Below are positions 1 to 64,000 of a stretch of DNA of 64,000 nucleotides, in pieces; positions within the stretch are counted from its first letter, which is position 1; the number at the start of each line of letters is the position of its first letter. The translations under genes were made by a program, and so were the position numbers. Below the pieces are notes generated by a model. That model saw only the letters and a list, made by a program, of their open reading frames with translations. It was not told the origin of the DNA and searched no databases. The stretch spans positions 1-64,000 of the forward strand of contig NZ_JQGK01000003.1 of NCBI RefSeq assembly GCF_000743525.1, written 5' to 3'. This DNA comes from Sulfurospirillum sp. SCADC (lineage in GTDB: Bacteria > Campylobacterota > Campylobacteria > Campylobacterales > Sulfurospirillaceae).

Positions 1-26
1 TAAACTGTTATAATATCTCGCTCCAT
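1..26 (-). CDS. Start of an unidentified gene, cut by window edge
   Basis: On the minus strand an ATG at 26-24 follows a strong ribosome-binding sequence (GGGAGGCGAG, about 5 bases upstream). It opens a frame reading Met-Glu-Arg-Asp-Ile-Ile-Thr-Val before the window ends. It would be the next gene downstream of trkH in the same direction. Only eight residues are visible, so no family can be named; the call rests on the ribosome-binding site and start codon alone. Confidence 0.45.
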
Positions 27-126
27 AATCTCGCCTCCCACGGCTTTTTATGGAGTCTCAAGCAATTTTTAGACCCTTCTTCGCAACTAGCAGTTTGGGT
101 TTAAATAGATTAAAGGCGCAATAGAT

Positions 127-164
127 ACGTTTTTCAATCCTTACATGTAAAGAGTGAAAAACGT
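127..164. terminator. Hairpin after trkH with TTACATGTAA at its centre
   Basis: A perfect 10-bp inverted repeat (ACGTTTTTCA at 127-136, TGAAAAACGT at 155-164) brackets the palindrome TTACATGTAA at 141-150, which has four unpaired bases on each side. It begins immediately after the trkH stop codon. It may terminate trkH transcription, but there is no clear U-tract on the minus strand, so the terminator reading is inference; the nested inverted repeats are seen directly. Confidence 0.5.
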
Positions 165-1604
165 TTAAAACTTCTTCCAAAAATGACGACTGAGCATCAT
201 AAAAACGGTGTAACACTCTAACCTTCCTATAATCATCGCTGCAGAAAGAACCAATTTATCATACCATGTAAAAAAGGCGTAGTTTTGCGAAGGTCCTGTA
301 AGATTAAGGCCAGGACCGATATTGCCTATCATGGCAATGGAGGTACTAAATGCGGTTAAAAAATCAAATCCTCTGGCAAACAAATACATCGTAACCCCAA
401 ACGCCGTTAAAATAAACAGTGCAAAAAAGCCAAAAACTGAGTTGATGATGGAGCTTCTAATCTGCTTTCCATCGACAAAAATAGAGGTGATGACATCGGG
501 CTGAATGGTGCGCTTGATCTCCAGTACGATATTTTTAAAAAAGAGCACGTAGCGAATCATCTTAATACCACCTGCCGTTGAGCCCGCATTCGCACTCATG
601 ATCATAGCGATGATAGCGATCATCATCGTAAATTGACCCCATTTTTCATAATCCAGTGATGCAAATCCTGTGGTCGAAGCCAGTGTTGTAACGGTAAAAA
701 AGGAGTGCATCAATGAGTTGTAAAAAGAGTTTTGCGTTGACAGTGTGTGTTCAAGCGCCATCGCAAACGATAAGAAGACAATAAGCCCAATATACCACTG
801 GTTCTCTTCGGTATTAAACGCCCATTTATCGCCGTTAAAGAAACGAATGTGGGCTAAAAAGTTGATGCCTGAGATCAGCATGAAAAACGTTGTTGTCCAG
901 ATCACACCATCGCTAAAGCCGGCTAGTGAGCTATTCTTAGTAGAAAAACCACCGGTCGAAATGGTCGAAAAAGCATGGTTAAGGGCATCAAACCAGTTCA
1001 TACCAAAGAGCATCAAAAGCGCAAAATTGGCCAGTGTAAAGAGGATATAAACTGCCCAGATACGGTTAGCAGTATCTTTGATCTTAGGCGTGATTTTATC
1101 CATCGAAATGCCCGTCGATTCGGCTTTAAACAGACTCAGTGACCCGCTAGGATTGATCAGTGGTAAAAGCCCAACCCCTAAAACGATGATACCAATACCC
1201 CCAATCCAATGCATCAAACTTCGGTGAAACAAAATGGCTTTGGGCAAGATTTCAACATCAGTATAAACACTTGCCCCTGTGGTGGTAAAGCCGCTGATCG
1301 CTTCAAAAAAAGCACCTGCAGGATCAATTTTAGTGTAAAGCACGAGTGGGATGGCTCCACCAATTCCTAAAAGAATCCAGATAAAATTAACCGAGACAAT
1401 GCTCTCTTTAATGCCAAGCGTCATCTCATCATTTTTAAGAATCAAAAAGGTGGAAAGGTTAATGATAAACAGGGCAAACATCGATACAGCGTAGATAAAA
1501 ACATCTTCGTTGTAAAAAAAACCTACAATAGGGGGAATGAGGAACAAAAAAAAGACAACCAGTCCAACAGCAGAGACAAATTTTAGAATGCTTTTAATAC
1601 TCAT
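165..1604 (-). CDS. trkH: Potassium uptake protein, TrkH/KtrB family
   Basis: Integral-membrane, K+-translocating subunit of a Trk/Ktr uptake system. The 479 residues are highly hydrophobic, and the four pore loops of the family are visible as TTTGAS, STGGFS, STTGFA and GNIGPG, each with the filter glycine. The length is typical of TrkH. The gene lies 14 bases downstream of trkA, which encodes the cytoplasmic gating ring, so the two are probably one transcript. C. jejuni has the same pair (ktrA/ktrB) beside rodA. TrkH and KtrB are close relatives and the choice of name is uncertain. Confidence 0.93.
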   Translation of the reverse strand: MSIKSILKFVSAVGLVVFFLFLIPPIVGFFYNEDVFIYAVSMFALFIINLSTFLILKNDEMTLGIKESIVSVNFIWILLGIGGAIPLVLYTKIDPAGAFFEAISGFTTTGASVYTDVEILPKAILFHRSLMHWIGGIGIIVLGVGLLPLINPSGSLSLFKAESTGISMDKITPKIKDTANRIWAVYILFTLANFALLMLFGMNWFDALNHAFSTISTGGFSTKNSSLAGFSDGVIWTTTFFMLISGINFLAHIRFFNGDKWAFNTEENQWYIGLIVFLSFAMALEHTLSTQNSFYNSLMHSFFTVTTLASTTGFASLDYEKWGQFTMMIAIIAMIMSANAGSTAGGIKMIRYVLFFKNIVLEIKRTIQPDVITSIFVDGKQIRSSIINSVFGFFALFILTAFGVTMYLFARGFDFLTAFSTSIAMIGNIGPGLNLTGPSQNYAFFTWYDKLVLSAAMIIGRLECYTVFMMLSRHFWKKF

Positions 1605-1618
1605 GGCGTTCTTTTACA

Positions 1619-2959
1619 TTAGACATTTTGCTGAAGCCATTTGGCTACAACGTCAAAATCGGACTCTTTGGTGAACGCGACAATCACATCATCGCATTCA
1701 AAGGTTGGGATCAGACGGTATTCGTAAATATCATTCCCTCGTAAGATAATAAAATGTCCTTTATCATCCACTTTATCAGGCAGGTGCAGTTTCTCACCAA
1801 TTAACGAGGAGGTAGCATCAATTTTACGCATAATCACAGAGCCTTCGCCACCACAAAATTTCTTTTGGATGACAATACTGTTGGATTGAATGCGCTCTAA
1901 AATGGAGTAGTAGGCATTGATCTTTTCACCTCTCACCACTTCGATATTGAGGTTGCGCATCAAAGAGGAGTACGCGATGTCATTGTTGATACCGATGATC
2001 TTTTTGATCCCTTTTTGCTTGGCTTCAATACATTTGGTGATGTTATACTCATCGTTTTTCGTCGCAGCGATAAACATGTCGGTATCAAAACGGGTTTTAT
2101 TGACGATATGATCGGCATCATAGGTTGTTTTAAGCACGGTTGCTTTGTTTTTGAGTTCAATATTGGCTTTGCGGCACAGCTCAATGTTTTTATCCATAAT
2201 CTGAACATCAATCCCTTTTTTCAAGAGTACCTTTGCAATCTCAACGCCAAGCGAATCGGCTCCAAAAATAACACAATTTTTAATGGGAGTAGAAGGTTCA
2301 TTGTTTTCGCACACGAGTGAGCGAAGGGAGAGAATGGCACTAGGAAAGGCAAAGAGGTAGACCAGATCATTCGGAAGCATCGTCTCCACAGGTTTGGGGA
2401 CAAAAAACTGCTTTTGACGCTCCATCCCTGCAACGGCAAGTTCGCCATTGAGTTCACCCACAAAGGTCGAGATCATACGTGGTGTAAAGTTATCTTTGAG
2501 TCGGATGGAAACCAGAAGCGCTTTAGTGAACGCAAGGGCTTTGGCATTGTGTGCGTGAGAGAAATCGACAAGGTATTTAAAGGGTTGCGCTGCTTCAAAA
2601 GAGGGAACAATGGTCTCGTTAATGTTAAGCTTTGTTTTGACCTGTTCACTGGCAAAGAAATTGTTTTTAAGACGAATAATCTTGCGCTTAACCGTTGCAA
2701 TGTTGTCAATAATTAAAGAAGAGAGAAGATTCACTTCATCCGAATCGGTGACGGCGATAAAAAGATCGATGTGTGGGTTAATCCCAAGGTAGGTATGGGG
2801 ATTTTCAATATTACCACAAATTCCTAAAACGTCGAGGTTTTCGTGGATGTTTTGAATGGCATACTCGTTTTGATCGATGATCGTCACGCTGTTGTTGTGC
2901 ATCAGGTGTTTGGCTATATTGTAGCCAACTTTCCCTGCACCTGCTATAATCACTTGCAT
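1619..2959 (-). CDS. trkA: Potassium uptake regulatory subunit TrkA (two RCK domains)
   Basis: Peripheral NAD-binding regulator that gates TrkH. The 446 residues comprise two RCK units. The first begins at the N-terminus with the Rossmann motif GAGKVGYNIA. The second starts near residue 228 with VIFGADSLGVEIAK, a less perfect dinucleotide motif. This is the full-length TrkA arrangement rather than the roughly 220-residue KtrA. The ATG at 2959 is followed at once by the nucleotide-binding strand, supporting that start. It is first in a trkA-trkH transcript. Confidence 0.93.
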   Translation of the reverse strand: MQVIIAGAGKVGYNIAKHLMHNNSVTIIDQNEYAIQNIHENLDVLGICGNIENPHTYLGINPHIDLFIAVTDSDEVNLLSSLIIDNIATVKRKIIRLKNNFFASEQVKTKLNINETIVPSFEAAQPFKYLVDFSHAHNAKALAFTKALLVSIRLKDNFTPRMISTFVGELNGELAVAGMERQKQFFVPKPVETMLPNDLVYLFAFPSAILSLRSLVCENNEPSTPIKNCVIFGADSLGVEIAKVLLKKGIDVQIMDKNIELCRKANIELKNKATVLKTTYDADHIVNKTRFDTDMFIAATKNDEYNITKCIEAKQKGIKKIIGINNDIAYSSLMRNLNIEVVRGEKINAYYSILERIQSNSIVIQKKFCGGEGSVIMRKIDATSSLIGEKLHLPDKVDDKGHFIILRGNDIYEYRLIPTFECDDVIVAFTKESDFDVVAKWLQQNV

Positions 2960-3090
2960 AAGGTTTTATCTCTCATAAAGTATTTTCAATGAACGTATAA
3001 AAGAGTATTGTATCACATTCTTGTAAAAAACAAGAGAGCGTTAAGAGAGGTAAAATACGCGTCAAGCAAGCCTCAGCAAAGCAGCCAAAA

Positions 3091-3570
3091 TTACTTTCGA
3101 CTGCTAGATTCGGTGTACTGTTTCATACTCTCCATGTATGTATCGCGAAGCGTATTGACATAAGCAGTCGCTCTTTTCGTATCGGTGATCGTTACCAAGG
3201 CTTCATTGCCATATTTATCACTGATTTTTGAAAGATCATACGAGAGTTTAGATTTTTCATTGATTTTTTGAAGAGCTTTAAAAAAAGCTTCATCCATCTC
3301 TTTGTTTTTAAGTTTATCGTTTTGATACAGGTAGAGTGCAACGCGGTAGACTTCATCTTTGTCGGTGCTATAGACTTCAACGTATTCGATGGCGTTGTCA
3401 AGAAGTTTAATGTTGAAATAATTTTGATCCTTGGTCACACAGGAAAACTCAGTACATTTGAAACCATTGGCTTCTAAAAAAGCTTTCTCTTTACCAATAA
3501 GATCATCTAAAAAACCAGCAGAAAGAGTGATGTGTGAAACAATTGCTAGAAAAAGAAGGGCTTTTTTCAT
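3091..3570 (-). CDS. Secreted protein of unknown function, 159 aa
   Basis: I do not recognise a family. The N-terminus is a classic Sec signal peptide (Lys-Lys then a hydrophobic run ending near residue 18), so the product should be periplasmic. Two cysteines close together (residues 39 and 44) could form a disulfide. The remainder is charged, Lys- and Asp-rich and predicted soluble. The start has a good ribosome-binding site (AAAGG, 7 bases upstream). It stands alone between trkA and the tRNA gene. Confidence 0.7.
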   Translation of the reverse strand: MKKALLFLAIVSHITLSAGFLDDLIGKEKAFLEANGFKCTEFSCVTKDQNYFNIKLLDNAIEYVEVYSTDKDEVYRVALYLYQNDKLKNKEMDEAFFKALQKINEKSKLSYDLSKISDKYGNEALVTITDTKRATAYVNTLRDTYMESMKQYTESSSRK

Positions 3571-3621
3571 AACATTTACCTTTGTGTATCAAATTAAACA
3601 AATTCAAAACTAAGAAGCATG

Positions 3622-3698
3622 TGGTGGGTCCTGAGTGGCTCGAACACTCGACCACCCCGTTATGAGCGGGGTGCTCTAACCAACTGAGCTAAGGACCC
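3622..3698 (-). tRNA. tRNA with CAU anticodon (Met elongator or Ile2)
   Basis: The minus strand folds into a complete 77-nt cloverleaf: acceptor GGGTCCT/AGGACCC, D-arm with TTAGCTCAGTTGG, anticodon stem CCCCG/CGGGG with loop CTCATAA (anticodon CAU), T-arm containing GTTCGAG, discriminator A and an encoded CCA (3624-3622). CAU can be elongator Met or the lysidine-modified Ile2 tRNA that reads AUA. The CCTTAGCTCAG beginning resembles E. coli ileX more than metT, but I cannot decide by eye. Confidence 0.93.
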
Positions 3699-3778
3699 AT
3701 TTTAAAGAGTGAAATTGTATCTTTTTAATTGTTAAAAGAATATAAAAAATAGATGAAAAAACAACGTTAGATACGGCG

Positions 3779-4885
3779 TTAGAGCGAATATTTAATGGAA
3801 CGATAGGTCGGGTCAAATCGGAACGCTAAAAGGTTTTCCAAAATGCCAAAAAGAGCGAAAAAAGTGATGAAACTGCTGCCGCCATAACTGTAAAAAGGAA
3901 GCGGCACACCTACCACGGGAGCAAGCCCTATGGTCATCGCAATGTTGATGCTCATGTAAAAGAAAATGAGCAACGAGATCCCACTGGTGATGACTCTGGC
4001 AAAGTAATCCTCTTTGAGAATGAAATTGAGGCTGAGAAGATGGGTGACTAAAAAGGCGTAACACAATATTAGCCCAAGCGCGCCCCAAAAACCAAGGCGC
4101 TCAACGGTATACGCAAAGATAAAATCGCTGGTCGCAATCGGTAAAAATTTGTAGTGGGTTTGGGTCGCCTCACTGCGCTCTTTTCCTGTGAGTCCGCCTG
4201 AACCAATGGCGATGATGGATTGCTTCACGTGGTAACTGGGTTTTTCGGAGACAAAATCTGCAATACGCTGTTTCTGATAATCGTGCAAGCCATTGTAGAG
4301 CAGTGGACTGCTGATGCCGATGAGAATCGCCAAGGTGATCCAGATCTTTTTATGCACACCGATGACAAAAAGCGTGCCATAACCAAGCAGCAGTAAAATC
4401 ATCGCCGTACCCAAATCAGGCTCTTTTGCTACCAGAATAAAGGGCAAAACGATGTAAAAGCTCAGTTTAAAAAACGATTTCCAACCATACCCTTTTTCAT
4501 CGGGAGGATTGTGTTTAATGAGATAGGCAAGCATGAGAATAAACGCAGGTTTAAAAATCTCAGAGGGTTGAATCGTAAAGTGCACAAAAGGGATCTCAAG
4601 CCATCGTCGAGCGCCCAGTTTTGCAATGCCAAAGAAATCAACACTCACGAGCAAGATGATGGTCATCCAGTAGAAAAAAGGGATGACCCATTCAATTTTT
4701 TTGATGGGAATAATAAAAAAAATAAAAAATGCCAAAAAACCAACCGCGTAGTAAACGATCTGTTTATTGGCGAGCATTCCACTGGCCTCAGCGATCAGAT
4801 AATAGGAGAGGGTGATGATAGGAAGGACGAGTATAGGAATTAAAAAATCAAAATGTGTTAAGATGCGCCTATCAATTTGAAACAC
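3779..4885 (-). CDS. rodA: Peptidoglycan glycosyltransferase RodA (SEDS family)
   Basis: SEDS-family polytopic membrane enzyme that polymerises lipid II for lateral wall growth together with PBP2, encoded here at 34759-36558. The 368 residues form about ten hydrophobic segments. The periplasmic loop with GSGGLTGK and the C-terminal PLPFYSYGGSSF signature are diagnostic. The start is GTG at 4885, preceded by AAAGGG at a good distance. It sits alone, divergent from the pseudouridine synthase gene, as mrdB does in C. jejuni. Confidence 0.95.
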   Translation of the reverse strand: MFQIDRRILTHFDFLIPILVLPIITLSYYLIAEASGMLANKQIVYYAVGFLAFFIFFIIPIKKIEWVIPFFYWMTIILLVSVDFFGIAKLGARRWLEIPFVHFTIQPSEIFKPAFILMLAYLIKHNPPDEKGYGWKSFFKLSFYIVLPFILVAKEPDLGTAMILLLLGYGTLFVIGVHKKIWITLAILIGISSPLLYNGLHDYQKQRIADFVSEKPSYHVKQSIIAIGSGGLTGKERSEATQTHYKFLPIATSDFIFAYTVERLGFWGALGLILCYAFLVTHLLSLNFILKEDYFARVITSGISLLIFFYMSINIAMTIGLAPVVGVPLPFYSYGGSSFITFFALFGILENLLAFRFDPTYRSIKYSL

Positions 4886-4942
4886 TAGATCCCTTTGGAA
4901 CGTTTTGGAAAGTATATCAAAAAATAGAGGAAAGTAGGCTGG

Positions 4943-5926
4943 ATGGAGTTTACATGTAAAGAGTCAAAAAGACTCGATGCCGCCATGAGCGAAGCGCTGG
5001 AATTATCGCGCAATCAGGTCGAAAAACTGATTAAAAACGTCGGTGTCACGGTTGATGGAAAGCTGTGTACGAAATGCAGTTTAAAGCTAGTAGAAGGCAA
5101 TATCGTTCGTTATGAATTTATTGAGGCGACGCAAAGTCTAAGCAGTTATGACATTGATTTTGATGTGCCAATTTTGTATGAAGATGATGATCTTTTGGTG
5201 GTCAATAAACCGCCGTTTTTAACCGTGCATGGCGCACCAAGCGTAAAAGAAGCAACTCTGGTCGATTGGCTTCAGTTTAAAGGCATCAATCTCTCAACGA
5301 TCAGTGGTGAAGAGCGCCATGGTATCGTCCACCGCATCGATAAAGAGACGAGTGGCGCGCTGGTCATCGCTAAAAACAATGAAGCTCATGTAAGCCTCTC
5401 GTCGCAATTGGAAGATAAAAGCATGGGCAGATACTATCTTGCGCTCATCGATCTGCCCCTTAAAGATGATATTGTCGTGGAACTTCCCATTGGTCGTAGT
5501 GTGAACAATCGCCTTAAAATGGATGTTGCAAAACGAGATGGACGCATGGCAAAAAGTGCCTTTGCAAAACTTTTGACTTCGCGTGATGGTAAAAAAGAGC
5601 TCATTGCTGCTAAACTCTTTACGGGGCGAACCCATCAGATCCGCGTGCACCTCCAAGCGCTTAGCCGTCACATTTTAGGGGATAGTTTATACGGCTTTAA
5701 GAGCCAAAATGGTACAATACCCAGAGTTATGCTACATGCGTATATTGTGTATCTTAAACATCCAAAAACAGGGCAACTGTTGCAAATACATGCTCCATTA
5801 TGGGATGATTTTGATGCCTATTTAACACACCATTTCAGTAAGGAAGAGGTCAATGAAAAAATTACTTTGGATAGCATCGTTAATGGCTTTAAGCTTAATA
5901 ATCACTGGTTGCGAAAAGACACTTGA
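4943..5926 (+). CDS. rluD: RNA pseudouridine synthase, RluA/RluD family
   Basis: Converts specific uridines in 23S rRNA to pseudouridine. An N-terminal S4-like RNA-binding segment (about residues 1-70) is followed by the catalytic domain with HRIDKETSG at about 130 (catalytic Asp) and the RTHQIRVHL motif at about 230. The length of 327 is typical for RluD-type enzymes. One copy of the TTACATGTAA palindrome lies at codons 3-6 (Phe-Thr-Cys-Lys). Its 3' end overlaps the following lipoprotein gene by 74 bases in another frame, so translation is probably coupled. The exact target uridine is not determinable. Confidence 0.9.
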   Translation: MEFTCKESKRLDAAMSEALELSRNQVEKLIKNVGVTVDGKLCTKCSLKLVEGNIVRYEFIEATQSLSSYDIDFDVPILYEDDDLLVVNKPPFLTVHGAPSVKEATLVDWLQFKGINLSTISGEERHGIVHRIDKETSGALVIAKNNEAHVSLSSQLEDKSMGRYYLALIDLPLKDDIVVELPIGRSVNNRLKMDVAKRDGRMAKSAFAKLLTSRDGKKELIAAKLFTGRTHQIRVHLQALSRHILGDSLYGFKSQNGTIPRVMLHAYIVYLKHPKTGQLLQIHAPLWDDFDAYLTHHFSKEEVNEKITLDSIVNGFKLNNHWLRKDT

Positions 5927-7109
5927 AACACCGAAAGAGCCCGTCGTTGACGCTTCACTACCTCGTGTAGAGAGTATTCGAACTCTGCCAGGTTCCACCG
6001 AGGTTGGTTTTGAGTGGACACCAATTTACAGTGCGCAAATTGAAGGGTATTATCTGTACCGTCAAAGTGGCAACAGTATGAAAAAAATTGCGACGATTAA
6101 AGACCGGTATATCTCACACTATGTGGATACCGAGTTAAAACCCAATACCAGCTATGCCTACCAGATGAGCACCTATTCACCCGACAAACATGAATCAGGA
6201 CTCAGTATGGTGGCGAATGTGACAACCTTAGCACCTGTTGCAAAGAGTGCAACACTCGGTTCCGTTGAGCCTGTTTCGTTTATCACCGCGATTTCAGAGC
6301 TTCCTGCGCGTATTAAAATTATTTGGCGACCGCATGCGATGGCGAATGTGGAGTACTACATCATCGAGCGCAACGAATACAAATCAACCTCATGGGATGA
6401 AGTGGGTAAGGTCAAAGGCAGGTTGAATGCCGAATACATTGATCAAGATATTAAAGATAACTACGTCTATCGGTATCGTGTGAAAGTGAAAACCAATGAC
6501 GGTGTTCTCTCTAAACCAAGTGATACCGTAGAAGCACATTCAAAAGCACTTCCACGCGCAATTACAGGCGTGAAAGCAAGTTCTAATTTACCGAAAAAGA
6601 TTGTCTTGACGTGGAGCCCATCCACAACGAGTGATTTTGCCTATTATAAAGTGTATCGTTCACCCACATCGAGTCTCTTTTACAGTTTTTATGGTAAAAC
6701 GGTCAATACCGAGTTTGAAGACTTGATCAATGAAAATGGCAAAACTTATTACTACCGTGTTGTCGCCGTGGATGTCGATGGTCTTGAATCTAAGCAAGAA
6801 GGCACGGTAACGGGCATGACGCTCTCCGCGCTCAATTCTCCTGTGGTGCGTTCGGTGAAGCATGATGGTGGCTCCATTTATATCACATGGGGTGGGGATG
6901 ATAATGCGATTAAATACACCATCACCAAAGAGTTTGAGCTCTCAGGCAAGACCCAAAAACAGAGTTTTACCGGTATTTTTGAAAGCAATTTTATTGACCA
7001 AGATACACTGCCTGGCGTGGAGTACAAATACAAAATTATTGCAATCGATAAATACGGCATTGCGTCGAATCCTTCGGATAGCGTCGTTATCAAAATTCCA
7101 AAGGAATAA
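5853..7109 (+). CDS. flpA: Fibronectin type III lipoprotein, FlpA-like
   Basis: Surface or periplasm-facing lipoprotein. The first 20 residues are a lipoprotein signal peptide ending ITGC (Cys20 lipidated). The rest reads as about four fibronectin-III repeats (roughly 36-125, 138-233, 235-325, 327-418), each with the late Tyr-x-Tyr strand. C. jejuni FlpA (Cj1279c), which binds host fibronectin, occupies the same place between an RluD-type gene and trmB, so orthology is likely. In a probable free-living host the adhesin role is doubtful. The start is inside the preceding gene with GGAAGAGG upstream. Confidence 0.8.
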   Translation: MKKLLWIASLMALSLIITGCEKTLETPKEPVVDASLPRVESIRTLPGSTEVGFEWTPIYSAQIEGYYLYRQSGNSMKKIATIKDRYISHYVDTELKPNTSYAYQMSTYSPDKHESGLSMVANVTTLAPVAKSATLGSVEPVSFITAISELPARIKIIWRPHAMANVEYYIIERNEYKSTSWDEVGKVKGRLNAEYIDQDIKDNYVYRYRVKVKTNDGVLSKPSDTVEAHSKALPRAITGVKASSNLPKKIVLTWSPSTTSDFAYYKVYRSPTSSLFYSFYGKTVNTEFEDLINENGKTYYYRVVAVDVDGLESKQEGTVTGMTLSALNSPVVRSVKHDGGSIYITWGGDDNAIKYTITKEFELSGKTQKQSFTGIFESNFIDQDTLPGVEYKYKIIAIDKYGIASNPSDSVVIKIPKE

Positions 7110-7118
7110 AAGCTTTTT

Positions 7119-8297
7119 ATGCCAAATTTTCATACCAAGACACTTAAACCTTTAGGCTACCCTTGCACGTATAACGAGACCACCTTTACGTATGAAGCGC
7201 ACTCTAAAAGAGGCAATACGCTGGTGATGGCGTCAACGCAAGGGGAGCAGGTACTCATTCGGATTCAGCAAAAAGAAGACGGAGTTTTGTTGGTCAAGGG
7301 CGATAAAGTCACCCGTCCAACCCAAGCCTCTTTTTTGCAAAAAGTGTTGATTGATTTTCGTGATGCGAGCGAAGCTGAGGAGATTTTCACCAACATTGAG
7401 CCTAAAAAGTTCTTACATGTAAAGCATTCGCCCTACCTCAAAGAGATCGAATTTTTTGCAAACCATTTTGATGTAGCGCGCGAAATTTGGGTCGAAATTG
7501 GCTTTGGAAGCGGACGCCATCTGTTGCATCAAGCCAAGAAAAATCCGCATATCCAATTTATTGGACTGGAGATTCATAAGCCTTCCATCGAGCAGGTTTT
7601 AAAACAGTGTGAGCTTCAAACTATCGAGAATATTCTCGTGATTGACTATGACGCGAGACTGTTTATGGAGTTTTTACCTTCCAATGTGGTGGGGCGCATT
7701 TTTGTGCATTTTCCTGTCCCTTGGGATAAAAAACCACACCGTCGTGTCTTCTCCGCCGCCTTCATTGAAGAGGCACTGCGTGTCTTACATGTAAAAGGGA
7801 CATTGGAGCTTCGAACCGATAGTCCGCTCTATTTTGAATTTACCTTTTCGCAGATGATGCAACTGAGCAAAGCGGATGTACATGTAAAGAAAAATGCTGA
7901 TTTAGAGATTACGAGTAAGTACGAAGATCGTTGGCGTAAAATGGAAAAAGACATCTACGATGTGATCTTAACCAATGAAATTGAGGCTGCACCGATTCCA
8001 AAACTGGGTCGGTTGCACTTTGATGCAACGGTTAATTTTGCCAAGATTCGAGATGCGTTTAAAGACGAACTTTTGCGAGGTCAAGGCTTTTTTGTCCATT
8101 TTGAAGAGCTGTTTGAAATCAATGAAAAAAGTGGCTTAATTCGCCTCTCTTTTGGTGCGAATGAACGCAATGAGCGCTGTTTTATACAGATACAAGAAGG
8201 AAAAGTAACATATCTTCCTGAGACAATTTTAGCAACCAAAAGCAATGTGGCAGCCCATACCTTAATTAAAGAGTGGTTTCATGGAATATGTGATTAA
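7119..8297 (+). CDS. trmB: tRNA (guanine-46-N7)-methyltransferase TrmB, extended form
   Basis: SAM-dependent enzyme that makes m7G46 in tRNA. The Rossmann motif EIGFGSGRHL is at about residue 126 and the substrate motif FPVPWDKKPHRRV at about 200. At 392 residues it is much longer than the roughly 240-residue E. coli enzyme, with extra sequence at both ends, as I recall for Campylobacter. Three TTACATGTAA sites (7413, 7785, variant 7878) fall inside it. It overlaps ftsE by 17 bases, consistent with one operon. Confidence 0.9.
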   Translation: MPNFHTKTLKPLGYPCTYNETTFTYEAHSKRGNTLVMASTQGEQVLIRIQQKEDGVLLVKGDKVTRPTQASFLQKVLIDFRDASEAEEIFTNIEPKKFLHVKHSPYLKEIEFFANHFDVAREIWVEIGFGSGRHLLHQAKKNPHIQFIGLEIHKPSIEQVLKQCELQTIENILVIDYDARLFMEFLPSNVVGRIFVHFPVPWDKKPHRRVFSAAFIEEALRVLHVKGTLELRTDSPLYFEFTFSQMMQLSKADVHVKKNADLEITSKYEDRWRKMEKDIYDVILTNEIEAAPIPKLGRLHFDATVNFAKIRDAFKDELLRGQGFFVHFEELFEINEKSGLIRLSFGANERNERCFIQIQEGKVTYLPETILATKSNVAAHTLIKEWFHGICD

Positions 8298-8952
8298 AGC
8301 CAGTGGCTTAAATATTAGCTATGGCAGAGATGAGCCCATCATTACCGATGCAAGCATGCAGATCAAAGCGCAAGAGTTTGTGTTCATTACAGGTAAAAGT
8401 GGTAGTGGCAAATCAACGATTATCAAATCACTCTATGGCGAACTTTTCCCCAATCACGGCAGTTTAAATGTGTGTGGTGTCGATTTTAAAAACATTAGCA
8501 GTTCCAAACTCAACCTCTTAAGACGCTATTTAGGCGTGGTATTTCAAGATTACAAACTGATCGATGAGTGGACGGTGGAGCAAAATGTGATGTTGCCCCT
8601 CATCATCGGCGGATTTTCAAAAGGTGTCTGTACCAAGCAGGCGCACAAGCTTTTAAAACACGTGAAGTTATTGCATAAAATCAATAAATATCCGTATGAG
8701 CTCAGCGGTGGTGAACAGCAACGTGTCGCGATGGCAAGGGCTCTTGCGCACAATCCCGTCCTCATTTTAGCCGATGAACCAACGGGCAATTTGGACAGTT
8801 ACTCCAGTGAAGTGATCTGGAATCTGCTCAAAGGTGCCAAAGAGCATTTAGGCACAACCGTACTGGTGGTAACGCACAATATTCCCTCAACGTTAGGGAT
8901 CGATTATAAACACTATTTCTTAGAAAGCGGCGTCTTACATGAGGTCAGTTAG
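8281..8952 (+). CDS. ftsE: Cell-division ATP-binding protein FtsE
   Basis: ABC ATPase that pairs with FtsX at the divisome and drives murein hydrolase activation. The Walker A (GKSGSGKST), signature (LSGGEQQR) and Walker B plus catalytic Glu (LILADEP) are intact, and the length of 223 is normal. The start overlaps trmB and the end overlaps ftsX, which indicates translational coupling across trmB-ftsE-ftsX-envC. Confidence 0.96.
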
Positions 8953-9748
8953 CAGCCATTTTTCCATTATGATCTCTGTTTTTGTTCTGCTTTTTTCGTT
9001 TCAATTTACGAATCTGATTAAGAGCATTGTCAACGACTACGCGACCAAAGTGGTCAATGACTACGCGATTGTCGTTGTCTCTTCCAATGAACTCAAAGAA
9101 GATGAGCTTAAAAAGCAAATTCCTGAGATCGAGTCGATCAGTGAAATCAGCAGTAAAAAGATCTTGGATCGTCTTAAAAATGATATGTCTTCTAAAAATT
9201 TAGCCCTTTTGCAAGTAGCATTGCCGAAGTTTTACTCGCTCAAACTAGAATCGATTCCCAATAAAAAAAGAGTCGAAACCATCAAACAAAAACTCTTAGG
9301 TATGACCTCCATTACGCGCATTGAAACCTTTGCGAAGACGCATGAAAAGATGTTTAAAATGTTACAGCTTTTGCAAACGATGGTCTATATTTTTGCATTT
9401 TTTGTTGCGTTTGTGGCGATTTTACTGATCTTTAAACAGATTCGTATTTGGACTTATGAGCATCATCGACGTATGTCGATTATGACACTTTTTGGTGCCT
9501 CTTTCTTTATGAAAAGTGCGATGTTGTACCGTATGACACTGGTCGATTCACTCTTTAGCTCTATTGTAGTGTGTGCTCTTTACACTATTGCCCCTCAAAT
9601 GGGCGTTGTTCAAACGTTTGCCGCTGAGCTTGATATTGTCATTCCTCCTTTTGATCTTTTGGTGGAAGGAGGCACACTGATAGGTGCGTCTATCCTCTTT
9701 TCACTCTTGGCTGTGACGATTGTTGCACGGAAGATTGGTCGTGTATGA
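8939..9748 (+). CDS. ftsX: Cell-division membrane protein FtsX
   Basis: Permease-like partner of FtsE. Of the 269 residues, an N-terminal membrane segment (about 8-27) is followed by a periplasmic domain of about 110 residues and three further membrane segments in the C-terminal half, the standard FtsX topology. It overlaps ftsE by 14 bases and the next gene by ATGA. Its periplasmic domain would contact the coiled-coil activator encoded downstream. Confidence 0.93.
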   Translation: MRSVSSHFSIMISVFVLLFSFQFTNLIKSIVNDYATKVVNDYAIVVVSSNELKEDELKKQIPEIESISEISSKKILDRLKNDMSSKNLALLQVALPKFYSLKLESIPNKKRVETIKQKLLGMTSITRIETFAKTHEKMFKMLQLLQTMVYIFAFFVAFVAILLIFKQIRIWTYEHHRRMSIMTLFGASFFMKSAMLYRMTLVDSLFSSIVVCALYTIAPQMGVVQTFAAELDIVIPPFDLLVEGGTLIGASILFSLLAVTIVARKIGRV

Positions 9749-10971
9749 GAGCATGGCGTTTAGGCGTGGTCCTTTTGCTGCCATGGATGGTGCTTGCAGC
9801 TCCCAATACAGCACAAAAAATTGATGAAAAAGCCAAAACACTCCAAGAAAAACTTCAAGCAGAGAGGCAAATTCATGGAAAACTCCAAGATATAGCCAGT
9901 GACATTGTTGAGGGCGAAAAAGAGATTGAGAAGATTAAAGATAAAATTGAAAATTTAAGCAACACGATTGATGAATCCCAAGAGACGGTGGCGCGTAAAT
10001 CCGAATACCTTGAAAAGCTCACCAAAGATACCCAACTGCTCTCCTCACAAAAGAAGGATTTAGAGCAGAAAATCATCAAAATTATTGCAGAAGACTTCTC
10101 CTTTTATCTGGTTTCTGATAGTGATTATTTGGACAATGAAGATGGCATTTTAGTCGATGAAGTGCTTCAAAAGATGGATACGATCATGCGCAAAGAGTTT
10201 AGTAAACTCTCCTCTGATTATAAGCAAATCAACGATCAAATCTCCTCTCAAAGCCAAGAAATCAAGACGATTCATACGGAAATTCAAAGTGCAAAAAGTA
10301 AAAAAGATGAGTTAATTTCTTTAGAAAAAAAGCGTGAAAGCTCTATTTTGACGCTCAATGCTAAAAAGGAGAGTTACAAAAAACAGCTCGATGATATTGC
10401 CAAAGAGCGTGATGAAATTCGCACAACGTTGGAACAACTCAAAATCATTAAAGTGCAAGAAGAGAGCAAACGTTTAGCTGAAAAAAATGCTGCCAAACGA
10501 GATAAATCGCCTACAACCGTGGGTGGTAGCGATAATAACATCCGACAAATTGGCTCTTCGTATCAAAACAGCACGGTTAAAAAATACGTAGGAGAGCGAA
10601 CCATTGCTCCACTGGATAGTTACAATGTGAAGCGCAAGTTTGGCGACTATGTCGATCCGATTTACAAGATCAAAATTTTCAATGAATCGGTTGTCTTAGC
10701 CTCTTCAACCCCTGATGCAACGGTCAAAAGTGTCCTTAATGGTAAAGTCATTTTTGCCAAAGATACTGCTTCGATGGAAAAAGTGGTGATTATTGAAAAT
10801 GGCGATGAGATTCATACGATTTATGCGCATCTCTCTAAAATTGCACCTACGATTCAAGTAGGGCAGAAGATTAAAAAAGGGTATGTGATCGGTCGTGTGG
10901 ATAATGATCTCACCTTTGAAGTGACGCAGAAGAACTTTCATATTGACCCACTAGAACTGATTGCAAAGTAA
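9745..10971 (+). CDS. Murein hydrolase activator, EnvC-like (coiled coil plus LytM)
   Basis: Secreted factor expected to link FtsEX to septal peptidoglycan hydrolysis. There is a signal peptide (about 1-19), a long heptad-rich coiled coil (about 22-250) and a C-terminal M23/LytM domain (about 285-405). The canonical zinc ligands (HxxxD and HxH) are not intact: the HxH site reads TIYAHLSKI but the HxxxD site is replaced. It is therefore probably a non-catalytic activator, as for E. coli EnvC. The most likely client amidase is encoded at 16464-18080. Confidence 0.85.
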   Translation: MRAWRLGVVLLLPWMVLAAPNTAQKIDEKAKTLQEKLQAERQIHGKLQDIASDIVEGEKEIEKIKDKIENLSNTIDESQETVARKSEYLEKLTKDTQLLSSQKKDLEQKIIKIIAEDFSFYLVSDSDYLDNEDGILVDEVLQKMDTIMRKEFSKLSSDYKQINDQISSQSQEIKTIHTEIQSAKSKKDELISLEKKRESSILTLNAKKESYKKQLDDIAKERDEIRTTLEQLKIIKVQEESKRLAEKNAAKRDKSPTTVGGSDNNIRQIGSSYQNSTVKKYVGERTIAPLDSYNVKRKFGDYVDPIYKIKIFNESVVLASSTPDATVKSVLNGKVIFAKDTASMEKVVIIENGDEIHTIYAHLSKIAPTIQVGQKIKKGYVIGRVDNDLTFEVTQKNFHIDPLELIAK

Positions 10972-11017
10972 CTTTTTAGGTCTTTTAGGATAAAATAAAG
11001 AAGTTTTCTATGCCTAG

Positions 11018-11758
<741 letters not shown>

Positions 11759-11768
11759 GGAAACTAAA

Positions 11769-11984
11769 ATGGAAAGAACAGAAGAAATTACCGCAAGAGC
11801 CCTATCCCTTGTCGGACAAGATCGTTATCGATTGGTTATGATGGTTTCTAAAAGAGCGGATCAGCTTTCAAATGGTGCAGAACCACTCATTAAAGCGGAT
11901 AAAAACAAACAAAAGTTTACAGACATTGCCCTTCTTGAAATTGCCGAAGGCAAAATTAGATTAGAATCTATTACGGACTTATAG
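11769..11984 (+). CDS. rpoZ: RNA polymerase omega subunit
   Basis: Small subunit that assists assembly of the beta-prime subunit. The 71 residues contain the family core RYRLVMMVSKRADQL and the Ile/Ala-Leu-Glu-Ile C-terminal helix. An AAGGAAA ribosome-binding site lies just upstream. It is located directly before the (p)ppGpp synthetase gene, the arrangement also seen in E. coli (rpoZ-spoT) and C. jejuni. Confidence 0.93.
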   Translation: MERTEEITARALSLVGQDRYRLVMMVSKRADQLSNGAEPLIKADKNKQKFTDIALLEIAEGKIRLESITDL

Positions 11985-11993
11985 TAGCCTGTT

Positions 11994-14150
11994 TTGGAAG
12001 AGTTAGTCGAGATTGTTAAAGAGTGTAAACGCTCTGATAAAGCGGTTGAACTCTTATACAAATACATTAAACCATCTGCCAATGTTGAAAAAGCCGTTGC
12101 TTTTACGATAGCCAAACATCAAGGGCAGTATCGTAAAAGCGGTGAAGAGTATGTCATTCACCCTATCTTAGTGTGCGTTTTTGTCGCCTATTTAGGGGGA
12201 GATGAATCAATGATCGTCGCTGGCTTATTGCATGATGTCGTGGAAGATACCTCCTGTTCTTCCGAAGATATTAAAGCGATGTTTGGCGAAGAAGTCGGGC
12301 ATTTGGTGGATGGTTTGACGAAGATTGTTGAGATTCGAGACATAGAACTCATCCCTTCGTCCTCCAACGACAAATTGGTCGCTTCTGCGCTTACTTTTCG
12401 CAAAATGCTCATTGCCTCCATTCGCGATGTTCGTGTTTTGGTCGTCAAATTGTGCGATCGTTTGCACAATATGCTTACTCTCGCCGCACTTGATCCGATC
12501 AAACAGCGTCGCATTGCCGAAGAGACTTTGGTGGTGTATGCCCCAATTGCGCACCGTTTGGGTATCTCTTCGATTAAAAATCTTTTAGAAGATTTCAGCT
12601 TTTACTATGTCATGCCCAATGAATATAACAAGATCGATGGTTATATCAAAGAGCATGGGCAACAACTTCAACTGCGTCTCAATCACTTTATCTCTAAAAT
12701 TAAGAACCATATGCTTCAAGAGGGATTTATCGAGAGTGATTTTACGATTCAAAAACGTATTAAACACTACTACTCCATTTACCTTAAGATGCAGCGTAAA
12801 GGGGTGACGATTGAAGAGGTTTTGGATCTTTTAGCGATTCGCATTATTGTGCGTACACCGATTGATTGTTACCGTGCGCTTGGGATTGTGCATCAGCATT
12901 TTAAACCTCTGATTTCGCGCTTTAAAGATTATATTGCGATTCCAAAAGAGAATGGGTATCAGACGATTCATACCACCGTTTTTGATGACAAGTCCATTGT
13001 TGAGTCACAAATACGAACCTATGATATGAACAAAACGGCAGAGTATGGCGTAGCCGCTCACTGGAAGTACAAATCAGGCGGACTCAATCCAAAACTCGAT
13101 TGGCTCAATGATCTGAACAACCAAAATGAAGATATTGAAAATATTGAAGATTTTTATGCGATTGCCAAAGATAATCTCTACAGCGAAGATATTGCCGTTT
13201 TTTCGCCTAAAGGTGACATTTTTACATTGCCACGAGGTGCCACGGTTTTAGACTTTGCGTACGAAGTGCATACCGAAGTAGGGACGTACGCGGATGAAGC
13301 GTATGTGAATAAACAAAAAGTTCCCCTTTTAAGCGAGCTGAAAAACGGTGACATCGTTCGCATCGTCACCTCAAAAGAGCCCAAATACCGATGCAGTTGG
13401 GTCAATAGCGTCAAAACAGGAAAAGCAAAAAGTACGATTCAAGCGAATTGTCGTCAAAAGATTAAAGAGATCAACCATAAAGTGGCGATTAAAATTCTTT
13501 CTCATGCGTTTGGCGTGGCAGAGAATAAAGTTGAAGCATGGGTTGAACAAGAACATGCAACGAAAAAAATCTTTAAAATCGCAACCGATTCGATCTATTT
13601 GCAAGATGTCTCGAACACCCTCAAACTTTACGCGATGCAAGATACCTTGCTTTTTCCTCTGCTTAAAAAAGATCGTTATCACATTAAAAAACAGAAGTTT
13701 GAGAACATTGTGATTTATTCAAACCATCATATAGCCAACGTCTATTTTGACTATTGTTGTCATCCAAAACGGGGTGATGACATTGTTGGATTTAAAAAAG
13801 GCAATGATGTGTTTGTGCACCATAAACTGTGTGAACGAGCGGCTAGTTTAATGGAAGAGAGCGAACCAATGGTCTTTGTAAAATGGACGAAAGAAGCGCC
13901 CGATCGTTACAAACTCATTGTAAGTTTAGAGAATAAAAAAGGATCTTTAGCCTCATTTTTAGCTTATTTGGCTAAAATGCAGATCAATTTGGTGACCATA
14001 GAGCTTGGAAAAGCCGAAGATGAGGGGCATGCAGACTATTTTGAGATGATTTTAGAACTGCCTGACAAAAACGTCAATGCTGTGCGTGAAAACCTCAAAG
14101 GAAAATACCGCGTGATCGAATTTGTGTCGGTCAATGATGCTTATAAATAA
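11994..14150 (+). CDS. spoT: Bifunctional (p)ppGpp synthetase/hydrolase (RSH)
   Basis: Stringent-response enzyme that makes and degrades (p)ppGpp. Domains in order: HD hydrolase (about 25-180, with HDVVED intact), synthetase (about 215-330), TGS (about 375-440, starting at the DIAVFSPKGDIFTLP segment) and a C-terminal ACT domain (about 640-710). The 718-residue length fits. The start is TTG at 11994 with only a weak ribosome-binding site, nine bases after rpoZ stops, so it may depend on reinitiation. No competing start would keep the N-terminal helix. Confidence 0.93.
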   Translation: MEELVEIVKECKRSDKAVELLYKYIKPSANVEKAVAFTIAKHQGQYRKSGEEYVIHPILVCVFVAYLGGDESMIVAGLLHDVVEDTSCSSEDIKAMFGEEVGHLVDGLTKIVEIRDIELIPSSSNDKLVASALTFRKMLIASIRDVRVLVVKLCDRLHNMLTLAALDPIKQRRIAEETLVVYAPIAHRLGISSIKNLLEDFSFYYVMPNEYNKIDGYIKEHGQQLQLRLNHFISKIKNHMLQEGFIESDFTIQKRIKHYYSIYLKMQRKGVTIEEVLDLLAIRIIVRTPIDCYRALGIVHQHFKPLISRFKDYIAIPKENGYQTIHTTVFDDKSIVESQIRTYDMNKTAEYGVAAHWKYKSGGLNPKLDWLNDLNNQNEDIENIEDFYAIAKDNLYSEDIAVFSPKGDIFTLPRGATVLDFAYEVHTEVGTYADEAYVNKQKVPLLSELKNGDIVRIVTSKEPKYRCSWVNSVKTGKAKSTIQANCRQKIKEINHKVAIKILSHAFGVAENKVEAWVEQEHATKKIFKIATDSIYLQDVSNTLKLYAMQDTLLFPLLKKDRYHIKKQKFENIVIYSNHHIANVYFDYCCHPKRGDDIVGFKKGNDVFVHHKLCERAASLMEESEPMVFVKWTKEAPDRYKLIVSLENKKGSLASFLAYLAKMQINLVTIELGKAEDEGHADYFEMILELPDKNVNAVRENLKGKYRVIEFVSVNDAYK

Positions 14151-14171
14151 TCGAAGAAGGAAATAAGAGAT

Positions 14172-15383
14172 ATGGATATGCGGATTCAAAATGCGCTTAA
14201 AGAGATCAAACGAGGCATTAGTGAGATTATTGATGAAGAGCGTATTGTTACATTACTCAAAAATTATTTTGAAAAAGGGGAGACCTTTTTCGTCAAAGCA
14301 GGGTTTGATCCTACCGCTCCTGATCTTCACTTAGGGCATACGGTTTTACTTCAAAAAATGGCACTGCTTCAAAAATTTGGCGCCGTTGTACAATTTTTAA
14401 TTGGTGATTTCACCGGCATGATTGGTGACCCAACGGGTAAAAATGAGACACGTAAGAAATTGACACGCGAAGTGGTTTTAGCCAATGCGCAAAGCTATAA
14501 AGAGCAAGTCTTTAAAATTTTAGACCCTGAAAAAACCGTTGTTATGTTTAACTCAGAATGGTTAAATTCACTGGGGGCGAGTGGTTTAATTGAACTGACA
14601 ACGACCTTTAGTGTTGCGCGTATGTTAGAGCGTGAAGACTTTGAAAAACGCTACAAGTCTCAAATGCCTATTTCGATCAGTGAGTTTTTATACCCACTGC
14701 TTCAAGGCTATGACAGTGTTGCGATGAAAAGCGACATCGAAATGGGTGGAACCGATCAGAAGTTTAACCTTTTGATGGGACGTCATATGCAACGCACCTA
14801 CAACATCGGCAAAGAACAAGCGGTTATTATGATGCCTCTGCTTGAAGGGCTCGATGGCGTCAATAAAATGAGCAAGTCGCTCGGCAATTACATTGGTGTT
14901 ACCGATGCCCCTTCTGAGATGTTTGGTAAGATGCTCAGTATCAGTGATGAGTTGATGTGGCGTTACTATGAACTGCTCAGTACTCAAAGTTTAGAAGAGA
15001 TTGTAGCCCTTAAAAACGAGGTAGAATCTGGCACTGTGCATCCAAAACATGCCAAAGAGATGATTGCGTTAGAAATCATTGAGCGTTACCATGGTAAAGC
15101 AGAAGCGCTGGAAGCTAAGGCTGAGTTTGACCGAGTTCACTCTCAAAATGAGATTCCAACCGATATTGAAACCTTTACATGTAACGAGTACCCGATTTGG
15201 ATCGCCAAAGCTTTGGTGGATTGTGGACTTGAAATTTCGACGTCTCAAGCCAGACGCGATATCAAGCAAGGTGCTGTAAAACTGGATCAAGAAAAAGTAG
15301 ACGATGAACAATTACAACTGGAATGCGGAGAGTATATTCTGCAAGTCGGTAAGCGAAAATTTGCTCGATTAAAGGTGCAGTAA
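14172..15383 (+). CDS. tyrS: Tyrosyl-tRNA synthetase
   Basis: Charges tRNA-Tyr. It is a class I synthetase of 403 residues with the HIGH motif as HLGH (about residue 53), the KMSKS motif intact as KMSKS (about 235), and a C-terminal S4 RNA-binding domain (about 340-400). The AGGAAATAAG ribosome-binding region supports the ATG at 14172; the alternative ATG two codons later is equally possible. A TTACATGTAA site at 15175 lies in the linker before the S4 domain. Confidence 0.96.
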
Positions 15384-16480
15384 TGGCGTTTAAACCTCTT
15401 AAAATTGGCAAATACACCCTTGAATATCCGATTGTTCAAGGTGGTATGGGACTCGGTATCAGCTGGGATAAACTTGCTGGAACAGTGAGTTTAGAAGGCG
15501 GTTTGGGTGTCATTAGCTCTGTGGGAACAGGCTATTATGAGAACACACATTTTAGTAAGAAAAATATCAATACGCGTCCTTTTGAAACCGAGAATTTCTA
15601 TTCAAAAGAGGCATTAACCGCGATTGTGAACAATGCACGTAAAATTTGTGGATCAAAACCATTGGCGATGAATATTCTCTACGCGATCAATGATTATGAG
15701 CGTGTTATTAAAGATTCGTGCGAAGCGGGCGTTGATATTATTATTACTGGAGCTGGACTTCCAACCAATATGCCTGAATTTACCGCGGATTATCCTGATG
15801 TGGCGTTGGTTCCCATTGTCTCTTCGGCAAAAGCCCTTAAGATTATCTGTAAACGCTGGACGCAACGTTACAACCGACTTCCTGATGCCATCGTCGTTGA
15901 AGGGCCTTTGAGTGGCGGACACCAAGGCTTTACCTACGAGCAATGCGCTATGGAAGAGTATCAGCTTGAAAATTTGATTGCACCTATTAAAGAAGAGATC
16001 AAAGCATGGGGCGATTTTCCACTCGTTGCCGCAGGTGGCGTATGGGATCATAACGATATTTTAAAAATGATCGCACTTGGCGCAGATGGTGTTCAAATGG
16101 GAACGCGTTTTATCGGAACTCATGAGTGTGATGCAGCTCAAAATTTTAAAGAAGTTTTACTCAAAGCGCATAAAGAAGATATTCAACTCTTTAAATCCCC
16201 CGTTGGCTACCCAGCGCGAGGGGTAAGAACCAATCTCATTCAGATGGTTGAAAAAAGAGAAGGTCCTCCTATTCGCTGTATTAGTAACTGTGTTAGCCCC
16301 TGTCACCGAGGACAAGAGGCTAAAGCCGTAGGGTATTGCATTGCCGATAGCTTGAGTGACGCCTACATGGGAAAATTAGAGACAGGGCTCTTTTTTACGG
16401 GAGCCAACGGTTATAAACTCAAGGAAATTATCAGTGTCAAAGAATTGATTGCAAAGTTGGTACATGGGGAAGAGAATTAG
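15383..16480 (+). CDS. Nitronate monooxygenase / FabK-like flavoprotein
   Basis: TIM-barrel FMN protein of the 2-nitropropane dioxygenase family, expected to oxidise alkyl nitronates or to act as an FMN-dependent reductase. Visible motifs are PIVQGGMGLGIS at the N-terminus, the GAGLPTNMPE loop (about 130), VAAGGVWD (about 215) and GADGVQMGTRF. The C-terminus carries an unusual cysteine cluster, CISNCVSPC, at about 305. The start codon overlaps the tyrS stop (TAATG). Substrate not predictable from sequence. Confidence 0.82.
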   Translation: MAFKPLKIGKYTLEYPIVQGGMGLGISWDKLAGTVSLEGGLGVISSVGTGYYENTHFSKKNINTRPFETENFYSKEALTAIVNNARKICGSKPLAMNILYAINDYERVIKDSCEAGVDIIITGAGLPTNMPEFTADYPDVALVPIVSSAKALKIICKRWTQRYNRLPDAIVVEGPLSGGHQGFTYEQCAMEEYQLENLIAPIKEEIKAWGDFPLVAAGGVWDHNDILKMIALGADGVQMGTRFIGTHECDAAQNFKEVLLKAHKEDIQLFKSPVGYPARGVRTNLIQMVEKREGPPIRCISNCVSPCHRGQEAKAVGYCIADSLSDAYMGKLETGLFFTGANGYKLKEIISVKELIAKLVHGEEN

Positions 16481-18080
16481 AGCATTCTTTGTTTTGGTGT
16501 TGATGTGTGGTGCTCTTTTGGGAGCACCCAACTACATGCAACAACTAGAGCAATACGATGTCCAAATGAAAAGTGCCAATAACGATGAGATGTTACGTGT
16601 CTTTCATGGGCTCAAAGCGATCTATATTCAATCGATTATCAAAAGTGATGATGCGCTTAAAAAAGAGACGTTAGAACGCCTTATTAAAACGGCAAAAATC
16701 CTTAAACTTGATGCGTCTAAGTATGAATCTGAACTCGCCACAATGAGTAAAGGAAGTCAAAAAACAGCCCCTTCCAAGCCTCTCATTCCTCCACCTGTAG
16801 CAGAAGAGAGTTTTGCAGAATCTAGCAGTAGTTCTAAAACAACAACGCTTCCTGTCGCAACGTCTGCTCTGCCTGCAACAACACAGCTCACTTCAACGCT
16901 TCCAAAAAGCTATAAGGGGAAAAATGTATTGCATCGTGTTACCACTAGCGAAGAGGAGATTGTGCTTGATTTTGGCTCTGCGGTTGCTGAAAATAGTGTC
17001 AAGGTCTTTGTCTTAAAAAGTGCAGATAGCTATAAAAAAATTATCGATCTTCCTGCTATTATTATGAATGCACCGCTAACCATTGCGACCCCTAAAAAAT
17101 TGCAAAATCTACGTATCAGCCAGTACAATACCAATACGATTCGCATTATTTTAGATGCTTCCAGTGCCTTTGAAACGTATGTCAGTGTGTTGGATAATCA
17201 AGTGATTTTATCGTTGGATAAAAAACCCATTTTACGTGAGAAACGAACCATAGCACCAATGGCTGAAACTCCTAAGAAAATTCCCGTTGTGGCAGCAACT
17301 CCTGAGTCCTCTTCCAAATCGTATACGGCTGCAACTTCCGCGATTCCTGTAGCGCCAGCTCTTGCTCCAACTAAAGCTTCAAGTAAAAAAGGGATGAAAA
17401 AAGATAAAACGATTGTGATTGATGCAGGGCATGGTGGCAAAGATGCAGGCGCAATTGGGTATAAGCAACGCATGGAGAAGCACTTGGTGCTTGACATGGC
17501 GCTTCAGCTGGGAAAAGAGCTCAAATCTCGTGGATACAAAGTCTATTATACCCGTCAAAGAGATGAGTTTATCAACCTACGGGATCGCACCAAAGTCGCC
17601 AATGATAAAAATGCCGATCTGTTTGTTTCCCTACACGCTAATGCAGCACCAACGGAAGCCAAAAAACTCTCTATGAAAGGCTTAGAGACCTTTTTTCTCT
17701 CTCCCGATCGCTCAGAGCGTTCTAAAAACGTTGCTGCTTTAGAGAACCAATCGGATATGGAAGAGATGGATTTTTACTCCAAAGAGACCTTTCTTAATGT
17801 CTTTAATCGTGAAAAGATAGTGCTCTCCAACAAAATCGCGATAGATGTGCAATCAAGTATGCTCAAAAGCGTACGCAAAAAGTACAGCGTGGAAGATGGC
17901 GGTGTTAGAGAAGCACCTTTTTGGGTTCTCGTAGGGGCTACAATGCCTTCTGTTTTGGTGGAATTAGGCTACATCAGCAATCCTGAAGAGTCCAATAATA
18001 TGTTCAATCCTCAGTACCAAAGGCATCTTGTCGAGGGAATTAGCGATGGTATTGATCAGTATTATGCTAACAATCCTTGA
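16464..18080 (+). CDS. amiC: N-acetylmuramoyl-L-alanine amidase (AMIN + Amidase_3)
   Basis: Periplasmic zinc amidase that cleaves septal peptidoglycan crosswise from the peptide stem. A signal peptide is followed by a Ser/Thr/Pro-rich linker, an AMIN-like targeting domain (about 155-240) and the catalytic domain from about 310, with DAGHGGKDAGAIG (zinc His), SLHANA and the late VELGY. I place the start at ATG 16464 rather than TTG 16449, because this begins directly with the basic-hydrophobic signal. It is the likely target of the FtsEX-EnvC-like module. Its 3' end overlaps the convergent gene by 14 bases. Confidence 0.92.
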   Translation: MGKRIRAFFVLVLMCGALLGAPNYMQQLEQYDVQMKSANNDEMLRVFHGLKAIYIQSIIKSDDALKKETLERLIKTAKILKLDASKYESELATMSKGSQKTAPSKPLIPPPVAEESFAESSSSSKTTTLPVATSALPATTQLTSTLPKSYKGKNVLHRVTTSEEEIVLDFGSAVAENSVKVFVLKSADSYKKIIDLPAIIMNAPLTIATPKKLQNLRISQYNTNTIRIILDASSAFETYVSVLDNQVILSLDKKPILREKRTIAPMAETPKKIPVVAATPESSSKSYTAATSAIPVAPALAPTKASSKKGMKKDKTIVIDAGHGGKDAGAIGYKQRMEKHLVLDMALQLGKELKSRGYKVYYTRQRDEFINLRDRTKVANDKNADLFVSLHANAAPTEAKKLSMKGLETFFLSPDRSERSKNVAALENQSDMEEMDFYSKETFLNVFNREKIVLSNKIAIDVQSSMLKSVRKKYSVEDGGVREAPFWVLVGATMPSVLVELGYISNPEESNNMFNPQYQRHLVEGISDGIDQYYANNP

Positions 18081-18801
18081 TTGTTTTCCCTTTTTTCACA
18101 GCAGCTTTTTTAAAATAGCGTGACCACTGTTCTAAAAAATCGTGTTCATGGTGCGCAAGGTAAATTTCAACAATCCGTTTCTCCCCTACAAAACGAGGCA
18201 AAGAGGAGAAATGAAGCTCTTTGGGCAGTGCTTCCATAATCTCAATTAAATCATTTTCAGTAGATTCTACGATAAAAGAAGCCGTCAAGAGTGGCGGCTG
18301 TATAGGAAAATGCTGATTGAGGGCTTCTTTGACCATTTCCCATGACATAGAGGGAAAGCCTGGGGTAAAAAAGAAGCGATTGAACAGCGAAAAACCTGGA
18401 ACATTATTGACCACATTGTGCAGTAGCTCAGCATGAGGAGGAAGCATCGCCATGTTAATACGGTGAGGATAAGCAGCGTCGCCAAACTGGTTAACAATGA
18501 GCTCTTGAGCTTTTACATGTAAAGCCAAGGGCTGAGCTGTGAAAACTTCGCTTGCGATAGCACGGGTAAGATCATCGGGTGTGGCACCAATGCCCCCGAA
18601 ACAGAACATCACACTGTTAGGGTCTTGTAAAATCATGGTAAAGCAGTTTTGAATGAGAGCAGGGCTATCTTCGATCACGAAATTTCCTACATGTAAAAGT
18701 CCGCGGTTTCGTAACTCTTGGTTGATAAAGGCAAAATGTTTATCTACTCTGCGACCATTGAGCAGCTCAGTGCCGATGATCACAGAGTAGAAGTGGTGCA
18801 T
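18067..18801 (-). CDS. CinA N-terminal-like molybdopterin-binding domain protein
   Basis: The 244 residues resemble the N-terminal MoCF-type domain of CinA, including FCFGGIGATPDDLTRAIA, which corresponds to the GGLGPTPDDLT signature. The C-terminal deamidase domain of full-length CinA is absent, as in many stand-alone COG1058 proteins; members act on nucleotide-related substrates such as ADP-ribose, but the activity here is unknown. It is third in aspS-adk-cinA-like, with its start overlapping the adk stop. Two TTACATGTAA-type sites (18513 and variant 18687) lie within it. Confidence 0.8.
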   Translation of the reverse strand: MHHFYSVIIGTELLNGRRVDKHFAFINQELRNRGLLHVGNFVIEDSPALIQNCFTMILQDPNSVMFCFGGIGATPDDLTRAIASEVFTAQPLALHVKAQELIVNQFGDAAYPHRINMAMLPPHAELLHNVVNNVPGFSLFNRFFFTPGFPSMSWEMVKEALNQHFPIQPPLLTASFIVESTENDLIEIMEALPKELHFSSLPRFVGEKRIVEIYLAHHEHDFLEQWSRYFKKAAVKKGKTIKDC

Positions 18802-19373
18802 CAGATGTTGCTTTTAACGAAGCTTTCCATCTCGCTTACGATCTCTTCGATGGTACGCTCACCATTGATTTTATGCAGAAGGTTTTTTGCACCGTAAAAA
18901 GCTTGAATGCCAGCTAGTGGCTCTGTGTACACTTTCATACGGTTTTTGAAGACTTGAACGTTATCGTCCGCCCCACGTGCGCGTCCTAGAACACGGTCGC
19001 ATGCAACTTGCTCACTGACTTCGACTTCAATGACAGAAACGAGTTTAACACTTGTCTCTGTAGCAAGGATGGCATCGAGTGCTTTCATCTGCTCATCAGA
19101 GCGTGGAAAACCGTCAATAAGGACAACATTTTTAGGGCTATTTTTGATAGCGCTCACGATGGTATTGATAACAATGTCAAGAGGAACGAGATTGCCTGCA
19201 CTGACAAACGAATCAATCGTTTTACCCAGTTCACTACCACTTGCCACTTCATAACGAAGCAGTTCACCGGTTGAATAGTGTGCGATCACATCGCTATTTT
19301 TCTCAGCAATTAAACTCGCATCCGTTGTTTTACCACTGCCTGGGGCACCAATAATCAAAAATAGTTTCTTCAT
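18801..19373 (-). CDS. adk: Adenylate kinase
   Basis: Interconverts AMP, ADP and ATP. The 190 residues have the P-loop GAPGSGKTT, the AMP-binding TGELLR, the DGFPRS motif and the LID Arg region. It is a short-LID form without the zinc cysteines, the usual length in Campylobacterota. The gene lies 11 bases downstream of aspS, as in C. jejuni (aspS-adk). Confidence 0.96.
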
Positions 19374-19384
19374 CTGTATCCTTT

Positions 19385-21133
19385 TTATTTGGTTTTTTCT
19401 CTAAGTCTAATGCCAAGATCACGCAACTGATCCCCTTCAACAGGACTGGGTGCGCGTGTTAATAAGCATTGTGCTTTTTGGGTTTTAGGGAAGGCAATCA
19501 CATCACGAATACTTTCACTTTTGGTGATCAGCATCATCAAGCGATCCAGTCCGATGGCTAGCCCACCATGCGGTGGTGCTCCAAATTTAAGAGCGTCGAG
19601 TAAGAATTCAAACTTCTCATGCGCCTCTTCATCGCTGATACCAAGAAGATTAAAGACTTTTTGTTGAATCTCTTTTTTATGAATTCTAATACTTCCTCCA
19701 CCCAGTTCAACACCGTTTAAAACGACATCGTAGGCGATGGATTCCATTTCATCAATCGGGGTGTTGTCAATATCTTTTGGCATCGTGAAGGGATGGTGAA
19801 GGGCTTTAACTTTGCCATTTTCAACTTCAAACATCTCAAAATCAACAACCCACGCAAACTCAAATCGATCTTTGGGGATGATGTTCATCGCTTCAGCTAG
19901 GAAAATACGAAAACGTCCCATGTAATCCAGAACAAGCTTTTTCTCACCCGCACCAAAGAAGATCGCGTCGCCTACATGTAAATCAGCAGCATTCACAATG
20001 GCTTGCAAATCTTCTTCATCAAAGAATTTTGCCAAAGGACCTTTCAGCCCCTCTTCTTTCATTTGAAAATACCCAAGTCCTGAGGCTCCAAATTTTCTGA
20101 CATACTCTTCAAAGCCTTGCATTTGGCGTTTGGAGAAAATATTGTCGCCGTTGGGGACTTTAAGCGCTTTAATGCGGTTTTTCTTAGGATCTTTGGCAAT
20201 GTTGCTAAAAATCTCATTTTTACACTTTGCAAAGATGTCGATGACGTCAATCATGCTTAGGTCGTAGCGAAGATCAGGTTTATCGGAGCCGTATTTTTCC
20301 ATCGCCTCTTTAAAACGAATGCGGTTAAACGGAATGCTGATCTCATGACCGCATGCTTTGAAAACGTCTTTTAAAAGATTTTCAGTCACTTTCATCACAT
20401 CTTCTTGGTTACAAAAACTCATCTCGATGTCAATTTGCGTAAATTCAGGCTGGCGATCTGCGCGCAAGTCTTCATCACGAAAACATTTAGCGACTTGAAA
20501 ATAACGATCAAACCCTGCACACATTAAAAGTTGTTTGAAAAGTTGAGGCGATTGTGGAAGGGCATAAAATTCACCATTGTGAACACGACTTGGAACGAGA
20601 TAATCACGTGCTCCCTCCGGAGTAGATTTGGTTAAAATAGGTGTTTCAACCTCTAAAAAACCTTGTGCATCGAGTGAATTACGAACGGCAATCGTGGCTT
20701 TACTTCTGAGTTTGAAAATTTCGTAGGCTTTTGGATTGCGAAGATCAAGGTAACGGTATTTTAGACGGACATCTTCACCCACATTGTTATCGCCGATAAC
20801 AAACGGAACGGTTTCACTGGCATTTTCAATGATCAATTCATCGACAACAATTTCGATTTTACCTGTTTTAAGACGAGGATTTTCCAACCCTTCCCCTCTG
20901 GCTCGCACGCGGCCTTTGGCTTTTAAGACAAATTCATCTCTCACGTGGGCTGCAAGGTCATGCGCGCTGATGCTATCAGCAGGATCGCACACAAGTTGTA
21001 CCAACCCCGATTTATCACGAAGGTCAATGAAGATAACTCCACCGTGATCTCTGTTGCTATTTGCCCAGCCACACACTTCGACAATTTCGCCAATGTTAGC
21101 GACATCTAAATCTGTACAATAATGACTTCTCAA
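19385..21133 (-). CDS. aspS: Aspartyl-tRNA synthetase
   Basis: Class IIb synthetase of 582 residues: N-terminal OB anticodon-binding domain (about 1-105), catalytic core with motif 2 near [16 protein letters not shown], the GAD insertion (about 275-405) and motif 3 GLAIGLDRL near the end. This is the bacterial long type. In this phylum AspRS is often non-discriminating, feeding Asp-tRNA-Asn to GatCAB; I cannot confirm that from sequence. One TTACATGTAA variant occurs at 19972. Confidence 0.96.
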
Positions 21134-21274
21134 TGGTTCTTCCTAAAACGCTTTTTTAAAGTTAAGAGTATAGCTAAAAGTAGCTTTTCTTTAGTTTATT
21201 TTTAGAAGAGATTGTCATCTTTTGTGGTACAATGAACCCTAAGCTATTAAAAAATTCTCTCACTTTGGGGTAGC

Positions 21275-22114
21275 ATGTCTTCAATGATGATGATTGGTGA
21301 ATTGGTTTTTTTAATTGTCGGAGCTCTTTTCTTAGTGCGCGCACTCTCCCCTATTAAACGGTTAATTTCTGAGCTTCCAGATGGAACGTTAAAGCGGCGA
21401 TGGAGACTCTTAATCAATCTTACACTCTTTTTTCTCCTCTTTTACTTTGTTTTTGGTTATAATTTATGGTTACTGCGTGAAAGCGTCACCATACTCTCGA
21501 TCCTTGGTTCTTTAATGCTTCTTTTAGGCGGTATCGCTTCTTACGTGATGGGGCAACTGGCACTTCAAACCGCTAATGATGTTAAAAATATGGCGATTTT
21601 ACAGCATGAAAGCATTACGGACGCACTGACAGGGCTTAAAAACAGACGCTATTTTGACCAGCGCATGAGCGAAGAGGTTGCTCTCTCCTTACGCCATAAA
21701 CTTCCCTTGAGTTTAATGCTTTTGGATGTGGATCATTTCAAAAAAATTAACGATACGTATGGACACCAAATTGGGGATGAAGTCCTCTTTACACTTGCGA
21801 AGCTCATCTCAGGAATGGTGCGTGATAGCGATATTGTCGCCCGTTATGGAGGCGAAGAGATTGCCATCATTACCCCTCGAACGAACAAAGAAGAGGCAGC
21901 ACTTTTGGCGGAGCGATTACGTGATTTGATTGAAAAAACGACGGTTGCAATGGTTGGAACCACCCAAGAGGTTGTGCAAGTGACGGTGAGTTTGGGGATT
22001 TGCTCCCTTAGCGCCGTTATTACCGATAAAGATGCCCTCTTAGAAGAGAGTGATCAAGCCCTTTACTTGGCAAAAAAATACGGACGCAACAGGGTCGTTG
22101 TGAGTAATTGGTAG
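21275..22114 (+). CDS. Membrane diguanylate cyclase (GGDEF)
   Basis: Makes cyclic di-GMP from GTP. About three hydrophobic segments occupy residues 5-105 with no recognisable sensor domain, followed by a GGDEF domain (about 115-275) with active site GGEEI. An RDSD sequence in the product-inhibition I-site position suggests feedback control. The gene is divergent from aspS and convergent with the lipoprotein gene. The input signal is unknown. Confidence 0.88.
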   Translation: MSSMMMIGELVFLIVGALFLVRALSPIKRLISELPDGTLKRRWRLLINLTLFFLLFYFVFGYNLWLLRESVTILSILGSLMLLLGGIASYVMGQLALQTANDVKNMAILQHESITDALTGLKNRRYFDQRMSEEVALSLRHKLPLSLMLLDVDHFKKINDTYGHQIGDEVLFTLAKLISGMVRDSDIVARYGGEEIAIITPRTNKEEAALLAERLRDLIEKTTVAMVGTTQEVVQVTVSLGICSLSAVITDKDALLEESDQALYLAKKYGRNRVVVSNW

Positions 22115-22115
22115 A

Positions 22116-22135
22116 GGGAAGAGACGTCTCTTCCC
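22116..22135. terminator. Perfect 20-bp palindrome between convergent genes
   Basis: GGGAAGAGAC at 22116-22125 is exactly complementary to 22126-22135. It starts one base after a diguanylate cyclase gene and ends just before the stop of the convergent lipoprotein gene. The position fits a shared bidirectional terminator stem, though neither side has a strong U-tract. Confidence 0.5.
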
Positions 22136-22140
22136 GAGGG

Positions 22141-22707
22141 TTACATACGTGTTAAGCGTGTGACGATTTGATCGATACTGTCTGTAAATAACGAGTACAA
22201 GAACGGCTCTAAATCTTTGGAGTTATACGAAGGTGCGATCCATTTGCTTCCTTTTTGGCGGAAGTTTTGGGTGATGACATCGTCGCCTTTGCGCACAACC
22301 ACTTCGATTTCGATCTCGCCATTTAGGTTTGCATCAAAATTTTTGTCATTGTAGATAAGTTCAATATCTTTAATAGAGACTTCGACAACAAGGTTCGCTT
22401 CACTGCTTGAAGCGTCGGTGTTAAAGCCTGCAAGATTGAGCGCGTATCCTAACCCTTCTGTGTATTTCTCAGCAAAATTTTCGTTACTGTAGAAGTTAAT
22501 CGTGGTGGAACTTTTTTGATCCACATAACCGATAATATTTTTCTTCGCACGTAGATCTTTTACGGGTTTCAGATAAACGACTTTCTTATCACGTGTGAGT
22601 GGGCCTTTGTATTCAGCTTTGTACGATTCTAAACTTAGGGGTTCATTTTTGTAGGTACAACCGCTAAAAATAAGCAGTGCAACCGCTGCAAAAAAGAGAT
22701 GTTTCAT
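22141..22707 (-). CDS. Lipoprotein, YajG-like
   Basis: Membrane-anchored lipoprotein of 188 residues with the lipobox FSGC (Cys16). The body contains the pattern of the YajG/LPS-assembly-like lipoproteins: a VVYLKPVKDLR segment, then a charged mixed alpha/beta domain ending in an Asp-Gln-Ile-Val helix. I assign the family from overall look only; function unknown. It is transcribed alone with the start preceded by GAGGAGCAC. Confidence 0.6.
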   Translation of the reverse strand: MKHLFFAAVALLIFSGCTYKNEPLSLESYKAEYKGPLTRDKKVVYLKPVKDLRAKKNIIGYVDQKSSTTINFYSNENFAEKYTEGLGYALNLAGFNTDASSSEANLVVEVSIKDIELIYNDKNFDANLNGEIEIEVVVRKGDDVITQNFRQKGSKWIAPSYNSKDLEPFLYSLFTDSIDQIVTRLTRM

Positions 22708-22805
22708 GGTAGTGCTCCTCGTGTTTGACCTTCTCTTAGGTCTGTCATATGGGCGAATTATAGCATAATCGCTGATTAATAAAAGAGACGCTAAAATGAG
22801 GTATC

Positions 22806-23684
22806 ATGAAAATAACCAATCATATTAAAAAATTAACCACGATTACAACCGTAGGGCTTGTGAGCAAACCCAATGATGGCACGCTGTGCGGCTATGTGCA
22901 TGAGATTGAAACAGCGCTCAATAAACACGGTGTCACCTTGCTGATTGAAGACAAAAGTGCCCAACTTTTGGGGTGTGGTGAAGGGGTGAGTTTTGAGCAG
23001 ATGTGCAAAGCGAGTGATTTTCTGATCTCTCTAGGCGGAGATGGCACACTCATCTCGTTGTGTCGCAGAAGTTTGAAGTACCATAAACCCGTTTTGGGCA
23101 TTCATGCGGGGCAATTGGGGTTTTTAACCGACATTCAAACCGATGAAATCAGCGATTTTATTGAAGAACTTTTTGAGGGAAATTACCGAATTGACACGCG
23201 AATGATGCTGGAAGTCTCTTTACATGTAAACGGTAAAGTGGAAAAAGTAGTCGCGTTTAACGACATTGTCTTATCGCGTTCGAAAATATCGCACATGAGC
23301 ACGATTAAAGCCTATGTGGATGGGCAACTGTTTAACTCATACTATGGCGATGGGTTGATTGTCTCAACCCCTACAGGCTCGACCGCTTACAACCTCTCAG
23401 CCGGAGGTCCGGTGGTGTATCCACTCACTGAAGCGCTGATCATCACGCCGATTTGCCCGCATTCACTCTCTCAAAGACCGCTTGTATTGCCTGTGGATTT
23501 TGAGATTGCGTTTGAGAGTGATGGCGATACCGTAATTGTCGTGGATGGGCAAGATACCTATACGATGAATGAGATTGAGCGTGTGAGTGTGCGCATCGCA
23601 AAGCGAGGGGCAGAGCTAATCCACAGTTTGGATCGTGATTATTTTGAAATCTTGAAAAAGAAATTGCATTGGGGGCATCTGTGA
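22806..23684 (+). CDS. nadK: NAD kinase
   Basis: Phosphorylates NAD to NADP. The 292 residues contain the family GGDGT motif (LGGDGTLISLCR, about residue 77), the conserved PTGSTAYNLSAGGP near 195 and a C-terminal beta-sandwich. The last codons overlap recN (GTGA at 23681), indicating coupled translation; C. jejuni has the same nadK-recN order. Confidence 0.96.
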   Translation: MKITNHIKKLTTITTVGLVSKPNDGTLCGYVHEIETALNKHGVTLLIEDKSAQLLGCGEGVSFEQMCKASDFLISLGGDGTLISLCRRSLKYHKPVLGIHAGQLGFLTDIQTDEISDFIEELFEGNYRIDTRMMLEVSLHVNGKVEKVVAFNDIVLSRSKISHMSTIKAYVDGQLFNSYYGDGLIVSTPTGSTAYNLSAGGPVVYPLTEALIITPICPHSLSQRPLVLPVDFEIAFESDGDTVIVVDGQDTYTMNEIERVSVRIAKRGAELIHSLDRDYFEILKKKLHWGHL

Positions 23685-25222
23685 TAGAGCGCTTGTTGAT
23701 TAAAAATCATCTCTCTTTTGCGGAGTGTGATATAGCGTTTGAAAAAGGGTTAGTGGTTTTTAGCGGCCCGAGTGGGGCAGGTAAATCGGTGTTGATGCAA
23801 GGACTTTTGTCACTGTTTGGGTATGGCGACGTCCATGCCGATGTGATTGAAGCCGTTGTGGGCGAGAAATTAGGACTTGAAGCCTTTGGTTTTGAAGAGG
23901 AAGAGCCGAATATTTTTAAATTTCTTAAAGCAAAGAATGCGCGCTATTTTATCAACACCCAAGCGGTCTCTAAAAAAGGGATGGTGGAGCTTTCGCGCAC
24001 CTTCGTAAACTACCTCTCCATCAAAGATAACAGTGAATTTGACAATAGCCGCCTTTTAAGCTTGCTGGATGGCGTATGTGCGCGTCAAGAGCCCGATCAT
24101 CAGGAGAGAGTGAGTAAATTTGAAACACTTTTTGGTGACTATAAAACCTTACGGGAAGAGCTCAAACAGATCGAAGCCGAAGAGCAAAAAGTCGAAGATC
24201 TCAAAGAGTTTGCACGTTTTGAAATTGCCAAGATCAATGAAGTCTCTCCCAGGATCGGCGAAGATGAAGAGCTGCTGAGTTTTAAGAAATCGCTCTCTAA
24301 AAAAGAGAAGATTGAAGCGGCGATGCAAAAAGCAGGAACTATTTTTGAACTTGAAAGCAGTGTGATTGAAGCACTTAGCCTTATTGAAACCGATAGCAGC
24401 TTTTTTGATGCGTGTATGAATGAACTACGTTTGGTGTTTGAAAAGCAAAATGAAACCCTCGAAGCTCTCGAAGAGATCGATGTAGAATCGCTTTTAGATC
24501 GCATCGAAAAGATTGCACAGCTCAAAAAACGGTATGGTTCAATTGAAGAGGCATTGGCGCATAAACAGAAGCGCGAAGAGGAGCTTGCACGGTACGAAAA
24601 CATCGCTTTTGAAAAGAGCCAACTGGAAAAAACCGTTGCTACCTATGAGAGCGAAGTAGCGCAAAAGAGCCAACACATCAGCCAAACGCGCCACACCTAT
24701 TTACCACTGTTAGAAGCGCGCCTCAATGACTACCTTTCACAACTGTATATGCCTTCTTTACAAGTCCGTTTGGAAGAGGGCGTCATGAGTGAACTTGGGT
24801 GTGATGCGTTACATGTAAACCTAGGCAAGGTCGATCTTAAAAAGATCAGTTCTGGCGAATACAACCGTGTCCGTTTAGCCTTTTTAGCCACACAAAATGA
24901 ATTTTTACTCTCACGTGGCGGTGTGCTCATCCTCGATGAAATCGATGCAAACCTCAGTGGTAAAGAGTCCATGAGTGTCGCAAATGTGCTCAAGACCCTT
25001 TCATCAAAATACCAAATCTTTGCGATTTCCCACCAACCCCAACTCTCTTCGGTTGCCAATCAGCACTTTTTGGTCACCAAAGATGCTTTACATGTAAGCC
25101 ATGTGGTACCGCTTGTGGAAGAGGAGCGTATTGTGGAATTGGCGCGCATGGTGAGTGGTGAGAATGTGAGCGATGAAGCGATCGTTTTTGCCAAGTCTCT
25201 TTTAGAGAGTGCAAATTTGTAA
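23681..25222 (+). CDS. recN: DNA repair ATPase RecN
   Basis: SMC-like ATPase for double-strand-break repair. Walker A is GPSGAGKSVL (about residue 31), followed by a long coiled-coil region and a C-terminal head with ISSGEYNRVRLA (signature) and LILDEIDANLSGKES (Walker B). I start it at GTG 23681 with GGGGG upstream, because MIERLLIKN matches family N-termini. At 513 residues it is shorter than E. coli RecN, as in other Campylobacterota. Two TTACATGTAA sites (24809, 25088) lie near the head domain. Confidence 0.92.
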   Translation: MIERLLIKNHLSFAECDIAFEKGLVVFSGPSGAGKSVLMQGLLSLFGYGDVHADVIEAVVGEKLGLEAFGFEEEEPNIFKFLKAKNARYFINTQAVSKKGMVELSRTFVNYLSIKDNSEFDNSRLLSLLDGVCARQEPDHQERVSKFETLFGDYKTLREELKQIEAEEQKVEDLKEFARFEIAKINEVSPRIGEDEELLSFKKSLSKKEKIEAAMQKAGTIFELESSVIEALSLIETDSSFFDACMNELRLVFEKQNETLEALEEIDVESLLDRIEKIAQLKKRYGSIEEALAHKQKREEELARYENIAFEKSQLEKTVATYESEVAQKSQHISQTRHTYLPLLEARLNDYLSQLYMPSLQVRLEEGVMSELGCDALHVNLGKVDLKKISSGEYNRVRLAFLATQNEFLLSRGGVLILDEIDANLSGKESMSVANVLKTLSSKYQIFAISHQPQLSSVANQHFLVTKDALHVSHVVPLVEEERIVELARMVSGENVSDEAIVFAKSLLESANL

Positions 25223-25250
25223 CAGTTTTTCTCCACCTCATTTCGACTCG

Positions 25251-25279
25251 TTGCAAAAATCATACGAATGTCATATCTT
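25251..25279 (+). promoter_or_regulatory. Possible sigma-70-like promoter for lctP
   Basis: TTGCAA at 25251-25256 and TATCTT at 25274-25279 are 17 bases apart, upstream of the lactate permease gene in a 101-base gap. Campylobacterota promoters often lack a -35 box, so this is only a suggestion. Confidence 0.25.
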
Positions 25280-25323
25280 TTCTTTACTCTGCGTGTAGAG
25301 TTTACATTTAAGAGGAGGTTTGT

Positions 25324-26973
25324 ATGCAAACTTGGCAACAAGTTTATTCCCCCATTGCGGGCAGTTTAGGGCTATCTGCACTTGTGGCGTTAATCCCTAT
25401 TATCTTTTTCTTTCTAGCACTTGCCGTGTTTAGAATGAAAGGTCATTTTGCCGCAACGATTACATTAGCACTTTCGATGATTGTGGCTGTTGTTGGTTTT
25501 GGTATGCCTACGAATATGGCATTTGCTTCAGCAGGTTATGGCTTTTTGTACGGTCTTTGGCCGATTGCTTGGATTATCGTCGCGTCGGTTTTCCTTTACA
25601 AGCTAACGGTTAAAAGTGGGCAATTTGGCATTATTCGTAACTCCATTCTTACGATTACCGACGATCAACGTATCCAAGTCATCCTCATTGGTTTTGCCTT
25701 TGGTGCGTTTTTAGAGGGTGCGGCTGGTTTTGGTGCTCCAGTTGCGATTACCGCGGCGATTCTTGTGGGGCTTGGGTTCCAGCCGATCTATGCAGCCGGT
25801 CTTTGTTTGATCGCCAATACCGCTCCCGTTGCCTTTGGTGCGTTGGGTATTCCTATCTTGGTTGCCGGTAAAGTCACAGGCATCGATCCATTTTTAGTCG
25901 GTGCAATGGCAGGACGTCAGCTTCCATTCCTTTCTATCCTTATTCCTCTTTGGATTGTAGCGATGATGGATGGTTGGAGAGGTGTTAAAGAAGTATGGCC
26001 AGCGGCGCTTGTAGCAGGTGGCAGTTTTGCATTGTCTCAATACGCAACGTCTAACTTCATCGGACCAGAGTTACCAGACGTAACCTCTGCCATCCTCTCT
26101 ATCGTCTCATTAACTGTTTTCTTAAAATTTTGGAAACCTAAAAATGTCATGAAAGGGCATGTTTCGGCTGAACTTGAGAAAGAGACCCAAAAAGCACACA
26201 CAGGTGCAGAAGTTCTTAAAGCATGGTCACCGTTTATTATTCTCTCCGTTATGGTAACGATTTGGACGACCAATGCCTTTAAAGCGTACTTTGCTAAAGG
26301 ACAAATTTTTGCAGGTACTATTTTCAACTTTGAATTTACCAGTATCAGCAAAGCAATCTTTAAAATGATGCCCATTGTGCAAAAACCAACAGCATTTGAA
26401 GTAGTGTATACTTTCAATCCACTCTCAGCAACAGGAACTGCGATCTTCTTTGCGGCGATTATCTCTATGTTTGTTTTAAGAGTGAACATTGGTACCGCAA
26501 TTAAGACTATGGGTGAAACACTCTTTGAGCTTAAATGGGCGATTTTATCGATTGGTATGGTTTTAGGCTTTGCCTTTGTGATGAACTACTCAGGTATGTC
26601 AACGACGATGGCACTTGTGCTTGCAAACACAGGGTTCTTGTTCCCATTCTTCTCTCCAATCCTTGGTTGGTTAGGCGTCTTCTTGACAGGTTCCGATACT
26701 TCATCCAATGCACTTTTCTGCGGATTACAACAAAATACAGCGCAACAATTAGGGCTTAATGAAACCTTAATGGTTACCGCCAATACCACCGGTGGTGTTT
26801 GTGGTAAGATGATCTCTCCTCAATCCATCTCGATTGCATGTGCGTCTGCTGGTATTGTTGGAAAAGAGTCTGACCTCTTTAGATTTACCGTAAAACACAG
26901 TTTGATTCTTGTGACCATTATGGGCTTGATGACCATGGCACAAGCCTATATCTTTACGTGGATGATTCCTTAA
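25324..26973 (+). CDS. lctP: L-lactate permease
   Basis: Inner-membrane lactate/proton symporter of the LctP family. The 549 residues form about 12-14 hydrophobic segments, with family stretches [17 protein letters not shown] (about 137), [15 protein letters not shown] (about 177) and [12 protein letters not shown] (about 456). AAGAGGAGG lies just upstream of the ATG. It is monocistronic, with a terminator downstream. It would supply lactate as electron donor, which fits anaerobic respiration with nitrite encoded elsewhere in the window. Confidence 0.95.
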
Positions 26974-26998
26974 TCTTACGTAATCTTCACTCCTTTTT

Positions 26999-27030
26999 AG
27001 GCGGTGGTTTGATCCTCCACCGCCTCCTTT
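26999..27030 (+). terminator. Rho-independent-type terminator after lctP
   Basis: AGGCGGTGG (26999-27007) pairs perfectly with CCACCGCCT (27017-27025) across a nine-base loop, followed by CCTTT. It sits 25 bases after the lactate permease stop codon. Confidence 0.8.
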
Positions 27031-27069
27031 AGAAAATTTCCAAAATTTTATGTTAGAATCTACTTAATC

Positions 27070-27079
27070 TTACATGTAA
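27070..27079. repeat. Intergenic TTACATGTAA copy before the CbrR-like gene
   Basis: Exact copy of the iterated palindrome in the short lctP/response-regulator gap, ending 15 bases before the start codon at 27095 and just ahead of the ribosome-binding site. Confidence 0.9.
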
Positions 27080-27094
27080 TGATTAGGAACAGTG

Positions 27095-28348
27095 ATGGCA
27101 CGCGAAAAGATTTTAATTGTTGAAGATAATAAAGCACTCTCCAAATTGATCGTCAAAAAGATGGAAGCCAGTTTGGATTTTGATGTGGATGCCGCTTATA
27201 GCTTTGAAGAGGCTCAAAAGATTGTTGAAAAGAACAATGATTATTTTGTCGCACTTCTTGATCTCAACCTTCCCGATGCATCTGATGGCGAAGTGGTTGA
27301 CTTGATCTTGTCACACAAAATTCCTTCTATTATTCTCACAGGTTCGATGGATCAGGAGATACGTGAAAAGATTTTGAAAAAAGATGTGATTGATTATGTC
27401 TATAAAGGCAATATCGATGATGTCAATTATATTTTCACACTGATTGAGAGACTGCATAAAAACCGTGATATTAAAGTCATGATCGTAGATGATTCTATGG
27501 CAACACGCTCCCAAATCAAATCCCTTTTACAACACCAGATGTTTAAAGTCATTGTCGCAGCACACGGTGAAGAGGCACTGGCATTTTTAAGGGATAATCC
27601 TGACATTAAGCTTATTTTAACCGATTATTTGATGCCGGTTATTGATGGTGTGGAGCTGACCAAAGAGGTTCGCAAGCTCTACAATAAAAATGAACTCTCC
27701 ATCATTGCGATGACGGCAAGCAATCAAGAGCTTATTTCGGCGAAATTTCTTAAAATTGGTGTGAATGATTTTATCACTAAACCTTTTTTACGAGAAGAGA
27801 TAGCCTGTCGTATTAACAACTCATTGGATGCACTAGAGTACATCGCTCAAATTAAAAGTATGGCGCAAAATGATTTTTTAAGTGGTCTTGCAAACAGACG
27901 TCATTTTTTTGAGGTGATGCGTGAGTATTTTTATGAGGCAAAAAAGCGCGATGAATCGTTTGCTATAGCGTTAATTGATGTGGATAATTTTAAGCAGATT
28001 AACGATACCTTAGGGCACCATGTGGGCGATACGGTTATTGTTGAATTGGCAAAAGCCTTGAGTAAACACCTTACGCATGATCATTTTATTGCGCGTTGGG
28101 GTGGTGATGAGTTTTGTGTGGTGCTTAAAAATATTGAGCAAAAAAAGGCATTGGAATTTTTTATCAAACTCAAAAGTGCCATTTCAGGACTTCATATTAA
28201 AACCAAAGAGAAAAAAGAGGTGAGTGTGAATATCTCCATTGGCGTGACCTTTGGTGATTTAGACAGCGTCGAAGAGATGATCAATCAAGCCGATAAGGCA
28301 CTCTATATTTCGAAAAAAAATGGACGAAATAGGGTTGAGGTCGCTTAA
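27095..28348 (+). CDS. cbrR: Dual-receiver response regulator with GGDEF domain (CbrR-like)
   Basis: Cytoplasmic two-component output protein: receiver 1 (about 4-120, phospho-Asp in LLDLNLP), receiver 2 (about 127-245, LILTDYLMP) and a diguanylate cyclase domain (about 255-415) with an intact GGDEF. The I-site Arg is absent (LTHD in that position), so product inhibition is unlikely. It occupies the same place between recN and tatD as C. jejuni CbrR (Cj0643), a bile-resistance regulator; the name is by synteny. I start at ATG 27095, with AGGA six bases upstream, over GTG 27092. Confidence 0.88.
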   Translation: MAREKILIVEDNKALSKLIVKKMEASLDFDVDAAYSFEEAQKIVEKNNDYFVALLDLNLPDASDGEVVDLILSHKIPSIILTGSMDQEIREKILKKDVIDYVYKGNIDDVNYIFTLIERLHKNRDIKVMIVDDSMATRSQIKSLLQHQMFKVIVAAHGEEALAFLRDNPDIKLILTDYLMPVIDGVELTKEVRKLYNKNELSIIAMTASNQELISAKFLKIGVNDFITKPFLREEIACRINNSLDALEYIAQIKSMAQNDFLSGLANRRHFFEVMREYFYEAKKRDESFAIALIDVDNFKQINDTLGHHVGDTVIVELAKALSKHLTHDHFIARWGGDEFCVVLKNIEQKKALEFFIKLKSAISGLHIKTKEKKEVSVNISIGVTFGDLDSVEEMINQADKALYISKKNGRNRVEVA

Positions 28349-29149
28349 ATGATCATTGATACCCATTGCCATTTAGATGATATTCAGTTTCGAAATGATG
28401 TCGATCATGTGATTCAAAATGCGTATGAAAAAGGGGTGCAGGGGATTATTATTCCAGGTGCAGATCGTGAAGATTTAAGCTATGCTCAAGAACTTTCTCA
28501 TCGCTATGAGCATATCTTCTTTGCAGCCGGAATCCATCCGTATCATCATGAGCAGTATGATGAAAAAATCCTCCAATCTTTTTTAAAAGATGAAAAATGT
28601 ATCGCTGTAGGTGAGTGTGGATTAGACTATTTTAGATTGCCTGAAAATGCTCATGAAAAAGAGATTGAAAAACAGCAACAACAACACGTTTTCTCGCAGC
28701 ACATAGCGCTTGCAAGAGAGCTTAAGAAGCCATTGATCGTTCATATTCGCGATGCCAACGAAGATAGCAAGCGTCTTTTACTCGAAGGAAAAGCCGGCGA
28801 AGTAGGAGGTGTTTTGCACTGTTATAACGCTTCAAAACATCTTTTAGATTTAGCACAGCATGATTTTTATTTTGGGATTGGTGGTGTATTAACCTTTAAA
28901 AATGCCAAAAATTTAGTCGAAGTTTTACCCTTGATTCCTCACGAAAAACTCCTCATTGAAACGGACGCTCCCTACCTCACACCGATGCCGCATCGAGGAA
29001 AACGCAATGAGCCAGCCTATACGCTTTTGGTGGCAGAAAAGATGGCAGAGCTTTTAAATATGAGTGTCACCGAACTTCACAATCTAACCTCAAAAAATGC
29101 TTTTACACTCTTTAAAGCTTTGGAAAAGATAAAGTTAGCTACAATCTAA
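28349..29149 (+). CDS. tatD: TatD-family metal-dependent DNase
   Basis: TIM-barrel hydrolase (deoxyribonuclease or D-aminoacyl-tRNA deacylase). The 266 residues show the metal ligands DTHCHLD at the N-terminus, the VGECGLDYF motif (about 92), HIRDA (about 131) and ETDAPYL (about 209). The start directly abuts the stop codon of the response-regulator gene. Confidence 0.95.
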   Translation: MIIDTHCHLDDIQFRNDVDHVIQNAYEKGVQGIIIPGADREDLSYAQELSHRYEHIFFAAGIHPYHHEQYDEKILQSFLKDEKCIAVGECGLDYFRLPENAHEKEIEKQQQQHVFSQHIALARELKKPLIVHIRDANEDSKRLLLEGKAGEVGGVLHCYNASKHLLDLAQHDFYFGIGGVLTFKNAKNLVEVLPLIPHEKLLIETDAPYLTPMPHRGKRNEPAYTLLVAEKMAELLNMSVTELHNLTSKNAFTLFKALEKIKLATI

Positions 29150-29186
29150 GGAATCATAAGCAATAAAAACACGATAAAGGAGAGGC

Positions 29187-30428
29187 ATGTATAAGGTTAT
29201 TTTAACCCTTTTTTTTCTATTTCAGAGTCTCCATGCTTTTTTAAATACCGATAATAACTATGAAAAACAACTTACCGCTCTCAAAAATTTTGATCTTCCT
29301 TACACCTTCTTGAAAGATTCTATCTTTATCTCGATGCAAGAAGACGTAGAGGTGTATAAGACCAAACATTTCTTGCGCACATTAGAGAGTGGCGACCGAT
29401 TTGTGCCTATTTTGCAAAAAATGATGCAAGAAGCGGGCGTTCCAGCGGAGTTTTTATACCTTGCGATGACCGAATCGAGTTTTGACCCTTACTCCTCTTC
29501 TTCCGCACGAGCTTCAGGCATTTGGCAATTTATCCCCGATACTGCGCGTCGTTACGGTTTGGTGAACAATGCCTTTGTCGATGAGAGGCGTGATCCGATC
29601 AAATCCACTGAAGCAGCGATTGCTTATCTGAAACGTTTACACGATATGTTTGGCAAATGGTATTTGGCAGCCTTGGCGTATAACTGTGGGGAAGGGTATG
29701 TTACCAAAGCGATTGCAAAAGCAGGAACGGATGACATTAGCGTTTTGTTAGATGAAAATCAAAAATACCTTCCCAAAGAGAGTAGGCTCTATATTCGTAA
29801 AATTTTGATGATGAGTTTTATCTCAGGCAGTACCGATTTTATGCTGGATAATGGCTCAGAGTATCTGCTTAATCGTGCCAATAATGCAACGTTTGTCAAA
29901 GTTTCTGTTCAAAGTGGCACACCATTGCGCGATGTTGCTGAGAGTATTGGTATCTCAGTTAAGGAGCTTAAATCCTATAATCCTCATCTCAAACATGCTT
30001 TTGTCTCTCCTCTGGGCGCTAAAGGGTATCTTTACATTCCCCAAGATCGTCAAGTCTCTTTTTCTCAAAATTTTGATCAAACGAAAGAGCCTCAAAAATA
30101 CGCTGTCTATAACACCAAAAAAGGGGACTCACTGCAAAGTATTGCGAAAAGATACGGCGTGAGTTATCAATCGTTGATGGAGCTTAATAACCTTAAAACA
30201 GCAGCTATAAAACCAAAAACAGAATTGATAGTGCCTTCTGGTGTTCCAATGCCTGTCACAACGCCTTCTTCTTCTAATGCTGAAAAAATCTACGTGATTA
30301 AAGCCGGTGACACCATTGAAACCGTAGCGAAAAAGTATGATATTCCCGTCGCACAATTGATCAAAGTCAATAAGAAAAAAAATGCACTTGTCAAAGTGGG
30401 AGAGAGTATTGTCATTCCAAAAAATTAG
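29187..30428 (+). CDS. mltD: Membrane-bound lytic murein transglycosylase D with LysM repeats
   Basis: Cleaves glycan strands to 1,6-anhydroMurNAc. A signal peptide (about 1-18) is followed by an SLT domain with catalytic Glu in MTESSFDP (about 97) and GIWQFIP, and C-terminal LysM modules (about 305-350 and 368-412, with a weaker one before). It is not a lipoprotein, unlike E. coli MltD. Its 3' end overlaps rlpA, as in C. jejuni Cj0645-Cj0646. Confidence 0.92.
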   Translation: MYKVILTLFFLFQSLHAFLNTDNNYEKQLTALKNFDLPYTFLKDSIFISMQEDVEVYKTKHFLRTLESGDRFVPILQKMMQEAGVPAEFLYLAMTESSFDPYSSSSARASGIWQFIPDTARRYGLVNNAFVDERRDPIKSTEAAIAYLKRLHDMFGKWYLAALAYNCGEGYVTKAIAKAGTDDISVLLDENQKYLPKESRLYIRKILMMSFISGSTDFMLDNGSEYLLNRANNATFVKVSVQSGTPLRDVAESIGISVKELKSYNPHLKHAFVSPLGAKGYLYIPQDRQVSFSQNFDQTKEPQKYAVYNTKKGDSLQSIAKRYGVSYQSLMELNNLKTAAIKPKTELIVPSGVPMPVTTPSSSNAEKIYVIKAGDTIETVAKKYDIPVAQLIKVNKKKNALVKVGESIVIPKN

Positions 30429-31206
30429 TGGATTAAGCCTTTGTGTTGTCATGGTTTTGATGTTTTACGGATGCTCTTCTAAAAATAACGCTTACCCGTA
30501 TCGTACGAGTGGAGGTGCTACTATGGCGCCTCCTGAAGGTACAGGTTCCATCAATGATTCTCCTGCTATGCACCGAGCTACGATGCGCCCTTACACCATT
30601 GATGGGAAAATGTATACGCCCACGATGGTCAGCGTTGGGGATTATTTCAGTGGAATTTCGAGTTGGTACGGCAAAGACTTCCATGGCAAAAAAACGTCCA
30701 ATGGCGAAGTGTACAATATGTATGAGATGACCGCAGCCCACAAAACCCTTCCCATGAATACGATGCTTAAAGTCACCAATCTGAAAAACAATAAAAGCAT
30801 TGTGGTTCGCGTGAACGATCGAGGTCCCTTTGTGGGAACGAGGATTATCGATCTCTCCTATACGGCGGCGACGCGGATTGACTTGGTTGCGAATGGCACA
30901 GGCCCTGTAGGTATTGAAGTGATTGGTTTTGCCGGTGTTGTTGCTCCTTCTGGCTCACCAAAACAGAGTGTCGTAGAGACCGATTATCTGATCCAAATTG
31001 GTGCATTTAGAAATAAAGAGGGTGCAACGCGCTTTGCCCAAAGCAATATGAATGTCAATAATCGCTACAATGCGATTATTAAAGAGGGAACCTTTGAAAA
31101 TGAGCCGATCTACCGTGTCTGGCTCAAAGGGTTTGGCAGCGAAGCGGAAGCCTCCGATTTCATTGCAAAAGGGTCGTACAAAGGCTCATTTATCGTAAGG
31201 GAATAG
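30409..31206 (+). CDS. rlpA: Septal lytic transglycosylase RlpA-like lipoprotein
   Basis: Outer-membrane lipoprotein with a double-psi beta-barrel and a SPOR domain. The lipobox FYGC follows a short signal; the barrel (about 70-165) has SSWYGKDFHGKKTSNGE and VRVNDRGPF, with the catalytic Asp. The C-terminal SPOR segment (from YLIQIGAFR) binds denuded septal glycans. The start is a TTG at 30409, inside mltD; no ATG gives a complete signal peptide except one further upstream that lacks the right N-terminus. Confidence 0.88.
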   Translation: MSFQKISGLSLCVVMVLMFYGCSSKNNAYPYRTSGGATMAPPEGTGSINDSPAMHRATMRPYTIDGKMYTPTMVSVGDYFSGISSWYGKDFHGKKTSNGEVYNMYEMTAAHKTLPMNTMLKVTNLKNNKSIVVRVNDRGPFVGTRIIDLSYTAATRIDLVANGTGPVGIEVIGFAGVVAPSGSPKQSVVETDYLIQIGAFRNKEGATRFAQSNMNVNNRYNAIIKEGTFENEPIYRVWLKGFGSEAEASDFIAKGSYKGSFIVRE

Positions 31207-31210
31207 TAGT

Positions 31211-31783
31211 ATGCAAACACTCCAACGCATCACCAAAGAGACACAGATCAGTGTTGAATTAGAGATTAATGGTACGGGAAAAGCCGTTATTGAGACAGGA
31301 ATTGGTTTTTTTGACCATATGCTTGAAGCGTTTGCTAAGCACTCCTTGATCGATTTGACGCTTACATGTAAAGGCGATACGCACATCGATTTTCACCACA
31401 GTGTTGAAGATGTCGGCATTGTGCTAGGGCAAGCTTTGCGTGCTTCGATTTACCCGATTGAGTCTGTTGAGCGTTATGGCAATGCGGTTGTGGTCATGGA
31501 CGAAGCGGCTGTGGAATGCGCCTTGGATCTGAGCAATCGTGCTTACCTCGTGTATGAAGTTGAGATGGAAGGCAAAGTCGGCGCCTTTGATGTTGAACTT
31601 GCAGAAGAGTTTTTCAGAGCCCTCATTGTCAATGCCGGTATCAGTGCTCATATCGTTGCGCGTCGTGGTAAAAACAGACACCACCTTTTAGAAGCGGCGT
31701 TTAAATCGTTTGCTGTAGCCCTTCGTCGAAGTTTAGTGAAAAATGAGCGTGTGGGAATTCCCAGTACGAAAGGTGTGTTGTAA
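31211..31783 (+). CDS. hisB: Imidazoleglycerol-phosphate dehydratase
   Basis: Sixth step of histidine synthesis. The 190-residue monofunctional bacterial form has the manganese-binding repeats DFHHSVEDVG (about 60) and SAHIVARRGKNRHHLLEAAFK (quoted only as a region, about 145-165). It is placed among envelope genes rather than with other his genes, sharing TAATG with kdsC. A TTACATGTAA copy at 31362 gives Leu-Thr-Cys-Lys in a position that is usually another small residue in the family. Confidence 0.95.
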   Translation: MQTLQRITKETQISVELEINGTGKAVIETGIGFFDHMLEAFAKHSLIDLTLTCKGDTHIDFHHSVEDVGIVLGQALRASIYPIESVERYGNAVVVMDEAAVECALDLSNRAYLVYEVEMEGKVGAFDVELAEEFFRALIVNAGISAHIVARRGKNRHHLLEAAFKSFAVALRRSLVKNERVGIPSTKGVL

Positions 31784-32280
31784 TGATTGAATTATTGGTA
31801 TTTGATGTGGATGGCTGTTTGACCGATGGGGGCATCATGTATGGCAACAGCGAAACAGAAGAGTTTAAAACGTTTCATGTTAAAGATGGTTTTGGCATTG
31901 TCTCATGGATGAAGCTTGGTCGCAAAAGTGCGATCATTACAGGGCGGAGTTCGGGTGTCGTGACCAAACGAGCGAAAGAGCTGGGAATCACCCATTTGTA
32001 CCAAGATGTTAAAGATAAAAAAGCTGTTTTGCAAGCCATTTTGACCAAAGAAGGTTTGGGATTTGAAAATGTGGCTGCCATTGGAGATGATCTGAATGAT
32101 CTAAGCCTTTTACGCGCAGTAGGTCTCTCATTTTGCCCCAAAGATGCCATGCCTTTGATTCAAAAAGAGGTGGATGTGATTTTAAGCAAAGAGGGTGGAC
32201 GTGCAGCCGTTCGAGAGATGATCGATATGGTGGTCGAAAAAGAAAACTTAAGTGAGGCATTCGTAAACCTTTGGCTCTAA
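31783..32280 (+). CDS. kdsC: KDO-8-phosphate phosphatase KdsC
   Basis: HAD-superfamily phosphatase yielding KDO for lipopolysaccharide core. The 165 residues hold the nucleophile motif VFDVDGCLTDG at the N-terminus and the C-terminal GDDLNDLSLL. The small size without a cap domain is typical of the tetrameric KdsC. It is followed by lptC and lptA, as in most Gram-negatives. Confidence 0.94.
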   Translation: MIELLVFDVDGCLTDGGIMYGNSETEEFKTFHVKDGFGIVSWMKLGRKSAIITGRSSGVVTKRAKELGITHLYQDVKDKKAVLQAILTKEGLGFENVAAIGDDLNDLSLLRAVGLSFCPKDAMPLIQKEVDVILSKEGGRAAVREMIDMVVEKENLSEAFVNLWL

Positions 32281-32807
32281 AAATCCTTTCTTGTGCAACC
32301 ATGCTTTTTTTTGGCATGATGATTTTTCTCATGATCAAAGAACCTTATACGATTGATATGCATGATGCCAATGGCAATCTTGTCCCTGAAGTAGAGCTTT
32401 TTAATGCCCAAAATTATCAACTGAAAGAGGGTAGCATCGAAAGCATTGTCCATTCGGAGTATGTTGCACGCTATAAAGATTTTGATAAGCTGTATGTGAT
32501 TCATGCAGGACATAAAACCAAAGAGGGATTGCGTGGCATACTCACCTCCGATGAAGGAACACTGCAAAATAATATCATGCACTTTATGACCAATTCGCAC
32601 TATTATCGGGATGATGGTGTCTCGCTAGAGGGTGAAGATATTTTTTATGATCTGAAGCAAGAAATTTTAAGCAGTGAAAAACCCTTTATTTTTGCCCAAA
32701 AGCAGAGCCGTAGCCATGGGCTTTCATTTGTTTATCAGATGAAAGAGGGCACAATAAGCGCCACGAATATACACTCCTTTATTCAACAACTAGGAAAAAC
32801 GAAATGA
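32271..32807 (+). CDS. lptC: LPS export protein LptC
   Basis: Bitopic inner-membrane protein that receives LPS from LptBFG and passes it to LptA. One membrane segment (about 5-22) is followed by a periplasmic beta-jellyroll-like domain of 150 residues. The start is TTG at 32271, overlapping kdsC by 10 bases. Sequence identity of the family is low, so the name rests mainly on topology, size and position between kdsC and lptA. Confidence 0.82.
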   Translation: MALKILSCATMLFFGMMIFLMIKEPYTIDMHDANGNLVPEVELFNAQNYQLKEGSIESIVHSEYVARYKDFDKLYVIHAGHKTKEGLRGILTSDEGTLQNNIMHFMTNSHYYRDDGVSLEGEDIFYDLKQEILSSEKPFIFAQKQSRSHGLSFVYQMKEGTISATNIHSFIQQLGKTK

Positions 32808-33268
32808 AAAAATTGGGTTTACTCTGCCTCTGCCTTTCGCAACTGCTCATCAGTGCAGAAGTAGAAGTGACGGCCGATAAATTTTTTGCCGATGAAAAAA
32901 AACAGATCAGTATTTTTGAGGGGCATGTTGTGGTCATCAAAGAGGGTGATAAACTGACCGCTAAGAAAGTTGTGATTGAATTTGATGAGAAAAAACAACC
33001 CCTTCGCTATATCGCTACAGGCGATGCGAAAGGTAATTTAACGATGAACCAAAAGAAGTATTATGGCGAAGCGGAAAAGATGACCTATGAGCCGACTAAA
33101 AGTCTTTACACCCTTGAAAAGAAAGCTTTTTTGCATGAGATAGAGACCGATAAAAAAGTCTACGGTGATTTTATTCGTGCCAATCAAAATACAGGGCAGT
33201 ACGAAGTCGATGGCAAGGGTGCGGGACCTGTGAAATTTATCTTCAAAGTTGAGGATAAAAAACAGTGA
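32804..33268 (+). CDS. lptA: LPS transport periplasmic protein LptA
   Basis: Periplasmic bridge for LPS. It has a signal peptide (about 1-18) and an OstA-like jellyroll (about 20-140) with VTADKFFADEKKQISIFEGHV-type strands (described, not quoted in full) and YYGEAEKMTYEP. The 154-residue length fits. ATGA-type overlaps with lptC and engB on either side indicate a coupled operon. Confidence 0.9.
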   Translation: MKKLGLLCLCLSQLLISAEVEVTADKFFADEKKQISIFEGHVVVIKEGDKLTAKKVVIEFDEKKQPLRYIATGDAKGNLTMNQKKYYGEAEKMTYEPTKSLYTLEKKAFLHEIETDKKVYGDFIRANQNTGQYEVDGKGAGPVKFIFKVEDKKQ

Positions 33269-33867
33269 TCAAAGTCAAAGACGCCTTCTTTGTGAAGTCA
33301 GCTTCTAAAATGGAAGAGACGACACCAGAGGGAATGAGCGAAGTTGCCTTTATTGGTCGCAGTAATGTAGGCAAAAGCTCGATTATTAATGCACTCACGA
33401 ATAAAAAAGGGCTCGCTAAAAGCTCTTCAACTCCGGGTAAAACACGTCTGATTAACTTTTTTCAGATTGTTTTGGCAGATGGTGAGAAGACCTACCATAT
33501 GCAACTGGTGGATCTTCCAGGTTTTGGGTATGCTAGAGTATCGCACAGCCTCAAAGAGGAGTGGCAGAAAAATCTAACGATTTACATTCAAAAACGTGTT
33601 TCCATTCGCACGTTTGTGCATCTCATTGATTCACGTCACCCTTTTTTAGAGATTGATCAAGCAGTACACACCTATCTTGAAGAAATTGTAAGACCCGATC
33701 AGACTATTTTACGTATTTTTACCAAACTCGATAAACTCAAACAGAGCGAAATCAGTGTGATTAAAAAGAATTATCCGGGCGCTCTTTTGGTCTCAAGTAG
33801 CAGTAAAAAAGGGATTGATAAAGCCTTAGAAGCCATTTTTGCAACGCTTTTTGGAGATCAAGAATGA
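33265..33867 (+). CDS. engB: Ribosome-assembly GTPase EngB (YihA)
   Basis: Essential GTPase for 50S subunit maturation. The 200 residues contain G1 GRSNVGKSS, G2 region TPGKT, G3 DLPGFG, G4 TKLDK and a late G5-like SSSSKKG. It overlaps both neighbours by four bases, in the same position as C. jejuni Cj0650. Confidence 0.96.
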   Translation: MIKVKDAFFVKSASKMEETTPEGMSEVAFIGRSNVGKSSIINALTNKKGLAKSSSTPGKTRLINFFQIVLADGEKTYHMQLVDLPGFGYARVSHSLKEEWQKNLTIYIQKRVSIRTFVHLIDSRHPFLEIDQAVHTYLEEIVRPDQTILRIFTKLDKLKQSEISVIKKNYPGALLVSSSSKKGIDKALEAIFATLFGDQE

Positions 33868-34322
33868 TTCATTACACCAAAGCAAAACTCAGCGATATTG
33901 TCCTGATGCAAGAGGTTGTGCAACCTGAAGTGGAAAAAGGCATCATTTTATTTCGCAGTTCTGATGAGATGGCGACGAACATTCGCTCGTACATTCTTGC
34001 CAAAGAAGATGAGCAGATTATTGGTTTTGGAGCACTCCATTTTCATGCCGATGATTTAGCCGAGATCCGAAGCCTTGTGGTCAAAGATGGCTTGAGGGGT
34101 CGTGGTGTTGGCAAAGGTATTATTCAAACACTGATGACTGAAGGTGAGAGTTTGGGTGTGAAAAAAGTCTTTACCTTAACCTATCAAAAAGCATTTTTTG
34201 AATCGGTTGGTTTTAGTGAAATCCCCAAAGAAGCACTGCCTACGCATAAAATATGGGCGGATTGTATCAAATGCAAACATTTTCCAATATGCGACGAAAT
34301 AGCGCTCATCAAAACTATCTAA
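33864..34322 (+). CDS. argA: GNAT N-acetyltransferase, ArgA-like (N-acetylglutamate synthase)
   Basis: Short stand-alone GNAT domain of 152 residues with the acetyl-CoA loop VVKDGLRGRGVGKG (about 72) and a C-terminal Cys-containing tail (CIKCKHFPIC). It matches the form used for the first arginine step in epsilonproteobacteria that lack full-length ArgA. The catalytic role in arginine synthesis is by family resemblance; it lies in an envelope-gene operon, so the context gives no support. Confidence 0.75.
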   Translation: MIHYTKAKLSDIVLMQEVVQPEVEKGIILFRSSDEMATNIRSYILAKEDEQIIGFGALHFHADDLAEIRSLVVKDGLRGRGVGKGIIQTLMTEGESLGVKKVFTLTYQKAFFESVGFSEIPKEALPTHKIWADCIKCKHFPICDEIALIKTI

Positions 34323-34762
34323 CCCTCTTTTGGATCAGCGGATGGCTCTTGTGTGGGCTTGCGATGTCCTCACTCTATCCGCTTATTCCCTCCTTTGTGG
34401 GAGTGGTTTTTTGCTATCTTATTTTAAACTTTAATCGTCATGAAGAGAATGCCATGCCTCTGTTTTTAGCCTTTCTCTATCTTTGCTTGTACGATCTTAC
34501 CAAAGGCTTTTACCTCTTTTCGTATGTCATTTTATTTACCATTATTTACAAATTTGCGATTTATAAAATTCAAAATATTATTACATGTAACAACTGTATT
34601 TTAGCCGCGTATGTGGCAATGGCGTATTTGGGGCATTATCTGCTCAATGCTTTTTTTGCTTACTTGGACAACGAATCTTTTCCCTATTTTTCCAATGTCT
34701 ATTTTTACTATATTGCAATTGATTCCATACTTTCGTTTATGCTGTTTAAGGTGACACGGTGA
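34253..34762 (+). CDS. Integral membrane protein next to mrdA, MreD-like position
   Basis: About five hydrophobic segments make up most of its residues, and there are no soluble domains. It sits directly before mrdA (PBP2), where other bacteria have mreD, and corresponds positionally to C. jejuni Cj0651. I cannot confirm MreD homology. The start is uncertain: ATG 34253 gives 169 residues, but 34271 or 34289 are equally possible, and none has a clear ribosome-binding site because it lies inside argA. The 34581 TTACATGTAA copy encodes Ile-Thr-Cys-Asn in a loop. Confidence 0.65.
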   Translation: MGGLYQMQTFSNMRRNSAHQNYLTLFWISGWLLCGLAMSSLYPLIPSFVGVVFCYLILNFNRHEENAMPLFLAFLYLCLYDLTKGFYLFSYVILFTIIYKFAIYKIQNIITCNNCILAAYVAMAYLGHYLLNAFFAYLDNESFPYFSNVYFYYIAIDSILSFMLFKVTR

Positions 34763-36558
34763 GAATTAAGATCGTTCTTGCCATCTTCATTTCGGTGTGG
34801 ATTGCTCTTTTAGTCCGAGTTTATTATATTAGCATTAAATCCAATGCCTATTACGAAGAGATTGCCAAACAAAATGCGGTTAAAGTGGAAGATCTTGCTC
34901 CGTTGCGTGGCGTGATTTTAGATCGAAATTTAAATCCCCTATCGGTCAATCGTTTGGGATTTTCGATTGGTATTAAACCAAGACTCAGTCTCAAAGCCAG
35001 CCGTGATATGTTGGATGAAGAAATTGCTTTCTTATCATCGGTTTTGCCCGATTTTAGTGTCAAAGAGCTTACTCGAGAGTATCTCAAAGCAGACTCGGCT
35101 TACAATCATGATTTTGTCGAAGTTATCCCTTTTATCCCTTATGATAAGCTTATTCCCCAATTTGCTAAAATCGCACAACACGATAATTTGAGAATTAAAA
35201 TTACCTCGAAACGACACTATCCGCATGGCACACTCGCATCGCATGTGATTGGCTATGTAGGTAAGTCCAACGCCCAAGATGTGGCGGAAGATGAAACGGC
35301 AAAGTTGGTAGGTTTTTCAGGAAAAACGGGCATCGAAAAATTTTATAACACCGTTTTACAAGGGGTCAAAGGTGAGAAAAAGACCAAAGTAACGGCATTT
35401 AACCAAATCATTGAACAGGTGAGCAAAACACTTCCTCAGAGTAATGACCTTATCTTAAGCCTTGATCTTGATTTGCAACGCTACATTGCAGAACTTTTTG
35501 GCGAGGACAGTGGCGCGGTGGTGGTGATGAACGCCAAAAATGGTGAAATATTAGCTGCTGCGAGTTTTCCTGAGTATGATCTTAATACCTTTGTCAATGG
35601 CATCTCAAGGGAAGAGTGGGCAGTGTTGGCAAACGACCTGAACCATCCTTTTACCAATAAATTGGTCAATGGTCTTTACCCTCCAGGCTCAATTGTGAAG
35701 ATGGGCGTTGGTATGGCGATGATGAACTCAGGCATCGTTACGCCCACTATGACGTTTGAATCAACAGGGACAATGGAGTTAGGCGGTCGTGTTTTTCGTG
35801 ATTGGAAAAAAGAGGGGCATGGCATTATCTCCTATGCACGGGCGATTAAAGAGAGTTGCGATGACTACTTTTACAAAGCTAGCTTGAAAACAGGCATTGA
35901 CAATATTGCACCGTTTCTTTCTAAAATTGGATTTGCTCAAAAAACAGGTATCGATCTGCCACGTGAATTCATTGGAACGGTTCCGAGTCGCGAGTGGAAA
36001 AAAGCACGTTTTGGCAAAGGGTGGTCACAAGGTGAAACGCTCATTAGCTCCATCGGGCAAGGTTATTTTCTCGTAACACCCGTGCAGGTTGCAAAATACA
36101 CCGCGTTTCTTGCGACAGGCAATGGTGTGACGCCACATTTTGTGAGTAAAATTAACGATGAAGCACTTGATTTTCCCGTAGATCCAAATATTGTCAGTGA
36201 GAATGAAAAACGCTATTTGAAGATAACGAGAGATGCGATGTACGAAGTGGCGAATGTTCAAGGGGGTACGGCGCTGAGGCATATCAACCTTACAGCTCCT
36301 TTTAAGATTGCGGCCAAGACGGGTACGGCTCAAGTGGTGGGTATCTCACAAACCGATAAAAAACGTATGCGCGAAGAGGACATGGAGTACTACCAACGCT
36401 CTCACGCGTGGCTTACAACGTATGGTCCTCATGATAACCCTCAATACGTCGTAACCGTTTTGGTTGAACATGGAGGGCACGGTGGAAGCGAAGGCGGCCC
36501 CATTGTCTCTAAAATTTACGATAAGCTCTATGAAAAGGGTTATATCACGCTCAAATAA
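34759..36558 (+). CDS. mrdA: Penicillin-binding protein 2 (elongasome transpeptidase)
   Basis: Monofunctional class B PBP partnering RodA. There is an N-terminal membrane anchor (about 4-22), a dimerisation domain, and the transpeptidase domain from about 245. Active-site Ser is in GSIVKMG (SxxK, about 318), SCD follows at about 375 and KTGTAQ at about 522. The start is GTG at 34759, overlapping the upstream gene by GTGA. The 599-residue length is typical. A variant TTACATATAA lies just after the stop, at 36562. Confidence 0.96.
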   Translation: MRIKIVLAIFISVWIALLVRVYYISIKSNAYYEEIAKQNAVKVEDLAPLRGVILDRNLNPLSVNRLGFSIGIKPRLSLKASRDMLDEEIAFLSSVLPDFSVKELTREYLKADSAYNHDFVEVIPFIPYDKLIPQFAKIAQHDNLRIKITSKRHYPHGTLASHVIGYVGKSNAQDVAEDETAKLVGFSGKTGIEKFYNTVLQGVKGEKKTKVTAFNQIIEQVSKTLPQSNDLILSLDLDLQRYIAELFGEDSGAVVVMNAKNGEILAAASFPEYDLNTFVNGISREEWAVLANDLNHPFTNKLVNGLYPPGSIVKMGVGMAMMNSGIVTPTMTFESTGTMELGGRVFRDWKKEGHGIISYARAIKESCDDYFYKASLKTGIDNIAPFLSKIGFAQKTGIDLPREFIGTVPSREWKKARFGKGWSQGETLISSIGQGYFLVTPVQVAKYTAFLATGNGVTPHFVSKINDEALDFPVDPNIVSENEKRYLKITRDAMYEVANVQGGTALRHINLTAPFKIAAKTGTAQVVGISQTDKKRMREEDMEYYQRSHAWLTTYGPHDNPQYVVTVLVEHGGHGGSEGGPIVSKIYDKLYEKGYITLK

Positions 36559-36574
36559 TTCTTACATATAACGT

Positions 36575-37153
36575 TTAAAGCTTATTCACATCGATCTCAT
36601 ACTCTATTTTCTCTGCCACTTCTTGCGCGAGAGTGACACCAAACAGTTCACGCAAAAGGTAAAATCCAAGCTCTAATCCTGAACTTACCCCTGCGGCGGT
36701 GATGATCTTTCCATCGTGTACGACTTTAGAAGAGACGACATTGACGCCATACGCGGCTAATTCATCAAAAGCGCTGTGGTACGTTGTTACCTCTTTGCCT
36801 AAAAGCAGACCCGCTTCGGCTAGAAAAAAAGCGCCGGTGCAGACAGAGGTAAGATAAGTCGTTTTGCTCTGATGTGCTTCTATGAAAGTGCGCATTGAAG
36901 GCTTTTTCATCCACTCAATGCGACCTTGACCTCCGGGGAAAAGCAAAATATCTAAAGCTGGAGCACTCTCAAAACTCGCATCGGGCAAGATTTTAAGACC
37001 ATTAAATGCTTGCACAGGCTCTAAATTGGGGGCGATGAGTAGCACGTTGGTGCTCTCGGGTACTATTTTATTGATGTAACTCAGAACCTCAAAAGGGGCA
37101 ACAAAATCAAGCTCTTCGACATTGGGAAAAATAACAATACCAATGGTAATCAT
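36575..37153 (-). CDS. DJ-1/PfpI family protein
   Basis: A 192-residue flavodoxin-like fold of the ThiJ/DJ-1/PfpI class. The conserved nucleophile elbow is visible as TSVCTGAFFLAEAG (Cys105 region), with a Glu near the N-terminus (VEELDFVAPFEVL). Members are glyoxalases/deglycases, chaperones, isonitrile hydratases or regulators; nothing here decides which. It is three bases downstream of ybeY, hence probably co-transcribed. Confidence 0.85.
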   Translation of the reverse strand: MITIGIVIFPNVEELDFVAPFEVLSYINKIVPESTNVLLIAPNLEPVQAFNGLKILPDASFESAPALDILLFPGGQGRIEWMKKPSMRTFIEAHQSKTTYLTSVCTGAFFLAEAGLLLGKEVTTYHSAFDELAAYGVNVVSSKVVHDGKIITAAGVSSGLELGFYLLRELFGVTLAQEVAEKIEYEIDVNKL

Positions 37154-37156
37154 GAC

Positions 37157-37576
37157 CTAATCCTCCGTACGAACAATTAAACTCTTCGGTAAATGATACT
37201 GCGTTATCCATGATGTTTCCATCTCACGCATCTGTCCGCTGTCCACTTCATGATCAAACCCTAAAAGATGCAACATGCCGTGAATGAACAAAAGGGTGAT
37301 CTCCTCTTCCACGCTATGCCCTAACTCTTTGGCTTTTTGCGCTGCAAGTTCATGGTTAATGACGATGGAACCCAGTGGTGCGTGCGGAAAATCATCAATA
37401 GGAAAGCTCAGCACATCGGTGGTTTTATCCATCCCTCGATGCTCTAAATTAAGCGTTTGCATGCTTGCACTATCAATGATCAAAAGCTCTACCTCTTTGG
37501 GCGTATGCTCTGTGCAAATCTGCTCTAACAGCTTTACATGTAAAGGAATGTCGAATTCGTTTTCGATGAGTAACAT
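37157..37576 (-). CDS. ybeY: Endoribonuclease YbeY
   Basis: Zinc RNase for 16S rRNA 3' maturation and ribosome quality control. The 139 residues include the diagnostic HGMLHLLGFDH zinc motif at about 100 and DVLSFPID. An AAAAGGAGA ribosome-binding site lies upstream of the ATG. One TTACATGTAA copy, at 37534, encodes Leu-His-Val-Lys near the N-terminus. Confidence 0.95.
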   Translation of the reverse strand: MLLIENEFDIPLHVKLLEQICTEHTPKEVELLIIDSASMQTLNLEHRGMDKTTDVLSFPIDDFPHAPLGSIVINHELAAQKAKELGHSVEEEITLLFIHGMLHLLGFDHEVDSGQMREMETSWITQYHLPKSLIVRTED

Positions 37577-37587
37577 ACCATCTCCTT

Positions 37588-38592
37588 TTAAAACAGGCTG
37601 GGTTGGGTGGTAAATGTTTTGATAAACAGAGGCTCACATGCCTCTTTATCGCTTAAAATCAGAGCGTACTGAAACGATTTTTCACTTAAAATACGCAACT
37701 CTTCTATCTGCTCAAAGCGGAGGATTTCACCTTCAAAATCAAAATGTGTTTGAATATTCTTAGGCAAGCAAAGCATCAGAGGTGACGTCATAGTGTGTGT
37801 TTTAAGATACGCTATTAAGGAGGGAATCAACGCAGGCAATGGCTCAAAAATAAGCGCTTTATCGCTGCTTCCAAACTCTTTTTTACACAGTGCATGCGTG
37901 ATAAATTGTGGGTAAAAATGCTCACAAAACCCAAGATGCTCCAAACTGTACGCAATGGCATGGGTATCGCAAAAGTCAAGTAAGCAGAGCAGTTCCTCCA
38001 CAAAAAGCGAGGGAATTTTTTGATCGGCATAGTAGCGCTCGTTGTGCCAAAAAGAGCTGAGAAACAGCCCTTTTGCCATCACAGTAGGCTTTACATGTAA
38101 CGTGATTTCAACCTTTTTAGAGGCAGGTGCGATTTGCTGTGCAAGGGCTGGATTGCTCAAGCCAAAACGCTCGTCCTCTTTCGCACCCAGAATGGTTTTA
38201 ACGATGGCAAAAAGATCATTGCGTAGGCGTTTGATGGTGCGAGGCGTTTGAATCATCTCCAAAAATGCTTCTTGCACAGGAGAAAGTAAAATGATGTCGA
38301 GCGATTTTTGCGTGATTGTGTAGCGTAAAAGTTTAATAAGGATTTGATCGATTGAACTCACTTCAATCCACGCGCACTCTTCATCTTCATTGGCAAACGA
38401 AAGGGTGGTCACAATGGCGTAAGCGCCTTTTTCAAGCGCTTGGTGGATCAGCTCACGTGACGCCGTGGTGTCGATAAAAAGATCGCCATGCGAGACGCGC
38501 GCACTCTCAAGTGCAATGGAAGCAAACGCATCAATGGGAGGTGTTGTTCTAAGCTTCCCATCAATGATGCGTACAAAGTTGTCTATCTTCAT
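37588..38592 (-). CDS. Protein with MurF/MurE N-terminal-like segment, function unknown
   Basis: The first 90 residues resemble the N-terminal UDP-binding domain of Mur ligases: SARVSHGDLFID (compare DSRxVxPGDLF) and LEKGAYAIVT. The central ATP-binding GxxGKT loop of a ligase is absent, and the remaining 240 residues look different, with no motif I recognise. It follows metG directly (four-base overlap). I recall a protein in the same context in Campylobacter. No enzymatic role can be claimed. Confidence 0.7.
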   Translation of the reverse strand: MKIDNFVRIIDGKLRTTPPIDAFASIALESARVSHGDLFIDTTASRELIHQALEKGAYAIVTTLSFANEDEECAWIEVSSIDQILIKLLRYTITQKSLDIILLSPVQEAFLEMIQTPRTIKRLRNDLFAIVKTILGAKEDERFGLSNPALAQQIAPASKKVEITLHVKPTVMAKGLFLSSFWHNERYYADQKIPSLFVEELLCLLDFCDTHAIAYSLEHLGFCEHFYPQFITHALCKKEFGSSDKALIFEPLPALIPSLIAYLKTHTMTSPLMLCLPKNIQTHFDFEGEILRFEQIEELRILSEKSFQYALILSDKEACEPLFIKTFTTQPSLF

Positions 38593-40529
38593 CCAATTGA
38601 AGCGCCACTCTGGCGAGGATGCTCAGGGCGAACCAAACAGAGCCCCTCTTTATCTTTGGCGGCAAGGAGCATGCCTTGGCTGAGCAGCCCTTTGATCGTG
38701 GCAGGCTTCAAGTTCGCAACCACGCACACTTGGGTGTTGATAAGCTCTTCAGGCGTGTAATACTCACGAATTCCTGCGACAATTTGACGAGGTTCGGCTT
38801 CACCTAGATCGACTTTGAGTTTTAATAGACGGTCACTTCCCTCTAAAATGCTTGCCTCTAAAATCGTGCCCACTTTTAAAGCGGTTGCAAAAAATTGATC
38901 AATCGTAATAATAGACTCATTTTTTGTCTCTTTCTTCTCTTTTTTGGCAGGTTGTTGTGGTGCAACCACGGGTGCCGTTTCCGCAGGTTGCGCCATCAAC
39001 TCTTCTTCGATGCGTGGGAAAAGTGGTGGTACTTTTTCGATTGTAAATTCATCTAAAAAGGTCTTGCGCACAACGATTTTGTCATAGCTTGCGGTGTTGA
39101 TCTCAAAGCCCATTGCTTTGGTGATCGTCATAGTCGTTTTGGGCATGACAGGGTGCAAAAGTATGGAAACACGCGCTAAGATGTTCGAAACAAGGGCGAC
39201 AAGTGCGAGTGCTTGCTCTGTTTTTCCCTCTTTGATTTTGACCCACGGTTCATGCACGGTAATCGCTTGATTGGCGATGCTAAGCACTTTCCAAAGCTCT
39301 TCAAGGTAACGGTTGGTTTGAAGCTCTAAGAGGTTGTTTTCGACATTTTTTAAGATCTCATCCACAGCACTTAGTTCGTTCTCATGAAAGGTCGTGACAT
39401 CCTTGGAGTTAATGACGCCATTGCTGTATTTGCCGCTCATGCCGATGATGCGGTTGAGCAGGTTTCCAAGCTCATTGCCCAGATCGGAATTGATGCGGTC
39501 CATCAAGGCTTTTTGGCTAAAGTCACCATCTTGCCCAAAAGGCACTTCGCGAAGCATAAAGTATCGAAAATTCTCCAAACCATAGGCATCGGCAACCTCT
39601 TTAGGGTTAACGACATTGCCTTTACTTTTGCTCATTTTCTCACCATTGCGCGTCCACCAACCGTGTGCGGCGACGTGTTTTGGAAGAGCCAAACCAAGGC
39701 TCATCAAAAAGGCTGGCCAGTAGATGGCATGGAAGCGAAGAATGTCTTTGCCCACTAAGTGCATTGTTGCGGGCCAAAAGTCCATATTTTTTTCATCAGT
39801 GCCATACCCCAGTGCGGTTGTGTAGTTTAAAAGGGCGTCCAACCAGACATACATGACGTGTTTGTCATCGTTCATCGAAGCGGGCAATTTTACGCCCCAA
39901 TCAAAGCTTGTACGCGTGATCGAGAGATCACGAAGTCCTTGTTTGACAAAGCTAATCACTTCGTTTTTTTTGCCTCGTGGAAGCACGCATTTCTCATCGT
40001 TGTTATACCATTTGATAAGCTCTTCTTGGTATTTGGAAAGTTTAAAGAAGTAGCTCTCTTCTTTGACCAAACGAGTCAGTTTACCACAATCAGGGCATTT
40101 GTCCTCATCGACCAGTTGCGTGTCCGTAAAAAAAGTCTCACAGCTCACACAGTAGTGTCCTTCATATTCGCCTTTGTAGATGTCGCCTTTGTCAAACATC
40201 ACTTGAAACGCTTTTTGAACCCCTGCTTTATGTTCGGCGTCCGTTGTGCGGATAAATTTGTCATAACTGATCTCAAACTCATCCCAAAGAGTGCGAAACT
40301 TTCCACTGATCTCATCAGCATACGCTTGAGGTGTTTTGTTGCGTAATTTCGCAGCCTCTTCGATCTTTTGACCGTGTTCGTCGGTGCCTGTTAAAAAGTA
40401 TGTCTCGTAACCTTTCAAACGGTAATAGCGCGCCATCGTATCAGCGATGATCGTTGTGTATGCATGTCCGATATGAGGGACATCGTTAACATAGTAGATT
40501 GGGGTGGTAATGTAGGCTTTTTGGGACAT
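38589..40529 (-). CDS. metG: Methionyl-tRNA synthetase
   Basis: Charges tRNA-Met. The HIGH motif is HIGH (about residue 18), the zinc cysteines are CVSCETFF and CPDCGKL (about 127-150), the KMSKS motif is KMSKSKGN (about 298), and the C-terminus carries a tRNA-binding EMAP/Trbp111-like domain (about 545-646). I start at ATG 40529 with AGGAAAAACG upstream, giving 646 residues; a longer upstream extension lacks a ribosome-binding site. Confidence 0.96.
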   Translation of the reverse strand: MSQKAYITTPIYYVNDVPHIGHAYTTIIADTMARYYRLKGYETYFLTGTDEHGQKIEEAAKLRNKTPQAYADEISGKFRTLWDEFEISYDKFIRTTDAEHKAGVQKAFQVMFDKGDIYKGEYEGHYCVSCETFFTDTQLVDEDKCPDCGKLTRLVKEESYFFKLSKYQEELIKWYNNDEKCVLPRGKKNEVISFVKQGLRDLSITRTSFDWGVKLPASMNDDKHVMYVWLDALLNYTTALGYGTDEKNMDFWPATMHLVGKDILRFHAIYWPAFLMSLGLALPKHVAAHGWWTRNGEKMSKSKGNVVNPKEVADAYGLENFRYFMLREVPFGQDGDFSQKALMDRINSDLGNELGNLLNRIIGMSGKYSNGVINSKDVTTFHENELSAVDEILKNVENNLLELQTNRYLEELWKVLSIANQAITVHEPWVKIKEGKTEQALALVALVSNILARVSILLHPVMPKTTMTITKAMGFEINTASYDKIVVRKTFLDEFTIEKVPPLFPRIEEELMAQPAETAPVVAPQQPAKKEKKETKNESIITIDQFFATALKVGTILEASILEGSDRLLKLKVDLGEAEPRQIVAGIREYYTPEELINTQVCVVANLKPATIKGLLSQGMLLAAKDKEGLCLVRPEHPRQSGASIG

Positions 40530-40606
40530 CGTTTTTCCTATTAAAAATGAATTAGAGTTCTTACCAAATATAGTTTGAAAGAACAATGTAAAGCACCAAA
40601 GGTGCG

Positions 40607-40666
40607 AGGGCTCTCTGCCGAAGAGAACCCAGTGTTAACGTAGTTTTTAAAGCTTTGCTTTAAAGA
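40607..40666. repeat. Intergenic hairpins between metG and the Cys-rich small gene
   Basis: This gap contains two stems: GCACC-aaa-GGTGC at about 40593-40605 and TTTAAAGC-ttt-GCTTTAAA at about 40646-40664. The second stem and its surroundings resemble a hairpin in the nrfH-nrfA gap (49679-49703), sharing AGCTTTGCTTT and AAAG. On the minus strand it lies just downstream of the small gene ending at 40678, so it may act as a terminator or processing site. Confidence 0.45.
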
Positions 40667-40677
40667 CGTGACAAGGA

Positions 40678-40875
40678 TTAAAACTCAAATCCGCCACCGT
40701 GTCCTTTTGCCATACTTTCGTAAACGGCTTTGACATAGGTTTTGCGGATTTCACACTCAAACATTTTTTCGCAGTCACTGCAGGTTACAAGATTTTTCTC
40801 TTGTTGACACGCTTGCAGTACGGCTTTTTTCTCTTGCAAATCTTGTTCGTAAATGTCACTAACGTCACTACTCAT
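40678..40875 (-). CDS. Small cysteine-containing protein, 65 aa
   Basis: A soluble 65-residue protein with the pattern CxxxxxxxxxCxxCxxxxxC ([12 protein letters not shown]), which could bind zinc or form disulfides, and a glycine-rich C-terminus. It overlaps the end of fbp by eight bases, so it is probably a genuine member of the mobB-fbp transcript. I recall a small gene in the same position beside metG and fbp in Campylobacter; function unknown. Confidence 0.7.
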
Positions 40876-41704
40876 AGCACTTCCGAACGCGTTCTATCTC
40901 TGTTGTCGAGCCAAAGAAACACGGTGTCGTATCGTGTGGATGCGAAGGAGTAAGGTCAAGGACTCTTCCTTTGCCATCAATCGCTGCCCCCCCGGCTTTT
41001 TCGTACACAAACGCAAATGGGAACACTTCAAAAATCATGCGCAGTTTGCCTTTGGGCAGATCGCTCGTTGCTGGGTAGGAAAAGAGACCGCCACCTTTGA
41101 GAAGAATCTGATGTAAATCAGGCACCATACCCCCCGAATAGCGTAAACGGTACCCATCGGCGAAGATCGCATCGATGAGGGCTTTATGCTTGGGTTCCCA
41201 ACACATTTGGGTTGAACCTGGAGCATTTAGCTTGCCTTTTTCTCCCAGTTGAATCACTTTGATAAAGACAAATTCACCGCGTTTGTTCAAACGGTACATC
41301 TTAACATCAACTTCTGCAATAACCAGCTCAACACGTGGTCCATAGACCACATAGACAGCCGCTTTAAGATGCTTTCCTGCATAACCACCTTCGTAAATGC
41401 CAAAGATGGAACCGACACTGAGGTTAACATCAATCAGGCTTGAACCGTCTAATGGATCATACCCCACACCGTAAATGCCGTTTACATGTAAAGGTGTTTT
41501 GTCCGCTTTCTCTTCGCTGACGATCTCTTTGATCGAAGCCACTTTGGCAAACTCCTCTTCGATGATGAGATCGCTTTTGATGTCCAGTTTGAGTTGGGTG
41601 TCGCCGGTGGAGTTGATGTTTTCCGAGTAGCCGGTATCGTCAAACTCAATGGCTTCACGGATGCGTATGGCGGAACGTTTGATGGCTTCGTAAATTTCCT
41701 GCAT
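40868..41704 (-). CDS. fbp: Fructose-1,6-bisphosphatase, class I
   Basis: Gluconeogenic phosphatase. The 278 residues show the metal site [12 protein letters not shown] (about 90) and GSIFGIYEG, with the late [13 protein letters not shown]. The chain is short for class I (E. coli has 332), lacking part of the N-terminal regulatory segment. It lies directly downstream of mobB. The TTACATGTAA copy at 41482 encodes Leu-His-Val-Asn just before GIYGVGYDP. Confidence 0.93.
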
Positions 41705-41705
41705 G

Positions 41706-42203
41706 TTATTTCACTTTCTTAGCATTTTTTTCTATCCAAGCAACGACTTGCTCGGGGTTATTGAGATCTAAAATCGCAATATGGGAAGGAAGGTCATAAT
41801 CACTGAGCGTAATGCTCTCATCAATCGCAATCGCGTCAGAACAGTCAAAATAGTCCACGTCCAGTTTGTTACGAAAAATCGCAATGCGCGGAAGGGGTAA
41901 CGTTTTAAGCCCTTCGACCAATAAAAAATCAAAGGCTCCAACCATGTCGATGATCTCATCCAAACTTTTGTGACGTTTGGAAAAAAGCGTCGTACGTGTC
42001 GGAGAGGTGATCACGACTTCAGCGCCCGTTTGCGAAAATTTCCAGCTATCTTTGCCTTCCACATCGAAGATCGCTTTATCGCTTGGGTCATTTTTAATGA
42101 TCGCAAGGGCATGTTCACTTTTAAGAATGTTCGCCACTTTGAGGATCAGCGTTGTTTTTCCGCTATCCGAAGGTCCCGTAAATGCAACAGCTAAGGATTT
42201 CAT
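41706..42203 (-). CDS. mobB: Molybdopterin-guanine dinucleotide biosynthesis adaptor MobB
   Basis: GTP-binding helper of MobA in making the MGD cofactor for molybdo-enzymes. P-loop [11 protein letters not shown] is at the N-terminus and the FLLVEGLK motif at about 92. The 165-residue length is right. First gene of a mobB-fbp-small ORF transcript; same order in C. jejuni. Confidence 0.93.
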
Positions 42204-42312
42204 TTTTTCCTGCTTTTTATGTTATTATCGTGCTAATATAAAAAATTATAGCAAAAAAAGATTTAGCTTTTGATGAGTTGATCTGCGTGAGTGCTAAGTA
42301 TGAGGAATGATA

Positions 42313-42789
42313 ATGCGATATATTGCAATGACTTTAATAGTGTTTTTAATCTCGGGATGTGCTTCCAAATTGAGCGAAAATGAAAGCGAAAAGACCTTGG
42401 ATTATGGAATGGCAAACTCGAAAAAGATTGAGATTAAAAACTCTGAAACCTCTAAAACTTTTGTGCTCATCACTTACCTTAACCCCATTCAGCACGAACT
42501 TATAACGCAAGAGAGCGAAAAATTTGTCGTCGGAACCTACAAAGCGACAGGCGATGGTGCCTTTGATAAAGCTATCCTCTCAAAGTTTAAAGTCAATGGA
42601 AGCGATGCAAATCTAAGCATCACTCCTCTGTCTCAAGATGCTCCGATACTCAAACTGATCTCAACGTCAAACGCTTGGACCAACTACGTGTTAGTCCAAG
42701 CACCCAAAACGGATGAGATCAAGATGGAAATTAGTTTCGAAAACGATCAGTCACAGAGGGTATCAACAACATTTCGAAAAGATTTTTGA
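42313..42789 (+). CDS. Lipoprotein of unknown function
   Basis: Lipobox ISGC (Cys16) follows a short hydrophobic signal; the remaining 140 residues are polar and probably beta-rich. I do not recognise a domain. ATG 42313 is chosen over 42307 because GAGGA then lies at proper spacing. The last 59 bases overlap the 3' end of slt on the other strand, in a convergent arrangement also expected from Campylobacter synteny (Cj0842-Cj0843c). Confidence 0.75.
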   Translation: MRYIAMTLIVFLISGCASKLSENESEKTLDYGMANSKKIEIKNSETSKTFVLITYLNPIQHELITQESEKFVVGTYKATGDGAFDKAILSKFKVNGSDANLSITPLSQDAPILKLISTSNAWTNYVLVQAPKTDEIKMEISFENDQSQRVSTTFRKDF

Positions 42790-44374
42790 TCGACACCTCT
42801 TCGCCTAAAAGATGGCGGTAGACGACGTAATTGGCCAGTACTTTTTTGCCATACTCTCGACTCTCTTCGTTGATCATGCGCTCCATGCTTAAAAACGGCT
42901 CATACGCACCTTGTGAAAATGCTCCTGCTTGGAGATGTTTTTTGGTAAATCCCATACCGCCATTATACGCGTACGCTACAAAGAGTGGGTGCATAAGATT
43001 TCGCTCTAAAAAATTGAGATGAAGATTTCCAAAGAGATACGCCATCCGAGGATCAAACATCATAGCGATTGAAAATGCGTCAAGTTTCTCTTTTTTGGCA
43101 ATGTCGCGTGCGACAAAAGGCATAAATTGCATCATGCCAAGAGCATACGACGTGGAGACGACTGAGGGAATAAAACGGCTCTCTTGGCGCGCGATGGAGA
43201 GCATCAAGGCTTGGCGATGAATGGAATAACTTGCAATCTCTTCAGGGTAGGGAATCGGGTAGTAGTTTTTGGCATAACGTGTGGCACGTTCCATCAGATA
43301 GCTGTAATGCGGCAAGGTATTGGCGTATTTGAAGCTTTGTGCCAAGGTCTCGACCTCTTGGGAGCTCATGTGATAGACTTTATTCATCACCTTAATCCAT
43401 GCAAACGGATCGCTCACATTAAACGTCGGATGCGTGCCTTCTAAAACCGGTGAGACGATGTTTTGCATCGGGCGACCGAGTTGTTCGTAGGCATAGAGTG
43501 AATAGATATTGATCTCACTGTCTTGTAGAATGCGCTCTAAAAAGCGAGCATCTTTGGTGACTAAATAGAGCCAAAAAAGCGCTTTGTCTTTCTCTTCGCC
43601 CTTGGTTGCGCGCTCATTTGAAAGCTCAAAAAAGGTGAGTGCTTGCTCTTTTTCGTCGTATTTAAGGGCATTGAGACCCATATAAAAAAGCGCTTTAGCG
43701 TTTACATGTAAAGACGGGCTTACATGTAACAAGGAGCGTTGCACATTTTCGAGTTTATCGTTTTGAACAACATTGTAAGCAAATGGGTTGAACTTGACCG
43801 ATTGGGAAAGTCTGTCCATCTGCTCTTTGGGAATAATCTGTTGATTGAAAATAGCCGCTTTATACGCGGTGATACTGCCGTTAAAAAGGGTTAAAAAGGT
43901 GTTGGCGTCGCTGCTAAGTGCTGCTTCATACACGTTGTCATTTTCCATTAAGGTGATGAGGTTCACCAGCTCTTTGTTCTGTTTGAGGCGCGGTTTGATG
44001 AGTTTGAGCTGCCCTTTTGCCAACGAGGTGACTTTGGCGATGTTGATGCCCATATTGAGGCATTCATCATCTTCTTTCATCAATGCACTCACATCAAGGC
44101 CAATACATTTGGAGATTTTTTTATACTCCACGTTGTCCATTTTTTTCGCAAAGAGGTGGAAAAAACGAATGTTCATCGTATGCACCATCCCAAAGAGCGC
44201 TTTGGCTTCTTTGGGGGTGGCGGCATCGCTTTGGAGGTACTCGTAGATGTAAAAATCTTTCGCAAGACTGCGTGGTTTATCATCAAAAAAAGCAAAATTG
44301 ACAGGTTCGTCTGCAAACAGGTCAATGCAAATACAAAGGCAAAAGAGAAGGCCTGGAAAAAATTTATAAAGCAT
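42731..44374 (-). CDS. slt: Soluble lytic murein transglycosylase
   Basis: Periplasmic Slt70-like enzyme. There is a signal peptide, an alpha-superhelical U-domain (about 30-370) and a C-terminal lysozyme-like domain with catalytic Glu in RQESRFIPSV (about 395), ALGMMQFMP and YNGGMG. I use ATG 44374 (547 residues), which opens with the signal peptide, inside the end of yggT. Two TTACATGTAA copies only 18 bp apart (43702, 43720) encode Leu-His-Val twice in one superhelical loop. Confidence 0.9.
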   Translation of the reverse strand: MLYKFFPGLLFCLCICIDLFADEPVNFAFFDDKPRSLAKDFYIYEYLQSDAATPKEAKALFGMVHTMNIRFFHLFAKKMDNVEYKKISKCIGLDVSALMKEDDECLNMGINIAKVTSLAKGQLKLIKPRLKQNKELVNLITLMENDNVYEAALSSDANTFLTLFNGSITAYKAAIFNQQIIPKEQMDRLSQSVKFNPFAYNVVQNDKLENVQRSLLHVSPSLHVNAKALFYMGLNALKYDEKEQALTFFELSNERATKGEEKDKALFWLYLVTKDARFLERILQDSEINIYSLYAYEQLGRPMQNIVSPVLEGTHPTFNVSDPFAWIKVMNKVYHMSSQEVETLAQSFKYANTLPHYSYLMERATRYAKNYYPIPYPEEIASYSIHRQALMLSIARQESRFIPSVVSTSYALGMMQFMPFVARDIAKKEKLDAFSIAMMFDPRMAYLFGNLHLNFLERNLMHPLFVAYAYNGGMGFTKKHLQAGAFSQGAYEPFLSMERMINEESREYGKKVLANYVVYRHLLGEEVSIKNLFEMLLIPSVTDRFRN

Positions 44375-44660
44375 TGGCAAGCGCAAACAGAAGTTTGACC
44401 GCAAAAAGATCGACAAATTGGAGTGTCAAAATGACAATCAATGGCGCAAGGTCGATGCCGCCAATTAGGGTTGGAACCCATTTACGAATCAACGCGTACA
44501 CGGGATTGGTGAGCCGAAAAAGAATCTGCACAATCGGATTGTACGGATCAGGGCGCACAAAGGTAATAAGTGCAGCGATGATGACGACCCAAATATAAAT
44601 GTTAATGAGGGTGTGTAAAATATTGGCAAATGCTTCAATAAATGTTGCTAAAACGATCAT
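44364..44660 (-). CDS. YggT family membrane protein
   Basis: 98 residues with two hydrophobic hairpins and the family segment VRPDPYNPIVQILFRLTNP. Cytoplasmic-membrane protein of unknown role, often near division or osmotic genes. It overlaps gltX by four bases (ATGA-type) and slt by 11, consistent with one transcript. C. jejuni has the same slt-yggT-gltX order. Confidence 0.9.
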   Translation of the reverse strand: MIVLATFIEAFANILHTLINIYIWVVIIAALITFVRPDPYNPIVQILFRLTNPVYALIRKWVPTLIGGIDLAPLIVILTLQFVDLFAVKLLFALANAL

Positions 44661-45844
44661 CTAACAATCTCCTTAAGGTAGTTTTTAATCAGTGGATATA
44701 AAAGGGCAAGATCAAGCCCCGTGTCAGCGCCTGTGAGCCAAAAACGAAGGGGTTTTAAAAACGGTTCGCCTTCAAGCCCACTTTTTTCTGCCAAATAGGT
44801 TTTAAAATCATCAAATGCTTCAAAATAGGGCGCATTTAAAATGAGTTCTTGAAGTAGTTTACTCTCTTTTTCAAATGCTGCGTCAAACGCTTTTTTTGCA
44901 AAAAGTGCATCTACTTTTTGTTTGATCGCATACGTCGTACTGACTTCTTCTGTGTAGAGTTTTGCCAGCTTTCCGATGTTTTCACAGGCGTACCCGATGC
45001 GTTTTGAAAGCTCCATATCGGGGATGCGCTTGATATGCTCGACATTGATAAAACGCAGTTTATCGATCTCAAAAGGCGCAGGTGATGGTGAAATTGTTTT
45101 GATGTCAAACCACGCAATCGCCTCTTCAAGCGTGAAAATTTCCGTTGGTGTAGGATTGCTCAACAGGAGAAGATAGTTCACAATCGCTTCAGGCATAAAC
45201 CCTTGGTCCAAAAGTCCTTTAACGTCGCTTTCATCCTCGTTGCATAGAAGGGAAGGCACATGCGTGTAGTGCATCGCTTGGTCGTAGCCTATGGATTGGC
45301 GGATATGCTCCTCTTTAGGGGTATTAGCTTCTTGCTCATTTTCCCGAATGATCATGGTAACGCCTTGAAGCATATCATCACACGCACACGCAAACGTGTA
45401 GGTTGGGTATTTGTGGGTGCTCATAATCACAAAGTGATCCGAGACAGTATCGCATTTTTTCATGCGAATCACAAATGAGTTGGGATTGTTTATCACCTCT
45501 TCGGAACTCAAATGCTCACAGGCACCAACACATGGAGATGTCTCGTCTTTTTGGGGACAAAAACAGATAAAAGCCTTTTTTGTGTCCAAAAGCGTGGAGG
45601 CAAATTGGAGATGGTATTTGAAGTTGCTACTTTGATAGTAAAGCTGTGAATAATCAATGCCAAAAAGCCCTAACATCTCTAAAATCTCTTGGTCTTTGCC
45701 TTCGATCGTACGTGCCTTATCGCCATCTTCAATGCGTACGATCAGTGGCTCATCCGCTTGTTTGGCGCAGATATAATTGATTAAGGCAATTCTGAGGTCA
45801 TTGATGCTCATATTGCCTGTGGGAGAAGGCGCAAATCTATACAT
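44657..45844 (-). CDS. gltX: Glutamyl-tRNA synthetase homologue lacking HIGH and KMSKS (probably inactive)
   Basis: The 395 residues align by eye along the whole GluRS fold: N-terminal FAPSPTG, the IEGKDQEIL region, NTPKEEHIRQS, then LLDQGFMPEAIVNYL and the C-terminal anticodon domain. However, the HIGH signature reads MSINDLR where active enzymes have MHIGNLR, the RGEDH-type loop reads RENEQ, and the KMSKR segment is deleted (LLCNEDE runs directly into SDVKGLLDQGF). The frame is intact. It overlaps the stop of glnS (ATGTATAG). It is probably the ortholog of C. jejuni Cj0845c that has lost aminoacylation, perhaps after GlnRS arrived; a different retained function is possible. Confidence 0.85.
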   Translation of the reverse strand: MYRFAPSPTGNMSINDLRIALINYICAKQADEPLIVRIEDGDKARTIEGKDQEILEMLGLFGIDYSQLYYQSSNFKYHLQFASTLLDTKKAFICFCPQKDETSPCVGACEHLSSEEVINNPNSFVIRMKKCDTVSDHFVIMSTHKYPTYTFACACDDMLQGVTMIIRENEQEANTPKEEHIRQSIGYDQAMHYTHVPSLLCNEDESDVKGLLDQGFMPEAIVNYLLLLSNPTPTEIFTLEEAIAWFDIKTISPSPAPFEIDKLRFINVEHIKRIPDMELSKRIGYACENIGKLAKLYTEEVSTTYAIKQKVDALFAKKAFDAAFEKESKLLQELILNAPYFEAFDDFKTYLAEKSGLEGEPFLKPLRFWLTGADTGLDLALLYPLIKNYLKEIVR

Positions 45845-48089
45845 GTTTCAACATCTCGCTTACAAGCTCGTTGACCACGGTTGGGTTGGCTTTTCCACCA
45901 CTGTTTTTAAGCACTTGTCCCACAAAAAAGCCAAAAAGATTGGTATTGCCTGCTTTGTATTTCGCCACATTGTCAGGATTTTTGGCAATGACTTCATCAA
46001 TCATAGGCTTTAATTTCTCAGGATCACTGATTTGTGTCAGCCCTTTGGCTTCAACGATGGCTTTTGGATTGTCCCCAGATGTAGCCATCTCTTCAAAGAC
46101 TTGTTTCGCAATTTTAGTGGAAATCGTTCCCTCATCGATCATTGTGACAAGCTCGGCGATCTCTTTGGCGCTAAATTTTAAGGGTGCTTCCTGTTTGAGT
46201 TCTCTTGACACTTCATTGGCGACGATGTTTGCAAGACTGATGGGACTGTTTACATGTAAAAGTGTTTCCTCGTAAAAATGGGCTAGCACAGCATCGCGCG
46301 CTAGGATATTGGCGATTTCATGGTTGAGCCCAAGCTTTTTCGTGTAGCTATCAAAATATGCTTGCTCCGATTCACTCATAGGGGCGGCAACTCCCTCCAC
46401 GATGGAGGGCTTTTTCGCTTCTGTTTTGGGTGTCGATGGCGCTACTTCTGCCTTTTTAGCCCACGAATCTTTTAGCCCTACGATTTTATTGAACACAGGC
46501 AAATCATCGGTGTAATCAATCGGATCTGCGTAAAAATAGCCTTGTCTCTCAAACTGAAATCTCACATCCGGTTTTTCACTGATAACGGCAGGTTCAACAA
46601 ACGCATTTTGGATTACATGTAAAGAATCAGGATTGAGATCTTCTAAGCCATCAGGTGCTTCGTTAGAGTACAACCGCTCATAGAGTCTGACTTCAACTTT
46701 ATGCGCATGTTTGGCACTGACCCAGTGAATGGCGCTTTTCGTTTTAATATTACTCGTGTCTTCGCCACTTTTGGAGTTGGGATGATACGCTGCTTTGAGT
46801 TCTATGATGGTGCCACTCGCATCTTTCACGATCTCTTTACATGTAAGAATGTACGCATGTTTCAGTCGCACGGGTTGAGTGGGTGTTAAGCGGTAGTAAT
46901 CTGCTGGAGGATTTTCACTAAAATCATCGCGTTCGATGTAAATTTCACGCGCAAAAGGGAGTTTACGTGAGCCCTCTTTGGGGACATCGTGCGGATAGTA
47001 AGAAGCGTCAATCGCTTCTTCGCCCTCATAATTTTCGATGGTCACTTTAAGTGGATCAAGCACGCACATCACGCGCGGTACTTTTTGATTTAAATCGTCA
47101 CGGATGCAAAATTCCAGCTGCGCCACATCGACCATGGAGTTGGCTTTAGCGATGCCGATTTGGTCGCAAAAATTGAGGATAGATTCGGGTGTGTAGCCTC
47201 TTCGTTTGTAGCCTGCGATGGTCGGTAATCGAGGGTCATCCCAGCCATTGACATAACCACCATTGACGAGTTCTAAGAGCTTTCGTTTGCTCATTACGGT
47301 GTAGTTGATGCCAAGGCGTGCAAACTCATTTTGGTACGGGCGAGGGAGTTTTAATTCAAGTTCGTCTAAAACCCAGTCGTAAATATCACGGTTGTTCTCA
47401 AACTCAAGGGTGCAGATCGAGTGCGTCACACCTTCGATGTAGTCGGATAAACAGTGCGCAAAGTCATACATCGGGTAGATGCACCACTCATCGCCGGTTC
47501 TAAAATGATGGGCGTGACGGATGCGGTATAAAAGCGGATCGCGCATTTTCATATTGGCAGCGCTCATGTCGATTTTGGCGCGTAAAACGTGTTCGCCATC
47601 TTTAAACTCACCGTTTTTCATGCGCGCTAAAAGGTCTAAATTTTCTTCAATGCTACGATTCGCATAAACGCTTCGACGACCTGCTTCTTTGATCGTGCCA
47701 CGGTATTCGCGTATCTCTTCTTCATTGAGACTATCCACATAGGCTTTGCCCATTGTGACCAGTTGGACGGCATACTCGTAAATTTTGGGGAAATAATCCG
47801 ATGCAAAGCGTACCTGACCTTCCCACGTAAAGCCAAGCCATGTGACCGCATCTTTAAGCGCTTCCACATAGCGCATGTCTTCGGTCGTTGGGTTCGTGTC
47901 GTCCATTCGGAGGTTACAATGCCCGTGGTAATCACGCGCAATGCCAAAATTGATACAAATAGACTTAGCATGTCCAATGTGGGGAAATCCATTAGGCTCT
48001 GGCGGAAATCGCGTAATGACTTTCGTGTACTTTCCGCTCCTTAAGTCCTCTTCCACAATGGTGCGTAAAAAATCTTTGCTCTCACTCAT
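45837..48089 (-). CDS. glnS: Glutaminyl-tRNA synthetase with C-terminal YqeY domain
   Basis: Charges tRNA-Gln directly. The GlnRS core (about 1-555) has FPPEPNGFPHIGHAKS and the KMSKS-equivalent VMSKRKL; the C-terminal 190 residues (after a Lys/Pro linker) are a YqeY/GatB-tail-like domain, ending GFFVGQVLKNSGGKANP. Deinococcus GlnRS has the same fusion, where it aids tRNA binding. Most Campylobacterota lack GlnRS and use GatCAB, so this is probably acquired. Start ATG 48089 (not TTG 48098). Three TTACATGTAA copies (46250, 46613, 46837). Confidence 0.94.
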   Translation of the reverse strand: MSESKDFLRTIVEEDLRSGKYTKVITRFPPEPNGFPHIGHAKSICINFGIARDYHGHCNLRMDDTNPTTEDMRYVEALKDAVTWLGFTWEGQVRFASDYFPKIYEYAVQLVTMGKAYVDSLNEEEIREYRGTIKEAGRRSVYANRSIEENLDLLARMKNGEFKDGEHVLRAKIDMSAANMKMRDPLLYRIRHAHHFRTGDEWCIYPMYDFAHCLSDYIEGVTHSICTLEFENNRDIYDWVLDELELKLPRPYQNEFARLGINYTVMSKRKLLELVNGGYVNGWDDPRLPTIAGYKRRGYTPESILNFCDQIGIAKANSMVDVAQLEFCIRDDLNQKVPRVMCVLDPLKVTIENYEGEEAIDASYYPHDVPKEGSRKLPFAREIYIERDDFSENPPADYYRLTPTQPVRLKHAYILTCKEIVKDASGTIIELKAAYHPNSKSGEDTSNIKTKSAIHWVSAKHAHKVEVRLYERLYSNEAPDGLEDLNPDSLHVIQNAFVEPAVISEKPDVRFQFERQGYFYADPIDYTDDLPVFNKIVGLKDSWAKKAEVAPSTPKTEAKKPSIVEGVAAPMSESEQAYFDSYTKKLGLNHEIANILARDAVLAHFYEETLLHVNSPISLANIVANEVSRELKQEAPLKFSAKEIAELVTMIDEGTISTKIAKQVFEEMATSGDNPKAIVEAKGLTQISDPEKLKPMIDEVIAKNPDNVAKYKAGNTNLFGFFVGQVLKNSGGKANPTVVNELVSEMLKHV

Positions 48090-48157
48090 TTTCTTCAAAC
48101 CTTTTTGATTGATAACTCTTAGTTATTTGTATTTTACCATTTCGTGTATTAATTAAC

Positions 48158-48180
48158 CCAAAAGCGTCAAATGCTTTTGG
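48158..48180. promoter_or_regulatory. Inverted repeat in the glnS/crp divergent region
   Basis: CCAAAAGC (48158-48165) and GCTTTTGG (48173-48180) form an 8-bp perfect arm pair with a 7-base spacer. It lies between the divergent starts of glnS and the Crp/Fnr gene, so an operator or leader hairpin is more likely than a terminator. It does not match the TTGA-N6-TCAA FNR pattern. Confidence 0.4.
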
Positions 48181-48248
48181 CTTTCCCTAAAGAATCTCTA
48201 ATTGTTATTTGGTTACGATAGACTCAATCAGAACGTAAGGATGAGTCG

Positions 48249-48887
48249 ATGGATCGTATTCGCACCATTTCAATTTTTTCAAAACTCAATGACGCACAGC
48301 TTGAAAAGCTTAAAAAAATTTCGGTCATCAAAAAGTTTAGTGCCAAAGAGATTTTGTTCTACGAAGGCGATGCTCCCATCTATCTTTATGTACTGCTTCA
48401 AGGAACGCTCAAAGTCTACAAAACTAACCACAAAGGACAACAGATCTTCTTGCATCAGTTTTATCCCGGTGGTTTGGTGGCGGAGTTGGCAAATTTTGAG
48501 AACATTCTTTACCCTGCAACCGCGGAGTTTATGAGTGAGAGTGAAGTGCTTCGCATTGACTACAAGGCGTTGGAGCATGATTTTTTTAAAAATCCTGACA
48601 TTTCGTTTGAGATCATCAAATCCCTCATTGCTAAGCATAAAATTTTGATTGATGTGATTCAAAAAGAGGTGATTTTGACCGCCGATGCCAAAGTGGCAAA
48701 GTTTATCTTGGACAATGGGGAACTCTTTAAAACACTCAAAAATACCCAAGTCGCTTCCATTCTTAACCTGACTCCCGAAACACTCTCCCGCACGCTTTCT
48801 AAGTTTAAATCCTCAGGATTTATCGAGCTTGATGACAAGCATCATATTCACGTACTAGACGCGCAAAAATTAGAAGAAGTCTTATAG
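48249..48887 (+). CDS. Crp/Fnr family regulator (Nss-like)
   Basis: The 212 residues have a cyclic-nucleotide-type beta-roll (about 5-120), a dimer helix and a winged helix. It has no cysteine, so it cannot carry the FNR iron-sulfur cluster. The recognition helix reads TPETLSRTLSKF, with the Glu-x-x-Ser-Arg core that in FNR reads TTGA. Such proteins (Nss family in Wolinella, NssR in Campylobacter) respond to nitrate, nitrite or NO. It lies upstream of nrf on the same strand, with a perfect FNR-type palindrome 17 bases after its stop. Confidence 0.85.
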   Translation: MDRIRTISIFSKLNDAQLEKLKKISVIKKFSAKEILFYEGDAPIYLYVLLQGTLKVYKTNHKGQQIFLHQFYPGGLVAELANFENILYPATAEFMSESEVLRIDYKALEHDFFKNPDISFEIIKSLIAKHKILIDVIQKEVILTADAKVAKFILDNGELFKTLKNTQVASILNLTPETLSRTLSKFKSSGFIELDDKHHIHVLDAQKLEEVL

Positions 48888-48903
48888 CCTTATTTACATT
48901 TCA

Positions 48904-48917
48904 TTGACATAGGTCAA
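48904..48917 (+). promoter_or_regulatory. FNR/Nss-type operator upstream of nrfH
   Basis: TTGACATAGGTCAA is a palindromic TTGA-N6-TCAA site, the FNR core. Its centre (48910.5) lies about 41.5 bases before the start point implied by the -10 box at 48940, the classical class II activator position. Both flanking Crp/Fnr genes encode Glu-x-x-Ser-Arg recognition helices that should read this site. Confidence 0.8.
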
Positions 48918-48937
48918 GGTTTTTTTTCGCCTTTCTT

Positions 48938-48945
48938 TATACAAT
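48938..48945 (+). promoter_or_regulatory. Predicted -10 element of the nrfHAIJ promoter
   Basis: TATACAAT follows the FNR-type site with normal class II spacing, implying a start near 48952 and a leader of about 120 bases that includes a TTACATGTAA copy at 49033 and ends in GGAGGAAAT before nrfH. Confidence 0.65.
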
Positions 48946-49032
48946 ACCCCATAGCTTTCACTAGATTATTAGATTCAATTCAAATTAATAATTAGGAGGT
49001 TTTGGTTTTGGTTCGGGTTAGGCGTTGTTGCT

Positions 49033-49042
49033 TTACATGTAA
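49033..49042. repeat. TTACATGTAA copy in the nrfH leader
   Basis: Exact copy of the iterated palindrome in the presumed 5' untranslated region of nrfHAIJ, 32 bases before the GTG start codon. Confidence 0.9.
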
Positions 49043-49074
49043 ATCAAGCAACACAGAACATCAAAGGAGGAAAT

Positions 49075-49608
49075 GTGAAAAAGAGTAATTTCCTAAAGTA
49101 CGCGGCACTCTTTGTTTTTGTCGTAGCCATCGGCTTTTTTGCTTACGTGGTTCACGCATCCAAAGCGCTGTCGTATCTCTCCAGTGATCCAAAAGCCTGT
49201 ATCAACTGTCACGTCATGAATACGCAATACGCAACATGGCAACACAGTTCACACGCTGAACGAGCTGGGTGTATCGATTGTCACTTACCACGCGATAATA
49301 TGGTCAACAAATACATTGCCAAAGCGCGCGATGGGTATAACCATAGTGTTGCATTTACGTTCAATACGTACAAAAATGCGATTAAGATCAGTGACGATGG
49401 TGCGAAGAGAGTTCAGGAGAATTGTATTTCGTGTCATGCAAGTTTAACCTCACAAATGGTTAAAAATGCCGATGCCAATCACAATTATGACGATCCAAGT
49501 GTCGCTACAGGTAGACGCTGTTGGGAGTGTCATAAAGGCGTGCCACACGGCAAAGTCAGAGGTCTTACCACGACACCGAATAATTTGGGTGTTAAAGAAG
49601 TCCAATAG
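49075..49608 (+). CDS. nrfH: Tetrahaem cytochrome c quinol dehydrogenase NrfH
   Basis: Membrane-anchored NapC/NirT-type cytochrome that takes electrons from menaquinol to NrfA. One N-terminal membrane helix (about 7-27) and four CxxCH haem sites (CINCH, CIDCH, CISCH, CWECH) are present. The start is GTG at 49075 with AAAGGAGGAAAT. The 177-residue length is as in Wolinella. Haem attachment needs the NrfI-type system encoded in the same operon. Confidence 0.97.
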   Translation: MKKSNFLKYAALFVFVVAIGFFAYVVHASKALSYLSSDPKACINCHVMNTQYATWQHSSHAERAGCIDCHLPRDNMVNKYIAKARDGYNHSVAFTFNTYKNAIKISDDGAKRVQENCISCHASLTSQMVKNADANHNYDDPSVATGRRCWECHKGVPHGKVRGLTTTPNNLGVKEVQ

Positions 49609-49639
49609 CTTTATTTTTGAAGCGCAATAAAAAGAGTTC

Positions 49640-49703
49640 TGCCTCAAAGAGGCAAGCTTTAGTGCATAGCGCAGCGTAGCTTTAAGAGCTTTGCTTTTAA
49701 AGC
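49640..49703 (+). other. Two hairpins in the nrfH-nrfA gap
   Basis: TGCCTC-aaa-GAGGCA (49640-49654) and GCTTTAA (49679-49685) paired with TTAAAGC (49697-49703) occupy the 123-base gap. Such stems can stabilise the downstream nrfA message or terminate part of the transcription, which could adjust NrfA over NrfH; this is inference. The second resembles the hairpin at about 40646-40664. Confidence 0.5.
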
Positions 49704-49731
49704 GTGTAAAAATAGAAAAGGAAGGTACAAA

Positions 49732-51264
49732 ATGAATAAGTTCAAAGTATTACTGGTTGGCTCATTGGTTGCTATCGGCGCAATGGCATTATTGGCTGGC
49801 AATATCACAGAAAAAGAGAAAGAAAGAGTCGAACTTGCTAAAGCGCCAAGCCAAGCAGGCATCGAGGGCAAAGCCAAAAGCGAAGAGTGGGCAAAGTACT
49901 ATCCACGTCAGTTTGATTCTTGGAAGAAAACCAAAGAGAGCGATAACATTGAAGATATGCTGGCTAAAAAACCGTACCTTGCGGTTGCGTGGGCAGGATA
50001 TGCGTTTTCAAAAGATTACAATGCGCCACGAGGGCATTACTACGCGGTTCAAGACAATGTAAACTCTCTTCGAACGGGCGCTCCTGTGGATGCTAAAACA
50101 GGTCCGTTGCCAACGGCGTGTTGGACATGTAAATCCCCCGACGTTCCTCGTTTGATCGAAGAAGATGGTGAGCTAGAGTATTACACGGGTAAATGGGCAA
50201 AGTATGGTTCACAAGTAGTCAACTCCATCGGTTGCGCAACGTGCCACGATGACAAAACAGCGCAGTTAAGCGTTCGTGTTCCTCATCTCAATCGTGGTCT
50301 TGTCGCAGCTGGACTTAAAAGCTTTGAAGAGTCTACGCACCAAGAGAAACGCTCTTTGGTCTGTGCGCAATGTCACGTAGAGTACTACTTCAAAAAGACA
50401 GAGTGGAAAGATGCGAAAGATGTGAACAAAACCGCGATGGTGGTGACCCTTCCGTATGCTAAAGGTCTCAGCGTTGAATCGATGGAAAAATACTACGATG
50501 AGATCAACTTCTCTGACTGGGTTCATGGCATCTCTAAAACACCGATGATCAAAGCGCAACACCCAGACTGGGAGCTTTGGAGAACGGGAATTCATGGACA
50601 AAAAGGCGTTTCATGTGCGGATTGTCACATGCCGTACACGCAAGAGGGTTCGGTGAAGTATTCCGATCACCAAATTGGAAATCCACTGAAAAATATGGAT
50701 AAAAGTTGTATGAACTGCCACAGAGAGAGCGAAGATAAATTAAGAGGCATCGTTCAACAAAAAGTCGAGCGCAAAGACTTCATGATGGACATCGCGTTTG
50801 ACAACATCGCTAAAGCTCACATCGAGACGGGAAAAGCGATGGAAGTGGGTGCAAGTGATGATGAACTTAAAGAGATCAGAACACTCATTCGTCATGCTCA
50901 ATGGAGAGGCGATATGGCGATTGCGGGTCATGGTGCATTTTTCCATGCTCCTGAAGAGGTTCTAAGACTTTTAGGATCCGCCAACGAGCAAGCACAACAA
51001 GCACGTCTAAAACTGGTCAGCGTTCTTGCCAAACATGGTGTTATGGACTACGTCGCACCTGATTTTGACACGAAAGAGAAAGCACAAAAAATCGCTAAAG
51101 TCGATATGCCAGCATTGATCGCTGAAAAGCTTAAATTTAAAGAGACTCTAGAGAAAGAGTGGAAAAAAGAGGCATCTGCTAAAGGCAGACTCGCTCCAAA
51201 TTCCGTCGCTCTTGATCCTGCAGTCGATAGCAAATCTTCTTACTTCGATAAAAACAAGAAGTAA
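49732..51264 (+). CDS. nrfA: Ammonia-forming cytochrome c nitrite reductase NrfA
   Basis: Periplasmic pentahaem enzyme reducing nitrite to ammonium with six electrons. Signal peptide (about 1-22); the active-site haem is the hallmark CWTCK, followed by four CxxCH sites (CATCH, CAQCH, CADCH, CMNCH). The 510-residue length is typical. Calcium and Lys/Arg/Tyr/His active-site residues appear around the SADCHMPY segment. It works in a membrane complex with NrfH. Confidence 0.98.
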   Translation: MNKFKVLLVGSLVAIGAMALLAGNITEKEKERVELAKAPSQAGIEGKAKSEEWAKYYPRQFDSWKKTKESDNIEDMLAKKPYLAVAWAGYAFSKDYNAPRGHYYAVQDNVNSLRTGAPVDAKTGPLPTACWTCKSPDVPRLIEEDGELEYYTGKWAKYGSQVVNSIGCATCHDDKTAQLSVRVPHLNRGLVAAGLKSFEESTHQEKRSLVCAQCHVEYYFKKTEWKDAKDVNKTAMVVTLPYAKGLSVESMEKYYDEINFSDWVHGISKTPMIKAQHPDWELWRTGIHGQKGVSCADCHMPYTQEGSVKYSDHQIGNPLKNMDKSCMNCHRESEDKLRGIVQQKVERKDFMMDIAFDNIAKAHIETGKAMEVGASDDELKEIRTLIRHAQWRGDMAIAGHGAFFHAPEEVLRLLGSANEQAQQARLKLVSVLAKHGVMDYVAPDFDTKEKAQKIAKVDMPALIAEKLKFKETLEKEWKKEASAKGRLAPNSVALDPAVDSKSSYFDKNKK

Positions 51265-51273
51265 ACTTCATTC

Positions 51274-51297
51274 CGAAGAGAGGGAAACCTCTCTTCG
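51274..51297 (+). other. GNRA-type hairpin between nrfA and nrfI
   Basis: CGAAGAGAGG (51274-51283) pairs perfectly with CCTCTCTTCG (51288-51297) across a GAAA tetraloop. Starting nine bases after the nrfA stop and lacking a U-tract, it looks like an mRNA-stabilising or attenuating element that could keep nrfI expression below nrfA. Confidence 0.65.
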
Positions 51298-51359
51298 TGT
51301 ATGCTATACTTAAACTGCCAATACCGTGGCATCTTAAGTGTGTTATACAAAGGACAAAC

Positions 51360-53735
51360 GTGTTGCTCAAAGTTTTTGGCTCCTACAAAACAACGCTGAT
51401 ACTGCTTTTCTTTTTAGCCGTGGGTGCTGCGATTGCAACGTTTGTGGAAAATGACTTTGGCACAGCGGTAGCTCGTTATTATATTTACAATGCACTCTGG
51501 TATGAAATGCTTTTGGTTCTTGCTGCGATCAATCTTGCCATCACGCTTTACCGCTCCAAAATGATGTTACATGTAAGCCGTTTTACCTTTCATGCGGCGT
51601 TTATTCTCATTCTCATAGGATCAGGTCTCACACGTTATTTTGGCGTGGACGGTGTGATGAAGATACGCGAAGGCTCAAGTTCCAATATCATTTTTTCCAG
51701 TGAAAAAAATGCGGAGATCACGTTACCGTTTGCGCTACACCTCAATGACTTTGAGTTGGAGCGCTACTATGGCAGTCGCTCGCCTTCAGCTTACACCAGC
51801 GATGTTGAGGTGCGAGATGGCAATACAACGCTCGATGCGCAGATTTACATGAACCACACACTAAGCTACAAAGGGTACAAATTTTTTCAAACCTTTTACG
51901 ATCCCGATGAAAAAGGAACGATCCTCTCCGTCACCAAAGACCCAGGTGTTGAAGTGACCTATGTGGGTTATGCACTGCTTTTTTTAGGGCTGATTCTCAA
52001 TCTGTTTGACCCAAAATCGCGCTTTCGTAAGCTCATCTCCGAGGTCAAAAGCAGTTCACTTCTCGTTGTTTTCATGCTTTTGGTTCAAACACCGTTATGG
52101 TGTGAGAGCGAATATGTGCAAACGTATTTGAGTGAGCATCAGGCGAACAGCAAAGAGGTCAGTGACGCGTTTGGAAAGCTGGTCGTGCAGTCGCGCATGG
52201 GGCGCATGAAGCCTTTTGACACCTTAAGCCAAGAGGTACTGTATAAACTGAGCGGTAAAAATAGCCTGTACGATATGGACGCGATGCAAATAGCCCTTGG
52301 CATGCTCTCACACCCCAGTGTCTGGAAAAATCTGCCGATGATTCAGACCAAAACGCCTAAACTTCGAGCACTCATCGGCATTGACAGCGCCCAAAAATTA
52401 GCTTCGTTTGAGGACTTTTTCGACGGGCATCGTTACAAACTAGATGCTGAGCTTCAAAAAGCGCTCGCGATGAAACCGAGCACACGTGGCACCTTTGAAA
52501 ACGATCTGATCAAAGTCGATGAACGTCTGAGCATCGCGTTTATGCTCTACCAAGGCGTGTTGTTTAAAATCTTCCCACTGCCCAACGATGCGAATCACAC
52601 GTGGCTGGCATATGAACAGATGTTTGCGCAAATGGAGGGTGCGGAAGCTGAAAAACTCAAAGAGAGCTCCACCGCATTTATCGAGGCACTCTTTGAGCGT
52701 AATTACGCCAAAGCACTTTTACATGTAAAGACGTTTTCGGATTTTCAAAGCAACTATGGCGCGCAGATTATGCCTTCACCCAAGCACATTCAGATTGAAA
52801 TTTTCTACAACAAACTGATGCTTTTTGAGCGATTGACCTTGGCGTATGTGCTGTTAGGGTTAACGCTTTTAGTCGTTGCTTTTGGGCGTGTTTTTGCTCC
52901 CAATACCTTTACATGTAAACTCACGCAACCGCTCTTTTTCATCGTGGCATTGCTGTTTGTCGTGCATACCTGTGGACTCGCACTGCGTTGGTACATCAGC
53001 GGACACGCACCTCTGAGCGATACCTACGAGTCCATCGTTTACATCGCGTGGTCGTGTCTGCTTTTTTGCATGCTTTTCTTGCGTCGTTCGTTGTTTGCCC
53101 TTTCAGGTTCGGTGATGATGGCGGGCATCTTTATGTTTGTTGCACATCTTGGGCACATCGACCCTGAGATCACCAATCTTGTACCCGTGCTCAAATCGTT
53201 TTGGCTTTCGGTGCATGTCTCCATCATTACGGCGAGTTACGGTTTTTTAGCGCTGGGGTGTGCGTTGGGATTGTTCACGCTCATCCTCTTTACATGTAAA
53301 CGCTCAATCAAGATCGTTGCCACCATTAAACACCTCACTGCCATCAATGAAATCACCCTGATTTTGGGCTTGAGCCTCTTGGTCATCGGTAACTTTTTAG
53401 GTGGCATTTGGGCGAATGAGTCGTGGGGGCGTTATTGGGGTTGGGACCCGAAGGAAACATGGGCGTATATCTCTATTTTGGTCTATGCGATCATTTTACA
53501 TGTAAGGCTTGTGCCACGGTTTTATTCGCACTATCTTTTTGCAGTGCTTTCCCTTTTAGGCTTTGCCTCCATACTGATGACCTACTTTGGTGTGAACTTT
53601 TACTTAGCTGGCATGCACTCCTACGCCACGGGCGATCCTGTGCCGATTCCACTTTGGGTCTACGTCTGCAGTGGCGTTGTTCTGAGCTTAATCGCTCTTT
53701 CGTATAAAAATAAAAATTTAAAGGAAGAAAAATGA
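51360..53735 (+). CDS. nrfI: Cytochrome c synthetase NrfI (CcsBA-type fusion)
   Basis: System II haem lyase that attaches haem to nrf cytochromes. ResB-like N-terminal half (several membrane segments plus a periplasmic domain) is fused to a CcsA half with the tryptophan-rich haem motif WGRYWGWDPKETW (about 715) and flanking His residues. NrfI in Wolinella is adapted to CxxCK, matching NrfA here. I favour GTG 51360 (AAAGGA upstream; 791 residues) over ATG 51297. It carries five TTACATGTAA copies (51567, 52719, 52909, 53290, 53496), the highest density in the window. Confidence 0.93.
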   Translation: MLLKVFGSYKTTLILLFFLAVGAAIATFVENDFGTAVARYYIYNALWYEMLLVLAAINLAITLYRSKMMLHVSRFTFHAAFILILIGSGLTRYFGVDGVMKIREGSSSNIIFSSEKNAEITLPFALHLNDFELERYYGSRSPSAYTSDVEVRDGNTTLDAQIYMNHTLSYKGYKFFQTFYDPDEKGTILSVTKDPGVEVTYVGYALLFLGLILNLFDPKSRFRKLISEVKSSSLLVVFMLLVQTPLWCESEYVQTYLSEHQANSKEVSDAFGKLVVQSRMGRMKPFDTLSQEVLYKLSGKNSLYDMDAMQIALGMLSHPSVWKNLPMIQTKTPKLRALIGIDSAQKLASFEDFFDGHRYKLDAELQKALAMKPSTRGTFENDLIKVDERLSIAFMLYQGVLFKIFPLPNDANHTWLAYEQMFAQMEGAEAEKLKESSTAFIEALFERNYAKALLHVKTFSDFQSNYGAQIMPSPKHIQIEIFYNKLMLFERLTLAYVLLGLTLLVVAFGRVFAPNTFTCKLTQPLFFIVALLFVVHTCGLALRWYISGHAPLSDTYESIVYIAWSCLLFCMLFLRRSLFALSGSVMMAGIFMFVAHLGHIDPEITNLVPVLKSFWLSVHVSIITASYGFLALGCALGLFTLILFTCKRSIKIVATIKHLTAINEITLILGLSLLVIGNFLGGIWANESWGRYWGWDPKETWAYISILVYAIILHVRLVPRFYSHYLFAVLSLLGFASILMTYFGVNFYLAGMHSYATGDPVPIPLWVYVCSGVVLSLIALSYKNKNLKEEK

Positions 53736-54382
53736 AAAAATTGTGTTTAACGTTGGCAACCTTCGCCTGTAGTTTAGCCCTGCACGCAGGCGATGTTTTT
53801 GAAGGTGTGGTCGTCGATACGCTCAATGGTGGTGGTTACACCTACCTACAGATTGACGATACCAAGAAAAAATACTGGGTTGCGGTAGAGGGAACCAAGG
53901 TTGAAAAAGGAACGGAAGTGCGTTTCACCGAAGAGTTACGTGCCAAGAATTTTGAGAGTAAATCGCTTAACCGCACGTTTGATGAGATCGTCTTTGCTTC
54001 CAACCTTCAGTACCGCACCAATGTTCCTGAAAAAGGCAATCTTGCTCTTGTGAGCGAGCAGGTCAAAGAGTCTCCGTATAAACAAAAGGATACCATGAGT
54101 GTTAAAGAAGCGTGGGAAAAACGTGCCAGTTTGAAAGATAAAACGATTGCGATTCGAGGTAAGGTTGTGAAAGCTTCTCCGAATATTTTGGGTCAAAATT
54201 GGATTCATATTCAAGATGGTACGGGTGAGGGAAGTGAAGTTGGGCGCATTGTTTTTACCTCCAAAGAGCTTCCTAAAGTTGGGGACATCGTGACCGCAAA
54301 AGGTGTCGTGAGCGTGGATAAAGACTTTGGTTCGGGCTATTTTTACAAGATCATTGTGCAAAATGCTACCTTTAGCAAATAA
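53732..54382 (+). CDS. nrfJ: Periplasmic protein NrfJ
   Basis: The fourth gene of an nrfHAIJ operon, overlapping nrfI by ATGA. The 216 residues have a signal peptide (about 1-20) and two OB-fold-like nucleic-acid/ligand-binding-type beta barrels (about 22-85 and 125-210; IAIRGKVVKASPN in the second). NrfJ in Wolinella has no established biochemical role. The name relies on operon position and size. Confidence 0.75.
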   Translation: MKKLCLTLATFACSLALHAGDVFEGVVVDTLNGGGYTYLQIDDTKKKYWVAVEGTKVEKGTEVRFTEELRAKNFESKSLNRTFDEIVFASNLQYRTNVPEKGNLALVSEQVKESPYKQKDTMSVKEAWEKRASLKDKTIAIRGKVVKASPNILGQNWIHIQDGTGEGSEVGRIVFTSKELPKVGDIVTAKGVVSVDKDFGSGYFYKIIVQNATFSK

Positions 54383-54398
54383 ACTTTAAAGAGTAACG

Positions 54399-55061
54399 AT
54401 GACAAACGATCCTTTGGCACTTATTGCTTCCTTGCCACTGTTTGATTCCCTGCAAGGTGACGATCTTCAAAAAATCGCCTCCTTTTGCAGTGTGCGTCAC
54501 CATAAAGCCGGTGACGTGCTCTTTTATGAAAAAGACACCAAAGATGCGATCTATTACATCATCAAAGGCTCGGTCAAATTTTACAAAGTGGATCGTTTTG
54601 ACAATGAAATCTTCCTCTACAAACTCTACTCCAACTCCCTGATTTTCAATGTTTCCAAGCTCATCGACAGCTTTTTTATCAGCTGTTACGCGAATGCCGA
54701 GTTTTTGGAAGACAGCACGGTGCTCTCCATCCAAAGTGAGCCATTTCGTGCGATGATCTATGCCAATCACCGCTTGATGACGAAGATTTTGGAAGAGTCT
54801 TTTAAGATGATTCAGCAGATGCAGTGTATTATTAGCCGTGATGTTGTCTTTGATGGAACGGCGAAAGTCGCACACATGCTCGTCAATGAGTTGGAGACGT
54901 TTAACCATCTTAAAAAACATGAAATTGCCTATATGTTGCACATTCAGCCTGAGACACTTTCACGTATTTTAAACAAACTCACCCGTAATGGTACGATTGA
55001 GATCGAAAAAAACAGCGTTGTGGTCTTGAATATTCAAGAGCTCAAAGAGATTTATGAGTAG
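54399..55061 (+). CDS. Crp/Fnr family regulator, second copy
   Basis: A 220-residue Crp/Fnr protein: effector beta-roll (about 10-125), dimer helix and winged helix with QPETLSRILNKL (Glu-x-x-Ser-Arg, FNR-type specificity). It has three scattered cysteines and no N-terminal cluster, so it is not FNR. It is 17 bases downstream of nrfJ and could be co-expressed with nrf, forming a feedback loop; it is immediately followed by the PilJ-type sensor gene. Confidence 0.85.
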   Translation: MTNDPLALIASLPLFDSLQGDDLQKIASFCSVRHHKAGDVLFYEKDTKDAIYYIIKGSVKFYKVDRFDNEIFLYKLYSNSLIFNVSKLIDSFFISCYANAEFLEDSTVLSIQSEPFRAMIYANHRLMTKILEESFKMIQQMQCIISRDVVFDGTAKVAHMLVNELETFNHLKKHEIAYMLHIQPETLSRILNKLTRNGTIEIEKNSVVVLNIQELKEIYE

Positions 55062-55067
55062 GACAGC

Positions 55068-56447
55068 ATGATCAAACCAACCACCATTAGCACCAAAATG
55101 AAACTCGCAGGCGGACTGCTTTCGTTTGTGATTATTTTCATCATTTCACTCACCGTTATGATGAATCAGATGAGTAAAAAAGACTCCTACATCATCAACA
55201 TCGCAGGCAAACAGCGCATGCTCTCTCAAAAGATCAGCAAAGAGACCTTTTTCATCGTGCATCGCCATACCAACGACTTTCGCGAGCTCAACACGGCGGT
55301 CGGTCTGTTTGAAAGCAGTCTCAAAGACCTCCTGTATGGCAATGATGCCAAAGGCATTTACGCGCCTCAAAATGATCGCATCAAAGCCAAACTTGAAGAG
55401 GTCATGAGCCTATGGCTTCCCTTTCGCTCGGAAGTAGAAGCGCTTAAAAGTGGCATCGAAGAGGTGCGCCCCGATATGGAAGTGCTGACCCCTCGCATCG
55501 AAAAACTCCTCGTGCTCTCTGACACGGTGGTGCAACGCATGGTGGGAGCAGGTCTGAACAACATTCACATCGACCTCTCTGGTCGTCAACGCATGCTCTC
55601 TCAACGCATGGGGCTCTATGTCAACCGTTATTTGCGCTCAGCCAATGCGCAAGATCTGCTCGTTTATGCCGATGCCAAAGCACTGTATAACAAAACGATC
55701 AAGAGCTTTTTAGAGGACGCGGCGGTCAAAAATGCTCCCGAAGTCTACGCCATCGTCAAAGAGAACAACGCGTATTGGGAAGAGTACATGCTCTACTTAG
55801 ACCATGTCATCGTACTGGAGAGTGAGATCAACAAGCATTTGGCGTATGTGTATGAAAAAAACGTGCAACTGCTCAACGCGATGGATGAGGCGGTTTGGCT
55901 CTACACCGACCACAGCGAAGCCAAAAACGATATGTTCCTCAAATTTCAGTACATCGCTCTTTTGATTGGGCTTATCATCATCGTCTATGCATTTGTGATG
56001 ACCAAAGAGATTACGGAACATTTAGAAGGATTTGTGCAAAAAGCCAAAGAGCTCGCACACGGCGATATAAGTAGCTTTTCTTCTCAAAATGTAACGCTTT
56101 CTTCAAACGGGGAAGATGAGCTCAAAGAGGCGTCAACGCACATCTCGCTCTTTGTGCAAAAGGTCAATCTTGCGATGAAAGACTCCGAAGATGCGCTCAA
56201 AAAAGCGGAAAATGCCGTCTCACAACTGCAGCAACTCGCGGAAGAAGTCGAAGATGTCATCGAAGATATGGGCATTGACGAGAATGCAAAAAAGACGTTT
56301 GATAAAAACGTGAACGCCACAGAGGACATCGCCATTCAGTCGGCCGAAAATCTCATCCATGTGAACCGAATGCTTCAAAAGTTGAAAAAAAGCCTTAATG
56401 CGATGGTCGAGAGTAGCAACCAAATGGACGAAAAAAAAGAAGTGTAA
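55068..56447 (+). CDS. PilJ/NarX-type membrane sensor without output domain
   Basis: Two PilJ-like modules (about 35-145 and 165-280), each opening with a P-box-like segment (AGKQRMLSQKIS, SGRQRMLSQRMG) similar to the nitrate/nitrite sensor NarX. Membrane helices flank them (about 13-33 and 298-318), followed by a HAMP-like region and a heptad-rich coiled coil to the end. I find no histidine kinase, methyl-accepting signalling or cyclase domain. It lies six bases after the second Crp/Fnr gene, suggesting a nitrate/nitrite input to that regulator. Confidence 0.8.
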   Translation: MIKPTTISTKMKLAGGLLSFVIIFIISLTVMMNQMSKKDSYIINIAGKQRMLSQKISKETFFIVHRHTNDFRELNTAVGLFESSLKDLLYGNDAKGIYAPQNDRIKAKLEEVMSLWLPFRSEVEALKSGIEEVRPDMEVLTPRIEKLLVLSDTVVQRMVGAGLNNIHIDLSGRQRMLSQRMGLYVNRYLRSANAQDLLVYADAKALYNKTIKSFLEDAAVKNAPEVYAIVKENNAYWEEYMLYLDHVIVLESEINKHLAYVYEKNVQLLNAMDEAVWLYTDHSEAKNDMFLKFQYIALLIGLIIIVYAFVMTKEITEHLEGFVQKAKELAHGDISSFSSQNVTLSSNGEDELKEASTHISLFVQKVNLAMKDSEDALKKAENAVSQLQQLAEEVEDVIEDMGIDENAKKTFDKNVNATEDIAIQSAENLIHVNRMLQKLKKSLNAMVESSNQMDEKKEV

Positions 56448-56509
56448 CAATTCATTTAAACTCTTGATGTATCATGATTGAAAAGATTGTATTGTATTAA
56501 GAGGCTTGA

Positions 56510-57076
56510 ATGAAAAAAGTTTACATTATTCATGGCTATTTTGCTTCTCCGAGCGATCATTGGTTCCCGTGGTTCGTCGAAAAAGTGCATGCAATGTATG
56601 GCATCGAGGTTGAGGTATTACGCATGCCAACACCTGAGACGCCGCATGTTGAGGTATGGCTTGAAAAACTGCGCGACAAAATCGGCACGCCCACAAATGA
56701 GACGTTTATCATCGCGCATAGTTTAGGCTGTATCACCCTTTTACGTTACCTAAATAGCTTCCAAGAGAGCTTTGCCCTAGGTGGCATGATCTTAGTCTCT
56801 CCGTTTGATAAACCCCTCGAAATTTTCCCCAATTTAGACCCTTTTGTTGACACCAAACTTGACTACGCCAAGCTCTCACGCAACATCCTCCAAAAGCATG
56901 TCATCTTCTCCGATAATGACATGTACGTTCCCTCTTTTATCAGTAAAGAACTGGGTTCCAAACTCGACAGTGCGCTTCTCGAAATCCCACGAGGCGGGCA
57001 TTTCTTAGGCATCGAAGGCTTTGAAATGTTCCCCGAACTTTATGAGGTTTTTAGGCAGATGATGAGTAAGTATTGA
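56510..57076 (+). CDS. Alpha/beta hydrolase, RBBP9/YdeN family
   Basis: A 188-residue serine hydrolase with nucleophile elbow AHSLGC (about residue 70), a late Asp region (SDNDMYVP) and catalytic His in RGGHF (about 164). The short cap-less form matches the RBBP9/YdeN family. Substrate unknown. The stop is followed by a TTACATGTAA copy, then the convergent lrgB. Confidence 0.88.
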   Translation: MKKVYIIHGYFASPSDHWFPWFVEKVHAMYGIEVEVLRMPTPETPHVEVWLEKLRDKIGTPTNETFIIAHSLGCITLLRYLNSFQESFALGGMILVSPFDKPLEIFPNLDPFVDTKLDYAKLSRNILQKHVIFSDNDMYVPSFISKELGSKLDSALLEIPRGGHFLGIEGFEMFPELYEVFRQMMSKY

Positions 57077-57077
57077 T

Positions 57078-57087
57078 TTACATGTAA
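57078..57087. repeat. TTACATGTAA copy between convergent genes
   Basis: Exact copy of the iterated palindrome filling most of the 12-base gap between the stops of the hydrolase gene and lrgB. Confidence 0.9.
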
Positions 57088-57088
57088 A

Positions 57089-57799
57089 CTACAAAAACCC
57101 AATCACAATCGGCAACACAACAGCGATAAACACACCCACCAACCCCATCGCCAAGGCTGAAAACGCCGCGGCATTTTCGCTGATCTCAAAGGCTCTAGCG
57201 GTTCCCACAGCATGAGAGATAAGTCCAAGTGCGAAGCCTTTGGCGGCGTCGTGTTTGATCTTGAGCAGTTTAAAAATAAACGTACCAAAGAGCGCTCCCA
57301 AAAGTCCTGTGATGACGACAAATCCGATGGCTAAAGCGGCATTGGCACCGATGTCATGCGCGGTGATGAGCGTGATGGGCGCCGTGACTGACTTGGTGGT
57401 CATCGAGAGCATCGTGATCTTGGATGCGTCAAAAAGCCACAAAATGCCCACAGCGCTGAGGATGGTAAAGATGCCGCCAAAAACAAGCGTGATGAGAATG
57501 GGCAGAAAATAGGACTGAATCAATTTGAGATTTTTATACAACGGAAGTGCTAATGCCACCGTGGCAGGTCCTAGAAAAAAGTGCAATATAAAGACCGAAT
57601 CAAAATACTGTTTGTAAGGAATTTTTGCCAGTAAGAGAATGGGAAGCATGATGACATACGCGATAACAATGGGCTGCAAGAGCGCGTTTTTACCCGTCTT
57701 TTCGTAAATAATAATCCCGATTTTATAGGCACTGAGCGTGATGATAATCCAGCTAAGAGGCGTGTTCATCACATAAGCGATCAATGCGTCAACGTTCAT
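57089..57799 (-). CDS. lrgB: LrgB family membrane protein
   Basis: 236 residues with about seven membrane segments and the family stretches KSVTAPI and GHAVGTARAFE-like (SHAVGTARAFE). LrgAB pairs modulate murein hydrolase activity and, in some bacteria, export pyruvate or glycolate. It overlaps lrgA by four bases. Confidence 0.92.
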   Translation of the reverse strand: MNVDALIAYVMNTPLSWIIITLSAYKIGIIIYEKTGKNALLQPIVIAYVIMLPILLLAKIPYKQYFDSVFILHFFLGPATVALALPLYKNLKLIQSYFLPILITLVFGGIFTILSAVGILWLFDASKITMLSMTTKSVTAPITLITAHDIGANAALAIGFVVITGLLGALFGTFIFKLLKIKHDAAKGFALGLISHAVGTARAFEISENAAAFSALAMGLVGVFIAVVLPIVIGFL

Positions 57800-58143
57800 T
57801 TTCTCTCCTTGCTCGAGATCAACACATCCATTAGTTTGACACTAAATGCGAGGGCTAAGAAGGTTCCTACGATCAACGAAGCGAGGATAGCAAGAAGTTC
57901 ATTGGAAATCGTCTCAAATTGGGTGATAATGCCTGCGGCGGCTGGAATGATGAAAAGAGGCAAATAGCGTAGTAGCCAAAACACCGCGTTATCAAGGGCG
58001 TGAAAACTCCCTTTGCGGATCATCAAAAAGAGCAAAAGCAACACCATACCGATGATGGCTCCGGGGATTTTGAGCATAAAAAGTTTACTGATGCACTCTC
58101 CGACAAATTGGAAGAGTATAAGGGTCAAGATACCGTGTAGCAT
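57796..58143 (-). CDS. lrgA: LrgA/CidA family holin-like protein
   Basis: 115 residues with four membrane helices and a PGAIIGMVLL segment typical of the family. Partner of LrgB; starts the lrgAB operon. No regulator is visible next to it. Confidence 0.9.
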   Translation of the reverse strand: MLHGILTLILFQFVGECISKLFMLKIPGAIIGMVLLLLFLMIRKGSFHALDNAVFWLLRYLPLFIIPAAAGIITQFETISNELLAILASLIVGTFLALAFSVKLMDVLISSKERK

Positions 58144-58314
58144 GGCTTTCCTAAAGTTTTTAGATGGATTATACAGAATTTAGTTTCGGTGCGCTTTATA
58201 CTCATGTGCTAATGCGTATTGTTTATGCAAAAAATATCAAAAAATACCTGATTGTTTCAGTAAAAATTTGTTATGATAAAATTAGATTAAGCAAAATAGT
58301 TGAAGGTTGGGCGA

Positions 58315-59181
58315 ATGCAAATAGTTGAAAAAAATGGGCATACATTAATATGTGCCGATCTCAATGATGCTCTTGTAACCATTCCCGATAATTCAGTCGA
58401 TTTAATTTTTATTGATCCTCCGTATAATATTGGTAAAATTTTTGAAAATACGCACGATAAATGGGAAAGTGATGAAGCGTATCTGCATTGGAGTTATCAT
58501 TGGATTGATACGTGCATTGAAAAATTAAAAGATACAGGTTCCTTGTATATTATGACTTCAACGCAATTTATGCCCTATTTTGATCTCTACATTCGTAAAA
58601 AATTAAAAATTCTCTCACGCATTGTTTGGTATTACGATAGTTCTGGAGTACAAGCAAAAAAATATTTTGGATCGTTGTATGAGCCTATTTTGTTTTGCGT
58701 TAAAAATGACAAGAGCTATTGTTTTAATGCCCAAGAGATTCTTGTTGAAGCAAAGACAGGCGCAAAGAGAAAACTGATTGACTACCGCAAACCCACACCT
58801 ACGCCTTATAATGTGGAAAAAGTCCCAGGAAATGTATGGGAATTCCCACGTGTACGATACCGCATGGAAGAGTATGAGAGCCACCCTTCCCAAAAACCCA
58901 TCCATCTATTAGAGCGAATTATTAAAGCATCTTCTAATGAGGGCGATGTTGTTTTGGATCCTTTTTCAGGAACATTCACAACATCGTATGTTGCAAAAAA
59001 ATTGGGGCGAAAGTCTATTGGAATTGATATTTCAGAAAAATATTTTCAAATAGGGCTCAGAAGAGTTCTTGGGTTGGAGCATCACAATGGCACAGCATTG
59101 GAGCGTGAAGCCAAAAGTTATGAGGGTAAACCTAGCAACCATGAGCAGATGACACTGTTTGGTAAGGTCTCAAATGCTTGA
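58315..59181 (+). CDS. Adenine DNA methyltransferase, YhdJ/M.EcoKII-like (predicted ATGCAT)
   Basis: Beta-class m6A methylase of 289 residues: DPPYN catalytic motif (about 36) precedes the SAM motif DPFSGTFTT (about 220). Long stretches, such as SRIVWYYDSSGVQAKKYFGS and KVPGNVWEFPRVRYRMEEYE, match my memory of E. coli YhdJ, which methylates ATGCAT. Start ATG 58315 with AAGGTTGGG upstream. It overlaps the endonuclease gene by eight bases (ATGCTTGA). The region is more AT-rich than its neighbours and has none of the TTACATGTAA sites, consistent with recent transfer. Confidence 0.93.
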   Translation: MQIVEKNGHTLICADLNDALVTIPDNSVDLIFIDPPYNIGKIFENTHDKWESDEAYLHWSYHWIDTCIEKLKDTGSLYIMTSTQFMPYFDLYIRKKLKILSRIVWYYDSSGVQAKKYFGSLYEPILFCVKNDKSYCFNAQEILVEAKTGAKRKLIDYRKPTPTPYNVEKVPGNVWEFPRVRYRMEEYESHPSQKPIHLLERIIKASSNEGDVVLDPFSGTFTTSYVAKKLGRKSIGIDISEKYFQIGLRRVLGLEHHNGTALEREAKSYEGKPSNHEQMTLFGKVSNA

Positions 59182-60274
59182 ACATAGTTTTACTCAGAAA
59201 ATAATTGAACAGCTTTTTGAACACACAGGCATTGCAGGGAAAGAGCTTATCAGGCAATCTCCTCTTTTGCACTATATTAACCTCAAGACAAAATCTGCGA
59301 ATCGTGGTTCAAAATCACGAGGAAGCTTTGCAAATTTATATGCTATTTATGTTCTTGTCGAAGATTATATCAAGGTCTCAGAAACGCAAGAGTATGCTAA
59401 GTACGAAGGGGCAATATTTTCTGATTTATTTTCGAGGCAACGAGAGCTACCTTTTGGGGCTAAACTTCAAAATCATGCACTTAACCATAGACTCAACGAG
59501 GAGTTTCATAAGTATTTTCCAACATTACAATCCCAAGTCATTATGCGTGAAAAGAGCCGGTATTGGATTAATACCTTTTTCTTAGAAGTTATGATTGATG
59601 GGAAGAAATATAATCTTAGCCGCGCCATTATTTCGATTATTGATTTGTACATCGAAGAAAAACGCAATGCGTTTGAGCGTTTTATTAAAGTATGTGAAGG
59701 CTTGCAGACGCTTGAGAGCAAGGATTCTGGAAAAGCAAGTGAATTTATTCTTGGTTTATTAAAACCCAATGTAGATGCTCGTTTATTTGAAATTGTCAGT
59801 TTTTCTATTTTAAAATATTTTTATCACAATCAAAAGATATTTTGGGGTTTTAGAAAAGAGGATTTGACGGAAGAAAATTTAACATTATATAAGACAGGTC
59901 GAACGAATGCAAACGATGGTGGTATCGATTTTGTGATGAGACCTTTGGGACGGTTTTTTCAAGTAACGGAAACGTTAGATGTCAAAAAATATTTTTTAGA
60001 CATCGATAAGCTTGAGCATTATCCTATTATTTTTGTTATTAAGACGGAAGAAGAAATTCAAACGGTGAAAGATAAATTGCGAAGTACGGCTATGCAACAA
60101 TTTGGTATAGAAAAAATTGTTGAAAAGTATATGGCGTGTATTGAAGAGATTATTACGATTCCTATCTTGGCAACTTATTTTCATCATGCAATTAGCGAAG
60201 GAAACCTTGCTTATATTTTGCACGAAATTGTCAATCAAAGTAAACTAGAATTTAACTACGAAGCAGATGAATAA
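59174..60274 (+). CDS. Type II restriction endonuclease candidate
   Basis: I do not recognise the family. Its place downstream of and overlapping the methylase makes it the predicted cognate endonuclease, expected to cut ATGCAT. A PD-(D/E)xK-like core is visible at about residues 255-285: NDGGIDF, then after ten residues QVTE and DVKKYF. The catalytic Lys assignment is unclear. Start ATG 59174 (GGTAAGG upstream; 366 residues). Low GC and atypical codon use. E. coli YhdJ is an orphan, so a paired version is informative. Confidence 0.7.
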   Translation: MLEHSFTQKIIEQLFEHTGIAGKELIRQSPLLHYINLKTKSANRGSKSRGSFANLYAIYVLVEDYIKVSETQEYAKYEGAIFSDLFSRQRELPFGAKLQNHALNHRLNEEFHKYFPTLQSQVIMREKSRYWINTFFLEVMIDGKKYNLSRAIISIIDLYIEEKRNAFERFIKVCEGLQTLESKDSGKASEFILGLLKPNVDARLFEIVSFSILKYFYHNQKIFWGFRKEDLTEENLTLYKTGRTNANDGGIDFVMRPLGRFFQVTETLDVKKYFLDIDKLEHYPIIFVIKTEEEIQTVKDKLRSTAMQQFGIEKIVEKYMACIEEIITIPILATYFHHAISEGNLAYILHEIVNQSKLEFNYEADE

Positions 60275-60286
60275 GAAACGTATTTT

Positions 60287-61606
60287 TTAGTGTGTTTTGT
60301 AAAATCGTGAAAGTTTAATAGGTGAAACTCCGATCCAGTAAAGAAAGCTTAAAACACGGTTGCGAAGCGTGACGTAGAGGATGCCTTCTTTATGCCACCT
60401 TCGCGGTGAGGTCAAGACTTTGGACTTTAAAAGAGTGATCGTGTGATCTCGTTTTTTCAGCCGTTTCATGATCTCCACATCTTCCATGAGCGCAATGTGC
60501 GCGTACCCTCCAAGAGTCCTAAAAAACGAAGCTTGGAAAAAATGGGCTTGATCGCCGTAGGGAATTTTTGTTATGTGGGTGCGAAGATTTGCCAGCGTTT
60601 CGATGCAAAAAAGCCCCAGATGCGATGTGTTAATGCCAAGGCTAAAGGCACCTGCTTTGGTTACATGTAAAGCGTTTTCGATCTTTTGATCCCAGTGATA
60701 GGGCAAAAGCGTGTCGGCGTGTAGAAAAAGCAGCATTTCCCCTCGTGCCTTTTGCGCACCTTCATTCATTTGCGTGCTTCTGCCTTTGGATGAAAACGCG
60801 ACGCGAACCGAGCTTACATGTAAACGCTCCACGGTGGTTTTTTCATGCGTATCGACCACGATGATTTCGTAGTTTTGGGTCTTTGCCATTGCTTTAAGAT
60901 GCGATAGCGTGTGAATCAGTGTCTCCTCTTCATGATAAACGGGAATGATGACACTGATGCGTGGAAGTGTACTTAACGTACTTTGCGCAAAGCGTGTCAG
61001 AGGTGAGTCATAATCTTTACATGTAAACGCACGCAAATCCTCTAACGTGTCGATGTCACGCAGCATTTCCCCTTTAGCGACACGAAGAGGCGAGAGTTTT
61101 AGAAGCGTGTTGGCGTAGACATCGCTTTGACTGTAGGGAATGCCTTCAAACGCCTCTTTGCAAAAGGTGTGTGCGTGAAAACCGATGAGGTAGTAGCCGC
61201 CGTCTTCCGTGGGCGAGAGCATCGCATCGTGGTTGCAAAGGTGGGCAAACGCCTCTTCGAAAAGGCGCTCATCCACATTAGGGATGTCCGAACCTACCAA
61301 AATCGCACGTTTATAGCCTTTTTCAAACACTGCCTCAAAAGCGTTTTGCATACGCTCGCCTAAGTCATTTCCGCTTTGGTAAAAAAGCGCTTTTCCTTCT
61401 AAATAAGAGGGCAAAGCGGTGCGCTCTTCATCATCGTACGCTACGATGACATCGGTGTTTTGAGGAAGCGTGAGGTTCAAGAGGTGCTCACACATGAGGC
61501 GGTAAAGCGTGGTGGCATTGTCATTCCCAATCCCCTCCGCCAGACGTGTTTTGACACGCCTAAAAACAGGCGCTTTCATAAAAAAAATCAGTGCGTTTTG
61601 GTGCAT
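60287..61606 (-). CDS. Fused glycosyltransferase, TIGR04282 + TIGR04283 type
   Basis: N-terminal half (about 1-195) is a DUF2064/TIGR04282 domain (FMKAPVFRRVKTRLA, VGSDIPN, EDGGYYLIG), a CofC-like nucleotidyltransferase fold. The C-terminal half (about 210-439) is a family 2 glycosyltransferase of the TIGR04283 type (SVIIPVYHEEETL, GRSTQMNEGA, LFLHADT). They are usually separate genes annotated with arsenosugar synthesis. A TTACATGTAA copy (61017) falls exactly at the linker; two more at 60661 and 60814. Confidence 0.85.
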   Translation of the reverse strand: MHQNALIFFMKAPVFRRVKTRLAEGIGNDNATTLYRLMCEHLLNLTLPQNTDVIVAYDDEERTALPSYLEGKALFYQSGNDLGERMQNAFEAVFEKGYKRAILVGSDIPNVDERLFEEAFAHLCNHDAMLSPTEDGGYYLIGFHAHTFCKEAFEGIPYSQSDVYANTLLKLSPLRVAKGEMLRDIDTLEDLRAFTCKDYDSPLTRFAQSTLSTLPRISVIIPVYHEEETLIHTLSHLKAMAKTQNYEIIVVDTHEKTTVERLHVSSVRVAFSSKGRSTQMNEGAQKARGEMLLFLHADTLLPYHWDQKIENALHVTKAGAFSLGINTSHLGLFCIETLANLRTHITKIPYGDQAHFFQASFFRTLGGYAHIALMEDVEIMKRLKKRDHTITLLKSKVLTSPRRWHKEGILYVTLRNRVLSFLYWIGVSPIKLSRFYKTH

Positions 61607-62679
61607 AAATGTCGTTCCACAAGGGTGATAAACGCTTCAAAATGCTTTACATGTAAAAAGGTTTCAATCAGTTCGATGCTCAGTTTTTCGCACAGCGCGT
61701 AGGCTTTGGTTTTGTCTTCCACTGACGCAATTGCTTCCAGCGGCTTGGCTTTAGCAGGTACGACCAAACGACGTGAAAGTTCGGCGCCACAAAAGCCAAT
61801 GCTTTGTTGCAGTATGTGCAAAGGCACGCTGCCCATATCGTTTTCAAACGCTTTCCAAAGGGCGCGAACGATAGGCTGAAATTGGATAGGTTTGTGCCTA
61901 AAACAGTTGTAAATCTCGCCAAAAATAATGTGTGCCAACAGCGTGCCGATGTCAAAGCCAAGTGGTCCCCAAAAGGAGAATTCTGCGTCGATGATGGCAA
62001 GGTTTTCATGCTTAATCATGATAGAACCCGTGTGCAAATCGCCGTGGATCAAGCACTCTTTTTCGTTTTGAAACAGGTTTAAAAGCACGTCAATATTCTG
62101 CAAAAATGTCGCGCTTTTAGGCGCAGGACTAAAGTGTGAGGGCAGCATTAACGCAGGGTTATTTTCGATGTGTGGAAAGATAAAAATGTACTCTTCGCTG
62201 ATGCGCTTTAAGGTTGCGTTTTCATAGTAAGCGGCTTCATGTTGGGATGGCACTTTCGTGTAAAGGGCTGCTAAAAATGTGCCCAGTTTCGCGTACAACG
62301 AAAGGGCGATAAACTGATCGAATTGCGCTGTTTGCAAGAGTTTGTAGCCCACCAAATCTTCCATCGCAAAGCAAAAAGAGGCTTCATCGAGGTGGTAAAG
62401 CGTTGGAATCAAAGAAGGTGCAATGCTTTTAAAGTAGCCAAGCGTGTGCATCTCGACGCAAATGCGGTTTTGAGGCAGTGGAAAATCCTTGCCCAAAAGC
62501 CGAAGAAAGGGCGCTGCGTATTTGAGAATCAGCGAAGTACCACTTTGGTCGCTGATGCGAAAGATAAAGTTTAAATTACCATCGCCTATCTCTTTCACGT
62601 TCAGAGGTGGATGTCTGAAAAAAGTATTTAAAGCCGTTGTTCGGTCGATGTACTCTCGTATCTCATTTTCAGTCTGCAC
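61588..62679 (-). CDS. mtnK: Methylthioribose kinase-like protein
   Basis: Aminoglycoside-phosphotransferase fold of 363 residues closely matching MtnK: EIGDGNLNFIFRI, catalytic HGDLHTGSI (about 222), metal-binding IDAEFSFWGPLGFDIGT and IGFCGAELSRR. MtnK phosphorylates 5-methylthioribose in methionine salvage. No mtnA or other salvage gene is nearby; instead it overlaps the glycosyltransferase fusion by 19 bases, so a different 5-substituted ribose substrate is worth considering. A variant TTACATGTCA lies just before its start. Confidence 0.85.
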   Translation of the reverse strand: MQTENEIREYIDRTTALNTFFRHPPLNVKEIGDGNLNFIFRISDQSGTSLILKYAAPFLRLLGKDFPLPQNRICVEMHTLGYFKSIAPSLIPTLYHLDEASFCFAMEDLVGYKLLQTAQFDQFIALSLYAKLGTFLAALYTKVPSQHEAAYYENATLKRISEEYIFIFPHIENNPALMLPSHFSPAPKSATFLQNIDVLLNLFQNEKECLIHGDLHTGSIMIKHENLAIIDAEFSFWGPLGFDIGTLLAHIIFGEIYNCFRHKPIQFQPIVRALWKAFENDMGSVPLHILQQSIGFCGAELSRRLVVPAKAKPLEAIASVEDKTKAYALCEKLSIELIETFLHVKHFEAFITLVERHLCTKTH

Positions 62680-62847
62680 GATAAATCCTTACATGTCAAA
62701 GCGCCATTATAGCAAAATCAGTCAATAAACATTGACCGTGTTAACCTTTTTCTAAGTCACAAAAGCTTATGATAACATCCAAATCATGTAACGGCTTAAG
62801 GTTTAAGCGTACATCAAAATGACATGACACTGCTCTTTTTGATATAT

Positions 62848-62930
62848 TAGACTTCTTTCATAACCCATTGAAAAAAGTGATGTGCTATGAGCAAACTCTT
62901 TATCTTTTCAAGGGTTATGAAAGAAGTCTA
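62848..62930. repeat. 83-bp element with 19-bp perfect inverted repeats (MITE candidate)
   Basis: The arms TAGACTTCTTTCATAACCC (62848-62866) and its exact complement (62912-62930) continue inward as TTGAAAA/TTTTCAA after a single-base bulge, enclosing a loop of about 28 bases. The outermost TA could be a target duplication. It sits in the 292-base gap between divergent mtnK and the rhodanese gene. This could be a miniature inverted-repeat transposon, an insertion-sequence scar or a long attenuator stem. Otherwise the gap holds only AT-rich sequence and two TTACATGTAA-type sites. Confidence 0.75.
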
Positions 62931-62941
62931 TTTCCCAACCC

Positions 62942-62951
62942 TTACATGTAA
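62942..62951. repeat. TTACATGTAA copy before the rhodanese gene
   Basis: Exact copy of the iterated palindrome 20 bases before the ATG at 62972, ahead of the TTAGGAGA ribosome-binding site. Confidence 0.9.
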
Positions 62952-62971
62952 ATATTTCCTTAGGAGAATCG

Positions 62972-63418
62972 ATGAAACTCTCTTCATTGTTAGCGTTACC
63001 CCTTGCGGCATTATTGCTTATTGGATGTGGTGGAAAAGTGAAAGAAAATGCTAAGTACAACTACATTACAGCGGATGAAACGGCAAAGTTGATGCGTGAA
63101 GACGCCTCTAAAATCGTCTTGGTGGACATTCAAGAGAAAAAAGATTTTGAGGAAGAGCATTTAAAAGGTGCGCTTGAAACCTATGCGTATCCTGTTAAAA
63201 CCGAGGATGAAAAAGCCCGACTTGCAGCATTGCTTCCAGACATTAAGCCAGATCAAAAAGTGATCATCGTCTGCCCAAGAGGCGGTGGAGGAGCAGATAG
63301 GGCGTATGACTTTTACCTTGAAAAAGGGCTCAAAAAAGAACAACTCTTAACGCTCAAAGACGGTCAATACGGTTGGCCTCGCGATAAAATCAAAGATGTT
63401 TTAGCCGTTAGCAAATAA
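62972..63418 (+). CDS. Rhodanese-like lipoprotein
   Basis: 148 residues: lipobox LIGC (Cys19) then a rhodanese domain (about 32-145) with active-site Cys in CPRGGGGADRA. The six-residue loop after Cys resembles sulfurtransferases. Predicted to be an anchored envelope protein. TTAGGAGA precedes the start. It overlaps the VTT-domain gene by TAATG; rhodanese proteins accompany TVP38-type genes in several arsenosugar or sulfur clusters. Confidence 0.88.
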   Translation: MKLSSLLALPLAALLLIGCGGKVKENAKYNYITADETAKLMREDASKIVLVDIQEKKDFEEEHLKGALETYAYPVKTEDEKARLAALLPDIKPDQKVIIVCPRGGGGADRAYDFYLEKGLKKEQLLTLKDGQYGWPRDKIKDVLAVSK

Positions 63419-64000
63419 TGCTCAAACCTTCCAAAATCGCGATACTGCTTCTTAGCGGTGTCGCGCTTACCCTTTTTTTTATCTGCCCTCAGACACGCCA
63501 TTTCTTTTTTGAGTTGATCGCCCTGTTTCAAAGCTTAGACATCGAAACTATCAAAGCGTACATTCTCTCCTTTGGCATGCTCGCTCCTTTGGTTTCTTTT
63601 GCGTTGATGGTCTTTCAAGCGGTCTTGGCACCACTTCCAGCGTTTCTCATCACCTTTGCGAACGCAGCGCTCTTTGGCTGGGTGTATGGAGCCGCACTTT
63701 CATGGTTTAGCGCGATGGTGGGAGCACTGTTGTGTTTTTACATCGCCAAGTTTTTGGGTCGCGATGTGGTCGAAAAACTCACCAGTAAAATGGCGTTGGA
63801 AAGCGTGGATGCTTTTTTTGAGAAGCATGGCACGTACGCGATTGTGATCGCCAGACTGCTTCCGTTTATCTCCTTTGATGTGGTGAGTTACGCCGCAGGG
63901 TTGACCTCCATGAGGCTGAGCTCTTTTTTGATCGCCACAGGTATGGGGCAACTGCCTGCAACGTTGGTCTATTCGTACGCAGGAGAGATGCTCACAGGCG
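63418..64000 (+). CDS. VTT/DedA-like membrane protein (TVP38/TMEM64), truncated by window
   Basis: An open frame runs from ATG 63418 to the window end (194 residues). It has membrane segments and the TVP38 signature region: PLPAFLITFANAALFG (about 78), the GR...-type FLGRDVVE, and IVIARLLPFISFDVVSYAAG (about 143). Family proteins are thought to scramble or flip lipids. It overlaps the rhodanese stop codon and continues beyond the window. Confidence 0.85.
   Translation, partial: MLKPSKIAILLLSGVALTLFFICPQTRHFFFELIALFQSLDIETIKAYILSFGMLAPLVSFALMVFQAVLAPLPAFLITFANAALFGWVYGAALSWFSAMVGALLCFYIAKFLGRDVVEKLTSKMALESVDAFFEKHGTYAIVIARLLPFISFDVVSYAAGLTSMRLSSFLIATGMGQLPATLVYSYAGEMLTG

Follow-up and report, generated by a model that had tools for sequence, protein, structure and literature searches.

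The window, which is the whole 64 kb stretch of Sulfurospirillum sp. SCADC DNA that was analysed, carries on its forward (+) strand a run of nrf genes flanked by two genes for Crp/Fnr proteins. The first of these, which we term reg1 (48249–48887), is linked to nrf and is followed by nrfH (49075–49608), which starts with GTG and encodes the quinol dehydrogenase subunit of NrfA (TIGR03153 above cut-off). The product of nrfA (49732–51264) matches ammonia-forming cytochrome c nitrite reductase (NF008339 above cut-off) as well as solved NrfA structures. It is followed by nrfI (51297–53735), which encodes a ResB/CcsA-type haem lyase (PF01578 and PF05140) and whose true start may be further in, and by a gene in the nrfJ position (53732–54382) for which neither Pfam nor NCBIfam gives a family at E ≤ 0.001. 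The second regulator gene, reg2, occupies positions 54399–55061, and a gene for a PilJ-type membrane protein (55068–56447) begins 6 bases after it.

Both regulators have an effector domain and a helix–turn–helix domain (PF00027 and PF13545, above cut-off in each). The first-pass annotation had described them as sharing a Glu-x-x-Ser-Arg recognition core and as having no FNR cysteine cluster, and both descriptions hold. The recognition helix reads P-E-T-L-S-R in each protein; the FNR-type [4Fe-4S] cysteine cluster is absent from both sequences, with reg1 having no cysteine and reg2 having cysteines at positions 30, 96 and 143 only. The genome has five cNMP-domain matches. One lies within a frame of 624 residues; among the other four, the Crp/Fnr-type proteins compared, P-E-T-L-S-R occurs only in reg1 and reg2. 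Positions 180 and 181 are proline and glutamate in both regulators, which fits recognition of TTGA by the specificity rule stated in the available text of PMC1274295. The reg2 protein is 99% identical to its nearest named record and 93% identical to that of S. diekertiae. Another Crp/Fnr-type gene of the same genome, at positions 7131–7745 of locus L067, adjoins genes labelled from their sequences as catalase-like and peroxiredoxin-like.

Between reg1 and nrfH lies the Crp/Fnr-type operator TTGACATAGGTCAA (48904–48917), and 22 bases 3′ of it is the −10 hexamer TACAAT (48940–48945, within TATACAAT at 48938–48945). If transcription starts 7 bases past the end of this hexamer, at 48952, the centre of the palindrome (48910.5) falls at −41.5, which is the arrangement of TTGA-N6-TCAA expected of a class II FNR-type operator and agrees with the perfect palindrome at about −41.5 that had been reported on first inspection. 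The exact palindrome is present four times in the window (3.2 expected) and 172 times in the genome (about 142 expected in first-order random sequence), and because such counts are at chance level we do not treat them as evidence. What matters is the position of the nrfH palindrome rather than its frequency. With the neighbour frequencies of the window, the exact palindrome is expected about 0.010 times in 187 bases by chance; the random expectation for the palindrome with its last base free, joined to TANNAT at the nrfH spacing, is 0.00015 per 187 bases. In the window, neither the 250 bases upstream of reg1 nor the gap between the nrfJ-position gene and reg2 yielded a palindrome with one mismatch or fewer.

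The site is conserved. We examined 29 nrfH upstream regions of the family, the window included, and found the palindrome together with a −10 box before 26 of them (19 exact, seven with one mismatch), with both half-sites conserved. As measured by a script that favoured the −10 box nearest to a 22-base gap, operator and −10 box are separated by 22 bases at 22 of the 26 loci, by 21 bases at two and by 23 bases at two. A thirtieth strong match outside this set (L034), in which nrfH is a fragment at the end of a contig, has an identical site and −10 box. The palindrome and −10 box were not found at L045, which comes from a metagenome bin and has unrelated upstream DNA, or at L064 and L065, which are divergent second copies of nrfHA. 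In these second pairs nrfH is 58–59% identical and nrfA 44% identical, and the operator is absent.

In an alignment of 19 sequences from the genus, identity to the window is 0.82–0.97 for the 10-base blocks from the operator to the −10 box, compared with 0.53–0.59 for the three blocks preceding the operator. Downstream of the −10 box, block identity varies between 0.57 and 0.96, peaking at two Shine–Dalgarno-like stretches. In four congeners (G013, G014, G027 and G031) reg1 is located 3 to 18 kb from nrfH, and the operator has remained at nrfH. With this genus-wide conservation and two cluster-less Crp/Fnr proteins as candidate regulators, the earlier proposal that nrfHAIJ has a class II arrangement of the FNR type is upheld.

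Two further features of this DNA were observed. In 19 of the 20 upstream regions of the genus that were viewed, L045 being the sole exception, a second Shine–Dalgarno-like GGAGG (48994–48999 in the window) precedes the nrfH start by approximately 77–130 bases; it may mark a leader peptide. Separately, TTTACATGTAAA is present 14 times in the 64 kb (compared with 0 in 100 shuffles), in both coding and intergenic DNA, starting at 4949, 18512, 23219, 37533, 41481, 43701, 46249, 49032, 52718, 52908, 53289, 57077, 61016 and 61646. It is also frequent in other Sulfurospirillum loci and looks like a highly iterated palindrome; our literature search found no description of it.

The same combination of operator, spacing and −10 box occurs at other genes of this genome. 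Upstream of napA (G000:C3:72253; NapA above cut-off), TTGACTTAAGTCAT is followed after 22 bases by TAGAAT. The prismane/hcp gene is preceded by TTGAGATCAATCAA, 22 bases and TAAGAT, and a Rieske-type gene, so labelled from motifs in its sequence, by TTGACACATGTCAT, 22 bases and TAAAAT. The exact composite pattern with a 22-base gap has six matches in the genome compared with 4.3 expected, which precede nrfH, napA, hcp, the Rieske-type gene, an aminotransferase-like gene and a 64-residue frame (labels other than those of hcp and napA were read from the sequence). Since this count is hardly above chance, the promoters besides that of nrfH rest on place and recurrence. When gaps of 21–23 bases are allowed there are 18 matches, compared with two for the control and about 10 expected, and 10 of the 18 were judged by eye to be outside open reading frames.

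Recurrence was assessed in six congener genomes, which together hold 51 matches to the composite pattern compared with nine for the reversed control. Judging the genes behind the 42-mers by likeness, the hcp site recurs in all six, the Rieske-type site in five, the nrfH site in four and the napA site in three; the nrfH sites of G018 and G021 differ from the exact pattern by one base of spacing and by one operator base respectively. The sites before the aminotransferase-like gene and the 64-residue frame recur in four and six of the six congeners, and these may also be real promoters. The perfect form TTGAY-N4-RTCAA occurs at 23 sites in the genome. Besides nrfH, 19 of the other 22 are inside a long open reading frame (18 of the 21 sites elsewhere in the genome, together with the window site at 30357, which is inside ORF 29187–30428). 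The remaining three are the hcp site and those at C5:17109 and C13:15577, and neither of the latter two has a suitably oriented gene close downstream.

The protein encoded behind reg2 has the features of a membrane sensor. It is 459 residues long, with hydrophobic helices at residues 13–31 and 293–311 that would act as transmembrane segments on either side of two PilJ modules, and it ends in a cytoplasmic coiled coil. Its sole Pfam match at E ≤ 0.001 is PilJ (PF13675, E 2e-26); at this threshold Pfam returns neither a kinase domain of the NarX/NarQ type nor a methyl-accepting (MCP) signalling domain. Sequence matches are to PilJ and to the nitrate receptor McpN (E approximately 2e-5). Each module has a P-box (I-N-I-A-G-K-Q-R-M and I-D-L-S-G-R-Q-R-M) that contains G-x-x-R, which is described in the available text of PMC8199190 as the nitrate-binding motif of NarQ, NarX and McpN. 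The protein combines the PilJ domain and the G-x-x-R P-box expected of PilJ/NarX-type nitrate receptors. G47, R50, G172 and R175 are invariant in 11 close sequences. Among 39 PilJ proteins the P-box of module 1 reads G-x-x-R-M in 36; the arginine or the motif is missing from the other three (L136, where arginine is replaced by serine, L166 and L168). The number of modules varies by lineage, with one in some and two in others. The coiled coil carries the motif E-D-I-A-I, and a C-terminal E-D-x-x-I is invariant in 19 diverse members, of which the 18 others are 19–52% identical to the window protein.

The fold of the sensor was predicted with AlphaFold. A first model, based on the 11 close sequences, gave a poor coiled coil, and a second, based on the 19 diverse sequences, was better (mean pLDDT 83, with the coiled coil at only about 70). 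The predicted fold matches the structures of PilJ (Z 18.7), McpN (Z 18.1 over 124 residues at 1.9 Å, model residues 37–284) and NarQ (Z 15). The sensor domains of McpS and TorS also match it (Z 14–17), and the fold is shared by PilJ of P. aeruginosa, so it is no proof of nitrate binding. The structural comparison assigned no fold to the coiled coil. Judged from its sequence and the model, the protein looks like a nitrate detector minus the usual kinase.

The pairing of reg2 with this protein extends across the Campylobacterales. From a search of 298 genomes of the order we took 40 reg2 loci among the stronger hits, and a PilJ gene is directly 3′ of reg2 in 39. Among the matches listed for the Campylobacterales, 103 of 105 PilJ-family proteins that have the C-terminal part are encoded immediately 3′ of a reg2 homologue; the exceptions are in G229 (at a contig start) and G304 (where the place of reg2 is outside the matches listed). 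Conversely, 87 of the 90 listed reg2 homologues with 39% identity or more have a PilJ partner; the other three are in G110 (at a contig end), at L149 (G076) and a second copy in G150, whose neighbour could not be resolved. In the window the pair sits at nrf, whereas in other genera it is mostly at nap. On the same strand, napA lies downstream in 25 of the 40 loci, 24 times behind the PilJ gene and once (L149) straight behind reg2. A palindrome is located within the 260 bases upstream of every one of these 25 napA genes (15 exact, 10 with one mismatch). Stretches drawn at random from these loci contain an exact palindrome in 3–4% of cases and one with at most one mismatch in 27–35%. Before the reg2 genes themselves, an exact palindrome is found at 8 of 38, which against the 3–4% background makes autoregulation of reg2 likely in some lineages; with up to one mismatch the count is 16 of 38, near the background of 27–35%.

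The regulators known from related bacteria are informative about the signal. For Wolinella succinogenes, a 2021 review reports that NssA, NssB and NssC mediate the induction of nap, nrf and cnos, with nitrate, NO or N2O as inducers but not nitrite; how Nss proteins sense nitrate is, according to that review, still unsettled (PMC8139620, available text; see also PMC6682613). An orthologue of NarP is reported to be missing in these bacteria (PMC6682613, available text). In the accessible portion of PMC11539149, TTGA-N6-TCAA is used as the binding consensus, and the Crp/Fnr gene that precedes nap in Nitrosophilus is described as 44.8% identical to NssA, from which reg2 is probably NssA-like. The kinship of reg1 and reg2 with the Nss proteins is plausible. 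A query with part of the Wolinella NrfA gave no match at E ≤ 1e-130 among 398 genomes. The Wolinella data speak against the part of the first-pass annotation that called the operon nitrite-activated. Of that reading, the class II site with its cluster-less candidate regulators stands and the nitrite signal is not supported; it had also overlooked the PilJ-type sensor and the napA and hcp promoters.

We consider it rather probable that the nrfH palindrome is where one or both of the flanking Crp/Fnr proteins bind to activate nrfHAIJ in the class II manner, and that reg2 and the PilJ-type protein form a nitrate-sensing pair that switches nap and nrf. Periplasmic nitrate would bind at the G-x-x-R P-boxes of the PilJ modules, and the resulting change would pass across the membrane to the cytoplasmic coiled coil, which would switch reg2. 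From TTGA-N6-TCAA at −41.5, the activated reg2 would then turn on nap and, in Sulfurospirillum, nrf, with hcp a probable further target, and reg1 would be a second activator tied to nrf, for which NO is the likeliest signal. The analysis shows the site with its spacing and conservation, the pairing of the genes and the sensor motif, and it predicts the sensor fold; from these we infer that nitrate is bound, that the PilJ-type protein and reg2 are in contact, in which direction regulation runs and to what reg1 responds. Most likely reg2 is an NssA-type nitrate activator with the PilJ-type protein as its receptor, and the predicted signal is nitrate, not nitrite. The adjacency of the two genes could reflect co-transcription without contact between their products.

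A possible but doubtful alternative is that reg1 alone drives nrfHAIJ, and that reg2 and its PilJ partner serve nap and merely neighbour nrf. The presence of reg1 and that of nrfH agree in 24 of 24 congeners, 21 of which have both (in one of them nrfH is a contig-end fragment) and three of which, G016, G029 (86% complete) and G030 (77% complete), have neither; the location of the reg2–PilJ pair in other genera points the same way. In the genome of G016 nrfH was not found, with distant cytochrome matches only, and reg1 is represented only by a 46% relative; its locus L133 carries at least part of nrfI, followed by nrfJ, reg2 and PilJ. Yet reg1 and nrfH adjoin in most congeners, so a single deletion can remove both, and against an exclusive role for reg1 are the operator and spacing shared by nrfH and napA and the recognition helix shared by reg1 and reg2.

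Alternatively, reg2 itself might sense the signal, for example NO through haem, and the PilJ-type protein would be a co-transcribed receptor that acts elsewhere. The regulator DNR senses NO through haem, and it is the best PDB sequence match of reg2 (E 2.7e-10). The reg2 homologue that stands at napA without a PilJ gene (L149) suggests that reg2-type proteins may work alone, and NO also induces nap and nrf in Wolinella (PMC8139620, available text). We nevertheless regard self-sensing as unlikely in view of the near-obligate adjacency of the two genes among the matches listed, a PilJ-type protein in which Pfam at E ≤ 0.001 identifies neither a kinase nor a methyl-accepting domain, and a C-terminal motif that stays invariant in otherwise divergent members. 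That TTGACA is simply a −35 box and the palindrome accidental is highly improbable: the hexamer is a perfect −35 sequence and the palindrome alone is at chance frequency, but 30 bases separate TTGACA from TACAAT, no sigma-70 promoter of normal spacing using TTGACA was found upstream of nrfH, and both half-sites are conserved.

The preferred reading, in which the PilJ-type protein and reg2 act as a pair, is likely to answer how these bacteria sense nitrate, and we put it forward as a putative mechanism. Whether it extends to a widespread, phosphorelay-free nitrate unit of the Campylobacterales, in which a PilJ receptor controls a Crp/Fnr activator through a coiled coil, we judge to be evenly balanced. 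If true, it would be a further means by which a receptor in the membrane can act on a Crp/Fnr activator, and would explain how nitrate governs its own respiration in many bacteria of this widespread order. As the gene pair singles out a receptor and two arginines, the question of nitrate sensing becomes directly testable in a laboratory strain.

Several known systems resemble the one proposed here in part. Class II promoters of E. coli FNR carry TTGA-N6-TCAA centred at −41.5, the same operator and centre as at nrfH, whereas reg1 and reg2 are without the FNR cysteine cluster. The C. jejuni regulator NssR is likewise a Crp/Fnr protein and is linked to nitrosative stress; it has A180/Q181 and the site TTAAC-N4-GTTAA (PMC1274295, available text), in contrast to the P-E pair and TTGA site of reg1 and reg2. 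The Nss regulators of W. succinogenes are similar in that they are Crp/Fnr proteins without the cluster and are linked to nap, to nrf and to TTGA-N6-TCAA. The available text of PMC11539149 does not mention a membrane sensor partner for them, nor did we find a PilJ partner for Nss regulators described in the accessible parts of the open-licence literature; reg2 has a PilJ gene behind it. Finally, McpN, NarX and NarQ share with the protein described here a PilJ/NarX-type periplasmic bundle and a G-x-x-R P-box. The present protein differs from them in having two tandem modules, in showing neither a kinase nor a methyl-accepting domain in Pfam at E ≤ 0.001, and in being encoded behind a Crp/Fnr gene.
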